Source: Antedon mediterranea
Taxonomy: Eukaryota > Echinodermata > Crinoidea > Comatulida > Antedonidae
Assembly: GCF_964355755.1 (NCBI RefSeq)
Contig: NC_092671.1
Location: forward strand, 20,922,001 to 20,986,000
DNA: 64,000 nt
Direction of reading: 5' to 3'
Under the pieces are notes generated by a model, which was not told the DNA's origin, searched no databases, and saw nothing but the letters and a program-made list of their open reading frames with translations. Both the position numbers and the translations under genes were made by a program. Shown here one piece after another: positions 1-64,000 of this stretch (positions are counted from its first letter, which is position 1; each line of letters opens with the position of its first letter).

Positions 1-893
1 AACTACACGGTCAACTTTTTGTGGATGACATATTCCGGAAGTTGATGAGTTGTAGATATCAAATCATGTATTAATATGGCTAACCGGACATTTTAACGTC
101 ATCGTATGGCCACGCGAATATAAAATTGAGGATTTTTGTATCTTTCGTCATAGCTCATCACATTTAATAGAGCGCATCTCCACTTATCCATTTTCCATTT
201 TCACCCCGATTTTGATATTGTCTAGGTCAATCAACTATCTTTCGCATGAGTTAAAAATATTTTAATTATTATGACGTCATCATGCCTAAAAATTTAAATT
301 ACATGTGGCATTAATTTCATCTTTACAGTAAATTTCAATCTGTTATAGCTCGTAAGAATAAAATGTGATAATCACAATTAAAACGTTTTCTTGAAGCTAT
401 TGGATTGTAGATACAAAATCATGTGAAAATTTTGCCAATCGGATGTGGTGTCGTCATCATATGGCCAGTTAAATAAAAAAAGTCGTATTTTCATATTTTG
501 CGTTATAGTTCATTACATTTAAAAGAGCGCGCATTAATATTTCACGTATTCAAATTCCTTCTACACGTTAATATGTTGTTGCTGAGATAATTTCCTTCCA
601 AAATTGCTACCTTCGCGTTTCATTTTAAAACCATCAGCATGTTAAAAATTGCAATAAATAGCGGGTCCCGTAATTTCCCCTATTCTACACTGTATGTGAT
701 ATGTATACAGATTACACTGTGTATACTATATGAATCAAAATAATAGAATTCAGCACTAACAACATATCATAGTCTTCAGTTCAGGTCATAATGCCATAAT
801 CTTTTTCCGTGTGCAATATTCAAACGTATGGCGTGCACGTGGCGTTTGTCGTGCGGATAACTAACTCGTCAAAGTGACGAGTTTCATGTCTAG
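1..893 (+). repeat. Helitron-like repeat, copy A (type 1, 5' end outside window)
   Basis: The copy ends in a 9-bp-stem hairpin (863-883, arms AACTCGTCA/TGACGAGTT, loop AAG), six bases, then CTAG (890-893) followed by T. This is the classic Helitron 3' end. Just upstream of the hairpin is GCGGATAAC. The body is AT-rich and non-coding and contains the palindrome TGACGTCA at 272-279. Copies B and C that follow are close relatives in the same orientation. Helitron assignment rests on termini only; no Rep/helicase is encoded, so it would be non-autonomous. Confidence 0.8.
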
Positions 894-2314
894 TTTTTTT
901 TTCTGTATTCTTCTTTCTTTCTGTCATTTTTGTGAAGAGCATATCTCAAAAACGTGTACAGTTAACATTTCATAACTTTGTCAACATATGGGCATTCACG
1001 TGAAGTTGTGCTTTTTTATTTTTGAATGACGTCAGAATTGCGCAACATGACTTACGCGCGTTTTAACGAATTTAGCGTATTTAACATTAATCAAAAACCA
1101 TATAACAATTTAAATTGAAACTTAGCAAAAGTTTAATTTATATTCTGCGCTAACCGACTGTGAAAAAAAAATTCCCACGCGCGCGAATATTTTTACGCGC
1201 GTGGTGCGCACGTAGCGTTGAAAACAATTTTTTTCGCGTGATTTAGGTTTTTCCAGCCTTTTCTAGTAATTTTACCAACTTTTAAACGATTTCGACTTAA
1301 AATCACGTCATACGAGCCCGTAGAATTGGATAATTTATGTGCGTTTTTTATGAAAAAGTTCAAAAATTCATCAAAATTTGTTAAAATTATACCTTTTTTT
1401 AAACAGTTGTAGTTTCTAAACTAAACGGTAAAAGTTGTTTTTATTACGTTTTCTGGAAGATGATGAGTTGTAGATATCGTATCATGCATCAATATGGCTA
1501 ACCGGACATTTAGACGTCATCGTATGGCCACTCGAATATAAAATATAGGGATTTTTTCTCTTTTGTCATAGCGCATCACATTTAATAGAGCGCATCTCCA
1601 CTTATCCGTTTTCCATTTTCACGCCGATTTTGATATATATCTAGGTCAATCAACTATCCTTTGCATGAGTTAAAAATATTTTAATTTTTATGACGTCATC
1701 ATGCTTAAAAATTTAAATTACGTGTGCCTTTAATTTCATCTTTACAGTAAATTTCAATCTGTTATAGCTCGTAAGAATAAAATGTGATAATCACGATTAA
1801 AACGTTTTCTTGAAGCTATTGGATGGTAGATACAAAATCATGTGAAAATTTTGCCAATCGGATGTGGTGACGTCATCATATGGCCAGTTAAATAAAAAAA
1901 GTCGTATTTTCATATTTTGCGTCATAGTTCATTACATTTAAAAGAGCGCGCATTAATATTTCACGTATTCAAATTTCTTCTACACGTTAATATGTTGTTG
2001 CTGAGATAATTTCCTTCCAAAATTGCTACCTTCGCGTTTTATTTTAAAACCATCAACATGTTAAAAATTGCAATAAATAGCGGGTCCCGTAATTTCCCCT
2101 ATTCTACACTGTATGTGATATGTATACAGATTACACTGTGTATACTATATATGAATCAAAATAATAGAATTCAGCAATAACAACATATCATAGTCTTCAG
2201 TTCAGGTCATAATTCCATAATCTTTTTCCGTGTGCAATATTCCAACGTATGGCGTGGACGTGGCGTTTGTCGTGCGGATAACTAACTCGTCAAAGTGACG
2301 AGTTTCATGTCTAG
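894..2314 (+). repeat. Helitron-like repeat, copy B (type 1)
   Basis: Head-to-tail with copy A: it begins immediately after A's CTAG in a T/C-rich stretch and ends with the same hairpin and CTAG (2311-2314). Long blocks match copy A almost base for base, for example around 1480-1960 against 40-520. It lacks the 5' terminal hairpin seen in copy H (14127-14151). TGACGTCA occurs at 1691-1698 and 1868-1875. Short reading frames inside are chance. Confidence 0.8.
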
Positions 2315-3844
2315 TGTCATCTTCTTTCTTTCTGTATGATTTTTGTGTAACGCTTTTCTCTAAAACTTGCAAACATAACATTTAGTTAACTATGTTAACA
2401 TTTTGACATTTATGTAACGTCGTCAAGCGAAGCTTTTCATGATGTTTACAATTGCGCAACGCGACGTACGCGCGATTTAACGATTTTCTTGTATTTAACA
2501 TATGTCGAAAACCAAATAACATTTTAGAGTGAAACTTTGCAAAAGTTTAATTTATATCATGCGCTAACTGTCTGTTGAAAAAAAATTGCGTGTTTTACAC
2601 AAAGTTACGCGCGCACGCGCATTTAAAATTTCACAATGCGCAAAATTAATTTCTAATCAACTTTCTACGCGTTTCATGTCGTTTTAAGCATGTAAAAAAT
2701 TCCCACGCGTGCGCAAATTTTTACGTGTGCGGTGTGCACGTAGCATTAAAAACAAATTTTTTCCGCGTGATTTATGTTTTTCCAGCCTTTTCTAGTAATG
2801 TAACCAACTTTTAAACAATTTCGACTTAAAGTAACGTCATACGAGCACGTCGAATTGGCCAATTTGCGCGTGTTTTTGATGAAAAAGTTAAAAAAATCGT
2901 CAAAATTATGCCTTTTTTTAAACAGTCGTAATTTCTAAACAGCATGGTCAACTTTTTGTGGATGACATTTTCTGGAAGTTGATGAGTTGTAGATATCGGA
3001 TCATGTATTAATATGGCTAACCGGACATTGTGGCGTCGTGTGGCCACGCGAATATAAAATTTAGGTTTTTTTTATCTTTCGTCATAGCTCATCACATTTA
3101 ATAGAGCGCATCTCCACTTATTCGTTTTCCATTTTCACCCCGATTTTTATATTGTCTAGTTCAATCAACTATCTTTCGCATGAGTGAAAAATATTTTAAT
3201 TTTTATGACGTCATCATGCATAAAAATTTTAATTACGTGTGGCATTAATTTCATCTTTACAGTAAATTTCAATCTGTTATAGCTCGTAAGAATAAAATGT
3301 GATAATCACGATTAAAACTTTTTCTGGAAGCTATTGGATTGTAGATACGAAATTATGTAAAAATGTTGCCAATCGGATGTTGTGATGTCATCATATGGCC
3401 AGTTAAATAAAAAAGGTTGTATTTTCATCTTTTGCATCATAATTCATTACATTTAAAAGAGCGCGCATCAATATTTCACGTATTCAAATTTCTTCTACAC
3501 GCTAATACGTTGTTGCTGAGATAATTTCCTTTCGGAATTGCTACCTTCGTGTTTCATTTTAAAACCGTCAACATGTTAAAAATTGCAATAAATAGCCGGT
3601 CCCGTAATTTCACCTATTCTATGTATGTCACTGTATGTGATATGGATACAGATTATACTGTGTATACTATATATGAATTTAAATAATAAAATTCAGCAAT
3701 AACAACATATCATATTCTTCAGTTCAGTTCATAATGCCAACGTGAACACTTCCTTTTGTCCTCAACCTATCCCCTTAATGTTAATGTTGCACCACTTGCG
3801 CGGCGGATAACCAAACTCGTCAAAGTGACGAGTTACATGTCTAG
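2315..3844 (+). repeat. Helitron-like repeat, copy C (type 1)
   Basis: Third direct unit, about 1.53 kb, ending in hairpin and CTAG at 3841-3844. It matches copies A and B along most of its length, with substitutions and small indels. The region before the terminal hairpin (about 3740-3800) differs from A and B. TGACGTCA occurs at 3206-3213. No coding potential supported. Confidence 0.8.
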
Positions 3845-5278
3845 TTCCGCTTTATTTCTTTCTGTACAGATTTTGTGTGTCAATTATCTCAAAAAGTAAA
3901 ATGTCAATGATCACAACAATTTTACAATATCTTCCAAATACTTTAACTTAATCCTAATAAGCTTTTCAGCGTGATCACTCAACCGTGACGTCATTTATAC
4001 GCCATTTTGTGAAATCACATTATCAATCATATCTCCATAATTCATTATCACATATTAATGAAATTTATTACACGTAAACTTCAGGTCAAGGGTAAAAATA
4101 TAAGCAAGTAAAAACGCACGTGCACGTAGAGTCATGCGCGTAAAATCGCGCGTTCAAAATTTAAAAAGCTCAAAATTAAGTTTTAATCAATTTAGAGCAT
4201 GAATTAGGCCATTTGCGTGTTTCAAAAAATTACTGCGCAAAAATGCGTTTTTCAGCGCGCGATTCTTAAAAAGCGTAAAAATATGATTTTTTTGTAGAAA
4301 TCGCATTCTACTCACCATCCTTAGTACATTCACCGAATTTGAGTTCGTTCCGACTTAAAATAACGCTATACGAGCATGTTAAAAATGACAAAATGCGCAC
4401 ATTAACTGCATAAAAGTGCTGAAAATGATGAAAAATAAGGCATTTTTAAAATGAAAATCATTCTTCAGAATGCACGATGACCCCCAATTTTTTTTAATTA
4501 TTCTGGAAGCCATTGAGTTCTAGATATAAATTCATGTACACATTTGACGTACAAAATGTTGTGAAGTCACCAAATGGCCACTCAAATTTAAAAATTAGGT
4601 TTTTTTCTCTTTTGTCATAGATTATCACATTCAACTGAGCGCATCTCGGTTATTTTGTGCCAGATTTTCGCTAAATTTTTTGTATATGATTGCTCATTTA
4701 ATTATCTTTCTCATATCTTACAGCTCTTCCGAATTAAATGTGACCTTGATGATTATAATTTATTATGAAAGCTGATGAAATGTAGATATGAATTCATATA
4801 AAAATTAAGCCTATCGAATGTTGTGATGTTATCATATGGCTAGTTGAAGTTAAAACGTTGTTTTTAAATTTCTTTAGTCGAAGTTATACAAATTTCAAAG
4901 AGCGCGCATTGCGCTTCTACGTGTCAAATTCTCTTCCAATCCTTATATTTATTTGCTCAATTAATTATCTTTCGAAATTGTCATCTTCGAGTTTATTTTG
5001 ATAATTCCATCATACCAAAAAAATAGAACATGATGTGGGTCCCGTAATTTCACCTCTGCTACACTGTATATAGATATACAGATACTGTACATATTGTATA
5101 TGACACATAATAGGTACAACTCAGCACTATAAGTGTATATGCATCATGTCATAGGATGGCGTACATCAGCTTTTTACGATCGCATGTTAACGTACGTGCA
5201 TGTTTAAAAAGTGTTAATTTCATTAAAATGATAAAAATGATCACCTATAATTCGTCAAAGTGACGAATTAAACTCTAG
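3845..5278 (+). repeat. Helitron-like repeat, copy D (type 2)
   Basis: A second subfamily. The terminal hairpin is AATTCGTCA/TGACGAATT (5249-5269), followed by CTAG at 5275-5278, and the motif before the hairpin is ATGATCACCTAT rather than GCGGATAAC. The body matches copies I (15470-17052) and J (17266-18787). TGACGTCA occurs at 3986-3993. Non-coding. Confidence 0.8.
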
Positions 5279-5636
5279 TGATCTATTAATATTGTTCGTG
5301 GTCGATTATATAGAAGCTAAATTTCCAAAAAGGGTGATTTTTTTGGACAAAAATCACTCAAACATGACTTATAAATTGCGTTTTCAACTGGTATACAAGG
5401 TATTTCATCATTGTTTACCTCCGCCAAGGAGGTATATGGGTGTTTCCATAAATAAAGGGGCCAAGGTGTGACATTAGGGTCAGAATTTCAAAGTGTGACA
5501 TTCTAAGTCTAATAATCAATTCTAAATAGTATACAGTATCATGTACTTGAACTAAAAAAAAAAAGCAAAATACACATTAAATCTGTTGTCTCTATGTAAC
5601 AGCATTTATATAGTATCAACATGCATAGCAAATTTC

Positions 5637-6230
5637 ACGTGTAACGGAGACACCAAAATCACATTATCTACCCCTCTTATAACTTATTATTAATAACCTA
5701 AAACTGTTTAAATTGGATTTTTTAAATAGCTTTTGGGAACATCTTCAATGCAGAAAAATATTATTTAAATCACACCTTTTCAAATTTAAAAAATAGCTTA
5801 TGACATAATTATGCAAAGCCGTTAAAGTTGACTTAATTTCTATATAAAAGATTTGTAAAGTCACTGCTGTTTAAAAATTACATGTAAACAATACAGAAAT
5901 GAACAGAATATACAAGTATATACATTTACTAGCAACAAGTCAAATCAGGATCATACCTCTATGTGGAAATAAAACAATATGGTTCATGAAATATAAATGG
6001 AAGATTTCACGTGTAACGGAGACACCAAATGTTCACTTTAACTCGTCACAATGTTTTATGAAATGGTTTGATATGCAGCCATTTTTAAAGTGTAACAAAT
6101 GTGGTTACTACTGCATACAATTGATAAACTGGTAAAAATAGTATATCAAATACTATCTTTTAATCAATAAAACAATATAATTCATGCAATAAAAAATTGA
6201 AGTTTTCACGTGTAACAGAGACACCAAAAA
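5637..6230 (+). repeat. left subterminal repeats of the AT-TSD transposon (3 copies)
   Basis: The motif TTTCACGTGTAACGGAGACA recurs near 5633-5658, 6006-6029 and 6204-6230, all in one orientation, with A for G in the third copy. Related GTAAC/GAGACAC motifs recur near the right end. Spaced subterminal repeats of this kind are often transposase-binding sites; that role is inferred. Confidence 0.7.
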
Positions 6231-6566
6231 GTTCACTTAAATAAGTCAACAAGAACTACTAGATTATTTTCAAAGTGTGACAACTGTAATTACTACTGCA
6301 CACAACAAACTGCTAAAATATACTATTAATAGTCATTTACAGTAAAATCATTGAGAATACATTTGGATATACTTCACATTAACACTTGTTCAATCATTAA
6401 AACGTATAATCTATATAAATTTACGTAAGGGAAAAATTTGGTAAATCGCGCATTACTTCTAAAATGTTTACTCAATGGTATATAAAGTTGGTTCGTACTT
6501 TCAGTGCTGATTTTAACCACCTAATTTAATTTCAGTTATGTAATTTTTTTTTACGCTGAAATTACT

Positions 6567-6785
6567 GTGTATTCGAGAACCGTCTGTGGGCTGATGTTTC
6601 TTTGGTTGGTCTTTTTGTTGATGCGGCACCTCTATTTTTGGGGTTAAATGCAGTTTTCAATTGGAACGGTAACATTGTTGATAAACTGCTGATCTGTATA
6701 GATGAAAAAGAAAGAAAAGATTTGCCCATCTGGGTTAAATTTGATTCATCATCATATAGAAATATAAAGTATGTAATTAAGTATT
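6567..6785 (+). CDS. exon-like open frame inside the transposon, unrecognised
   Basis: An open frame of roughly 65-70 codons whose start shown here is approximate. It contains the runs LFVDAAPLF and WNGNIVDKLLICIDEKE and ends at a possible donor (AAAG/TATGT is weak). Its composition (W, D, E, C) looks more protein-like than its AT-rich surroundings. I do not recognise the family. It could be one internal exon of the element's transposase or a captured exon; it could also be chance. No partner exons are apparent on either side. Confidence 0.25.
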
Positions 6786-7296
6786 TTTAATATAAATTAT
6801 ACAAATTTAAATAAAAATAAATATATCTATTATTATTATAAAATATGTTAGGCCTACTATACTAAAGAAAGTGTTTTCTTATCTTATGTTGATGGATTAT
6901 AATATTTATTATTAATAATTATTAATTATAAAACAATAAATGAACACTGTATATATTTGTCTTTCTTGAGTTATGCTCATAAATTGATTTGACTAACTAT
7001 TGCTTTCTTTTCAGATTATTAGTTTAAAATATTAATTTTATTCATCAAATATTTATTATTATCATTTTATTATTATAATAAAATTAATATGTTACTGATA
7101 ATTTTGTCTTAGTTATACTGGGTATAAATGTTTTTTACGTATTATTTTTAAATGTTGTAAAATGTCTGTTGACTTTATTTCTCATTCTTTTATAATTGTT
7201 TTTAAACCACATCGAGAAAACAGTAGACTAGTTATAATGTTGAAGTCTATGGAATATATTTAAAACGAAGAGTAAATAAAGGTTCCCCATTATACT

Positions 7297-7835
7297 AAGC
7301 GCGATCTCTTTGTAGGGAGCCGACTAAGCAAGCGTGTGGGTTTTGGCCAACAAAATAAAGGTTCACCGAACCATGACCGAAATGATACCAGTCACCCCAT
7401 TTGAGCACCGGGAGTCGCCGAGACCGGCAATCACGATGGTTTTCAATAAAAATTAAAAAATAAATGTTCATCAAACTGAACAGCTAAAAATAAACGCGAT
7501 CTCAATTAGGAGGAGAATTTTATTAGCCAAGCACGTGGTGTTTCGGAAAACCCTATTAATAATTATCGTACATGGAGTATATACACTGTCGCTGTAGAAA
7601 TACCGCCGGAGTCGCCGAGTCAGCTAAAAAATAAACGCGATCTCAATGTGGAGGAGAGTTCATTAGCCAAGCACGTGATATTTCGGAAAACCCTTAATAA
7701 TTATCGTACAGACCTGTAGAAATACCAGTCACCCCTTTCAGCTTCGGAGTCGCCGAGCCAGCTAAAAATAAACTTATCGCAATGTGGAGCAGAGTTCATT
7801 GCCCAAGCACGTGGCAATACTATCCTATTACTACT
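7297..7835 (+). repeat. tandem repeat, about four diverged 135-200 bp units
   Basis: The block ACGCGATCTCAATGTGGAGG and following GCCAAGCACGTG...GGAGTCGCCGAG recurs at about 7297, 7495, 7635 and 7770, with decreasing similarity at the array ends. It is GC-richer than the surrounding transposon interior. No open frame spans it. Function unknown. Confidence 0.7.
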
Positions 7836-8516
7836 GTATAAGTATTAGGAGAACCTATTGTTCTTTGTTGTTTTGATTTGATTTCGTTCATAATAAATTG
7901 TTATCCACAGCCTTGCGTTTATATTATACGTAATTGTTTTTATCAATTTAAATAAAGTTATTAATTATTATTAAATTTATAAAACCTTAGTATATCTTCC
8001 GTAGATTGTAATTGAAACAAGTTAAATATTCCCTACACATCAAGTGAAATCGCCCAAATATGATAGGCGCGCATACGCGACAACCAAGTTGCTTGGACTC
8101 GCTCACTATAGTGGAGGGTATTTTAAATGTATATTATAGTAAACATTTAATTCATATTTTATCTTGTCGAATAGCAACGTTAAATAAATAAACAAAATTA
8201 TGTACTAATATTACACATTATTTTGTGTAATATGTTTTTTATTATAACTGAAATAAACCAAATACAATTCTTTTTTTTCCCACAGTAACAAATAGAATAG
8301 TCAAAAACGACGAATTTGTTTTTATTCTGAAAGTGGTTGTAAACTATGGACTTTTATCCCTATTTCTTGTGACAATAATTAAATAACTTTTTATTTTTCT
8401 GTGTCATATAGAAGCAATAACCAAATAGCAAACGCATAATGTAAAATTTAAAGATTTTATGGTAACTAATTGCTAATTATTTGCAAAATACTACACCAGT
8501 ATAAGGTCTAGTACAC

Positions 8517-9330
8517 TACGTAACAAGACACGGCGTATCTTCTACGATGTTACGCTGTAACCTGCCTAGTGGAAAATGTTTTGCAATTTTGCTCATTAAT
8601 TTGTTAAATATTAATCAATTACAGACATATCTGTTCATAGGTATACATTATGAAGCTGCTATGAGATAAACAACATTCCTACCACATTAAAACAAATATC
8701 AACTATATAGTATCAACAAACTACCAACGTAACCGTGTCTTATTGTGTATACGACACTCAGTTTTTGACTATGATGTTGACGTTAGAGTACGAAGATAGT
8801 TTTGGCGTTTAATTTTCTTGTATTTTTCATTATAACCCACTATTTTCTAAATTCTAAAAACTAACAAAATAAAAATACACAAAACTTACATGCAATGAAG
8901 CGCGTAGAAGTTATTTACAACGTAACAGTTGAAACAACGTAACAGAGGGACACGAAAAGTCTCTACCGCTGTAACTCGAAATTAGCGCGGATCCTAGCGA
9001 TGATTTTTTCGCCGAGACTTTAGTTCGCCTGCTTCTTGAATCACGTGACCTTCAACTTCAGAAATAGCTCTCGCGGCGTTCACCACCGATGGTCTATGAA
9101 TAACTACGTAACGAATATACGAGACACGAAATGTTCTAAAAAAATAGTTTTTCGTCTGTAACTGACTAAATAAAATCGCCATTTTGTAGAACATTGTATA
9201 AGGTAAATTTCAGTGATCTGTTGTAGTGAATGTAATTCGATTTTCGTCATTATAGTGGTTCTTGTGTCTGTTCACTAATAAAGATTGTACTAACAACGTA
9301 ACAAAGTGAGACACGAAATGTTACGTTGTG
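8517..9330 (+). repeat. right subterminal repeats of the AT-TSD transposon
   Basis: Variants of CGTAAC-n-GAGACACGAAA occur near 8517-8536, 8936-8958, 9106-9136 and 9295-9325, with an inverted relative near 8719-8735. They mirror the three copies near the left end. The sequence between is otherwise AT-rich and non-coding. Confidence 0.6.
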
Positions 9331-9762
9331 ATGCTGGACGTCGCGGACCGTTGTGTGGAAAACAAAAAATCGTGGGAAATTGTAATTAGCTTATATTTAA
9401 CCTTGCTTTGTACTCTATTTAATTGTGATGATAAAGAAATACAAAATAACTATTGCTGTACTATATTTTTTAAACTCTGATATGTCAGTGTATTTAAATG
9501 TCACACATATTTTAATAAAATGAGCTAGACACCACGATATATTTTTTTTTTTCATCGTTTTTTTTTGCAATTTTTTTTTTCCAACATGTAATAGTATTAA
9601 CCCATATTATTGTTCTATCATATGATAAAATTATTTTTTAAATAACTATTACCAATTTAGAGTAAACAGCAAACTAACTATCACCAATACTAAAATACCC
9701 ACTGGCCCCTTAATTTATGGAAACACCCATATGTAATCGGTAGCGTGTGTTTGTTTGTTACT

Positions 9763-10808
9763 TGGCCAAATTGAAAATTGGCCAAGTATGTTGATCTGTT
9801 TGGTTTGTTTGTTTGTTTGTTTGTCATCACTCTAGCGCTCACAGTTTTGATTCGAATGACTCCAAATTACTACCATACATGTCACCTGGTGCAAGGACGA
9901 CACTGTCCAATTTTGGTTAAAATCTTGACAACGGTCCCAATTCTGGACCAGTTTTAAAAATTATTTTCAGACTTGCTAGTGTTAAAAGATAGGACAGAAT
10001 TATCAAAAGCCGGTGTACAGTCTTAAATTAACAAGTTAACTAAAATTGCATTTTATCGAGAACTACTTCACCAAAAAACTTCATTTTTGTACAAGAGGCA
10101 AGAGTTATAATTTGTGATTTGTAATTTTAAAACATAAGTTGATTTAATATACAGGTTTTTTGATGCGAATAGTTTAAAAAACCTAATTCTTTTCAAATTC
10201 ACCCGTGTGTTTGTCGCGTTGCTGTTCTTGTTAGTCGGCTGAAGCTATTGTTAGTTGAAAGGCTGGTTACATAACCTTTACACCAAACTCGTATAAACAT
10301 GATTGTAGTGAAATTAGCCTAAATCACACAGCATAAGATATACACTTTTGGTGAAAATTGGGTCAATGTCAGGAGGCCAATTTTAATTTGGCCAAGTATC
10401 GCGCTATGCGCGAAGGCTAGTTTGTTTGTTTGTTTGTTTGCAGGATTACTCAAAAAGTAATCACAAGATCTTTACCAAAATGAATAGACAGATAGATATG
10501 TGGTCAAGGACCATTCCATTAAATTTTGGGACCATTTGGGACCACATTCCCAATTCTGGACCACTTTTTAGTATACTTTTTCAGACCTGCTAGTGTTAAA
10601 AGATAGGACAGAATTTTTCAAAAGCCGGCGAGCAGTCTTAAAGTAACAAGTAAACTGAAATTGCATTTTCTCGAGAACTACTTGTCATTTTTGTACAAGA
10701 GACAAGAGTTATAATTTGTGATTTGTAATTTTAAAACATAATTTGAATTAATGTGCACGTTTTTTTATGCGAGTAGTTTAAAAAACCTATTTCTTTTCAA
10801 ATTCACTC
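9763..10808 (+). repeat. direct duplication with GTTT microsatellites
   Basis: Two similar units of about 390 bp (about 9800-10206 and 10420-10808) each start with a (GTTT)n run and share blocks such as GACAGAATT, CAAAAGCCGG and GAGTTATAATTTGTGATTTG. An inverted pair TTGGCCAA.../...TTGGCCAA flanks the first unit (9763-9790, 10377-10398). It is the repeat into which the preceding AT-TSD transposon inserted. Non-coding. Confidence 0.7.
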
Positions 10809-11149
10809 GTTTAGTCTAATGCAGGAAATACTGCAGAGGCTAAGCCTACCATGCACAATCTATATGACTAAAGAAGTAGTATTTACCAGGCATCTTCCGA
10901 TGAAAATCGTCGCGAAGTAATTTTCTCAAGAAACAAAAAATATGGAGAGCGAGCTTGATTTAATAATTTGATCCAAAATATAACACACTGTGATGTTCAA
11001 TGTAAACATTTGACAACTTTTTAATAGACAACATAAAAAAAAGTTGAACAATATTTATACAATTTGATGATATGTAATATGAAGTCATCATGTCCATATA
11101 TACCACATCACATTTTTTTGTCACATAAAGTTTGATAGTGTAGACAAAG

Positions 11150-12069
11150 CATTCCACCAGTTTTAGCCGTCAAATTTAGCTTCTCTCAATTTATGCAAAA
11201 CCTGATTTGTCACGTTTAAATTTTCTTCAAAAGTAACGGTATGGATTCATCAAAATAATTTTTGAACACTGCAGGATAAACCTTTCAACAATTTTCTCAT
11301 AATCCTACTGAAACTGGCACCTGAATTTACAAGACCAAAAGGCATAGTATTAAAACAACCTGTGATGTGTCACAGATGCAGTATACTGCTTAGCATCTTT
11401 CATAGGAATTTACCAGTAACCTTTGGTTAAATCTATCTTGAAAAATATCAGTAATTTGGACGCTAGTTCCGTTTCGCACCAGTTTTGATTTCGACTTCCT
11501 TTTGACTCCAAACTTGTTAAGCACCTTAGAATTGGGTCTCATAAGTACTTTTATGAAGAACAGTAACATTTTTGTTGCATTGACATTGACAAAATATATT
11601 AAAATTGAAAATAATTTGAAAAAAAATGCATTAAATATACGCATTATACTGAGTTTTTAGCTGCCTATTATAGCTGCTTTTTTGGCGCTCCATAGAAGCA
11701 ACAACATTGAAAATAGAGTATGCGAAATTCATGAACTGATGTGCGAGAAACATATCTGTAAATTCATCAGTTTAAAGGATTTATTTGTTACTTTTTGTGT
11801 GATCTCCTTTGTAAAAGTAGTTTTGAAGCCTAATTCTAAGGTGTGGTATTCACAAAAAAGTTACTTAACAAATTTTAAGTCGAAATAAATGACAGGTGGG
11901 AATTGGAACTATTGCCGTAATTTTCTAATTTAATGAAAATTTTGCGCTGATCGGGCAATGGTTGAGAGTCGAAAATTGTTTTAACATGTAATTTACAAAA
12001 ATCTACACAATAAACATCACTAACGTCAGATTTCTTTACTATATAACGGACTGGCACAGGGGCTTTCAC
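11150..12069 (-). pseudogene. Gypsy-type LTR retrotransposon reverse transcriptase, broken
   Basis: Read on the minus strand, 12069-11887 encodes the RT N-terminal block (VKKSDVSDVYCVDFCKLH, then QPLPD), and 11450-11150 continues with IDLTKGYW, IPM, TASVTHHRLF and MPFGLVNSGASFSRIM. These are hallmark Ty3/Gypsy RT motifs 1 to 4. In-frame stops follow GYW and HHRLF, a frameshift precedes MPFGL, and the catalytic YxDD box has decayed to YFDE. The gene is interrupted by the inverted-repeat insertion at 11488-11886. No LTRs are visible, so this is a dead fragment. Only RT is recognisable. Confidence 0.8.
11488..11886. mobile_element. MITE-like inverted-repeat insertion inside the Gypsy RT
   Basis: The ends are inverted: ATTTCGACTT (11488-11497) and AAGTCGAAAT (11877-11886). 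Similarity continues inward through CCTTAGAATT (about 11519-11531 against 11831-11842) and GTTAC blocks. It separates two parts of a reverse transcriptase that would otherwise be adjacent, which defines the insertion. Short open frames inside are AT-driven. The exact target duplication is not clear. Confidence 0.6.
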
Positions 12070-12188
12070 TAGGTTCCAGTATACCTAACTTTATCATTTA
12101 AATCATACTGTCAAATTATAGAAACAGTGCTCATATTCGGAACATGATCTTATAATAAAGTACCGTATTTTTAGTTTTATGAAAAATT

Positions 12189-12259
12189 TTCTCTGGCGGG
12201 ATTCTAACCTGCAACCTCTCGCTTACAGAGCAAGTATGATACCACTAGACCACAGAGCC
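12189..12259 (-). pseudogene. tRNA-like pseudogene (anticodon-position TGT)
   Basis: On the minus strand the sequence folds roughly as a tRNA: a good anticodon stem (CTTGC/GCGAG), an A box-like TGGTCTAGTGG and a B box-like GGTTAGAATCC. It resembles a tRNA-Pro body, but the anticodon loop is TCTGTAA, giving TGT with C instead of U at position 33. The acceptor stem has two mismatches and the T stem one. Most likely a tRNA pseudogene or SINE head. Confidence 0.45.
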
Positions 12260-12463
12260 ATATAAATCACAGATTTTCATCCACCAGATACATTCTCTAA
12301 TACAACAAACGCCCTCACAATCAGTGGAGGCTTAACTAGTCAGAATAAATTCTAACTTAATATGCAATGGTTTTCAAAATAAAATTTTGTATTTGATCAA
12401 TTTCATTACTACTCTTTTGAAAATCTCTTTCAAAATAGAGAGCACACTAAATAACATTTTATT

Positions 12464-12582
12464 TTCTTCAGGTCATAATGGCATAATCTTTTTTCTGTGC
12501 GCAATATTCAATGATCTATGATATGCATGTGATATTTGTTATGCGGATAACTAATTCGTCACATTGACAAGTTCATGTCTAG
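12464..12582 (+). repeat. Helitron-like 3' end fragment
   Basis: About 120 bp matching the last part of type 1 copies (AGGTCATAATG...GCGGATAACTAA) with a degraded hairpin (ATTCGTCACATTGACAAGT) and terminal CTAG at 12579-12582 followed by T. The rest of the element is absent. Confidence 0.65.
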
Positions 12583-14059
12583 TTAAAACTAAAAATATCC
12601 TTCGAATTAAGTACCTCACTCAAATGATCTCCGCCTCCCCACTCCCACCCTCTAAACACTATACTTTAAAATGTTATTAAAGTAGTTTCAAACCTGTTTA
12701 GTGGCGGTATTTATCGCTGTTGGTAAGTAAGTAATTGGCTTAAATATGTTTGAAATTAAGGCATATGTTTGGACTTAAAATAATAGTATTTAATATATTT
12801 TTCGGAATTGTGAGCACATGTAATTATAAATGATGATGATGGCTGTCCTGGGATACAGGACATTTAATTTATTTTTCACTAATTCGATAATAAACATTAT
12901 CAACAGCAGTTTACCACCAGAGCATAGAGCAAATGCTCTATGATCAGAAAAAGGAACTAAAGTTCATTGACAATGGCCCATGGTCTAATCGGCATCTCTT
13001 TATGTGTTTGCCATACCAAAGCTAAAAGCTTTTAACCAGGTACGTACTTGTATATTCTATATTTAGATAAACAACCACCCAGTTACTTCTTTTGTACTAA
13101 TTTGTAACACATCATCAACAGCAGCAGGTCTTTGTGAGAAGGGAATTGAGTTTATTGGCAATATCAGGTGGTCTACGATCGGACGACAACAGAGGAATTG
13201 AGTTGATTGACAATGTCACATGTTATCACCGACTACCTTGTGTACGTATGTGGCCATGGCGTATGCCGCCTATCCATGAGTAGGATTACCTACATTATAT
13301 ATTTAGAAACTGAATGATCATGGCGTGGGAAAATTTTCACCATTGTAGTCGTCATCTTGACGACCAGCTTTATCATTTTCCCGTATAGTAATTTTTATTT
13401 AATAAACAACTCCACATTCGAACAACCTTGCATTACAATTTCATTTTTTTAAACAGATTGCTTTCGACCGATACCATCGATATGATTTGATGGTGCTTTT
13501 AATTTTAGATATCATCTTTTTGTATTTAAAAAAATATAATAATTTTAGTCGATTGTATATTATGAGACCATCAGTAAAAAGAAAGTAGGTTTACCACCAT
13601 CTCTAGTGGCGACAACAATACTGTAATTAATAATAAAGATAATTTAAGTAGAGTGCGTTGGTGGCGTACTGGGCGCGCGTGAAATTTTTCGCCCGCCTTT
13701 TACATTTTAAACCACCACAGAAGATAGACTCTGCCTTACTTTACATGAAATGATTACTACTGTAAAACAGTGTTTTGAACCATATTTTATACACATCACA
13801 ACCTATAGCTACATAATATTGAACAGTCAAAACAAGGACTTCCGCTTGAAAACTAGCTAGGCCTAGACCTAGTAGCTCGTCCGTTTAGGCCTAGAGTATC
13901 AGGCTAGCCGAGGCCCTTGGTAGTTTTTGGTAGGCTTTTCAACTACTGTAGGCATACTACTTAAATTATAGGCTAGATCTAGGCCCAGGTAGGCCTATTA
14001 TTAGGCATATAGGCCTATATGTATATTGTATTATCTATCCTATTTTATAAATTCATTAA
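12583..14059. other. no gene recognised; two diverged repeats, AGGCCTA-rich patch
   Basis: I see no supported coding region. Around 12900-13050 and 13110-13260 two loosely similar blocks share ATCAACAGCAG and GAGTTNATTGNCAAT. About 13850-14035 is dense in TAGGCCTA/CTAG words, a pattern that recurs at 29700, 56640 and 60940 and seems typical of this genome. Confidence 0.5.
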
Positions 14060-14127
14060 TTAGGTGATCATTTAGAATAAAATGATCCCCTATTGTTATT
14101 GTATGCAATCTTTATTATTTCTTTTTA
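14060..14127 (+). repeat. Helitron-like copy J, 5' end (type 2), split by copy H
   Basis: Begins TTAGGTGATCATTT and forms an inverted repeat with AAAATGATCNCCT (14061-14092). It matches the first 60 bases of copy I at 15470. The body resumes after copy H at 17266, so J was interrupted. Left flank is A, right flank of J (18788) is T. Confidence 0.65.
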
Positions 14128-15469
14128 GTTATCCGCATTCAGCGGATAACTCCTTGTAACTGTCCTGTTTCATCATCTTTTTTTTCTGTATTTTATGTGT
14201 CACCCGTATCTGTAAAACTTGCAATCATAACATTTCGTAACTTTCTCAACATATCGTCATTCATATGAAGTTGTGCAGCGAAGCTTTTCAGCATGTTTAC
14301 AATTGCGCAACGTGACTTACGCGCCATTTTATGAATTTCACGTATTTAACATAGGTCAAAAACAAAATAACATTTTAAATTGAAACTTTGCAAAAATTTA
14401 ATTTATATCATGCGCTAACTTTTTGTTTAAAAAAAATTGCGTGTTTTACACAAAGGTACGCGCGCATGCGCATTTAAAATTTCAAAATGCGCAAAATTAA
14501 TTTCTAATCATATTTCTACGCGTTTCATGTTATTTTAGACATGTCAAAAATTCCCAGGCGCGCGCAAATTTATACGCGCGCGGTGCGCACGTAGCGTTAA
14601 AAACATATTTTTTTCGCGTGATTTATGCTTTTTCAGCTTTTTCTAGTAATTTTACCAACTTTTAAACAATTTCGACTTCAAATTACGTCATACGAGCACG
14701 TTGAATTGTACAATTTGTGCGCGTTTTTGATGAAAAGGTTCAAAAAATCGTAAAAATTATGCCTTTTTTTAAACAGTCGTAATTTCTAAACTACACAATC
14801 AACTTTTTGTGGATGACATATTCTGGAAGTTGATGAGTTGTAGATATCGGATCATGTATTAATATGACTAACCGGGCATTGTGACGGCATTGTATGGCCA
14901 CGCGAATATAAAATTTAAGATTTTTGTATCTTTCGTCATAGCTCATCACATTTAATAGAGCGCATCTCCACTTATCCGTTTTCCATTTTCACTTCGATTT
15001 TGATATTGTCTAGGACAATCAACTATCTTTGGCACGAGTTAAAAAAAATTTATTTTTATGACGTCATCATGCCTAAAACTGTTAATTACGTGTGGCATTA
15101 ATTTCACCTTTACAGTCAATTTTAATCTGTTATAGCTCGTAAGAATAAAATGTGATAATTATGATTAAAACGTTTTCTGGAAGCTATTGGATTGTAGATA
15201 CGAAATCACGTGAAAATGTTGCCAATCGGATGTTTTGACGTCATCATATGGCCAGTTAAATAAAAAATGTCGTATTTTCATCTTTTGCGTCATAATTCTT
15301 TACATTTAAAAGAGCACGCATCAATATTTCACGTATTCAAATTTTTTCTACACGTTAATATGTTGTTGCTGAGATAATTTCCTACCAAAATTGCTACCTT
15401 CGCGTTTCATTTTAAAACCGCCAACATGTTAAAAATTGCAATAAATTGCAGGTCCCATAATTTCAATTA
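14128..15469 (+). repeat. Helitron-like copy H (type 1), first part, with intact 5' hairpin
   Basis: Starts with the palindrome GTTATCCGC-ATTCA-GCGGATAAC, whose arm matches the GCGGATAAC found just before the 3' hairpin of all type 1 copies. The body then follows copies A to C. It is interrupted at 15469 by copy I and resumes at 17053. This is the only type 1 copy here that shows the 5' hairpin. Confidence 0.75.
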
Positions 15470-17052
15470 TTAGGTGATCATTTAGAATAAAATGATCACC
15501 TATTGTTATTGTATCAAATCTTTATTTTTCTTTTTATTGTTTCTGTACACTATTTTGTGTAACAATTATCTCAAAAAGTTTAATGTCAATGATTACCAAA
15601 ATTTCAGAATATCTTTCAAATAATATAACTTAATCCTAATGAGCTTTCCAGCGTGATCACTCATCCGTGACGTCATTTATACGCCATTTTGTGAAATCAC
15701 ATTATCAATCATATCTCCATAATTCATTATGACATATTAATGAAATTCACTACAGGTAAACTTCAGGTCAAGGGTAAAAATATTAGCAAATAAAAAGTTG
15801 CGCGTTTCAAGGTCATGCACGTGGAATCGCGCGTTAAAAATTTAAAACGCGCAAAATTAGGTTTTGATCAATTTAGAGCATGAATTAGGCCATTTGCGCG
15901 TTTCAAAAAATTACTGCGCAAAAATGCGTTTTTGTGCGCACGATTCTTAAAATGCGTAAAAAATAAAATTTGATGTATAAATCACATTCTACTCACAATC
16001 CTTAATACATTCACCAATTTTGAGTCCATTCCGACTTAAAATAACGCTATACGAGCACGTTAAAAATGACAAAATGCGCACACTAATTGTACAAAAGTGC
16101 TAAAAATGGTAAAAAATAAGGACTTTTTAAAATGAATATAACTCTTCAGAATGGCAGATGACCCCCAATTTTTTTAACTTATTATGGAAGCCAATAAGTT
16201 GTAGATACAAATGTATATACACATTAGACGTACAAAATGGTATGACGTCATCAAATGGCCACTTGAATTAAAAAATTAGAAATTTTTATCTTTTTGTGTG
16301 GGTTATCACATTCAATAGGGCGCATCTCCGTTATTTGAGCCCGATTTTCGCACAACTTTTAGTATGTGCTTGCTCAATTAATTATTCTTCTAATGAGTTG
16401 TCAACATTTTTATTTTGATGACGTCATCACGCGTAAAAACTTGAATAACCTAGGTCGTGTAATTTCAGCTACACCATACATTTGAATATCTTATAGCTCT
16501 TCAGAATTAAAGGTGACCTTGAAGATTATAACTTATTATGAAAGCTGATGAAATTTAGATATGAATTCATATTAAAATTAAGCCTATCGGATGTTGTGAT
16601 GTTATCATATGGCCAGTTGAAGTTAAAAAGTAGTTTTTAAATTTCTTTATTCAAAGTTATACAAATTTCAAAGACCGCGCATTGCGCTTCTACGTGTCAA
16701 ATTTTCTTCCAATCCTTATATTTATTTGCTCAATTCATTATCTTTCGAAATTGTCATCTTCGAGTTTATTTTGAAAATTCCATCATACCAAAAAATTAGA
16801 ACACGATATGAGTCCCGTAATTTCACCTATGCTACACTGTATATAGATATACAGTATATACTGTACATATTGTATGACACATAATAGGTAGAACTCAGCA
16901 CTATAAGTGTATATGCATCATGTCATAGAATGGCGTACATCAACTTTTAACGATCGTATGTTAACGTACATGCATGTTTAAAAAATGTTAATTTGATTAA
17001 AATGATAAAAATGATCACCTATAATTCGTCAAAGTGACGAATTAAATTCTAG
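15470..17052 (+). repeat. Helitron-like copy I (type 2), full length, nested in H
   Basis: A complete 1.58 kb type 2 copy. The 5' end TTAGGTGATC forms a hairpin with AAAATGATCACCT. The 3' end is ATGATCACCTATAA, hairpin AATTCGTCA/TGACGAATT, then CTAG (17049-17052). It lies between A (15469) and T (17053) of copy H, the A|T insertion preference of Helitrons. Non-coding. Confidence 0.8.
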
Positions 17053-17265
17053 TTCTACACTGTGTTTGTAATATGTATACATATTATCAATATATACTAT
17101 TTGACACAAAATTGACAGAATTCAGCACTAACAACATATCATATTCTTCAGTTCAGGTCATAATGCCATAATGTTTTTCTGTGTGCAATATTCCAACGTA
17201 TGACGTGCACGTGGCGTTTGTCGTGCGGATAACTAACTCGTCAAAGTGACGAGTTACATGTCTAG
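17053..17265 (+). repeat. Helitron-like copy H (type 1), second part
   Basis: Resumes copy H at TTCTACACTGTG and runs to GCGGATAAC, the ACTCGTCA/TGACGAGT hairpin and CTAG (17262-17265). Joined to 14128-15469 it gives a type 1 element of about 1.55 kb. Confidence 0.75.
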
Positions 17266-18787
17266 TTTTCTTTTTATTGTTTCTGTACACTATTTTGTGT
17301 AACAATTACCTCAAAAAGTTTAATGTCAATGATTACCAAAATTTCAGAATATCTTTCAAATAATATAACTTAATCCTAATAAGCTTTCCAGCGTGATCAC
17401 TCATCCGTGACGTCATTTATACGCCATTTTGTGAAATCACATTATCAATCATATCTCCATAATTCATTATAACATATTAATGAAATTCACTACAGGTAAA
17501 CTTCAGATCAAGGGTAAAAATATTAGCAAATAAAAAGTTGCGCGTTTGAAGGTCATGCACGTGAAATCGCGCGTTCAAAATTTAAAACGCGCAAAATTAG
17601 GTTTTGATCAATTTAGAGCATGAATTAGGCCATTTGCGCGTTTCAAAAAATTACTGCGCAAAAATGCGTTTTTGTGAGCACGATTCTTAAAATGCGTAAA
17701 AAATAAATTTGATGTATAAATCACATTCTACTCACAATCCTTAGTACATTCACCGATTTTGAGTCCATTCCTACTTAAAATAACGCTATACGAGCACGTT
17801 AAAAATGACAAAATGCGCACACTAATTGTACAAAAGTGCTAAAAATGGTAAAAAATAAGGACTTTTTAAAATGAATATAACTCTTCAGAATGGCAGATGA
17901 CCCCCAATTTTTTTAACTTATTATGGAAGCCAATAAGTTGTAGATACAAACGTATATACACATTAGACGTACAAAATGGTATGACGTCATCAAATGGCCA
18001 CCTGAATTAAAAAATTAGGAATTTTTATCTTTTTGTGTGGGTTATCACATTCAATAGAGCGCATCTCTGTTATTTGAGCCCGATTTTCGCACAACTTTTA
18101 GTATGTGCTTGCTCAATTAATTATTCTTCTAATGAGTTGTCAACATTTTTATTTTGATGACGTCATCATGCGTAAAAACTTGAATAACCTAGGTCGTGTA
18201 ATTTCAGCTACACCATACATTTGAATATAGCTCTTCAGAATTAAAGGTGACCTTGAAGATTATAACTTATTATGAAAGCTGATGAAATGTAGATATGAAT
18301 TCATATTAAAATTAAGCCTATCGGATGTTGTGATGTTATCATATGGCCAGTTGAAGTTAAAAAGTAGTTTTTAAATTTCTTTAGTCAAAGCTATACAAAT
18401 TTCAAAGACCGCGCATTGCGCTTCTACGTGTCAAATTTTCTTCCAATCCTTATATTTATTTGCTCAATTCATTATCTTTCGAAATTGTCATCTTCGAGTT
18501 TATTTTGAAAATTCCATCATACCAAAAAATTAGAACACGATATGAGTCCCGTAATTTCACCTATGCTACACTGTATATAGATATTATACAGTATATACTG
18601 TACATATTGTATGACACATAATAGGTAGAACTCAGCACTATAAGCGTATGCATCATGTCATAGGATGGCGTACATCAACTTTTAACGATCGTATGTTAAC
18701 GTACATGCATGTTTAAAAAATGTTAATTTTATTAAAATGATAAAAATGATCACCTATAATTCGTCAAAGTGACGAATTAAATTCTAG
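17266..18787 (+). repeat. Helitron-like copy J (type 2), main part
   Basis: Nearly identical to copy I from TTTTCTTTTTATTGTTTCTG through the terminal hairpin and CTAG (18784-18787), with only scattered substitutions and small indels. Its 5' end is at 14060-14127. About ten bases (TTTCTTTTTA) appear on both sides of copy H, which Helitrons are not expected to leave. Confidence 0.75.
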
Positions 18788-20591
18788 TTTTAAATTATAT
18801 ATGCCACTTCACTTTCTTTGTTTTTTTGAAAATAATAGGTATCTAAGAACTAATGGATGATGCGGTGTTTCAGTCAGATGAGAGGTGGAGGTGACTGTTG
18901 ATCTGATCGGACCTTTTTTAGGCTTTTCTTTATAACAATAGGCCTAGCGCAATCATAATTTTTAATTTACAGTAATTAATTTTGGGGAAAAATAACCAAT
19001 TACAACGATTTCAGTTCTATTGTTAACTCATATCTTAATTGATCCTCTTTCTTAATTACATGCAGTGGGACCACAAAAAATAACGGCAATGAAAAACGTA
19101 GTGGGATGGCAGTGAAATCGCAGTGGAATAAAATAAACTCATGTGGGATACAAACCGGATTGCAGGATTATAATAAAAAACGTGGTGGGATGACGTCACC
19201 GCATCCCGGTATTGCAGGATATATAAACAAAAAGTAACTGGGATGCCAGCGGGAATCCCGACCATAAATCTCACAGTGGGATCCACGACAGGATCCACGA
19301 TCATAATTCCCGTAAACTGTATTGACATGCAATCTAAATTAATACTGGTTTGTAGATACAAATTTATGATTAAACTCTGTGGTACGGAAAATGTCTTTGT
19401 TCTTTGCTAAATAATATTCGGGTGGCGCTTTTTTACCATGAATACTTTTTACTCACCTCTAAATTGACAATTTTTTAAAATATTACTCACCGATCCAAAA
19501 TAGTAAACTATTTTCATAACCAAAAATATACATGTCACTGAGGTGGTGAACTAAAAATAAGGAAAAGAAATCAATCTTAAAACATCATAATGTATGGACA
19601 TGTACTGTCAAAACAATAAGTTTATAAATATGTATTCATACAATAGTGGATTGAAAGGTAAACAAAAATTGTGTTTACCTTACCATACCCAACCAATCAT
19701 TTTTGCCAACATGGTTTTGGCCGGCAGACTCTCATATTTTGTATTTGTCTCCTGGTTTTCAATATTTTCTAAATGATTACAGTAGAAACTGTATAATTTA
19801 TAGAAATTTATGATATTTAAGCAATTGTACAACCATCTGCGGTCATAATTTATTGATTTTTTTCCCTCACATAGCCACCACATTATTGGTCCTCGTAGTT
19901 ACGCAGATACTGGTGGAGCTCATCTAGACCGTAAAGGGAAAATTAATAAGATTGCAAGATCGTAATTTTATTACAGTATAATTCCAATTCATTTTCTCAC
20001 TTACTGCTACTGTAAACCAATGATTGCTTCGGATGAGGGCATATGCTAATAACAGACATATAACACGACCAGCAGTTAATAGTACAACATCAAACATGGA
20101 TGTTTTAATAGTAAAATGGTTTACTTGGCAATCAAATGCTTTTTTCAAATCTCCAATTCCACTTGTCTAAAAAATAGAATATTTCAATAATAATTAGACT
20201 TTACCAGGCCAATATTAATTTGTGTTGGCCTATTTAACTATTTTATTTGTTTTACAAGGAAAAAATACATTTTGGATATTTACGGTACTGTATATGTCGG
20301 TCTACAAGACGTACTTTTGACACGCAAATTTTACCTCTAAATTTTGGGTGCATCTTTATACACAGGTCACTTCCTCACGCACACACCCAAACATAGTTAC
20401 AGTACTCAATAGCCTCAATACAAAAACTAGTCCTCCTACCAACCAGTCTACTCAATGTAGGCCTAGCTAATTAGTCTAGCCTGTCTAATCACGGTCAATC
20501 ACCACATTGTGGTAAAGAGTTTAATAAATATTATAAATTTTCATTCTATGTAATTAATATTTACAGTACTTGAGATTTTCTACCCAGCCCT
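18788..20591. other. no gene recognised; GTGGGAT-rich block at 19060-19330
   Basis: No supported coding region. 19060-19330 repeats short words such as GTGGGAT, GGGATG and ATCCCG, giving a chance open frame on the minus strand. The rest is AT-rich unique-looking sequence. Confidence 0.45.
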
Positions 20592-22285
20592 TGTTAAACC
20601 CACAAATGTGAAAACGTCCACAAATGTGAAAACGACCACAAATGTAAAAACGTATCACCCACAAATGTGAAAACGCATCACCCACAAATGTGAAAACGCA
20701 TCACCAACAAATGTGAAAACAACCACAAATGTGAAAACTCATCAGCCACAAATGTGAAAACAACCACAAATGTGAAAACAACCACAAATGTGAAAACTCA
20801 TCAGCCACAAATGTGACAACAGCGCCCACAAATGTAAAAAAATAGAGACTTTTTCGCCCACAAATGTAAAAAAAAATTTTAATTTAGTGCTAGACTCAAA
20901 CAATTTTGATCGACTTAATACATATTATACTATTGCTACTTGTAGTGTGTGGTTGTTAACTCGTTGGCTTACTGTTATGTACGTGTAGGTCCAAGTTGAT
21001 GTTCAATGTTTTTTTCGTGCGTACACGATACTACAAGGTCAAGGTTATATAGTGTCGTCGGCTATATAACGAAAGTGCTGGGAAATTAGACATTTTGTTT
21101 ACAAGAATGTTGGGGTTTGTGGGTCACTACGACATTAAGGAGTAACGCCCCTACACCGGAATATATGCAAGTACTATATTTTTAGTCTAAAATTATACTT
21201 TTTTTCTAAACATCAGTAAGCCATGGACTTTGTTCTGAAATAAAAGTGGATTGTTTGATTCAATTAATTGATTGATAAGCTAATTTGTATTACTTCTTAA
21301 ATTATCAAATAGAATATCAATTAAAAAAACATCGTTAATGAAGAACAATAATTAAAACTATTAAATAGATTCATCTGGTTCCTAATATAATTAACTGGAA
21401 AATTATTACTTTTATGTAAAATACATACATAAACTAAAGGTATTTATTATACCAATAAAATATTTCTTGTTTAAACCTAAACTTCAGTAAAATTATGGTG
21501 TTTAACATAAATTAACTTCAATTTTAAAACTGTAGTGATTACCAACGAAACTGTAAGTAGGTAGTCGATTAACTAAGATATCCCTATTTAAAACTAAGAT
21601 CTCTGTATTTAAAACTAAGATGTCTCTATTGAAAACTAAGATGTCTCTATTGAAAACTAAGATATCTCTAATGAAAACTAAGATATCTTGTTAATAATTA
21701 AATGACAGTTTGGCCCGCCATATGTACGTGCACAAAAAACGTCGAATCGAACATCGACTTGGAACTATACGTGCATAACAGTAAGTCAACGAGTTTACAA
21801 CAAAACACTACTACAAGTAGCAATAGATATGACCTTGACCTTGTAGTATCGTGCGCAAACAATTTCGAATTGAACATCGACTTGGAACAATACATATAAC
21901 AGTAAGCCAACAAGTTAACAACCAACCACAAGTAGCAATGATATATATAGCCATGACCTTTTAGTATCGTGTGCGCGCACAAAAAACATTGAACAACGAG
22001 TTAACAACCACACACTACACGTGCGCAGCACAAATAACAATATCGTCTTGAACTATTAGTTTTTTTTTTACATTTTTGGGCGAAAAAGTCTCTTTTTTTT
22101 AACTTTGTGGCCGTTATCACATTTTGTGGGCGATAATCGTTTTCACATTTGTGGGTGATGCGTTTTTACATTTGTGGGTGATGCGTTTTTACATTTTTGG
22201 TTGTTTTCACATTTGTGGGTGATGCGTTTTCACATTTGTGGTTGTTTTCACATTTGTGGGCGTTTTCACATTTGTGGGTTCAACA
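20592..22285. mobile_element. foldback-type element with satellite arms
   Basis: Outer ends are inverted (TGTTAAACCCACAAATGTG at the left, CACATTTGTGGGTTCAACA at the right). Each arm carries a minisatellite of CACAAATGTGAAAAC words: about fifteen copies at 20606-20870, and about nine inverted copies at 22065-22280. Further in, 20925-21060 is the inverse of blocks at 21725-22010, where the unit occurs about three times (period about 120 bp). The centre is unique. This matches the architecture of Foldback elements. No transposase is visible and no target duplication is clear. Confidence 0.7.
21571..21689 (+). repeat. 21-bp minisatellite, six units
   Basis: Six consecutive 21-bp units of the form AACTAAGATNTCTCTATTGAA with small variations, inside the foldback element's centre. 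Confidence 0.85.
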
Positions 22286-22379
22286 GCCAGCCTCCTCTCT
22301 AGCACTACTAGCTAGGCATAGTACACTATTACACAATAACTATGCCCATGATGGTTTATTTTAATACATCTCTATGTAA

Positions 22380-23972
22380 ACAATCACATATTTTTGTAAC
22401 CACATCCCTGGTCTATCAACGCAAGCGGCTGTTGAAGTAATTAACCAACATTTTGCCACGATTTGTAGTGAACTTTCAGCACTTGACATTACAAAACTAC
22501 CAAGTTACTTACCAGCATCGGAACCCCCACCCGTTATCTACCCAGGACAAGTGAAATCTGCAATCGATAAGTTAAACATACAAAAAGCAGGACACCCAGA
22601 AGATCTACCGATCAGATTAATTAAGGAATTCTCATTTGAACTCTCTTATCCATTAGCGGACATTTTTAATTCTTCTTTAAATGAAGGTAATTTTCCTGAA
22701 CAATGGAAAAAGGCTACTATAATACCAGTTCCTAAGGTTCCAGATGCTAATAATTGTAATGACCTTCGGCCTATATCCCTAACACCCATTTTTTCTCGGA
22801 TATTTGAAAGCTTTTTAGCGGAGTGGGTAACTAATGATATAAAAGATTCTTTAGATAGTAAGCAATTTGGTTGTCGTAGAGGCTCGTCAACTTCACACTA
22901 CCTCGTAGACTTGATAAATTCTGTTGTATCTGACCTGGAGGGGGGTAGCAAATATTTAAACTTATGTGCTGTAGACTTTACGAAGGCTTTCGATCGTGTG
23001 GATCATAATGTTGTCATAAATAAATTAATATCCATAGGAGTGAGGCCGTCCATTCTTCCTACCGTTTGTAGTTTCCTCTTAAATCGCACATGCAATACCA
23101 AAGTTAAGGGAGCCACCTCTTCAAATTCTAATATTACTTGTGGGGTGCCCCAGGGCACGAAGTTGGGTCCCCTTCTCTTTTTGGTATTAGTCAATGATGT
23201 TGCTGAGGGAACTGACAGGCGGTGGAAATATGTGGACGACCTCACTCTTAGTGAAGTAGTTAGAAGTAGTGATAGCCAATTGTTGCAGGACACTTTAAAT
23301 CAACTTGATGATTGGTGTTTGATAAATAGAGTCCTCCCCAAGCCATCCAAGTGCAATGTGATGCGTATTTCCTTCCTAAAGTCCGACTGTCCTCCTCCCA
23401 GTTTCAATCTAAATGGCCATGATCTTAAATGTGTAAATCACATTAAACTGCTTGGTGTCACCTTGCAGGATAACCTTAAATGGGAGATGCATATTCATGA
23501 TATCGTTGCTAAAGCATGTCGACGTTTGTACACTTTGATTATACTTAAGAAAGCCAAGGCGCCTTCTAAAGATTTACTACAAGTATATACTTGCTATATA
23601 CGTCCTTTAGTTGAATATGCATGCCCTGTGTGGCACAGTTCAATTACGAAAGACCAAACTAAGTCAATAGAAAGAGTTCAAAAAAGAGCTCTACGAATCA
23701 TTTATGGCATGAACTATGTATCCTACGAGTCTGCTCTTAAATTGTCAGACCTTCCATCGCTAGTTAACAGAAGAGTCCAACTCTTACTGAAATTTGGTAA
23801 AGGAATAATAAAGTCCGATACATTTAGAAGCATTCTTCCACCTGTTCGTGACATTAGCAGAACCCTGAGGTCTGCGAGTAAGCCTCTACTCAAAATCCCG
23901 TTTGGTCGTACAGAAAGATTTAGATCTTCACCAGTCCCTTTTTTAGTCCGACTCATTAATGATGAATATTGA
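22380..23972 (+). CDS. LINE reverse transcriptase, open but 5'-truncated
   Basis: The frame is open from 22380 (just after TAA at 22377) to TGA at 23970-23972, about 530 codons with no internal stop. There is no convincing start because the protein continues upstream in the complete element. Seen in order: a pre-RT linker, the RT block KATIIPVPK...LRPISLTP, motif A AVDFTKAFDRVDH, GVPQGTKLGPLLF (motif B), motif C YVDD (most relatives have F/YADD), the thumb region LLGVTLQDNLKWEMH, and a C-terminal YTCYIRPLVEYACPVWH block. This is a jockey/CR1-group style RT; the clade is not resolvable by eye. The intact frame suggests a relatively recent insertion. With no endonuclease half it could not mobilise itself. 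Confidence 0.85.
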   Translation, partial: TITYFCNHIPGLSTQAAVEVINQHFATICSELSALDITKLPSYLPASEPPPVIYPGQVKSAIDKLNIQKAGHPEDLPIRLIKEFSFELSYPLADIFNSSLNEGNFPEQWKKATIIPVPKVPDANNCNDLRPISLTPIFSRIFESFLAEWVTNDIKDSLDSKQFGCRRGSSTSHYLVDLINSVVSDLEGGSKYLNLCAVDFTKAFDRVDHNVVINKLISIGVRPSILPTVCSFLLNRTCNTKVKGATSSNSNITCGVPQGTKLGPLLFLVLVNDVAEGTDRRWKYVDDLTLSEVVRSSDSQLLQDTLNQLDDWCLINRVLPKPSKCNVMRISFLKSDCPPPSFNLNGHDLKCVNHIKLLGVTLQDNLKWEMHIHDIVAKACRRLYTLIILKKAKAPSKDLLQVYTCYIRPLVEYACPVWHSSITKDQTKSIERVQKRALRIIYGMNYVSYESALKLSDLPSLVNRRVQLLLKFGKGIIKSDTFRSILPPVRDISRTLRSASKPLLKIPFGRTERFRSSPVPFLVRLINDEY

Positions 23973-24200
23973 ATAGGCTGGCACTATTTTAACTTACAGG
24001 TGGACCAATTTTTATGTGGTAAATTACTATTATTTTTTTTTTTTTTTTTTATTTTTTTTTTTTTTAAACTAGTTTTACCTTTTATACATAATGTATTTAT
24101 ATATTTTTATCAAATTTTGTAAAATACTACTTTTCAGCCTTTTGGCTGCCGTTGTATTTTGATGTCTTTTTATGAATAAATATACCTAAAAATAAAAAAA
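22380..24200 (+). mobile_element. 5'-truncated non-LTR retrotransposon (LINE)
   Basis: Contains the RT gene at 22380-23972 and an AT-rich 3' UTR that includes long T runs (24031-24064) and the palindrome CAGCCTTTTGGCTG (24136-24149). It ends near ATGAATAAATATACC and an A-rich tail about 24200. The endonuclease half is missing, as is usual for 5'-truncated LINE copies. It directly abuts the foldback element. Confidence 0.8.
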
Positions 24201-24910
24201 AGTAATCATGTAGGCAATAGTAAACTTCTAAAAATGTGTTAAGAAGCTTCCTCTAATCTCATAATGTACATGGCCAACAGTGCTGGGCAGGCTAGGAGCA
24301 CATGGTTAGTGTCCTCCTCATTCTCCTACAGACTAGTCTCTGCATGCATGCATATGGAAATAGGCAAGATGATTATATACAGTACCGTACAATTTCTGGT
24401 GCAGCCCTAGAAACTAAACATCATTTGGATTGATTTTATATAAGTGCCAAACACACAATAACAAGGTATATATTTAAATAATATGCAATTAAAGTCAGTT
24501 AAATAGACATAGGCTAGCCGTATACCACACAGTGCATCTTAACTGAAGAAATGTGAGGTTTTCCCTTTTCATGGAACGTTCACTTGAAGTAAGACTGATT
24601 ACGATGTAATAAAGGCAATCAACAAAATTATATCCTCTTGATTCTAATATGTACTATCTAAAATATCATTGTTTTATTATTAAAATACCATTGTTTTGAT
24701 CGTAAAATGTTTAAATTTTGGCCTAGAAATAAGTTCAACTACATAAAAAATAATAATATTTCAGTCTCTGTTATGGGTTCGTCTTAAAAAAAGGTGCGAC
24801 TTGTACGCCGAAATATACGGTAGCATTAGAACCCCTCTTTTTGGACACCCAATAAAGACACTTTACCATAAAACGAGGGGAAATAAATATTTGAACGCTG
24901 CGGCCAACGG
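24201..24910. other. no gene recognised
   Basis: AT-rich sequence with a CATGCATGCAT run near 24347. Only chance open frames. No repeat family recognised apart from the AGGC-type words common in the window. Confidence 0.4.
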
Positions 24911-25096
24911 TTGAACGCACCAACCCACAAATTCGAAAAAACAACCACAAATGTGAAAACACATCACCCACAATGGAAAAACACATTGCCATCAAATGTA
25001 AACAAATATTTTTTCACATTTGTGGGTGATGCGTTTTCACATTTGTTGCTGATGCATTTTCACATCTGTGGTTTTCAAATTTATAAGTTCAACATT
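24911..25096. repeat. small foldback built from the same CACAAATGTGAAAAC satellite
   Basis: The left half reads ACCCACAAATTCG...CCACAAATGTGAAAAC and the right half reads the inverse (TTTTCACATTTGTGGGTGATG...AAGTTCAACA), with a short centre near 25000. The outer words TTGAACG (24912) and GTTCAAC (25087) are also inverted. It is a miniature relative of the 20592-22285 element about 2.6 kb away. Confidence 0.7.
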
Positions 25097-25494
25097 GTGC
25101 TAATGTATTTCAAAAAGTGAAATTTAACAGCAAATGAACCAAACAACTCACATTAAGATAAAGAATCCAAAGAATACCCATAAACAACATGTCAAAAGTC
25201 ACAAAAAGGCAGAACATTCTTCGAACTGATGAAAATGGTTGTATAGTTGATTTCACACCTTTAATTTGTTCAGTGGAGCCACTAATTAGGATTTCTGCAG
25301 CATGACGGGCTGTTGAGTTTCTGTTGTAGGCCGACATACTGTACTGTACCTATAATGTCAAATTTAAAATAATAGATCATTTGCAGATTACGTTGCATAT
25401 CGCATCAGCCTTTTTGGTTTGTACTTAAAAGGATGGAAATGTAAGAGGTAGAAATTTAACAAGGTTGTTCATCATAGAGAAAGAAGGGACTTTG

Positions 25495-25610
25495 GTCTAT
25501 CGAATGTTGTGACATGATCATATGACCAGTTGAACTTAAAAAGTCGTATTTTCTCATTCATAAAAGTTTATCACGTTTAAAAGAGCGCAATCTCGCTTTG
25601 GCTGCTGACT
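25495..25610 (+). repeat. Helitron-like internal fragment
   Basis: Matches the interior of type 1/2 copies (ATCGAATGTTGTGAC...ATATGACCAGTTGAA...TTTAAAAGAGCGCAATC) without either terminus. Confidence 0.55.
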
Positions 25611-25719
25611 GAAACACAATTGAATGTATGAATTACTGCATGTGCCGTTTGTTACACAACAACATAAAAACATGTGGTTCAATAATAATAATTATTTTAC
25701 TTTTCTTTTTTAAATGGTT

Positions 25720-25770
25720 ATACAGCAGTAGCAGATACAGAGGGGGTGGGGGCTCCCCCACCCTATAAAT
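25720..25770. repeat. G/C-rich palindrome GGGTGGGGG/CCCCCACCC
   Basis: A perfect 9-bp inverted repeat with a 2-bp centre in an otherwise AT-rich stretch. The phrase AGTAGCAGATACAGAGGGGG looks like the start or end of a dispersed repeat, not identified. Confidence 0.5.
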
Positions 25771-26099
25771 CTGGACCCAAAAAAAAATAATTATCCTACC
25801 ATAAGGAAAAAAATTTGGGAAAAAAGCCCAAGAGTAAGAGTACTTTCAATTCTGATTTAACACATTGTTTCAGTGCCGTGCTAATTTATTCTTGAACAAA
25901 GGTCGCCATTGCTGTTGATGTTGTCACACAATCTTAATAATACACAAAATATTTTAATAAAAAACGTGATTTTATGTAATTATTTTTACTGAAAAATGGC
26001 GTAGTTCATACATTTGCCAACTGAGGGGGCAACATGTTTCTGTCGTTTTTGGCCAAAAAATTGATCATTTTCTGCGATGTTTTAAAATGAAATGTTAGT

Positions 26100-26480
26100 G
26101 TGCTCTCTATTTTGTGTCTAAGTATGTATACATTACATTCTGCATACATATTACATACAGTGTGGCATATGTGAAATTATGGGACATGCTTTTTATTCCA
26201 ATTTTTAATATGAAGACGTCAGCAAAATGAAGATAGCTATTTCGGAAAAAAATAATCCGAGTAAAAACATATTAACATGTTGAATAGATTTGAATACATA
26301 GAATATAGATGCGCGCTCTTTTAAATGTGATGAACTATGACGCAAAAGATGAAAATCCGACTCTTTTTATTCAACTATCACAACATCCGATTGGCAAAAT
26401 GTTCACATGACTTTGTATCTACAATCCAATAGCTTCCAGAAACCGTTTTAATCATGATTATCACTTTTTATTCGGACGAG
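26100..26480 (-). repeat. Helitron-like fragment, inverted
   Basis: Reverse complement of the central part of the family (AGAGCGCGCAT block inverted near 26305-26325, CCGATTGGCAAAAT at 26387-26400). At about 26480 it meets the direct-orientation copy, giving a head-on junction. Confidence 0.65.
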
Positions 26481-27366
26481 TCCAATTTTTTTAATTGAAT
26501 ATGTTAGCAGATAAATTGTAGATATGAATTCATGCAGAATTTTTACCTTTTGGATGATGATGACGTCATCGTATGGCCACACGAATGTAAAATATAGGAT
26601 TCTTGTCTCTTTTGTTATTGCTAATCACATTCAACAGAGCGCATCTCGCTTATACGTATTCCATTTCCCCCGAGATTTTAATATTGTCTACATCAATCAA
26701 CTGTCTTTCGCATGAGTTAAAATATTTTAATTTTTATGACGTCATCATGTCTAAAAATGTAAATAACATGGGTCACTTATTTTCATCTTTACAGTAAATT
26801 TCAATCTGTTATAGCTCGTCCGAATAAAAAGTGATAATCATGATTAAAACGTTTTCTGGAAGCTATTGGATTTTTGATACGAATTCAGGTGAAGATTTTG
26901 CTAATCGGATGTTGTGAGGCCATCATATGGCCAGTTTAATACAAAAAGTTGTATTTTCATATTTTACGTCATAGTTCATCACATTTAAAAGAGCGCGCAT
27001 CTATATTTTAGGTATTCAAATTTCTTCTACACGTTAATATGTTATTGCCGAGATAATTTCCTTCAGAGATTGCTATATTAGTGTTTCATTTTGATACCGT
27101 CACCATGTTAAAAATTGGAATAAATGGCGGGACCCGTAATTTCACCCATTCTACACTGTATGTTATATGTATACAGATTATATGTATACTGTAAATAGTA
27201 TATGACACAAAATATACAGCATTCAGTACTAACAACATATCATATTCTTCAGTTCAGGTCATAATGCCATAATCTTTGTCTGTGTGCAATATTCCAATGT
27301 ATGACATGCACGTGGCGTTTGTCGAGCGGATAACTAACTCGTCAAAGTGACGAGTTTCATGTCTAG
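26481..27366 (+). repeat. Helitron-like copy (5'-truncated, type 1)
   Basis: Direct orientation. Ends in GCGGATAAC, hairpin ACTCGTCA/TGACGAGT and CTAG (27363-27366). The 5' part is missing at the inversion junction. Two overlapping short open frames near 26524-26797 are chance. Confidence 0.75.
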
Positions 27367-28760
27367 TTTTCTATTTTCTTCTTTCTTTCCACGAATTTTG
27401 TTCGCAGCGTATCTCTAATTCTGGCCAACATATGATTGTATAACTTTGTCATAAGGTAGACTTGTATCTGTAGATGTGCAAGAAACTTCGTTTTATGAAT
27501 TTAGAGTTGTGCAACGTGACTTGCGCGCGATTTTATGAATTTCAATGATTGATCATAGATTAAAAACCAAAGGTCATTTTGTATTGACACTTGGTGAAAA
27601 TTTAAGTCATATCAGTGGCAAACTTTCTATGGATTAAAAATGGCATGTTTCACATAAAGTTATGCGCGCACGTAGCGCTAAAAACATCTTTTTTTGCGTG
27701 ATTTATGTTTTTCCAGCCTTTTCTAGTAATTTTACCAACTTTCTAACAATTTCGACTTACAATCACGTCATACGTGCACGTCGAATTGGACAATTCGCGC
27801 GCGTTTTTGATGAAAAAGTTCAAAAATTCTTCAAAATTATGCCTTTTTTTAAACAGTCATAGATTCTAAACTATGCGGTGAACTTTTTTTTAATTGCATA
27901 TTCTGGAGGTTGATGAGTTGTAGATATCGGATCATGGATCAATATGGCTAAATGGACATTGTGAGGTCATCATATGGCCACTCGAATATAAAATATAGGA
28001 TTTTTGTCTTTTTCGTCATAGCTCATCACATTTAATTGAGCGCATCTGCACTTATCCCTATTCCATTTCCCTCCGTTTTTTATATTGTCTTGGTCAATCA
28101 ATTATCTTTCGCATGATTTAACATTTTTAAAATTGTGATGACGTCATCATGATTAAAAGCGTGCATAACATGGGTCACTTATTTTCATCATTACAGTAAA
28201 TTTCAATCTGTTATAGCTCGTCAGAATAAAAAGTGATAATCATGATTAATACGTTTTCTGGAAGCTATTTGATTGTAGATACGAATTCATGTGAATATTT
28301 TGCCAACCAGATGTTGTGACGTCATCATATGGCTAGTTGAGTTCAAAAAGTGGTATTTTCATCTCTTGCGTAAAAGTTCATTGCGTTTAAACGAGAGCGC
28401 ATCTCAATTTTACGTGCCCAAAATTCGTCAAATTTACAATAATATAATTATTTAAATAATTATCTTCTAAAATTGTTATCTTTATATGTCAATTTGATGA
28501 CGTCATTGTGTTAATAATTGGATTTAAAAGATGGGTCTCGTAATTTCGTCTATGCTACACTGTATATAACATATACAGTTTTTTCTGTAAATACAGTAAT
28601 ATGCTGTATGCTACATAATAGGTACAATTCAGCACTGTAAACATATTTATTTCATGTCATAGGATGGCATAATAATTGTCGATGTTCATATGGTTAAGTA
28701 CGTGAATGTTGCGTTTGCGCGGATAACCCGAACTCGTCAAAGTGACGAGTTCAAATCTAG
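27367..28760 (+). repeat. Helitron-like copy (type 1 body, diverged)
   Basis: Follows head-to-tail from the preceding CTAG and ends GCGGATAACCCGAACTCGTC...TGACGAGTTCAAATCTAG (CTAG 28757-28760). It is more diverged in the last 400 bp than copies A to C. Confidence 0.7.
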
Positions 28761-28801
28761 TTGTTTTAGTAATGTTATCACTATACTAGAAACGTTATGG
28801 T

Positions 28802-29429
28802 GGCATCGATCTATCGAGGACACTATTATGGTGATATTATGGCTATAACAAATATTTTTTACATGTTCCTCGTGAAACGGATTTTTTAATTAACATTTTT
28901 TATTCACCTATGAAAGACCTCTTCAAATACATGGAAATAGGAAATGCAACAAAAACAGAAAGATATAATTTATTGAAATGTAATGTACAGTAATACAATA
29001 ATTATAATAAAAATATTTTCCATCAATTACTAGAATTTATTTTACTTTTGCTGACACTGAAAACATCATTTCATGTCTTTCATTTCTTCTTTTTTTATCT
29101 TCTTTCCTGTTGTGTTTATTAAAATAAAATCAAATAAAACATTAAATAATGAAGCAACTATTCATTAATTTATTTCAACAATATTTTATGAGGGTGGTCA
29201 ATCCAGCCGAAGCTGATCATTATATTAGGGACCCTCACAAAAAATATAATTTTACAAGACAATAACACACAACATTCAAAATAAATAGAATTTCTAAAAA
29301 TGAACAACATAAATAAACACAAAATATTTCTTTATGAAAAAAATTAAAATCCGTTTCACGAGGAACATGTAAAAAATATTTGTTATAGCCATAATATCAC
29401 CATAATAGTGTCCTCTATAGATCGATGCC
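28802..29429. mobile_element. foldback/MITE with 84-bp near-perfect inverted repeats
   Basis: The arm 28802-28885 (starting GGCATCGATCTAT) is repeated inverted at 29346-29429 with about one substitution and a 1-2 bp indel. The 460-bp AT-rich centre is non-coding. The identity of the arms implies a young insertion or gene conversion between the arms. Target duplication not clear. Confidence 0.75.
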
Positions 29430-30449
29430 CTATGAGGCCTCCGTACTTTTATCGGCAGGCCAAGCGATGATTTTCGCGAAGCTAAGCTGGCGATGGGTTT
29501 CTGAAGGGTGCTCAATTTTTAATTGATTAAAAATAGTTATAAATAAGAAATTATCAATATTTTACCATTTTGTGCTTGCAGAATGTTGTAGACAACTCGT
29601 GAGTAGGTTAGATGAAGTATTGAAACCATTTTGAGTAATTTTAAGGGGTGGGTACGAAACTGCATTAGCGCCGGTTTGGCTACGGGTTGACCAGCACCCG
29701 CTAGGAAGGACCTAGGCTAGGCATAGAGAGCTAGTAGTAGCTAGAGTCTAGCCTCTAGGCTAGGATAGACCTTTTTATGCCTAACTAAACAGGTCTTTTT
29801 ATTTTACTTCGACTTCCACTTGTTGCTTTTAATTAACTTAGTCGATATTAGTCTTACCATGGGATTAGGCCAACCACAGACAATTTCGGCCACAGACAAT
29901 AATTATTAATTTAATACCAAAGAATATAATTATATCACATGATGTGATTTTCGCTGTAACAGCAAAGATAGTGTAGTTAGGAAAGGACACTATCTTTGGT
30001 AACAGTAATATTGTCCATGTGGTAGGGCGCCGCCATAAGTGAGGATGTATCTGGGATCGGATGATGTATACAACTTATTGTGACGGTTAATCAAAGGCTG
30101 GACCACCGGTAGTATTTTCATGATAAACAAGAAATATTTCTTACAAAAAACGCCGCGTAACTTTTTGACTGGACAGTTGTAAGGACAGTCTTCATTAATC
30201 TAATATAATAGGTCGGCCAATCAAAACGCAAGAGAACAATTGGGACTTTACTTGTGATTTATGTCATTGGCTTGTCAGCACAGTCGTTTCTTAAACGCAC
30301 ACACTTGTATTGGGAATAATGTACGTTTATGTGGTTATTACTATCGCATTTAGGTATTGATAATAATAATAATAAATGGCTGTTCAGCCGTACCACGCCG
30401 AGAATGTTAAAGAGACGTTATCCAATCGAGTTCGAACAATACCATGAAA
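29430..30449. other. no gene recognised; CTAG/AGGCCT-rich patch
   Basis: 29700-29780 is rich in CTAGGC/AGGCTAG words. Around 29965-30000 the inverted words CAAAGATAGTG/CACTATCTTTG could form a hairpin. Nothing coding is supported. Confidence 0.4.
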
Positions 30450-30520
30450 GCCCCAGTGGTCTAATGGTTAGGACATCTGCATATCAAGCAGGCGGTCCGA
30501 GTTCGAGTCTCGGTTGGGGC
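30450..30520 (+). tRNA. tRNA-like gene, anticodon ATC (nominally Asp)
   Basis: A complete cloverleaf can be drawn: acceptor GCCCCAG/TTGGGGC (one G-T), D stem GTCT/GGAC, anticodon stem TCTGC/GCAGG with loop ATATCAA, variable CGGT, T stem CCGAG/CTCGG with loop TTCGAGT. The A box TGGTCTAATGG and a B box are intact, and a T6 run (30523-30528) could terminate Pol III. U33 is present. Anticodon ATC would read GAT (Asp), but animal tRNA-Asp normally has GTC, and the body resembles tRNA-Glu. A tRNA-derived repeat or altered tRNA is therefore quite possible. No 3' CCA is encoded, as expected in animals. Confidence 0.65.
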
Positions 30521-30630
30521 GATTTTTTCTCATTCTCACAGATTTCCTCATCTTTATCGTTTCAAATTAATTAATTAAAATTTCAGTATATCACCGGGCG
30601 GTTTAGAATTACTGTTCTTTGCCTCTTGTG

Positions 30631-30842
30631 TTTATATATATATATATATATATTCACTGATGAAGGGCTAGTGTTGCCCGAAAGCTCTGCTAACTTTTCT
30701 GGCTGTTTACTTTATCGTTTTGATTTAGCTTTTCGCTTTTTATTTTTGTATCTCCATTGAGATCCAGCCACTGATACCCACAGCATTGTCATTTTTTTCA
30801 GTAATTTGCCTTTGGATTTATATATATATATATATATATAAA
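30631..30842 (+). repeat. (TA)n-flanked repeat with hammerhead-like core
   Basis: Two (TA)n tracts (30632-30652, 30818-30840) flank 165 bp. Right after the first is CTGATGA (30657-30663), a hairpin GGGC/GCCC (30665-30679) and GAAA (30680-30683): the two conserved strands and stem II of a hammerhead ribozyme, with one extra A before stem II. A tiny stem III (GC-TCT-GC then TA) is drawable. Stem I is not convincing. Hammerhead motifs are known in Penelope-like retroelement terminal repeats, so this may be a fragment of one. Confidence 0.35.
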
Positions 30843-31078
30843 TATAATATTAAGTATAATTATGAATTCACCAACACTTTCAGGCCCACTAACAATGATC
30901 CCGGGCCCGAGTTTTTGTAGACCGGACTTCCATGCACAGCCACATGTTAAGGAATATGAATCTCTTTATGATTTTAATATGGTTCGAAATGATATTACAC
31001 AACAACGATTAGACAGCAACTGTGCAAGAGTCCAACTAATAAAATCGGAATGATCAATTAATTGAACATTTACAGCAT

Positions 31079-31433
31079 AAGGCCCATACACTAGGACGAT
31101 AACGATTGACGATAAATAGACAAATGTGCATTTTTAATACATAAACCAAAAGAAATATAAACAATTCCTTTGATGAAAATTATATTTTCACACGTCCAAT
31201 CAAATGACGTCATGATTAGTAAGACCAATAATATCGTGACAATACAGCGATTTTATTGTTTTTATTTATCATGACGTCATTTGATTGGAATTTGAAAAAC
31301 ATTATTTTTATCAAAGACAGCATAAATGATTATCCTATAGGTCTAGAACGAAAACTTTTCTAATTTCTTTTGGTTTATGTAAAAAAAATGCATGCTATCG
31401 TCCGTCGTTATCGTCATAGTGTAATTGGGCCTT
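31079..31433. mobile_element. MITE, 33-bp imperfect terminal inverted repeats
   Basis: The left end GGCCCATACACTAGGACGAT (31081 on) is the inverse of the right end ATCGTCATAGTGTAATTGGGCC (ending 31431), with a few mismatches. Inside lie two inverted TGACGTCA-containing words (31205-31212, 31270-31280). TA flanks both sides. About 355 bp, non-coding; superfamily not assigned. Confidence 0.65.
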
Positions 31434-32480
31434 TATACAAAAAAAATAAATTGATTACGAAGTTACATGTCATTTTCACCTATCACCAAAAAACTAACCT
31501 TTTCAACACTAATTAATTGTTACGAAGCCAATTTATATTATATATTTCATTAAAACTGAACTGTAAATGAAGAGTAAGTATCAGTTAATATGAATAATAT
31601 AACTAGTAGGTCTATGAACTTGCGTCCAGACACAGAACTGTGACATTACTATCATAAATGTTGAAACCACTTATAAACCTTTTTTTAAAGAAAATATAAT
31701 TGTGTTAGGAGAAGGCTAATAAACAAATAGATAATGTACAAACCTTTTTCTGGATTAACTAATGGAGCAGGCGTTCCTAATAATCTGCTACTGCTACCTA
31801 GACTGATTGTTCACCTTCTGACGATAATTGATTGGACCCCCCCCCCCCCATGGCATCTGATAACCAACAAAAAAATTTACCAGGACTGTTTCAATGATTT
31901 AATATCTGACGGCGTATTATTATAACATTGGCCTAGATTGACAGTCAAAAGAAAGTCATCGTAAATACCTCCCTTTATGTTGACAGAGCCAAAATAAAGT
32001 TTTGACCATTATCGAAAGATTATTTGACAGTGACTTATTATAATACCGGCCTGGTTGACAGCAAAAACGAAGTTATTATTTATTGAACAAGATTTTACAG
32101 ATTTCCGTCTACATCTCAATAATACTGTATTATCAGCAAAGGCTTTCATATAGACTCTCTTCTTCCAGACGTTTTTTGGGTCCAGCAGCTACCTATAAAT
32201 TATAGTCGAGTTTCCAAATTCACAAAACTGTCAGCCTTAGATACTAAAGCTACCGCTATGAAACAGCTTATTAATGAATGTGTCCTCCTGGGACATAGCT
32301 GGCTAGAGCCGCGGCGCGAAAATGTTATCAACTACATTGGATATTTAATTGTTCGTTTTAGTTCAGATCCCTATGTATTTTCGTGTGCAGATCATGGGGA
32401 AAGTGTAAACATTGTGTTTTATGAATATTTGAATTATGCTGGTTGTAAAAACCCATGTTGTCAAATTTCTAAAATTCATC
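31434..32480. other. no gene recognised; C13 run
   Basis: Unique-looking AT-rich sequence with a poly(C) run near 31838-31849. Short open frames at 31734-31925 and 32258-32485 show no recognisable motif or neighbouring exon. Confidence 0.35.
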
Positions 32481-34230
32481 TTTGACCTCTGACCTCAATT
32501 TTAATGTTTTGACCCATTGAAAACAAAATGGTCATATCTTTGTAACGCTGAGATTAAATGAAATAATTTTAGTGTCAAATTATTTGGGAGATGCATATTA
32601 ATATTCGTTCTAATGGAAAAGTTTGTCCAAAAATGGCCGGAAGTATGATTTTTGGCAATTTCACCTTTGACCTACATATCATATAACTCCGTAACTAACA
32701 GTTGGACAAACTTTAAATAGGGCTCAAATTAATCTGAAGGTATATGTTTCTATTTAGTCTAATAAGAACTTTTTCACGAAAATGACCCAAAATGTTCTTA
32801 TTGACCTTTGACCTGTACAGGTAATACACATTCCTACAATCTCAAAAACTATTGGTCGTAAAAGGCGTTTTTTTGTGAAATCATATATTTTGTGTGTATT
32901 GCAATGTACATGTCATGAGTTTTAATTTGATACCAAACTTGGTATGTATATACGAAGATTTAAGTTTTCACCTAATTACGTAATACTAAAAAAGGGCGTG
33001 GTCCAAATGACGTCGTTAAATTGTTCCGATTTTTTGGGCACCCCTTCTAGGATTGTTAGATATACCACTCTACTAGCTGGGGTTCGAACGTCTACCGCCG
33101 CGAATGACTAACAATTTAATGTCAGAAAAAATGGAATTATAACTCTTCGTTACGTGTTTCGAAAAGAATTTATATCTCCTCGTTGGTATGTCGGCGTGGT
33201 TATGCAAATGAGTTTGTGCAGGTGTAGTGGGAAAGATGGTATTGTTAGTCATTCGCGGTCAACACGCCACACTGTTAAATTTAGATTTTTGTACTAAATA
33301 GTTGGGGAGCCAGAAAGTGTTTACGTGCACCCTCTAGCAAACTATGTTAACAATGTTTTTTTGCTTCCTTATATCAATACAAATCAATTTTTTGCTGTTG
33401 GCCGAAAAAAAAATGGGATGCTTGGTCAGTAAAGGGGCCAAAAGGTCAATATGGTCAAAGTTAGAACTGTGCGTAACTTGGTAACTACTGGGTGTATTGG
33501 AATATTTTTTGTGCCAAACTACTCAAAAGACCCATATTTCTATTCACTCTAATGGGAAACTTTTGCCAAAATTGGACAGAAACCCATTTTCTGACCACTA
33601 GTCAAGAAAGTGATAATCGCAAAGTATATGTTTATATTTGTTCTAATGTAATAAAAATTATAAAACTGTCAATAAACCCCTTATTTTGACCTTGACATAT
33701 AGCCGGCACAACTATTTTTGGCTTGGAGCACACTTTTCATATCTCAGAAATTGTTGGGCGGATATGGTCATAGTTGGTGTCAAAATACTCAGAAGATACA
33801 TATTTCTATTCACTTTAATGGACAACATTTGCCAAATATTACCATGACACTTTATTTTTTACCATTGGTCAAGAAAATAGCCATATCAATATCTCAGACC
33901 ATTAGTCAGAAAGTTATAATTTTAGTCTCAAATTACCCGCAAAACATATATTTATATTTGCTCTAATACAGAAATACACAAAATGTTAAAAAAACACCTT
34001 ATTTTAACCTATAGCTGGTACAATCATTTTTGTGTAGAGCACACTTACATTTTTAATAACTAGCGAATGTTGTCTTTGTTTAATATCAAAATACACTCAT
34101 ATTGATATCACTCTAATGAACAAGTGCCAAAAGACATATCATGACCAGTGATCAAGAAAATGACCATAGAAATATTTAGCAACCAGGTCACAAAATACTA
34201 GGAATGAATATGTTTAAAAAAAAATATGAC
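32481..34230 (+). repeat. diverged tandem repeats, about 280-bp period
   Basis: Blocks such as ATATTTCTATTCACTTTAATG, GGTCAAGAAA and the GAGCACACTT region recur at roughly 33530, 33800 and 34095. Earlier parts repeat GACCTTTGACCT-type words (32480-32830). The window's last 150 bases (63840-64000) look related. Within it, GCGAATGACTAACAAT (33101-33116) recurs inverted at 33241-33256. Non-coding. Confidence 0.55.
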
Positions 34231-34959
34231 AAAGTGGAGCCTTTCTTTTCAGGTATCACATGATAAATTGAAACGCGTTGCCCACGATACACCATACGGT
34301 AGGCTACTCCAGGCCCATAAACTAGTTTTTATAGAGGGGTTCGAATTTGAAAGCCTTTGATAGACCTACCAATTACGATTAATTTGTATGTGTCTATTAA
34401 ATTTCAAATACACCGGCTCTGTGGATAATGGTTTTCAGAGGAAGAAGTGGCGATTAGAAGGGAGTTCTTAACCTCAGCCCCACATCGTATTCGGATTGAG
34501 TAAGGATATTTTTATAATATGGACCTATAGTTGACCAGAAATTTAAATGTAAAATTTAGATGTAAACATCGTATCAAAGTTCCAGCTTGGAGTCAATTGT
34601 ATAAAACCTTAAAAAGATATTTGAATCTGAAATATACACATAGGTCGGGTCAATGGTAGGGGCGGTTAAGGGAAGGGGTCTTCTGCACCACCTCAGTCCC
34701 ATCATGGATGGGGCTGAGGTAAGAAAATGAAAACATAGACCTTTTAGTTGGTACAATCGTATCAAACTTCTCAATTCTTTAACAATAATGTTATTGTTTG
34801 TACTGTCTACTTTTAATTTATGGATAGGGAAAGTCACGCCGTCTCCACACCCAAATCATTTTACTATAATACCAAATTTAAACTCTTGCAATATTTCACT
34901 TTAAACTATACCCACTTTCTTTCTTGCTTGTGTTTAAAATTATAAAAATCTAAAGACAA

Positions 34960-35800
34960 ATCAAATAAAACCGTTACTACAGTAGTATGACTATGTTATT
35001 ATAATCCTAAAGGACATTATTGTTATTATTATTTGTCATCCTCCTTTTTGTTGGATTTACTAATAATCTAAGAAGCAAATAAATGTATCAACATTGCATA
35101 GTAAACCATCATATTACATCAGTGCGCATTTGATTTTAATTGAAACTAGTATCTTAAATATAGGTTTAGGTGAATAAAGATTACTATGCAACTAATTTAC
35201 ATATTTCTGTTTATTTGTATTAAAAAGATTCAATATAACTAAGTATGTTGCATCAAACAGCTTATTGGAATGGAGCGAAACATTGGAACATCCTCCTTTT
35301 TGTTGGATTTACTAATATTAATAATCTAAGAAGCAAATAAATGAATGAACATTGCATAGTAAACCATCATACTACATCAATGCGCATGTGATTTTAATTA
35401 AAACTAGTATCCTAAATATAGGTTTGTGAATAAAGATTATTACAATGCAACTAATTTACATATTTTTGTTTATTTGTATTAAAAAGATTCAATATAACTA
35501 AGTATGTTGCATCAAAGAGCTTATTGGAATGGAGGGAAACATTGGAACATCTGAACAAAACAAACATAAGTTCTTAAGAATTAAATTATTAATTTTTAGT
35601 TTTAATTAAAATCACATATACTGAGAAGTATGAATGAATGTTTAAGGTTTACTGTGCAATGTCATAACAAACATGTTAAGCTTCCTAATTAGTATTAGTT
35701 ATACATTATTATAAGTTAGTGATTCCAACAAAAAGGGGGACGAGTAAATAAACAATATCTATAATATAGTCATACTACGGTTACTTTGATTTGTTTTTAT
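34960..35800. mobile_element. inverted-repeat element with internal 255-bp tandem duplication
   Basis: The ends are inverted (AAATCAAATAAAACCG near 34963 against CGGTTACTTTGATTTG near 35773; AGTATGACTAT and CTCCTTTTTGTTGG also match inverted). Inside, 35038-35290 and 35289-35553 are a direct duplication with few differences (CTAAGAAGCAAATAAATG..., GCATCAAANAGCTTATTGG). Non-coding. Confidence 0.6.
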
Positions 35801-36099
35801 TGTTCAACTATGGTTTTAAAATATGTAACAGTATACTGTATAGCATTTGTCATTCATTTACCGGAGTTTTTTTACAATTTTTAAACAGTGATATAGTTTA
35901 GATCTCTAAATTGTAATACTAAATATTAATAATGATCTTGGTGATGAAAATTTAACTGTGATGTTATTCATTAAAATTAATAGAATTACCTACTTAGGAC
36001 TTCCGATACAAAGTATTCATAGTATGTACCATACTCACACAACAGCCACTGATACAATTCGCTATAGTTATTAACAAGGCCAACAGCCATAAGTCGCGT

Positions 36100-36145
36100 G
36101 ATACCGGACCGACAGACAGACCGACAGACCGACCGACCGACATAG
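36100..36145 (+). repeat. (GACC/GACA)n microsatellite
   Basis: A GC-rich run of GACAGACAGACCGACC words in AT-rich sequence. Confidence 0.8.
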
Positions 36146-38063
36146 TGAACTATAGAGTCGCGTCCACGTCGAGTCGACTAAAAATGTAAGTGTGCTCCAC
36201 GCAAAAATGTTTGTACCAGCTATAGGTTAAATGTCAAAATATGGTGTTTTTTAACATTTTTGTGTATTTCTGTTGTATTAGAGCAAATATAATTATATAT
36301 ATTGCGAGTAATTTGAGACTAAATTATAACTATAAAACAGCTAATACTATATAATAGGAAATATACAATATATTAAAATATATATATAAAGTAACATTGA
36401 CATCGGCAGAAATTAAAATTTGTACTTATTAGATTAAACTTATACAATTTTTAAAAAACATAAATGGATTTTGCATTTTTAATAGTCATATATAAGTTGT
36501 TCCAGACAGGACAGTAATACTATGACTTGTAGAAACTAGTCTTCGAAGAGGAGGTCGAAGTTTACATTTTACTCTAGTATTGTACTTATGACCTTTACCA
36601 CCAGTAAAAGGTTTAAGGTTTAAAAATTGTAAATCAGGATTATTGAACATTCGGAACTTAAAAATGCCAATTTGGTAATTATGAATATCATCAATGTTTA
36701 ATACATTATGTATGTGGAAGAAATTCTGGAGTTTAACAAGTTTATCAGTGTAAGAAGCATATGAATTAAACCAAATAATGTTGTTACAATAGCTGATAGG
36801 AGGTTGCATAAGTGACCTATAGATTGAAAGGAGTGCACTTAAAGGAAGTTAGTGACGAATTTTTAAATAAACATATTTAGTTCAATTCGTCAACAAAGAC
36901 TCCTAAAAACTTATAGTAATTTGTTTGGGATATAGATTTATCAGAAATTTTAATGGATATATTATTAACATTAATTTTATTTCTTTTAGTTCTAAAAATT
37001 ATATATCTAGTCTTATCACAGTTAAGAGAAAGTTTATTACACCTAAGCCATTTATCAATTTTGATAAGTTCAGAATTAACAATATCAATAAGTGTATTCA
37101 AATTGGGGTTTCATACGAACAGATTTGTATCGTCAGCGAATAAAGTCATGTTTAAAATATTTGAAGAAATAAAAATATCATTTATATATATGATAAATAA
37201 TAATGGCCCAAGAATACTTCCTTGGGGTATTCCATAATTATTAGTTGTGTGTTCAGAAGAATTTCCGTTAAAGACTTTATATTCGCTTCTTCCATATATA
37301 TAGTTTTTAAACCAAGATACCATACTCAAGTTCCATAATAAAATCGAATGGTCAAGCGTATCGAAAGCCTTACTCAGGTCAATAAATATTCCAATAGCAG
37401 TATCTCCTCTATCTGAGGCAACTTGTACTTTTTTTCAATAAGATTAAGTATAGCCATAAAGGTTGAACTTTTTAAAAGAAACCCATATTGTTCTTTGTGG
37501 ATGTGCAAATTTATCTAAAAAGGAATACAAACGGTTATAAACAATACGCTCTAAGATTTTTGATAGAGCAGGTAAAATGGATATTTGAACGATAATTATT
37601 AAACAAGTTTTTATCACCAGATTTAAATAGAGGAAATATCCTTGCTAACTTTCAAGTGATAAATTAAAGATGTATGATAAAGGTGACGCTACATATAAAA
37701 TAATATATATTAAGTAATTTACTGCTAATTTCATCAATGCCTTCAGAGTTAGACGGTTTCATTTTATTAACAATAGAAATAATTTCTAAATCATCAGTGA
37801 GCTTAAAATAAATTGAATTTGGAAAATTGCCATTAAGGTATTGCTTGTAGTTTTCATTTGCAGGCGAGACTATATTTTTGGCAAGAGTTTCTCCTACTTC
37901 ATTGAAGTTATTAATATTATTGACAATATCTACTTTCAGAGTCAGGTAAGGCAGTAACATGTTTCTTTCTGCCGAGCACATCATTAATAATTGACCAAGT
38001 CTGCTTTGCGTCATTAAATAAAATACGAGAATAATAGTTACGTTTACTAATTCTGATGAGATA

Positions 38064-38243
38064 AAGCTTGGTTCCCACTAGAACGTAACGCAAGGACGTA
38101 AACGCAACGCAAGCGTTTTAACCAATGACAGCGAAGTTATAGACAGTTAGCAATCACAAGCGAATAAGCCATCGCTTGTGATTGGTCAATTCACTTGCGT
38201 TGCGTTACGTCCTTGCGTTGCGTCGCTAGTGGGAACCACGCTT
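38064..38243. mobile_element. 180-bp MITE with TA duplication inside the LINE
   Basis: TIR AAGCTTGGTTCCCACTAG at the left; its inverse with one mismatch at the right (CTAGTGGGAACCACGCTT). Flanked by TA on both sides. The inner sequence is a strong palindrome rich in AACGCAA/TTGCGTT words. TA duplications are used by Tc1/mariner and some others; family unassigned. Confidence 0.75.
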
Positions 38244-38644
38244 TAGTAAGCATATTTCTATATTTCTTAAATTTTGATAAATTTAATTGTGTTGAGGACG
38301 TTGAATGTTTTTTTATAATACATTTCTTTTATTGATTGACTTAAGAATACCTCTAGTAATCCATGGTTTTTTTATATGATGTTTTCTTGGTTTTAAGTGT
38401 TTTAGATGGAATAGTTTGTTTAATCGTATGTTGGATTTCTTTAATAAACATATTATAACTAGTATTAGTGTCATTTGAATTGTAAAGTGAATTCCAATTC
38501 ATTTTAGTAATAAGATCATTAATTGTAGTCTAATTAATGATTTTAATTTTTGTAGATGATGCCGTGTTATGTAAGGACATATTGAGATCATTCAAAATAA
38601 TATAAATGGGATAATTGTTGACAGTTAAGAAGGGAAAGTGAGAA

Positions 38645-38820
38645 TTAAGATCTAGCCATCAGGTGCTACTGGACATTCCGAGGAGCAAACATAGTTGGGG
38701 AGATCGGACTTTCAGTGTTGCTGGACCTAGGCTCTGGAACCACCTACCCTTGAACATTAAACACACATCATTATTGAGTCACTTTAAGTCACTACTCAAA
38801 ACGATTGATTGATTGATTGA
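38645..38820 (+). pseudogene. 3' tail of a second LINE, ending in (ATTG)n
   Basis: The plus strand encodes the typical extreme C-terminus of CR1/L2-like LINE proteins: RTFSVAGPRLWNHLP, then SLLSHFKSLLKT. It is followed by four GATT/GATTG repeats. Short-unit 3' tails are typical of L2-like LINEs. It splits the endonuclease region of the minus-strand LINE between TDH and FPFL, so it is younger. Extreme 5' truncation. Confidence 0.75.
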
Positions 38821-39110
38821 TAATGATCAGTTATTTCAGATGTGATAATACCAGATTGTAATGGTTCAGGATTCAGATTTCTATAATTAGTTAAAATATT
38901 ATCTATAAGTGTTGCAGTTGTTTCAGTTACAGTTGGATTGTTTATTAATGGAAAGTAAGATGAAGATTCAATTGTATCAATAAATGTTTTGGTGTTAGCT
39001 GTATTTTTACTAATATCAATATTGAAATCGCCTAGAATAAAGCAATGTTTATTTTCATTATTAACTGCATGGAGGACCTTTTCAAGATTATCAGTAGGCC
39101 TAAAAGTAAA

Positions 39111-39707
39111 AATATTTATAGATCATAATTTTATTAACAGTAGGCCTATGGACCTTTTTAGCTAATCTAGGTAATCTCATTGCTGGAGAATTTGGAGCCA
39201 GGAGAAAACGTGGGTGTCCAGCAAATTGTCGACCTCCACACACCACCACACGTGGCGAATGTCCCCACGGTGTAACTTAAAATAACTAACTTTTTCTGCG
39301 CGGCATAGCCCAGAGACGGCAAACAAAGTAAAATCTCCATGGATATTTTTTTTCCTTTATACACCTTACCAATAATAGGCTCATTGGCTTATAATTAATA
39401 TTATCAATAATATTATCACAACATTACATACAATTATCTATATATTAATGCTACTAAATTGTAGGCCTATACGTATTTTATTTATCTCTTCCAAAACCAC
39501 TGAACGGTACGTGCACACATTTGGCACACTGATGTTATCGATGGGCCGCACACGATAGGTTATGTCACTTTCCTGAATTTTAAAAATAAACACTAAAAAA
39601 AGGCAAAAAATAGCATTAATTTGACTTCGCAGCAATCATATTACGTCACTGTATAAACTACGCAACCTCCTCTGTTGTGTACCGCCATGGCCAGATATAC
39701 AAATACC
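39111..39707. other. no gene recognised
   Basis: AT-rich with AGGCCTA words. Two chance minus-strand frames without motifs. Confidence 0.35.
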
Positions 39708-39716
39708 TGCCGGGCC

Positions 39717-40653
39717 GCGATTTTTTTTTTCGTACATAAGTTGGGGGACCCCCTCATGAAACGTCACAAAATAAACATGAATAATTCATCAGTTAAATTT
39801 TCTTGTTCCGTGTGCACCCAAGCGTATAGCAACAAGAAGTGATTACACAAGTGCGGTACGATTCTAGGCCTATCTCCGCTGTTGTTGCGACGTGCGATTT
39901 CATAGAAGATAGCGGCGTTTTGTGTGGATTGTCAAAATAATCAGCCTTTAGTTTATGGTGTTTTTAATATAATTTATTACTAAAGAATTACGTGTTAAAA
40001 TTATAGTTTCTATTAATACTATTATGTATTAATACTAGTATGCCTAATTATTAGTCTCTAAACCCATGTCTATTCTAGTAGTAGCTGTGGGTGTGTGTGA
40101 CGTGTGTGTGTTAGGTATGACCAAAGATAGTTATCTTTGGTATGACACAATCCGAGTAATAAGTCAGCAAAATTAAACAATAAATTACACAAAAATACAT
40201 TTTTTATTCTCGTGGGTCAAATCTTCCCATCTCATGTGTTCATATACGCGCATTTTTTAAGTTCCTTTGAGTACATCATGCATATTGTTTGATAATAAAA
40301 TAGCAGAATTAAAAAAATACAGTACACAAATTATACACATTCTTTATTCTTGTGGGTCTAAGCTTTCTTTGGGCTATGTCCAATGAATTACTACTTAGTT
40401 TAATGTCTTGCCTAGCTGTCGATTAGCCTCGACTCGACACATTTTGTGTGAAGAAGAGTGCGCGAAGGCAATCACGTGAATTGACTTATTCTAGGCCTAC
40501 TGTAGAAAGTATCGTATCGCAGTTGTGTAATCACTTCTTGTTGCTATACGCTTGGGTGCACACGGAACAACAAATTTAACTGATGAATTATTCATGTTTA
40601 TTTTGTGACGTTTCATGAGGGGTCCCCAACTTATGTACGAAAAAAAAAATCGC
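39717..40653. mobile_element. Mutator-like non-autonomous element (9-bp target duplication)
   Basis: Long terminal inverted repeats of about 155 bp start GCGATTTTTTTTTTCGTACA and end with the inverse. Both copies share ATAAGTTGGGG and CAAGCGTATAGCAACAAG. The 9-bp sequence TGCCGGGCC directly flanks both ends (39708-39716, 40654-40662). Nine-base duplications and long TIRs are hallmarks of MULEs. The interior has a GT-rich stretch (40090-40110) and a perfect small palindrome CCAAAGATA-GTTA-TCTTTGG region near 40122-40141, with no coding potential. Confidence 0.75.
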
Positions 40654-40852
40654 TGCCGGGCCGCCAAAAAAAACAGTCTTTAGTCAACCGTAGCGAATGA
40701 TCGAGTCGTTGACGTTTTAACTAATTTCACCTATTCTTTGAACAGAACGATTTTTGTAAATCACGGTTTGGGTCAGTGAGTAAAACGCCGTTGATATCAA
40801 ATCCGCGACATGTGTAATTATGAAGTATCACCGCTTAAAGCTAAAAATCAAA

Positions 40853-40975
40853 ACTAGACCACAATGTAACATATGAAAATTCACACAAAAAATTGCAAAA
40901 TATAAAAAACCATGAAATAAAAAAAAATGTAAATGAAAAAATGGGTAGGCCTATCGTGTTTCCGCTAAATATCAA
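40853..40975 (+). repeat. direct repeat flanking the 10.8 kb element (left copy)
   Basis: CTAGACCACAAT...ACACAAAAAATTGCAAA...TGAAATAAAA...ATGTAAATGAA here resembles 52208-52345 in the same orientation, beyond the other end of the element. The similarity is moderate. It could be a dispersed repeat into which the element inserted, or an older duplication. Confidence 0.45.
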
Positions 40976-41010
40976 ATATTAACGAAAAATACACCCCGAA
41001 ATGTAAAGTT

Positions 41011-41016
41011 TGTGTC
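41011..41016 (+). repeat. 6-bp target site duplication, left (TGTGTC)
   Basis: Immediately precedes the element's first base. An identical hexamer follows the last base at 51844-51849. Confidence 0.85.
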
Positions 41017-41231
41017 AGTAGAAGAAAAGGCACTTCAGTCCACCCTAGCATTTCATAATTACTTAATTAATTAATTAGATTTCCTGTTATTGTAATAATT
41101 AAATTATTCTTAATTAATGAAGGTCGTTCTTTTCCTGGTTTCGTAATAATTAAATTATTCTTAATTAATGAAGGTCTTTCTTTGTTTAGGGGCGTTATTT
41201 ATTAATATATTTATTTTATATTTAGATGGTG
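41017..41231 (+). repeat. left terminal inverted repeat of the Polinton-like element
   Basis: 215 bp, containing two 51-bp tandem units (TTCTTAATTAATGAAGGTC... and CTTTTCCTGGTTTC). The right TIR has three. It ends near AGATGGTG; beyond that the two ends diverge. Confidence 0.85.
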
Positions 41232-42718
41232 ATATATTATATATAATTATATAATAGTAGACCTATAACCACCAAAACGGTTTATTATCTATAGGAAATC
41301 ATCAATTGTAACATGCGGTAAACAATACAAATTAGTTGCGCAAATTATTAAAAAATAGCACAATTGTTACAAATGAATTTAAGAAAATAAAGGTGTACAG
41401 ATTTTATTTCGAAAAAGTGTAGACCTACAAACATAATTTTACATAAAGTGTACAGAATAAATTAACAAAAAAAAAAGGTCACACATTAAACTAATTCTTA
41501 TAAAAGCGTACAGTGTACTTTGGTTATCAGTTATATCAACTTTAGTATTTTAAGTATTAGGGCCTATTTGTGGCAAACACACGGTCCCTTTTAATTGTGG
41601 GTAGAGGCCTTTTGCCGTTCGTAATTCAAACTGTTCGTAAAATCGAAGTTAATATTCTGAGATTAGGCCTATAGCCTATGATTGTTCATTAATAAACAGT
41701 ATATTATAACGATAAAGAAACGAATGTACGATACACCAATATAACAATACAATAACTGATTAACTGAAAACTTGAAGTCTACTGTATTCCTACAATCATT
41801 CAAGTAGACATTTTTTGCTGAGTGTATGATACTTTCTCCAAAGAGAATTCGAACGATGTGTTTTCGGACGTGTTTCTACGGTTATCAGAACGGGTCAATA
41901 ATGAAAAAAAAAAAAAAAAAAAAAGAAACAAACTGCCTACTAACTCCCAAAAAATCAATACCTATAAATAAGCTGAACCTAACCCACTAAATAATCTCTT
42001 CCATACATCAAAATCGACCGAAAATGATCTGAACATTGAAAAGTGGACACGATCGTCTGTTCTTCTTTTCTGTTTCCACGGCTTGGGACATCCCTGTTAG
42101 TGATGTAGCCATGCGGTCTACACACTTATGATGATCACATCGCATAACATGTTCAGGGAACTTATTTTTCAACTCTCTGATACAATGTTTAAATACAAGT
42201 AGACTGGAAACCATTTAGGAACAGGGGTTTCTAATAATAAAAGTTGTTTAAAACTTTAGTTATGGTCAAGGGGAATTGTTCAAGACTTGGAGTAAATGGT
42301 CAAGACCGAGGGCAAATGGTCAAGACCGGAAGAAAATTAAATTTCATCATTTTATAAGTTTATAGTCACTTATTGTGTTAAAATTCATTTATTATTAGAC
42401 CTGTATACGTATTCAATAACAAAAAATAACTTTCTTACATTAATAACATATCTTTAGTGGTTAAGGTAATATATTATTTCTCTGTATACTGACGTCACAA
42501 ATATAGATAAAGAGAGACTGTAACTAAATGTTTATTACTTATTAGGGTTACAGGGAGAGTTCCATGCAACATTAAAAGATCAATTAATGAGCCACCCAAC
42601 TTAATTTGAGAGCCCCCAATAAAACGGCTGACCAGAGGTAATTGATTTTTGATGATTTCCTATAGATAATAAATTGTTTTGGTGGTTATATACTATTATA
42701 TAATTGTATATATATCAC
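41229..42718. repeat. inverted repeat pair inside the element (about 80-bp arms)
   Basis: 41229-41312 (ATAACCACCAAAACNNTTTA, TATCTATAGGAAATCATCAA) recurs inverted at 42640-42718. It may be a nested MITE next to the left TIR. The interior contains a poly(A) run (41904-41924), a short minus-strand frame at 42008-42214 with no recognised motif, and four short ATGGTCAAGACCG-type repeats (42264-42335). Confidence 0.55.
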
Positions 42719-42729
42719 GTTTTAAGCAG

Positions 42730-44590
42730 CATCACACTCTTTGAAAAACAACACATTTTAACCATGAGGTGTAGATAAAATGCAAATAAAATGTGTTGGT
42801 TTTTAAAAGTGATGATAAGTACACTTTTTACAAAATATACGAACAACCCGGAGGACTGCAAACTGTACGAGTATAAACAAATAATATAACTCTGCTAGAG
42901 AAACACTATCGATATTAACAAACGTAATTATAAACAATGAGATGGTGTACACATCGAAAAACATAGGTTACTGTATAACAATGCAAGAAAAACTTGTTAT
43001 CCCTATTATCAATTGTTTTCTCGTGTCGCTATGTTGACTTTAAAAAAAATGGTTTTATCGTAGGTCGAGTGCAAATTGGCAAGGTTTAGTTGAATGGGAC
43101 TCCCACACACCTCTCCCACACTCATTCAGAGTACTATTCTTGTTTGTTATGAGTTGTCAAGAAAAAGTAAAGATATAAAGGATTTGTGAAAAGATATTAC
43201 ACCTGATGAGTTAAATAATGTGTTGGCTAAAATGATGAGTGACCATCAAAATACATATCAGTAGACTTGTTACAGTACGGTACGGTACTTGCAGTATGTG
43301 CATGTGTTGCGACGCAATGCGAAACTGCTTTACAATTGGAAAACGCTAAACGCGTCTCCTGTGATGGACAAAATTTAAAGTTACTATAAATTCATAACGA
43401 AAATGATTTGTTTGGTGTATTTCCTTTTATTTTGTCTATTATCTATATAATAATTAATATATATTTATTAATGTGTACGTGTTTCCTTAATTTGTCATTT
43501 CCAGAAACTTCTACGCAAATCAGTAGCTCAGTTTTGTGATTGGGTAATTGTTCTTGAATGATAAACCGTTTAAAATAGTGACGTCATGTTTTTCAGCCTA
43601 ATATTGTGCCTCGATGATTCCATCAATACCGCCAAAAATAAACCATTTACTGCGGAACCCATTTTATAAAATGATGCTTGATTAAGGGATTTTTTCATCA
43701 TCTACGGTAAATTAAAACATTCAGAGAACTATTGGTAACAATCAATAAGAGGATATTTACAAAGAACCGTTAAAATGTAGGCCTATGTCGTTATAAGATT
43801 TAGCCTGCAAAGCGAAGAACAAGGCCTGTAAAAATAAAAAATGCTGCAGATTCATAAAAAGAAAAAAAAAGTCTCGGTAGATAAACGTGTAGAAAAAAAG
43901 TTACAATATTTATAAAAACCAAAGTAGTTCTAAGAATATCTAATGGCAATAACCTGCACGTAAACAAATTTCAATTTTTGGCTCCGGTTGAAGGTCTTGT
44001 TTTCTGTTAAAATGTGTGAAGTGTCAAGAAATACAATTGGTAACCAAAACGTCTTTCTGTATTCGATAATTATGATTTCTCTGAGTTTTTTTTTTTGCAA
44101 TTATGATAAAAGTAATATAAAATAATACACAGATATCGGTCATTTCTCACAATTGAATTCATAATTTTATTTACAATACCACTTACAGTAAAAATATCGT
44201 AGATCTACATGGTCTTTATTGTAATAATATTAATCACACACATTTTTAGATAAATCATTGATACATGTACGAAAATATGTGCTATTATTAGTGTTATTAT
44301 AACGGTTTTTTTTGTTTTTGTTTTGTTTAATCTACCAGTCCGTTTCAAACGTTACAAGTACCTATTACTCTTGAAATTACGATTAAAACGCTTTAAAGAA
44401 AAACTTACACACTTATTAAAAACATAAAAAATTGTATTTAACAATGAGAAATACATTACAAGTTACTTTTAAGAAATTATTCGTAAAGTTAATCATTATC
44501 CACACAATGACAAACAATCACATGATTATTAACGATCAATGGAATTAGGCCTAGATCTAAGTGAATTAACTTCAATACAATAATAAAACC
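42730..44590. other. no gene seen in this part of the element
   Basis: AT-rich with frequent stops in all frames. In a full Polinton one would expect replication and capsid genes in such space; none is recognisable. Confidence 0.5.
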
Positions 44591-44599
44591 ATTTGTAGG

Positions 44600-45330
44600 A
44601 ATAGCATCACTACGTTACGTTCGTTCCCCTAACGGGGTTTTATTTCCACAATATTTAGGCCTCTGGCCCTTATATCTTACATACAAATCATACAATAATA
44701 TTTTCTAGTTGGGTTGCAAAATAATATTTTCTATTTTCGTAAGCTAAATAAACAAAATTTGCTAAATCTTGGACTACTCTAGTGTTGCACATTAAAAAAT
44801 AAAACTTATTTAAACAAGGGAACGTGTGATAAAAATTAGGAATATATAAGTTTCTGAGTTCGGAATAATATGGACAGACTAACATAAAATGAAATTCGTC
44901 TTCAATAGAATTCATATTGCATAATTTACATAAACGGTTTTGAAAGTGGGATTTTGTTCCATCTTCCCTTTTCTATTTCCAAATCTAACACTCCTAAACG
45001 AAATTTTGTGAATATATTTTTACGTTTCCAATCTTTTAAGTGTAACAAATGATAACTTATTTCAATTTTCGTTTTAAAATACTTAAAATATTTTAGTTTT
45101 GAATGTAAAGAAAATTGTTCAAAATATTTTTGTTTTTCTAAATCAATCAGTCGTAATTTAAATTCATTAATAAATAATTTCTTGTCTTCAACCATTTGAT
45201 TGTACCAAACATAACCAAAGCCGGTTGAACAAAGTAAATGTTTTACCTGACTAGCCCAGCAATATTCATTTCTGTTAATTTTTCTTAACTAAAAACTGTA
45301 ACATTTAAAAATAAATCTATTTTTATCCAT
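44600..45330 (-). pseudogene. LINE RT C-terminal (zinc-knuckle) fragment
   Basis: Minus strand: WASQVKHLL and GFGYVWYNQ (about 45220), then KLRLIDLEKQKYFEQF, LGVLDLEIEKGRWNKIP and, after a 1-nt frameshift near 44935, LCKLC...IEDEFHFMLVCPYY. This is the conserved C-terminal region after the RT in many invertebrate LINEs, with a zinc-binding CxxC...HxxxxC pattern. A stop and frameshift make it dead. The 3' UTR-like part reaches about 44600. It is 5'-truncated and presumably inserted into the Polinton-like element. Confidence 0.75.
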
Positions 45331-45540
45331 GTCAATAATATGCAACCAAAAACGAATAATTGAAATTAAAAAATCGACATGCAAGGAGACTCTGCCTAAT
45401 TCTGTAGTTACGGCTGAGCTAGGGGCACAAAAATAATTCAACTGGTACTACTATACTAAATGAGAACAGATCTTGAACAGTTGATATTCTTGAGATCTGC
45501 AATCACTATTAAAGACTGTAATGTTTGCGTAACATTTCTC

Positions 45541-47325
45541 TCATCTTTTAATATCTCTAAACGTGAGATTTATTCTTGGTAGCTTGATGGATTGATTTTT
45601 AGGCAGTGAATGGTACCAGTACTCATTAGTGGGATAATTCATCATTAATAATGTACCGTGTTTAAGATCAACAGTTACTGGCTCAATGATTCTTTTGGGA
45701 CTCTTACCTCGCGCATCACCATGTCGAAATCTAAACATACGTGTTTGCCCCAATGATACAGAGGCGATTGGACTAAAGTGATTCATGTCTTTCTCATCAT
45801 CTTTGTGTTCGCCAATGTAATCACTTCCACTAGCATATCTATAGAGTAACGACAAAATACAATAGAAAATAAAATATTTTAAGATGAGACTAAAAAAAAC
45901 CAATTATCCATTAAAACAATCTTATCTAGCAAATTGCAGAAATCATCCAGTATGAATACTGATAGTGTTCCTTCGTTTTAGAGGTAAACGATGGAACCTT
46001 TTAATCAATAAATAAAATAAATAAATAAAATAATAAACAAGAATATTTACCGGTTGACCAAAACAAAATTGAAGTAATGTCCTGTAACCGATTTTAAAAG
46101 ATCGCGGAGATCTTTCAGGAATGGTGGCCACGGTAAAGCTGGTATTGTATTGCCTGAATATTTGTAAGTTAAGCCCGAATCGCCAAACGAAACCTGCAGA
46201 GGGGAAACCATACCAAAAAAAAAAGTCATTTATTATTTGGCGAGATGTAAATGAACACGCCCAAATAAAATTATTTACAGTAAAAGAGTAAATTACACCT
46301 ATAGCTAAACAGCTGTAAATAAAGAAAAACAAAGGAAACGATATACAAGTAATTAACAAGTCATTAATACAAAACCACGGATAAAAACACAATGGAACTA
46401 ACCTGTTTCCTAGGAATATTAAACCACTTTCCGTACACTTTCACCTTTGCAAGATCACCGGTAAAATAGTCAATCTCTTCCTCACATTTTTTAAACAATG
46501 TATCGGCTGCTCCTTTATCAAGAAGTTGAAGGTAATCACAGTCTAAATTTTTCCCTATTATCTTTTGCACCGATAACTTATCAGGGGGTAGCAATTGATG
46601 TTCTGAATTGAATAAACGTCCTCCATTATCGTTTTTGTCAACACCCCCTTCAACAGTAGCCGCATTATCACTACCAACCTCCTCAGTCATCTTTTGTATT
46701 TCACCGTGTTTTTCAATTATCTTGAACCACTGACTCTTTGGAAGGTTTACACCTTTTTTTTACCGGGTTTAAACTTGCCTCCTTCTTCAGACTTGTAATA
46801 GCGGCGAATACACACAAATTGTTCTTCTTTCCAGTTACTAACTACCACATGATTTATGTCCGAAAGTGGGATTCTTACTGCCTCCACCATGTTAATGTCT
46901 CTTAGTAAGTCTTCCAGTGACTGGAGAATTAAATTGATATTGTTAAAAAGTTTTTGCCACAGCAGAACGGGTAAATTAATACCTAGAGGTCCAGGTTTGA
47001 AGGCATCATATTCTTCCGTTTGGTAATACTCTCTGAGACAAACATAAACATCGTCACCCCATCGTTGGGCCACTACATGGCGTTTTTCAGACAAGAAAAT
47101 CCGATTCTTTGAAGTTATGGAAATCTTTGGTACATCATCGGTCATTACGGCAAAATACCAGGCGCTCATTCCTGAGGCTTTACTCAAACCGTTACACTCA
47201 TCTGTTTGACCGTTAAAAGATTTTCTAGGATCCAATATATTCGCTGATGTAGAAGCCATCGTTGGTATTTTTAAACTGCTACACTCGTCAGCTTGACCAT
47301 TAGAACTCCCCATAACTCTTTTCAT
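45541..47325 (-). CDS. two PC4 domains fused to ALKBH2-type dioxygenase
   Basis: Three exons: 47325-46403, 46193-46051 and 45838-45541 (stop), with GT-AG introns in matching phases. About 454 residues. Residues 68-140 and 149-215 are PC4 (SUB1/p15) domains, known to bind single-stranded DNA: both have a VYVCLREYY/FVCIRRYY strand and FKPG...GINLP/GVNLP...W. Residues about 270-454 are AlkB: KWFNIPRKQ, FGDSGLTY, FNFVLVNR, GEHKDDE, SPIASVS, WYHSLP, PRINLTFR. Fe(II) ligands H367, D369, H432 and 2-oxoglutarate arginines R444, R450 have the same spacing as human ALKBH2, which removes methyl groups from 1-methyladenine and 3-methylcytosine. A run of eight A (46754-46761) shifts the frame in the second PC4 domain; nine or six would restore it. 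The shift could be an assembly error, allele or inactivation. The fused DNA-binding role is inferred. Confidence 0.85.
46754..46761 (-). other. frameshifting A8 run in the second PC4 domain
   Basis: Upstream sequence reads FKPGKKK then stops two codons on. Downstream sequence reads GVNLPKSQW in another frame and continues open for over 110 codons into the AlkB domain. The breakpoint is an eight-base homopolymer. Confidence 0.8.
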
Positions 47326-47473
47326 AGTCCTAGGGGTTTCTCACCAATTGCTAATTTCGGAGTAGGTAAACAGTTGAAACTCATGTTTATAGACTGTAGA
47401 GAGTTACAGAAAGTGAAACGAATGATCGTTGACAACTCTGAACGATTACGTTTGAATCAGGTCCGATATATAC

Positions 47474-48072
47474 TGTAATATAATGTTGCGTTGTTGAGGT
47501 ACTAATGAAGACTCTGACTCGCTTGACTGTCGTAACACATATATTGTTTATTCAGTATAATACTTCAGTACAATATACAACTATAAGTATAGATAAGGAA
47601 CGGACGATCAATGATGCTGTCAGTGAGGTGTGAAGTGTGTAGGTCTGCTTCTGAAGAAGTGGCTGTGAGGTGTAGATGTTCTTCTGAAGAAGTGGCTGTG
47701 AGGTGTAGATGTTCTTCTGAAACTTGGGAGTATATTGGCTCAGTTCATTTGCATAATGTCATTACATCATTTATGGAGCTAATGATTGGTCCTAAGTTGG
47801 TCCAGGGGTGTTTAAGTGGGAGTGATTAACGGTATAATAAGGTATTTCTGTGATGGATGACACTGTCAAATCTGTACTTAAATAGTGTCAGTCACTCCTG
47901 GTTTAACGATGGGAAAAGTCACAAAATTAAGCTAAGTGTTTTCTTTAGGGATTCTATTATAAACTAAATGGTCATTAAAACATCTGGACTTTCTGGGTCA
48001 AGTTTGTGCACTTATTTGAATTCCGATACAAAGGTCGATTTCTTAAATATAAAAGTATATCGTTATATTACA
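47474..48072 (-). repeat. 3' LTR (left copy)
   Basis: 599 bp, TG...CA ends. Contains a 30-bp tandem duplication (GAAGTGGCTGTGAGGTGTAG). A 72-codon plus-strand frame is present identically in both LTRs and is antisense to the element; not considered a gene. Confidence 0.9.
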
Positions 48073-48969
48073 TCCCTCTGTTTCCCTTTTTTTTTCTAAT
48101 CTATTTAAAATATAAAAATGGTTATAATAGTGGCATGCAAAATTAAAGTTATATAAAAGAAAAAAAACATTATTATACATATAAGCAAAAATTGAGTTAG
48201 CCAAAACCATTGACTCTGAAGTGTAACCTTATCACTTTCACTCTCTCTCTTCTCTCTCTTAAAAAAAATTAAATTAAAAATGAATTTGGTATAAAATTCG
48301 CGTAAATCAAACAAAAATCGGTTAAAAATAAAAATACAAAACTTAAAAATAGTATGTTACATTGAACATACGTCAAATCGTGCGACAACTCATCGCATTC
48401 TAATGGCCTTCAAATATAAATCAATCAAATCAAAACATAAAATTCAAGAAACTGTGGCTGATTAGCCTAGAATCAAAATATCAAACTCAATCACTTAAAA
48501 CTTTAAAGAAACAAATGTGTGTGTCCCGTTGACACAAACTTATCCACAATATATCATTATCATCACAACTTTGTCGATTTAAGCATTTATATTCACAGGT
48601 AATTACGATTTCAATCAATCGACAAATTCGACTTTTGTACTCAATGTCAAAAAAATTACAATTAAAAGTACTAAGAAAATCTCCTGTTTTTGTATATCAA
48701 TTAAGTAATGCTTGAGATTAACGACTCAAAGGTTAAACAAAATATTTGTTACAAAATGATTGTCGTTCTTTTCAATATCTCAATATATCGATCATCAAAA
48801 TTCAAATTTAATCTTTATCAAAAAACTCGTTACAAAATCAATACTTAAACATAAATTCAATTTTCTTTTAACTGAAATCACATCATTACTAAACAAATCT
48901 CATTAAATACGTAGACTATGCTATTATTAATTTAGCAAATGTCGTAATTTAAAAATAATCTTGCAAAAA

Positions 48970-49440
48970 AAAATTAAATCAGTAATTCGTTGCATTATAC
49001 AAACGTTTTATGAATCGTTTTGGCGATCCACTTATCGGTATCTGTTTATCATTAATGATCTCTTTAATTAATTTATCTGTATCGTTATATCTGTCAATAT
49101 TCCACCAAAATTTGCGATCATTAGATTCGTGTTTTGTTTTATCGGTGTTGCGTTTGGCTGAAGTCGGTTTAGAATATGAAACTAAAACTTGGAAATGTCC
49201 TGCTTTAAATCTACCTCGGTTTAATGTCATATTTGAATCATTAGGTGCTGTCATAATTAAATTAGTTTGTTCCTTAATTTGTTCCTCTTTCATTTGGAAT
49301 GGGGCTGCTAATCCCATGTTATTCTCTACACAGTCAAAGTAAGGTTGTAAGTTAAGGGGGTCTATCTTAGTTGGATGTGTAAGGGTATCTGATTGCAATT
49401 GGGCTGGTGTCCTATCATGTTCGTCGATAAATTAAACATT
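48970..49440 (-). CDS. LTR-element internal protein, unrecognised
   Basis: The longest frame in the interior, about 155 codons ending at 48979. It includes YFDCVENNMGLAAPFQM, a basic SAKRNTDKTKHES stretch and FWWNIDRYNDTDKLIKE near the end. The start is unclear: a stop lies about 12 codons before QLQSDTLTHP, so splicing from an upstream leader is possible. No zinc knuckle, protease or RT motif. Might be a degenerate gag-like protein or a captured fragment. Confidence 0.4.
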
Positions 49441-49635
49441 GTTTTCGTCATTTACTACGTTAACGGTGTTCTGAATTTTCTCATTATTATTATTGGCGGG
49501 TTTATTAAACAATTATTTTAACAATTTAAAAAACAATTTTAGTGTGTATATATGTAAACTCTCACTTTTTCAATCAAGGTTACAAATCAAAAATCAAAAT
49601 GGTTTTGACTTACCCCAAATGCTTCGGATCCAATT

Positions 49636-50091
49636 AAAAATGAATTAAAGGAATGCAAAAAGTGTTCAAAAATGTTTAAATGTTCAAACAACAAATTAAA
49701 GAAATGTTAAAAGTGTTCATCAATGTTCAAATTTTCAAACAACGAATTCAAAAAAATGCGAAAGGTGTTCATCAATGTTCAAAAAAGTAAATGTTAAAAA
49801 AAACGATCGAAAAAAAAAACGGCGTGAAGTTGAAAGTCTCTAAACGAAACAGTTCTTGTCCGCTTGCTTCTGTTTTGATTCTTCTTGGGTCTTCCTCGAT
49901 TATCTTCTTTGTCTTTATCCAATGGTTATAATTTGATAAAATTTCTGCTTGTCTCGATCTCATTCAAATATAATTTCAGCTTGTCTTTTGTGTCTTCCTC
50001 GATTATCTTCTTTGTCTTCATCCAATGGTAATAATTTGATAAAATTTCTGCTTGTCTCGATCTCATTCAAATACAATTTCAGCTTGTCTTT
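49636..50091 (-). repeat. leader tandem repeats inside the LTR element
   Basis: About three 50-55 bp units with TGTTCA...AACAA words (49636-49785), then a 101-bp direct duplication (about 49889-49990 and 49991-50091, sharing TTCCTCGATTATCTTCTTTG). These lie between the primer-binding site and the internal frame. Confidence 0.75.
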
Positions 50092-50223
50092 TGAGTCAAA
50101 GTAAATTTCTGGTTTTCTCCTTTCAAACAAATATGGTTATTTTTGTCTTCGTCTTCGTGTCTTGTTAAGTGTTTATTTCTTGTTTTCTCACTCTGTTCCT
50201 TATGAAATTTGGGTCTTCCACCA

Positions 50224-50838
50224 TGTAATATAATGTTGCGTTGTTGAGGTACTAATGAAGACTCTGACTCGCTTGACTGTCGTAACACATATATTGTTTA
50301 TTCAGTATAATACTTCAGTACAATATACAACTATAAGTATAGATAGGGAACGGACGATCAATGATGCTGTCAGTGAGGTGTGAAGTGTGTAGGTCTGCTT
50401 CTGAAGAAGTGGCTGTGAGGTGTAGATGTTCTTCTGAAGAAGTGGCTGTGAGGTGTAGATGTTCTTCTGAAACTTGGGAGTATATTGGCTCAGTTCATTT
50501 GCATAATGTCATTACATCATTTATGGAGCTAATGATTGGTCCTAAGTTGGTCCAGGGGTGTTTAAGTGGGAGTGATTAACGGTATAATAAGGTATTTCTG
50601 TGATGGATGACACTGTCAAATCTGTACTTAAATAGTGTCAGTCACTCCTGGTTTAACGATGGGAAAAGTCACAAAATTAAGCTAAGTGTTTTCTTTAGGG
50701 ATTCTATTATAAACTAAATGGTCATTAAAACATCTGGACAAACTCTCCTCTGGACTTTCTGGGTCAAGTTTGTGCACTTATTTGAATTCCGATACAAAGG
50801 TCGATTTCTTAAATATAAAAGTATATCGTTATATTACA
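50224..50838 (-). repeat. 5' LTR (right copy)
   Basis: 615 bp, TG...CA ends, same sequence as the left LTR apart from about one substitution and a 16-bp insertion at about 50740. Confidence 0.9.
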
Positions 50839-50964
50839 ATACAGTTATTAATTGATTTTTTCCTGTCAATTGTTTCCCTGCAACATGTGCTAATTAAAGC
50901 ATTATTAACTTTTTGTTTGTTTGTTTCCCTTCAATCGTTTTCCGTGACACGTGCGAAACACAAT

Positions 50965-51566
50965 TTAAATTTCCTCGCACAACAGCTTAAAAATAGTCTC
51001 TGAATTAATCAGGGTATTTACAAGAAAATAAACGAAATGTCTATACCGAGGCAATGAATATTCTCCGTGCATATTTAGTTCGTTGTAAACGGTAACGGCT
51101 GAAACATACTTCATATCCAGAACCTCCCGATAAAAATAGTCAATCTGTTCTTCTAGAGATTTCATACAACAGAAATCATGATCTTTTTTACTGCTCCTGT
51201 CAAATTCACAACCATAACAAGCCGCTTTACTTAACAACCAACACTGGGCTAACACTTGAGCAGCAAACAATTGTTTAATCAAACGCTCCATTTTCAACAA
51301 AAATTCTCTCTCTACCTCGTCTACGTACGTAAATATACAACTTGTAGGCCTGTTACTCCTCTCGATTCCTTCATCTATACCGGCGGGGATAACCTCTTCG
51401 GCCTCCATGTAACGATCATCTATATCACTGCCTGGAACAACAGTGTATAGAAACACCTGGCGGAAATAATAATTAAAATTGACCATCAAAAATAATAACA
51501 AGGACAGAACGGAAACCCGAAATAATTAGATTAATTAACCTCCTGCAAGGACGATTTATAATCCAT
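50965..51566 (-). CDS. 172-aa protein of the Polinton-like element, CxxC...HxxC motif
   Basis: Two exons: 51566-51540 (nine codons from ATG) and 51456-50965 (stop), joined by a GT-AG intron of 83 bp in phase 0. The ATG lies only eight bases inside the right TIR, so a promoter in the TIR is likely. Residues 58-90 look helical (MERLIKQLFAAQVLAQCWLL). C89-x2-C92, then H102-x2-C105-C106 could bind zinc. It ends with an aromatic-rich segment (YRHFVYFLVNTL). I do not recognise the family with certainty; the helix-CxxC-HDxxC layout vaguely recalls uncharacterised invertebrate proteins. Before the LTR insertion only about 270 bp separated it from the PC4-AlkB start. Open and apparently intact. Confidence 0.65.
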
Positions 51567-51573
51567 TGCATAA

Positions 51574-51843
51574 CACCATCTAAATATAAAATAAATATAT
51601 TAATAAATAACGCCCCTAAACAAAGAAAGACCTTCATTAATTAAGAATAATTTAATTATTACGAAACCAGGAAAAGAACGAACTTCATTAATTAAGAATA
51701 ATTTAATTATTATGAAACCAGGAAAAGAATGACCTTCATTAATTAAGAATAATTTAATTATTACAATAACAGGAAATCTAATTAATTAATTAATTAAGTA
51801 ATTATGAAATGCTAGGGTGGACTGAAGTACCTTTTCTTCTACT
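51574..51843 (-). repeat. right terminal inverted repeat of the Polinton-like element
   Basis: 270 bp, 55 bp longer than the left because of a third tandem unit. Otherwise nearly identical in inverse. Ends ...CTTTTCTTCTACT. Confidence 0.85.
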
Positions 51844-51849
51844 TGTGTC
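51844..51849 (+). repeat. 6-bp target site duplication, right (TGTGTC)
   Basis: Directly follows the last base of the right TIR; identical to 41011-41016. Confidence 0.85.
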
Positions 51850-53452
51850 CGAGCGCATCATCTAATTTCGACTACTGTTTGTGTTGATTTTTTCATTAGA
51901 ATGTCTGCCGACTGATTGACAAACTTCAACGTGCATGTTGTCACTTTCAGAAGAGCACCCCAGATTAATATTCACACAGCACAAAGTCCCATATCCAATA
52001 TTGCATTCATGTTGTAGCTTAGTCTACAGATATTTCAAAGTAAAGGAATACTTCGTTTATTACAAAATCAATGGTCGTAAATAGTTATATTCTTGACAAT
52101 TTGTTGTTTTTTAAATAATTTGTCAGAGGCCGGGAAGATTTTTATTATACTCAATCATGCTATGCGAATTGTTATTAAGGCAGACAAACCGCGGAGCACG
52201 GGTTACTTCTAGACCACAATTTAATTACAAAAGTAACAAGTGATAGGTAACAAATCTCCCACACAAAACAAATTGCGAAAAAAACCCAGTGAAATAAAAT
52301 GTAAATGAATAAACTTAATCATTCCTTTCTCCGTTTCCGCAGCATGTGTTTTTCATTCGATTTTTGTCCATTTTTGTATGTATCACATAATTAATACACC
52401 ACTAAAAACACCCAAAATAAAATAGTTTGGGATTGGCATTTTATACTTTTATGTGTTTGCGCGCATCATTCACACAGCACAATTTGTCTTTAGCGTCATT
52501 CTAATCGTTACGTCAGAAATTTGCATATTCACTTTTGAGGAAACGAATCTAGTTTTAACCTCGCTATAAAAGAAAAAAGTTATGCGAGCTTCTGTGTTTG
52601 GGGTTCACAGATTTAAACGTCCCCCTTTCCACCGCACATAATGAGGCAATAACATCAAAGCATCTGATGCGTGGTACCCCCAAGGCTGTGTGTGAGAGAG
52701 CCTTACCGTGCTATAGGCAAGGGAGCACACCATCATTATTGTTGGCCTCTTTCCGATCTCGTAAATTATATGTTTGGCGCCCTCAATTTTAAGAACACCT
52801 AAGTTATGTCAGAAAATTAGGAACAAATAAATAGAAATGTGATGCCGATGCCTGGCCTAGCAAGTGTATTCTCTCTATTTATTTAAATACATATGCAATA
52901 TTGTAATGAATAATGTTCACAATTTGTTGTGAATTTTTTTTTCGGGGTTGGTGGTGTTTGGTGACATTTGCAATTACCATTTTCGCACCTCAGATATTGT
53001 TGGAAATTATATATTAGTTTTACACTCAAAACTAAAAATATAAATTTGTACCGACATATGGGATAACATTTTTGGCCCACTCACTTTGTGTCAGTTAGGC
53101 TTTTACAGACGTTTTTTAATTAGGGCCACATTTTGGGGGGATTTGGCATTATTTTTCCAAATCAGGCATTATTTGAGACAGGCTACGGCATAATTTAAAT
53201 TTTATTGCTGGCAACACTGTAGGCTAGTCTCTCTGTACTGTATAACCAAAGAATATATTCTTTGGTATACCAAAGATCTTATATTATACTAAAGATGTGA
53301 CACTACCCGTGTTTACGCGTAACACTTTAGAAGCGTCAAATTATAGTGCGCCCCCTCGCTTAAACAAGTAACTAACTTTTGCGTGACGATCGCAGTATTC
53401 TTTAGAAAATGGGATTGAGGAGTCGCGCCAAAGTTTGTATGGTTAAGAAACA
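51850..53452. other. no gene recognised; direct repeat of the left flank at 52208-52345
   Basis: 52208-52345 resembles 40853-40975. The words GCGCATCAT and TTCACACAGCACAA recur at 51855/51972 and 52461. 53241-53275 has a small palindrome (CCAAAGAATATATTCTTTGG). Nothing coding is supported. The sequence just before 53453 is presumably upstream of the THAP gene. Confidence 0.4.
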
Positions 53453-55597
53453 ATGAATGAAAAGAGAAAAAGTGGAGGGATGTACTGTGCTGCAATTAAT
53501 TGTAAAAGCAAGTCAAAGGCCAACCCAGAACTTAAGTTTTACAATTTTCCCAAAGATAAGAACAGGTAAATTTATGTAATTAAATAAGTACGGTAGCCTA
53601 CATCTTAACATATGCTATGTAGGCCTAGGCCTAGGGACTAATCTTACTTTACTGTATTCAATTTATACATATATTAATAAACTAGGCTAGGTAGGCCTAT
53701 TATTAATAATTATTATTTAAACGTATGAAATGATTATTATTATCATTATTAGGCTACTACTAGTACATTAGTTTTATAACAGTGAAATTACACTAATTTC
53801 ACTGTTCCCTGGTTATATTACTTATCCTTTAAAATTTAATACCCTTAACAAACAATTTTTGAAACTTTCAATTCAAGAAAAATCTATTGACCAAATATAT
53901 ATCATTACAATTGTTGGCAGCGCATATAAGTAAAAATTTGGTCGAAAGACTACGAGAAGCCCAATTGGCATGTCGCTGTAGGCCTAGTCCCTCTTTTTAC
54001 ATTATAGGCCTACAAATAATAATAATAATACTTAATATAAACAAATTGTGATCTTGATTATTTCATGCTTTCCGTCTCATGGTAAATATTTGCTTTCTGT
54101 CTCATGGTTATTTTATTTCGTTTAATTTAACTAGCCGTTACATACATTACAGTATATTAACGCATGAAATGATTATTATTATCATTATTAGGTTAGGACA
54201 TTAGTTATAATAACAGTGAAATTGCACTATTTGTATTGTTCCCTGGTTATATTACTTATCCGTTGAGTAGCCCTAACAAACAATTTTTAATTGAATCTTA
54301 TACTTAATATTTATGAAATTCAACCGTTAGTTAGTTAGTGGTTTTAGGTTAGGCCTAAGTACTTGATTTTAGGCCCTAACCAATTTAAAAATCAATTAGC
54401 ATGCACGTAGACGTCCTATAATTACGTAAACGTTAATTATGATAAAGCAAAAACTCACTAGACAATTATTAATTTACAGGTGTGCAAAATGGGCCCAGAA
54501 CACACGACGCGCGGATTTGAGAACGAAACCAAGTTCCTATTTACATCGTAATTGCCACTTGTGCAATATTCATTTCGAAGAATCTCAAATATTCGATTCA
54601 TGCAATGCCAGATGCATACAGAATACAAACATCTACAAACGGGCAGCTACACCTACGTCTATTCACGTCCAGTTCTGGAAAGATTGTTGCGAATGGATAT
54701 CTTCGTGGACGGTGAGTGACGGCTCGACGAAACAGATTGAATGTATCGATGGCTGGCTACTGACGATCAACGCGATGATCGGGTTGCATGACGAATTAAT
54801 CAACAATCACGCCTTTAAGTTTATACTCACAGGCAGACTAAATCAAGATTGCCTTGAGAACTTTTCTATTGTCAGATCGCTATAACCCGATGGTAGATGA
54901 ATTTAGAGCCTCCCTGAAGGAAGTTATGTGCAACAGGATGTTAATTCCGTTAGGGAATTCGAATTGCCTAGAAGACACTGATCGACAGCTAAATGGAATT
55001 GATGCAATAATGATGGCCCAATCATCATCATCATCAACGCCACAATCGCATCATGTTGTCGATCATGAAGACAACGATGCCACCACTGACGACGACTGCT
55101 GCTGCTGCTTAGAAGACTTTGAGATGACTCAGCTAAATACTTTAGTATATGTAGCCGGTTACGTCAAGAAAGTAAGTGTAAATACACAACTGCGATATCA
55201 GTGCGATGCGAGAAACCAATCGAAAACTGGAAGACCCAAAGCAGTTCTAACACATTTTAAGTCTTATATGCCCATCAACCAGTACAACGACTTCGGGGGA
55301 TTAATTATGCCTACTGACAATGTAGTTAATGTCCTATCTATCTGTGAAAAGATTTTTGTTTCTAACTTTAACAAATACTTACATACATCAAACATCAGCA
55401 GAAAAATAAAGTAAAAAATCGCTACCATGTTACATAGATTTGGTATGAAGTTGAATCTTTGTTCACCAGCAATTGAAACATTGCTAATTGAAACGTACGT
55501 AAACCTACGCATATTCTATGCTGTTAAATTCTTCAACAGAGACATAATCAGTGATAAGAAGAAGAGTAAAAAATTAATTAAAGTATCACATTTATGA
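53453..55597 (+). pseudogene. P-element-like transposase with THAP domain, internally deleted
   Basis: Exon 1 is 53453-53565 and the intron (GT-AG) runs to 54479; exon 2 continues open to 54884. The THAP zinc finger is complete: C12-x4-C17, FYNFPKD, W after the splice, CNIH, HF. About 30 residues after it the protein jumps to the late part of the P transposase: FWKDCCEWISSW, then FKFILTGRLNQDCLENF. The first part of the RNase H-like domain, with two of the catalytic acids, is absent. A frameshift after SIVRS leads to RYNPMVDEFRASL, FGGLIMPTDNV (to 55411), and another shift to FGMKLNLCSPAIETLL...FYAVKFFNRD, stop at 55597. Not a working transposase; the spliced THAP protein could bind DNA alone. 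Confidence 0.75.
53716..54290 (+). repeat. direct duplication inside the THAP-gene intron
   Basis: About 53716-53863 and 54155-54290 share ATGAAATGATTATTATTATC, AACAGTGAAATT.CACTA, TGTTCCCTGGTTATATTACT and AACAAACAATTTTT, with diverged spacers. Confidence 0.7.
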
Positions 55598-57366
55598 GGT
55601 ATGGTAAAGTTGTAGGAGGTCTGTACGCGCCCCGGTCTGTGCATTATCGGCTAGAAATGATGATCATTACGACGGTCTGGTATGATGATTGAATAATTGT
55701 AAATATGATGATTTTATTTCAATGTTTCTACATTTTTTATAATTCCTCTGGGTGGCCCGTGCATCATTTCGCAATAGTTATTGAGTTAATTTTAAACCGA
55801 GACTACTATAACATAACTAATTGTTATCTCAGGTTTTAAATAAATTATACTAATAAATGAATGTCATGGCGAATGATGGGTACATGTATGCCTAGTATGA
55901 ATTGTCTCAGAATTGACTATCATAATCTGTTTCATATCATGCCTGTAGGCTTAAGCCCATGATTGTTTATAAATATATTTCGAAAAATTACTGCAATAAA
56001 ATAGTCGAAGTAGTGTTTTTAAAAAGTGACTTCTTGTTCTTTTTTAATTGTTTATAACACATTATTTGACTAATATAATTTCCTAATCTGCACTGTTTTG
56101 CTGCTGGATGAAAAAGAAGAACACATCAAGAACAAAAACGGAATACGATGCGCTTAGTGTTAATACCAGAGGGACCGAATCGCATAAATAAGTAGTACTA
56201 GTAGTGATGTGAGTGATGATTACTCCTAGGCCTAGATGATGATTTTGAGGATGATGATAAACATTCAATAATAACAACAATATTCAGTAATTAAAACAAA
56301 TAGAGATATACAAAGTACAGGAAATAAGTCTATCATTATAATTTAATAACACATTACCGCAATTATTGTGATGAAAAAAATTTAGTATTAGTACAGTATT
56401 ACAGTAGACATATATCTGATCCATAAATCTACTTGTTTGAGCGAGAGGGCGCCCTATAAAATGAGCTCCATCCATGTGTGTGTTACATGAATTGCATACA
56501 CATGCATGCATATAAGGTCTTTGGTGGTATAACCCATTCATAGTATAAAATGGTGCTGTCGTCCATAAGAAGCGGTGTGTCGGTTGGAAGAAATCAGGTG
56601 CATGTTTACTTCCTTTGTCCAAAGAAGGTAAAAATAAAATAGCCGGCACTAGCTGGGAAAGGAGAGGCCTAGCTAGGCTAGCCTAGGCTTAGGCCTACTC
56701 TCCTAGGCCAGAGTACTACTACTAGGCTAGGCCTAGCTAGCTAGGCCAGTCCTAGCTAGGTAGGAGGCCTAATAATATAGCTAGGGCTAGCCTAGGCTAG
56801 TTATTTAGGCCTAGGCCAGGCCTAAATGTACAATTTACCACAGGCCTAGGCTCTAGCGGTGTCCGATAAAATCGGTCGCACTTGATACTGGGTCGCGTTT
56901 GAAATCAGTCGGGATAAAATCAATATCCTGTATATTTTGTATGTTGCACCACTTCCGTCCGGTCTGTCTAATTACCGAAAACAATCATAAACAACCATAA
57001 ACAACTAAAAACAAAACAAAATCAAATAATCTAAATACCTAAAACAAATTTGTATAATTTTTTTAAATGTCGCCCTCTCTAGTTTCTAGTGCTAACTAAG
57101 ACCATGACAGAGAGACTACTGTGTGCGCAAAAGCCAAGGAAGACCCTACGAAATGGTAGTGTGCACAAAATACAACTAAAAATCGTACAATCAATGATAA
57201 CACCGCATTTAGGTATTTATAAAAATATTTTGATATTAGTCTTTCGATTTTTGATCCAGAAACCAATGCATGTACTCCTCACATTAATTGTGAATACGTT
57301 AATCATGATAAATTTAATTATAGATTTTCAAAGATAATTAATAATACAAAAATGATATTTTAAAGT
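55598..57366. other. no gene recognised; CTAG/AGGCCTA-dense block 56660-56860
   Basis: After the transposase remnant I see AT-rich sequence. 56660-56860 is an almost continuous run of AGGCCTAGCTAGGC-type words, the densest example in the window. Chance frames only. Confidence 0.45.
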
Positions 57367-57859
57367 TGTATTGTCCCCCAAAACATGAAAAGTAAAGATG
57401 AAAAAAATAAAATTTTGAATAGACCATTTTGTAGTTATAAAAAAGTTATTCACTTTCGCCGAAAAAAAAACCGAAAAAAATATTGAAAAATCAAAATAAG
57501 TTGACCATTTTTTCGAACTCATCAGCCCAGAAATTCCTAAATAACTAGGGTTTGCTAATAACTCATAAATATGCATGATGTTAATGAGCATCCAAATAGA
57601 GGAGATCCGATCTCTTATCTTTGACCACAAAACAAGCATGTGCGACGAACAGAAGAAAGTGCTGGGGTTTCCCTGATCCTAAGATTTAAAAAGCTCTGCC
57701 GTTAATTTGCCGGTAAGTAGAATTTTATTTTAGATGAATGACACATCCTCCTATAATAGTTATACAGAATATCGCAATCTAGACGTTTTTAGCTTATAAA
57801 TATAGGCAATTAGCTATCTAGGCTAGGGCTATTAATATAAGCCTACTAGCGAGGGCCAG

Positions 57860-58647
57860 TGGCCGTATTCACCAATCTCACTTAGGCTAAGGGAAATACT
57901 TACCCTTAAAATTTAAGAATTCCCTTAACAAAGGGAAACACTTAAGGGGTATTCACAAATGAGTTAAGGGATTCACTTACCTAAGGAAAACACTTAATTT
58001 AAGGGTAAAACTTAAGGGTAAAAATAAACATAAATATTCATGAGTTGTCCCATTGTCCAATCACAGAGGATTTAATTCCCCTATGGTCCAATCACTTTCC
58101 TCTCTAAAACTAATTTGCATATTTAAAAAAAGAGTAAGGGGTTGGGGGACGGGGAGGATGAAGAGAAAAGTGTATGGACGATGGCAGTCAAAACAAAAAC
58201 AAGTAAATGAATATTAAACCTAGACTAATTTGTATGAGGATCAAGAAAAATAGGTCTAGCCTAGATGCTACTAACAAACCCATTCTGTGTAGGCCTAAAC
58301 CTGTCTGTATTGAGGCATATGCATCCTAGGCTGGTTACTGGGCAGACCAACAGGGGGCCTAGCATCTCTACCTAGCCTAGACTGGGGCTATCTGCAAGTA
58401 TGCATAGTACTCGCACATACAGAATCGTCAGCACAACCAAGGTACTGAATAGTTAAGGGAACTTTTAAGGGACCTCTGAGGTCCCTTAAAAGTTAAGGGG
58501 AAAATAGACCAAGTTAAGGGTTTCCCTTAACCTTAAACCCTTTGTGAATACCACTTAAGTGAAACCCTTAATATTTTCTTGATTTAAGGGAAATCCTTAG
58601 GATTTAAGGGAAATATCTCACTTAAGTGTGATTGGTGAATACGGCCA
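57860..58647. mobile_element. 788-bp MITE with CAG duplication and TTAAGGG-rich interior
   Basis: TIR TGGCCGTATTCACCAATC at the left and its inverse ending at 58647. CAG flanks both sides (57857-57859, 58648-58650). The interior near both ends is built from CTTAAGGG/TTAAGGGAAA words in both orientations, giving extensive self-complementarity. Three-base duplications point to PIF/Harbinger or a related group; assignment uncertain. Confidence 0.75.
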
Positions 58648-59402
58648 CAGGTCTAGTTAGTACTACTACTAGTTAGTAAATAGTTTACTAGTGTAGTGTA
58701 GCAGCTGTGTGTAGACGGGAACCCACTTAGAGGCCTAGCTAGGTCTATCTCTATTTATCGTACTCACCTAGCTACTGTAGGCCATCACTCCACAACTTGC
58801 TATAGAAAATAGGCCTACTATGTTGCTGTACCATTGATATACATTTGGAGCTAGAATTAATGTCTAAAAAAAGACTAACTGATGACAAAAAACCGTACAT
58901 TTGGAAAGTGATCAGGATACAGTACCAAAGATAATAAGGTAGAATAGATTGTTGTTGATATCAACCAAAACGAAAACACTAGTAATTAGATTAGGCCTTT
59001 GATGGAGGAGATGCACTTTTCAGGAATTTCTTACTGTACATTAGTAATAGTACTCAACAATTGAAAACTTCAGATTCTCATACAGAAATAATAATTATAT
59101 GTATGCTATAAATTGTCAAATATTCAACTTTTCTATTTGACTTTTATTTATATTTATACATTATTGTTTTTAAATTTATAGACATAAGCTAATGAAGACT
59201 GGAACAGAAGTTATACCCATACTGTATAAAGGCAACTGGTGGTAGACTCGGTAGTGGAACACAAGATAAATATTGGATGATTATCATAAAGCATTTGGCA
59301 AATGTGTTGGTTGTTTTCCAGCTTTTAAAATGTTGTTTAATTTTCATAATAAAAGCAATAATATTTGTATAAGTTATCTTGCAAACATAGCAACAGCATT
59401 AA

Positions 59403-60028
59403 AGACCCCTTCCCTGCAATTTTGGACGTTTTTTGGAAAATAATACATATATATCACTTTAAAAACATTAAACCATGTCATTCCTTGTCTTAAATGTACG
59501 TTTTATGGTAAATTATGATAAAAAGTGAGAAACAATGCACTACCTAAGTAGCTCGCGGCGATCGACCTCTCGTGGACGGTCTTAGGCCTAGCCTAGCTAG
59601 GCTTAGTTTTGTAGGCCTAGCTGGTAAACATTCATAACGTACGAACATCGTACGCTAGCTATATACCTAGCCTGACGTTGTATAGTTGCTGCATTAATTG
59701 TCTTTCTATTTTTGCCAGACTCCGTTGATACAAATTGGGGAAAACCCGGTATTTTCGCTGAAAAGTTAGGAGTCTTCCATTTGTTTTGGCTTCACGATCG
59801 ATCGAAAAGTGGGCAAATTACAGGTGAAAAACAAATATATCAATCCGCGCGCAATGCATTTTGGGATTTATAGCGGGCCGCTATAATTATTAGAATCGAT
59901 TTATTTTTCACATTTTTAACCGTTTAAAGACGAAAAAAGTTATCGCAATAGGACCATATAGTATTATTTTTACATTAAATATATTTTGTGATCTTAAATT
60001 AGATCTCAAAAACGTAGGGAATGGGGCT
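59403..60028. mobile_element. 626-bp MITE with TTAA duplication
   Basis: Ends AGACCCCTTCCCT and AGGGAATGGGGCT (inverse, one or two mismatches), flanked by TTAA on both sides (59399-59402, 60029-60032). TTAA targets are used by piggyBac and Kolobok families. Contains an AGGCCTA patch; non-coding. Confidence 0.75.
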
Positions 60029-61160
60029 TTAAATAAATAAAAAAATACTACTACAGTACACAAAATAAAATCTCCATAATTTTAATGTGTGAAGATTTAC
60101 AGTAAAATACAGTATAAAATGAGTATGTACAAGTATATTTCATTGAATTTCTGCATTATTGTTGACAATTTATTTTCAACTATTAATTGATGTGTTGATT
60201 GTGGCATTACAGCAATAGCTTGTCTTCTGTGATTGTTCATCCATTTTAAAGTGTCATATAGTAAGAAACGTTCAAATAAATATTGTGAATGTTGCTACCA
60301 CATTTTGTGTTGATTTCTTCACCATTTTCCACTACTTGCGCATATATATAGTTCATTCAATTAGTGTGTTAATACCTATTAAAAGAAAGACATTTTTTTT
60401 TATTACAATATTTACATAAAAAGTTTAATTGTGTGAATGTTGGTTTGAAAGCATTTTCAACAAGTACACATTCCAAAAAAATATTTAACTTAGATTATTT
60501 GGTCATTTTCTCTACTTCTCTACTAAAATACAGTAATTACATTACTGGATGTACAGTTTAATACAATTTTCACAAATTTATATTAGCATTAAAATCTAAT
60601 TAATCATGAATGAAAAACCAAGCACCATAATCCCTCCTGGCCCTGGTGGTGACCTTACTTTTTATTTTTGGCAGCCAAAAGAGAATTAAATGTTCTGAAA
60701 TGAATGAAAAGTGATATGAATAATGATGAAGGACTATTATTATAGTATTATACTAAAAATAAGACGTGTTAAAATTCACTCTACTAAAACCTTATTCTTT
60801 ACTCCATGCTTCACAGATGAATGTAATGTTGTCTGGCCTAATCCTATTTAAAGCTAGGTGGCAATAACCATTAATAAGGCTTACAAGTCGTATTCTATTA
60901 GTATTAGCTTGGCCTACTACTACTCACTCAGACAGTGACTACTAGACTAGCTACTACTTACTAGGAGGCCTACTCTAGGCCTAGCCAATAGACACAAGCC
61001 AGTACAGCAGCTTTACTGGGCTAGCTAGGCTTCCTATAGGCCTGCTAACTAACAAAGCTGCACCATAGAAACTACAGTTCTTACTTACCAATCTGCTAAG
61101 GTCTAGCCATAGTCTTTTCTTCAAGATAGGAGTTGTTTTTTTGTTGTTGTATAACTACAG
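60029..61160. other. no gene recognised; AGGCCTA patch 60940-61045
   Basis: AT-rich interior of the 57367-61364 structure. Nothing coding is supported. Confidence 0.4.
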
Positions 61161-61170
61161 AACTAAATTA

Positions 61171-61213
61171 AACCGGAAGCCAGTTGGCTGCCAGCCAACC
61201 GACTTCCGGTTGA
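61171..61213. repeat. 20-bp-arm palindrome AACCGGAAG...CTTCCGGTT
   Basis: Arms AACCGGAAGCCAGTTGGCTG and CAGCCAACCGACTTCCGGTT pair with one or two mismatches around a very small centre, so a strong cruciform is possible. The outer CCGGAAG is an ETS-type core. Confidence 0.7.
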
Positions 61214-61364
61214 TCATTTTTTACTTTAAATTACGATTTTCTCAGGTAAAAAATAATTTTTTTTCATCCCATTTAAGGTCAAAGTGAATAACTTTCATGT
61301 GACATTAAAATGGCCTATTCAATAATTTTTTTTTCAAAAAAATCTTTTTCAGGGGGACAATACA

Positions 61365-64000
61365 TCTTCACAAGGATTCACAATAAAATGTATTCAGTAA
61401 AATTACCGTAGTTGAGTTATAAAATAACGTTTTTATCCTTAAATCACTAAATGTTAGGTAAAATCATTTTAGAATAATTACCTAATAAAAAGTGTTTACC
61501 AAAGTAAATCGAATTTTACCGCGGCCACCGCGGCCAGTGCCGTCGGTGCCCTCCCAAATGAATAGCACCCACGGCCACTACTGACCTGCCCTTTTTTTTG
61601 CGTTGGCCGTGAGTGCCCTTCCCGAGTTTTACCACAATAAAAACCACTGAAGTAGATAGAAAATAATGTCAAGAATATCGGATGAGACGCAAAACTATCG
61701 CCTGTCTTCGTTGCAAGGGGATTTCCCTAAACGCATTTAGACAAAACATCGAACATATTTATGTAACCAAAACAATATCGTTCCGGCCGCTGTGCGTGGT
61801 AAATCACGGTATAGATAGTACATTAAAATACAGGGGTGTACACTTTTAATAATAAAGCTAAAAACGTTCCTCGATCGGAGGTCACTGAAAGTATTAAAGT
61901 CGCACCACCCCCGCCTCAATAATCGAGCTAGCCGCCTTCGTTGAAAAAAAATTACACAGACTCCTAGCGCGCCGCCTATCCTCCCGCCGCCGATCCGATC
62001 AAACACACGCGATTCAATACATTGGGAAAACAATTCTATTTGACGCACACGCACCCTCTGATAATAAAGAAATTTCACACGATGTCTCGTGTCCTGAGAC
62101 AAAAGTACGAAGGATCGGATCGGAAAAACAATTCCTTTTGACGTACACGCACCCTCTGATATGAAAATACCATGTGCGTTCCTGCATGGTGTAGTCCATT
62201 ATACGTGTAAAATTAGGGGTGTCCACTTTTAGTACTAAAGTTAAACCGGTACCTTAACCCGAAGATCGTTGGAAGTATATTATATTTATATTTTATCGCA
62301 CCCATCTCAATAATCCAGCCGACAGATCATCGAAAAAATTAACAAACGCCTTTTTACCGAACTCAAGGAAATGGTATAGTCCACAATACACGTGCAGAAG
62401 GCTAAACAGAGAGAGAGAGAGGGGTCGGCGTCCGTCTCCGTGTTTTGAATTCTTATAAATATGGATTATACTAACAAAAAAGCTTCAGGAATCGAAACTC
62501 GGAAAATAACAATAATTTATATTCTACAACATAATGTCATTGGCTTGATTTTTACCGTGTTTAACACTCTGTGTATGAATAGTTGTAGTTAAGGCCTACA
62601 AACAAATTGTTTTTGTACCCTGTGTTCTCCGTCCGCTGCGCCGTAGTGCTGCTAAGTGCTTGCTGTTGTTAGGTCTTTACCTGTTGGGCCTGGCTTCACA
62701 TGCCTTTTTTGATCGCATTGTTTGAAACTAAACGAAACATTCAACACAGGAAGGTAAACTGTGAACGCTAAACATCGTACCTTAACAATTATTATTTATA
62801 TGGATCGTAAATACACGTAATATTTATATGAAATACAAAAAGATGTAGGCCTAGACAGTCCTCTCCTACTACTACTACGCAATCTGATGAATAAGGGAAA
62901 TTCCCCCAAAAATGTTTGCTGGTAGAATTTTTTTTTTTTTTTAATTCCACCCGGGCGCTCAACCGGAAACAAGCTATTTTTTAAATTTTAGCCTAGTTAT
63001 TAAAATATTTTTTTATTTTGGCCTTGGTGCCCCTTCGATTTAAAACAAATGGCCTTGGTGCCCTCCCATTTGGCCTTGGTGCCCCTCAAATCAACGAAAA
63101 CCGGAGGCCAAATGGCCTTGCCCCTAAAATCCCCAAATTCGAGGCCTGCGTGCGCGCTGTTTAATCTTGGTAATGAAAATGGAGTCAGCTCTCGGTATCC
63201 CTATTTATAGATTTTGTTCAGTAAATGTAGTCTATGGTGTATATCATTGAATTTGTATGATTTTGAGTTGTATTTTGAGCACACTACCATTTCGTAGAAT
63301 CTTTCTTGGCTTTTGCGCGTACAGTTTTCTCTCTGCATGGTCTTTAGAAACACCCATCAGTAGATTTCGTTTTAAATTTTTAACTTGTTTACATACTACT
63401 TTTTAAAAATGTGGATTAGATAATTTTTTTGAAGAGATATGTAACACGATGGATAACCCCAGATCTGACCAGCTTTATGTTGCCTAAGATTAAAGAACGT
63501 GCTTGTATTGATTGGAGGAGTGATCTTGCATTAAAATCTTATCTTTTAGACTTATCAAATTATCAAAGAAACTCCCTACCTAGAAAAATATTTACTTGAA
63601 CCATTAGACTTGGAAAGCGCAAGCATAAAAAAAGAGAAAGAGAAAGATATTCACACAGTTTGTAGTTAATAATTAGGTTAACAGAAATTCAGCCGATCCC
63701 GCTTCAAAAAGTTAATCAATAAGCATAATTTTAGGTGTAAACAAATTGAAATTCTCAACAAAGAAATACATAGAAATAATGCCCTCTATTTTAGTCTAGA
63801 TTTGTATGCATTTAATTTAGGAGAGAATATCTCAACTGTTATATAGGATGATTTGACCCCAAGGAACAACATGGGATATGTGCCAAATTCGCTATCCGAG
63901 GAGAACATGCTCAAAACCAGGGTCAAAGGTTAAAAATGTGTGGTTCTTATATCTCGACAACCACTTGTCGTACAGATTTGCTTTTGGTGTCAAATTGTTC
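61365..64000. other. no gene recognised; two low-complexity repeat families
   Basis: 61520-61625 and 63015-63130 share GGCCTTGGTGCCC/GGCCGTGAGTGCCC-type GC-rich words. 61800-62050 and 62110-62360 are a diverged direct duplication (CGCACACGCACCCTCTGAT, GGGGTGTNCACTTTTA, TCTCAATAATC.AGC). A GA microsatellite lies at about 62406-62423. Open frames at 61737-62226 are created by this duplication and show no motif. The last 150 bases resemble the 32481-34230 repeats. Confidence 0.5.

Follow-up and report, generated by a model that had tools for sequence, protein, structure and literature searches.

The element at positions 41017-51843 of the 64,000-nt stretch of Antedon mediterranea DNA analysed here (the window) appears to be a broken copy of a Polinton-derived family, likely moved by the polymerase and integrase of its relatives, in which a PC4-PC4 gene that is likely the element's own has been joined to an ALKBH2 gene likely captured from the host. 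The fusion product is predicted to repair methyl damage on single-stranded element DNA during copying. We assign this reading a probability of roughly 0.7; it points to a Polinton lineage capturing an intron-bearing host repair gene.

Structure and gene content of the element

Polintons are characterized by 6-bp duplications and AG termini, and their cargo varies between elements. The termini of the window element read AGTAGAAG...CTTCTACT. Within its inverted arms the outermost 61 nt are 98% complementary and the next 156 nt 96%. The sequence-only reading had described inverted ends of 215-270 bp flanked by TGTGTC, which agrees with the measured lengths of 219 bp (left) and 274 bp (right) and with an exact hexamer directly outside both. 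The layout is as follows.

41011..41016, no strand: target-site duplication, left (TGTGTC), sequence read
41017..41235, plus strand: left terminal inverted repeat, opening with AGTAGAAG, with 51-bp internal repeats; recurs in the genome
41236..44610, no strand: element middle, piecewise match of ~87-99% to other PC4-AlkB elements read
43028..43428, plus strand: diverged stretch related (36-45%) to Polinton Bcl-2-like ORFs found in the C8 element and in the full-length one; not put forward as an open gene
44611..45427, minus strand: ~816 bp of extra DNA in the window copy, skipped in matches to the other copies compared
45541..46403, minus strand: ALKBH2 part, end of exon A up to 46403, further exons 46051-46193 and 45541-45838 (exon ends by eye)
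46404..47325, minus strand: tandem PC4-PC4, linker and AlkB start, one first exon of the fusion gene
47474..50838, no strand: nested LTR element, foreign to the Polinton-type element, with its LTRs at 47474-48072 and 50224-50838 and an ATAC duplication
50965..51441, minus strand: small gene of unknown kind adjoining the right end; ~88-98% homologues occupy this position in other elements, the full-length C9 element among them
51570..51843, minus strand: right terminal inverted repeat
51844..51849, no strand: target-site duplication, right (TGTGTC), sequence read

The stretch at 44611..45427 is read as a later insertion, which we take to resemble a LINE tail.

The element has two PC4 stretches (E = 1.8e-17). 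It also has a 2OG-Fe(II) oxygenase domain (PF13532, E = 2.9e-20). Both domain types of the PC4-PC4-AlkB gene proposed from sequence alone are present, but the gene model had to be amended: the AlkB part has two introns, and in the window copy the frame is broken at an A-run (~46747-46759) between the second PC4 and AlkB. As to the second small gene, the one that belongs to the element is at 50965-51441. The ORF at 48979-49398 was rejected as cargo because it lies inside the LTR element that sits between the two genes, a young insertion whose two LTRs differ by one substitution and one 16-bp indel and which is flanked by a 4-bp duplication. For the small gene, none of 55 candidates in the protein database reached an E-value of 1 or less, and viral contigs gave no homologues either.

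Core Polinton genes had been reported as absent, and this was borne out: there were none among the scanned ORFs of the window element, and tblastn (E 0.01) with the PolB, integrase, ATPase and capsid-like proteins encoded by the C9 and C3i elements gave no match. The element has the inverted repeats with AG... ends and the 6-bp duplication of Polintons/Mavericks and lacks core genes of its own; it is therefore classified as a non-autonomous derivative and not as a Polinton.

Copies across the genome

The end sequence recurs in the genome, with at least 79 matches. Paired ends with paired hexamers were found: of the 17 end pairs with both ends read (window included), 13 have exact 6-bp duplications, all 13 hexamers being different, three have no duplication and one is off by one base. 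AGTAG-type ends with exact, differing hexamers flank eight of the 11 AlkB carriers with both ends read, five of the 11 being carriers in which only exon 4 of the AlkB part was seen. Both counts (13/17 and 8/11) include AGCGCT, which is self-complementary and was called by eye and therefore weighs little.

Exon 4 of the AlkB part is present at 17 loci of the 354-Mb genome, nine of them occupied by inverted pairs. These derive from a search with 47 matches, of which we counted 25 with at least 92% identity, spanning 100-103 of 103 residues (21 of the 25 are stop-free), and two C8 pieces. The 20 left out comprise eight at 79-90%, three weaker or short ones (62%, 72%, 82% over 88 residues) and nine at 36-42%. 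The first eight correspond to host-like and stand-alone ALKBH2 genes plus a broken copy in two pieces at C6:26.87 Mb (88-90%), which may represent an 18th locus.

Whether other copies carry PC4-AlkB was a check proposed from sequence alone, and other loci of the same genome do. PC4 adjoins AlkB in all 11 modules (8 loci with letters read). At seven of the eight carrier loci with letters read the end is followed by the small gene, then PC4-PC4, then AlkB, the C8 locus being without the small gene. Several carriers are broken, the window copy among them; in the C3d carrier there are two stops, and four bases are missing. No empty site with a single TGTGTC was found within the window or the fetched loci.

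A number of carriers are palindromes in which the half with the small gene, PC4 and AlkB is doubled, as if from half a Polinton. In six elements with long arm matches the arms are 98.9-99.9% identical. That the palindromes are assembly artefacts seems very unlikely to us. An artefact would fit C3d, where the inverted identity extends beyond the ends into the flanks, but in C2b and in C10 the two arms are not identical (98.9% and 99.7%), their outer flanks are unlike and their duplications are exact.

A full-length relative with Polinton core genes

The sequence-only reading proposed a test of whether full-length relatives encode PolB and integrase, and both genes are present in the 17-kb C9 element, whose ends (AGTAGTAAAAG, TAGGAT hexamer) are related to those of the window element. 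Its PolB is of the viral/organellar family B type (PF03175, E-values of 2.2e-17 and 4.7e-8 in two ORFs), and its integrase consists of an rve core (E = 1.6e-12) and a chromodomain (E = 1.2e-8). A candidate A32-like ATPase is weakly indicated by Pox_A32 (E = 3.4e-4, 20.6 bits, below the cut-off of 22.8) and by a terminase PHROG (0.0085). A 428-aa ORF, which we take to resemble a capsid protein, had no Pfam, PHROG or meaningful PDB match and no relatives in viral contigs, and its predicted fold has a pLDDT of 33. No protease of the Ulp1/adenovirus type was detected among ten scanned ORFs, and a search of viral contigs for the PolB gave no result. The PolB is spread over several ORFs.

The C9 element has its own PC4-PC4 gene (PC4 twice, E = 3.8e-22), without AlkB, in the order end, small gene, PC4-PC4, integrase. 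A second such stretch lies at C10:12.39 Mb. Relatives of the C9 PC4-PC4 protein are limited to three hits among 93 candidates, all from Antedon. Since a PolB-bearing element has the small gene and PC4-PC4 without AlkB, PC4-PC4 is presumably the Polinton's gene, to which ALKBH2 was likely added later; alternatively, AlkB may have been lost in the C9 lineage instead of being gained by the others. Recurring ends, exact duplications, PC4-AlkB copies and this relative together support the original view of the repair fusion as cargo of a mobile element and not a host gene. That view is refined here in that ALKBH2 looks like an addition to a PC4-PC4 gene that the Polinton probably already had, and in that several carriers are palindromic.

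Origin of the ALKBH2 part and selection

The annotated protein P0001 joins AlkB to PC4-PC4 in frame. Its residues 225-425 align with solved ALKBH2 at an E-value of 9.6e-72, and the H, D and R positions that we take to bind metal and 2OG are aligned; the match to solved PC4 has an E-value of 9.4e-5. The fold predicted from 8 rows has a pLDDT of 37 and was set aside. The closest relatives of the 2OG-Fe(II) domain are ALKBH2 proteins. In the tree, the fusion clade (97/97) is nested in the crinoid ALKBH2 clade (100/99), and the two introns of the AlkB part are at the same positions as in crinoid ALKBH2 genes. Grouping and shared intron positions point to capture of genomic DNA, and the ALKBH2 was likely taken from the host. 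A host-like ALKBH2 stands at C3:18.04 Mb, apart from the repeated fusion and without PC4 in the stretch read; no element ends were found near it in the 2 kb read, nor among the matches listed (at least 79).

There is also a second arrangement, with ALKBH2 alone behind the other Polinton end (C1, AATGTT). Fusion and stand-alone ALKBH2 group at 84/88, with two alternative trees not rejected (p-AU 0.18 and 0.12), and the stand-alone form may be a separate capture. The ORFs of vertebrate Mavericks are described as intronless in the available part of PMC8097293, with which the intron-bearing fusion gene contrasts.

For selection analysis, 10 module rows were built, and the pooled figure covers 7 loci. 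The AlkB part is under purifying selection (p = 0.014 with 9 rows; p = 0.018 with the 5 rows whose AlkB part is unbroken), and for the PC4 part selection is not significant (p = 0.13).

Proposed function and alternative explanations

ALKBH2 acts on N1-methyladenine and N3-methylcytosine, which arise mainly in single-stranded DNA. According to our proposal, crinoid ALKBH2 genomic DNA would have been joined behind the PC4-PC4 gene, the PC4 domains would anchor the fusion to single strands once these are displaced, and ALKBH2 would reverse the two lesions there, so that the fusion likely keeps element DNA undamaged during copying. Fold-back of the displaced single strand in protein-primed copying would yield palindromes with two like ends, and relatives such as the C9 element would supply the proteins that copy and insert them. 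A bolder version, which we advance tentatively and consider somewhat less probable than its negation, is that a virus-like element made its own replication-coupled repair machine, a predicted ssDNA-binding protein plus captured ALKBH2 repairing strand-displaced DNA while coating it, and that the fold-back half-Polinton palindromes form an independent satellite family spreading the gene.

The ALKBH2 might instead be passenger DNA, caught by chance and spread by element movement with no benefit to the element. The broken copies, including that in the window, and the lack of significant constraint on the PC4 part would be expected of a passenger, but the constraint on AlkB, the 21 stop-free exon-4 matches among 25, the in-frame fusion in P0001 and the second ALKBH2 arrangement on another element type make this rather unlikely. 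Less likely again is a host-side action, in which the fusion would strip methyl marks off element RNA or DNA and so counter silencing, as proposed for the AlkB of orchid Gypsy elements. The available passages on these elements (PMC9289625) offer a precedent, yet the domain here is ALKBH2 by match and by tree, not of the RNA-demethylase type, and its PC4 partners suggest single-stranded DNA.

A reading of the fusion as solely a host gene was ruled out because the copies accompany ends and hexamers. We regard it as highly improbable that segmental duplication has merely amplified PC4-PC4-ALKBH2 as an ordinary family of host genes, with a dispersed repeat flanking it by chance as inverted ends. 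The introns, the occurrence of the end sequence away from the gene and the C3d identity running into the flanks could be accommodated by such a family. The paired ends with exact, differing hexamers speak against it, as do the small gene and PC4-PC4 order repeated in an element that encodes PolB and integrase and the host-like ALKBH2 standing elsewhere, with PC4 absent from the stretch read and no ends seen nearby.

Relation to known systems

Polintons are regarded as connecting transposons with many DNA viruses of eukaryotes; we know of no test of their replication in animals. With Polintons/Mavericks (Polintoviricetes) the family shares AGTAG ends, 6-bp duplications and, in the full-length relative, PolB and an rve-type integrase with chromodomain. 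It differs in that the window element has no core genes, carries an end-proximal, intron-bearing PC4-PC4-ALKBH2 gene and has several palindromic copies. The fusion has the catalytic domain and intron positions of animal ALKBH2, but two PC4 domains replace the host N-terminus and the gene is multi-copy in elements.

In a partial search of open-licence literature (titles and abstract openings) we found no report of AlkB or PC4 in Polintons, and in two papers that mention both 'Polinton' and 'AlkB' the passages found do not connect them. As far as the passages of PMC9289625 go, orchid Ty3/Gypsy elements with an AlkB domain are likewise mobile DNA into which an AlkB-type dioxygenase has been recruited, but that enzyme is of the RNA-demethylase type in an LTR retrotransposon, whereas here a DNA-repair ALKBH2 is joined to PC4 in a Polinton-type DNA element. 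Giant viruses, according to passages of PMC10598087, are a DNA virus group with captured AlkB-family oxygenases (PF13532); those passages name giant viruses only and mention no Polinton AlkB, PC4 fusion or intron-bearing ALKBH2.

The multi-copy family with its exact duplications, the palindromic half-genomes and the joining of a direct-repair enzyme to a predicted strand-coating domain offer testable handles on whether protein-primed copying exposes damage-prone single strands and on whether fold-back genomes arise and spread. Snapback of part of the genome is also described for AAV in the passages available from PMC8235507; there it belongs to parvovirus replication, which is not protein-primed, whereas the doubled forms in Antedon are integrated and multi-copy.

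Anatomy of the Polinton-derived element

The ends of the element at 41017-51843 start AGTAGAAG, and TGTGTC lies immediately outside both, so that the inverted ends and identical flanks reported by the sequence-only reading are borne out. The features referred to here are:

41017-41235 and 51570-51843: inverted ends, 98% complementary over the outermost 61 nt and 96% over another 156 nt
46403; 46193 and 46051; 45838, minus strand: exon ends of the AlkB part of the window copy, which has two introns (read by eye)
47474-50838: nested young LTR element, 3.4 kb, separating the fusion gene from the small gene
C9:13250080-13267053: full-length element on another contig, 17 kb, with an exact TAGGAT duplication

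The minus strand encodes two PC4 domains (two stretches, E = 1.8e-17) and a 2OG-Fe(II) oxygenase (E = 2.9e-20) whose nearest relatives are ALKBH2 proteins, as expected from the PC4-PC4-AlkB gene read earlier. The frame of this fusion gene is broken within a run of A residues that lies between AlkB and the second PC4 domain, and about 816 bp (44611-45427) are skipped in matches to the other copies compared. The earlier impression that no core Polinton gene is present also holds: at a threshold of E 0.01, nothing in the window element matched the PolB, integrase, ATPase or capsid-like proteins from the full-length and C8 elements. Given its broken anatomy and these absent matches, the window copy is a relic. 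Its ends contain 51-bp tandem repeats (51622-51798 and 41080-41181) that differ in copy number between left and right.

The Bcl-2-like ORFs found in the full-length and C8 elements have a diverged relative at 43028-43428. A weak Bcl-2-family match (E = 0.0018) was found in the full-length Polinton (L038:2447-2971), and related stretches occur in C8 elements (L042:3416-3859), in PC4-AlkB elements and in the window. Judging from sequence, this stretch may represent an apoptosis-control gene.

Copies of the ends and of the fusion gene

A search of the 354-Mb assembly (18 contigs), in which the window occupies C2:20922001-20986000, with the left end, as the sequence-only reading had proposed, retrieved at least 79 matches. 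Both ends could be read for 17 pairs, window included, and 13 of these have an exact 6-bp duplication, all 13 hexamers being different: TGTGTC (window), CACATC, TAGGAT, CTTGTG, CGTGTC, TAAAAG, TCCATC, AATTAA, AATGTT, AGAGAG, CACCCC, CAGGTA and AGCGCT, the last read by eye from the flanks and, being self-complementary, of little weight. The duplication is off by one base in the C3a pair, and none was seen in three of the 17 (C3d, C4:32.03 Mb and C11:12.52 Mb). Eight of 11 AlkB carriers among the pairs have an exact duplication; five of the 11 were recognized by exon 4 and ends only (C4:35.6, C6:27.4, C3:14.45, C11:12.5 and C9:17.5 Mb).

AlkB exon 4 gave 25 matches of at least 92%, covering 100-103 of 103 residues, 21 of them stop-free. 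They fall into 17 loci, counting one broken C8 copy in two pieces and leaving out a broken C6 copy at 88-90%; nine loci hold inverted pairs. End sequence lies near 14 of the 17, with 10 among the end matches listed; AGTAG-type inverted ends occur at C9:17.5, C4:35.6 and C6:27.4 Mb, and C11:12.5 Mb has a 74% match to an end. The loci at C9:9.42, C3:17.36 and C3:31.22 Mb have no end among the matches listed. Whether other copies also carry PC4-AlkB had been posed as a check, and at the eight loci with module sequence read, window included, PC4 adjoins AlkB in all modules (11/11). At seven of these eight, the small gene separates PC4 from the element end; in the C8 copy it was unmatched. Residues 1-283 of the annotated fusion protein P0001 find an exact match in an ORF at C2:34.22 Mb.

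Full-length relative and palindromic elements

The C9 element reads, from one end, small gene, PC4-PC4, integrase (rve and chromodomain), two ORFs tentatively read as capsid-like, in part from their position, a 193-aa ORF, ATPase-like, Bcl-2-like, PolB spread over several ORFs, two small ORFs and the other end. The expectation of a full-length relative is thus supported for PolB and integrase but not for the capsid, for which sequence searches and predicted fold gave no confirmation. The PC4-PC4 protein is 74% identical to that of the window and stops close to the position at which AlkB starts in the fusion. A second stretch of this kind lies at C10:12.39 Mb.

Several of the elements are palindromes. 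Arms are 98.9-99.9% identical over 2.7-4.3 kb in C2b, C10, C3d, the PolB-bearing C3i and two C8 elements; among the pieces compared, the C5 arms match over just 468 bp (97.7%), and the arm comparison gave no match for the C9 element. The middle of the C10 element is also an inverted repeat (98.9%). The likeliest origin of the palindromes would be a displaced strand folding back during protein-primed copying. Such an origin would be comparable to that of the snapback genomes of AAV (PMC8235507). At C3:21.743-21.757 Mb (L045-L047) it is the opposite half of the Polinton, the one bearing PolB, that forms a palindrome, with PolB ORFs in each arm and a TAAAAG duplication, and the C8 palindromes (L042, L044, L040, L041) carry a 264-aa protein and an integrase fragment.

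Origin and selection of the ALKBH2 part

In the tree, the fusion domains group together (97/97) within the crinoid ALKBH2 clade (100/99), which comprises genes from Antedon and Anneissia. Both fusion intron positions and phases are common to the stand-alone ALKBH2 (P0005) at C1:31.30 Mb, and a host-like gene at C3:18.04 Mb agrees over the part read (exon-2 end excluded); therefore, capture of genomic DNA rather than cDNA is likely. P0005 itself represents a second arrangement: it lies behind a leader that shares 97-99% identity with subterminal sequence from the C8 elements and the PolB-bearing C3i, in a locus that forms an inverted pair and whose AGTAG ends are flanked by exact copies of AATGTT. 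It may either share its capture with the fusion or derive from a separate one.

Pooled dN/dS was 0.42 for AlkB and 0.57 for PC4 at seven loci, and 0.36 and 0.31, respectively, at four loci (including C3d, in fact broken), estimates that rest on few changes and on non-independent pooled pairs and arms within one palindrome. Likelihood tests against dN/dS of 1 gave p = 0.014 for AlkB (nine rows), p = 0.018 for the five rows whose AlkB part has neither stop nor gap, and p = 0.13 for PC4 (nine rows).

Possible role of the fusion

Protein-primed copying displaces single strands, PC4 has affinity for single-stranded DNA, and N1-methyladenine and N3-methylcytosine are lesions that ALKBH2 reverses. 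The PC4-ALKBH2 fusion would bring the enzyme to sites of damage. Polintons and host-gene capture are already known; a protein-primed polymerase is attributed to Polintons (PMC11071308), giant viruses have oxygenases of the PF13532 family (PMC10598087), and an LTR element is reported to carry an AlkB domain (PMC9289625). Among the papers listed in literature searches, there was no earlier report of PC4-ALKBH2 in Polinton-derived elements.

Nested LTR element and neighbours

The LTRs of the nested element are one substitution and one 16-bp indel apart, and the element is bordered on both sides by ATAC, a 4-bp duplication evident in the sequence. Since it is nested inside, the Polinton-type element predates this insertion. 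It accounts for the ORF at 48979-49398; its 139-aa ORF had no significant Pfam match. Elsewhere in the window, a remnant with a THAP domain (54439-55414, E = 2.3e-5), presumably P-element-like, is accompanied by one more ORF, and a 473-aa LINE-like reverse-transcriptase ORF occupies 22551-23972 (PF00078, E = 1.9e-21).
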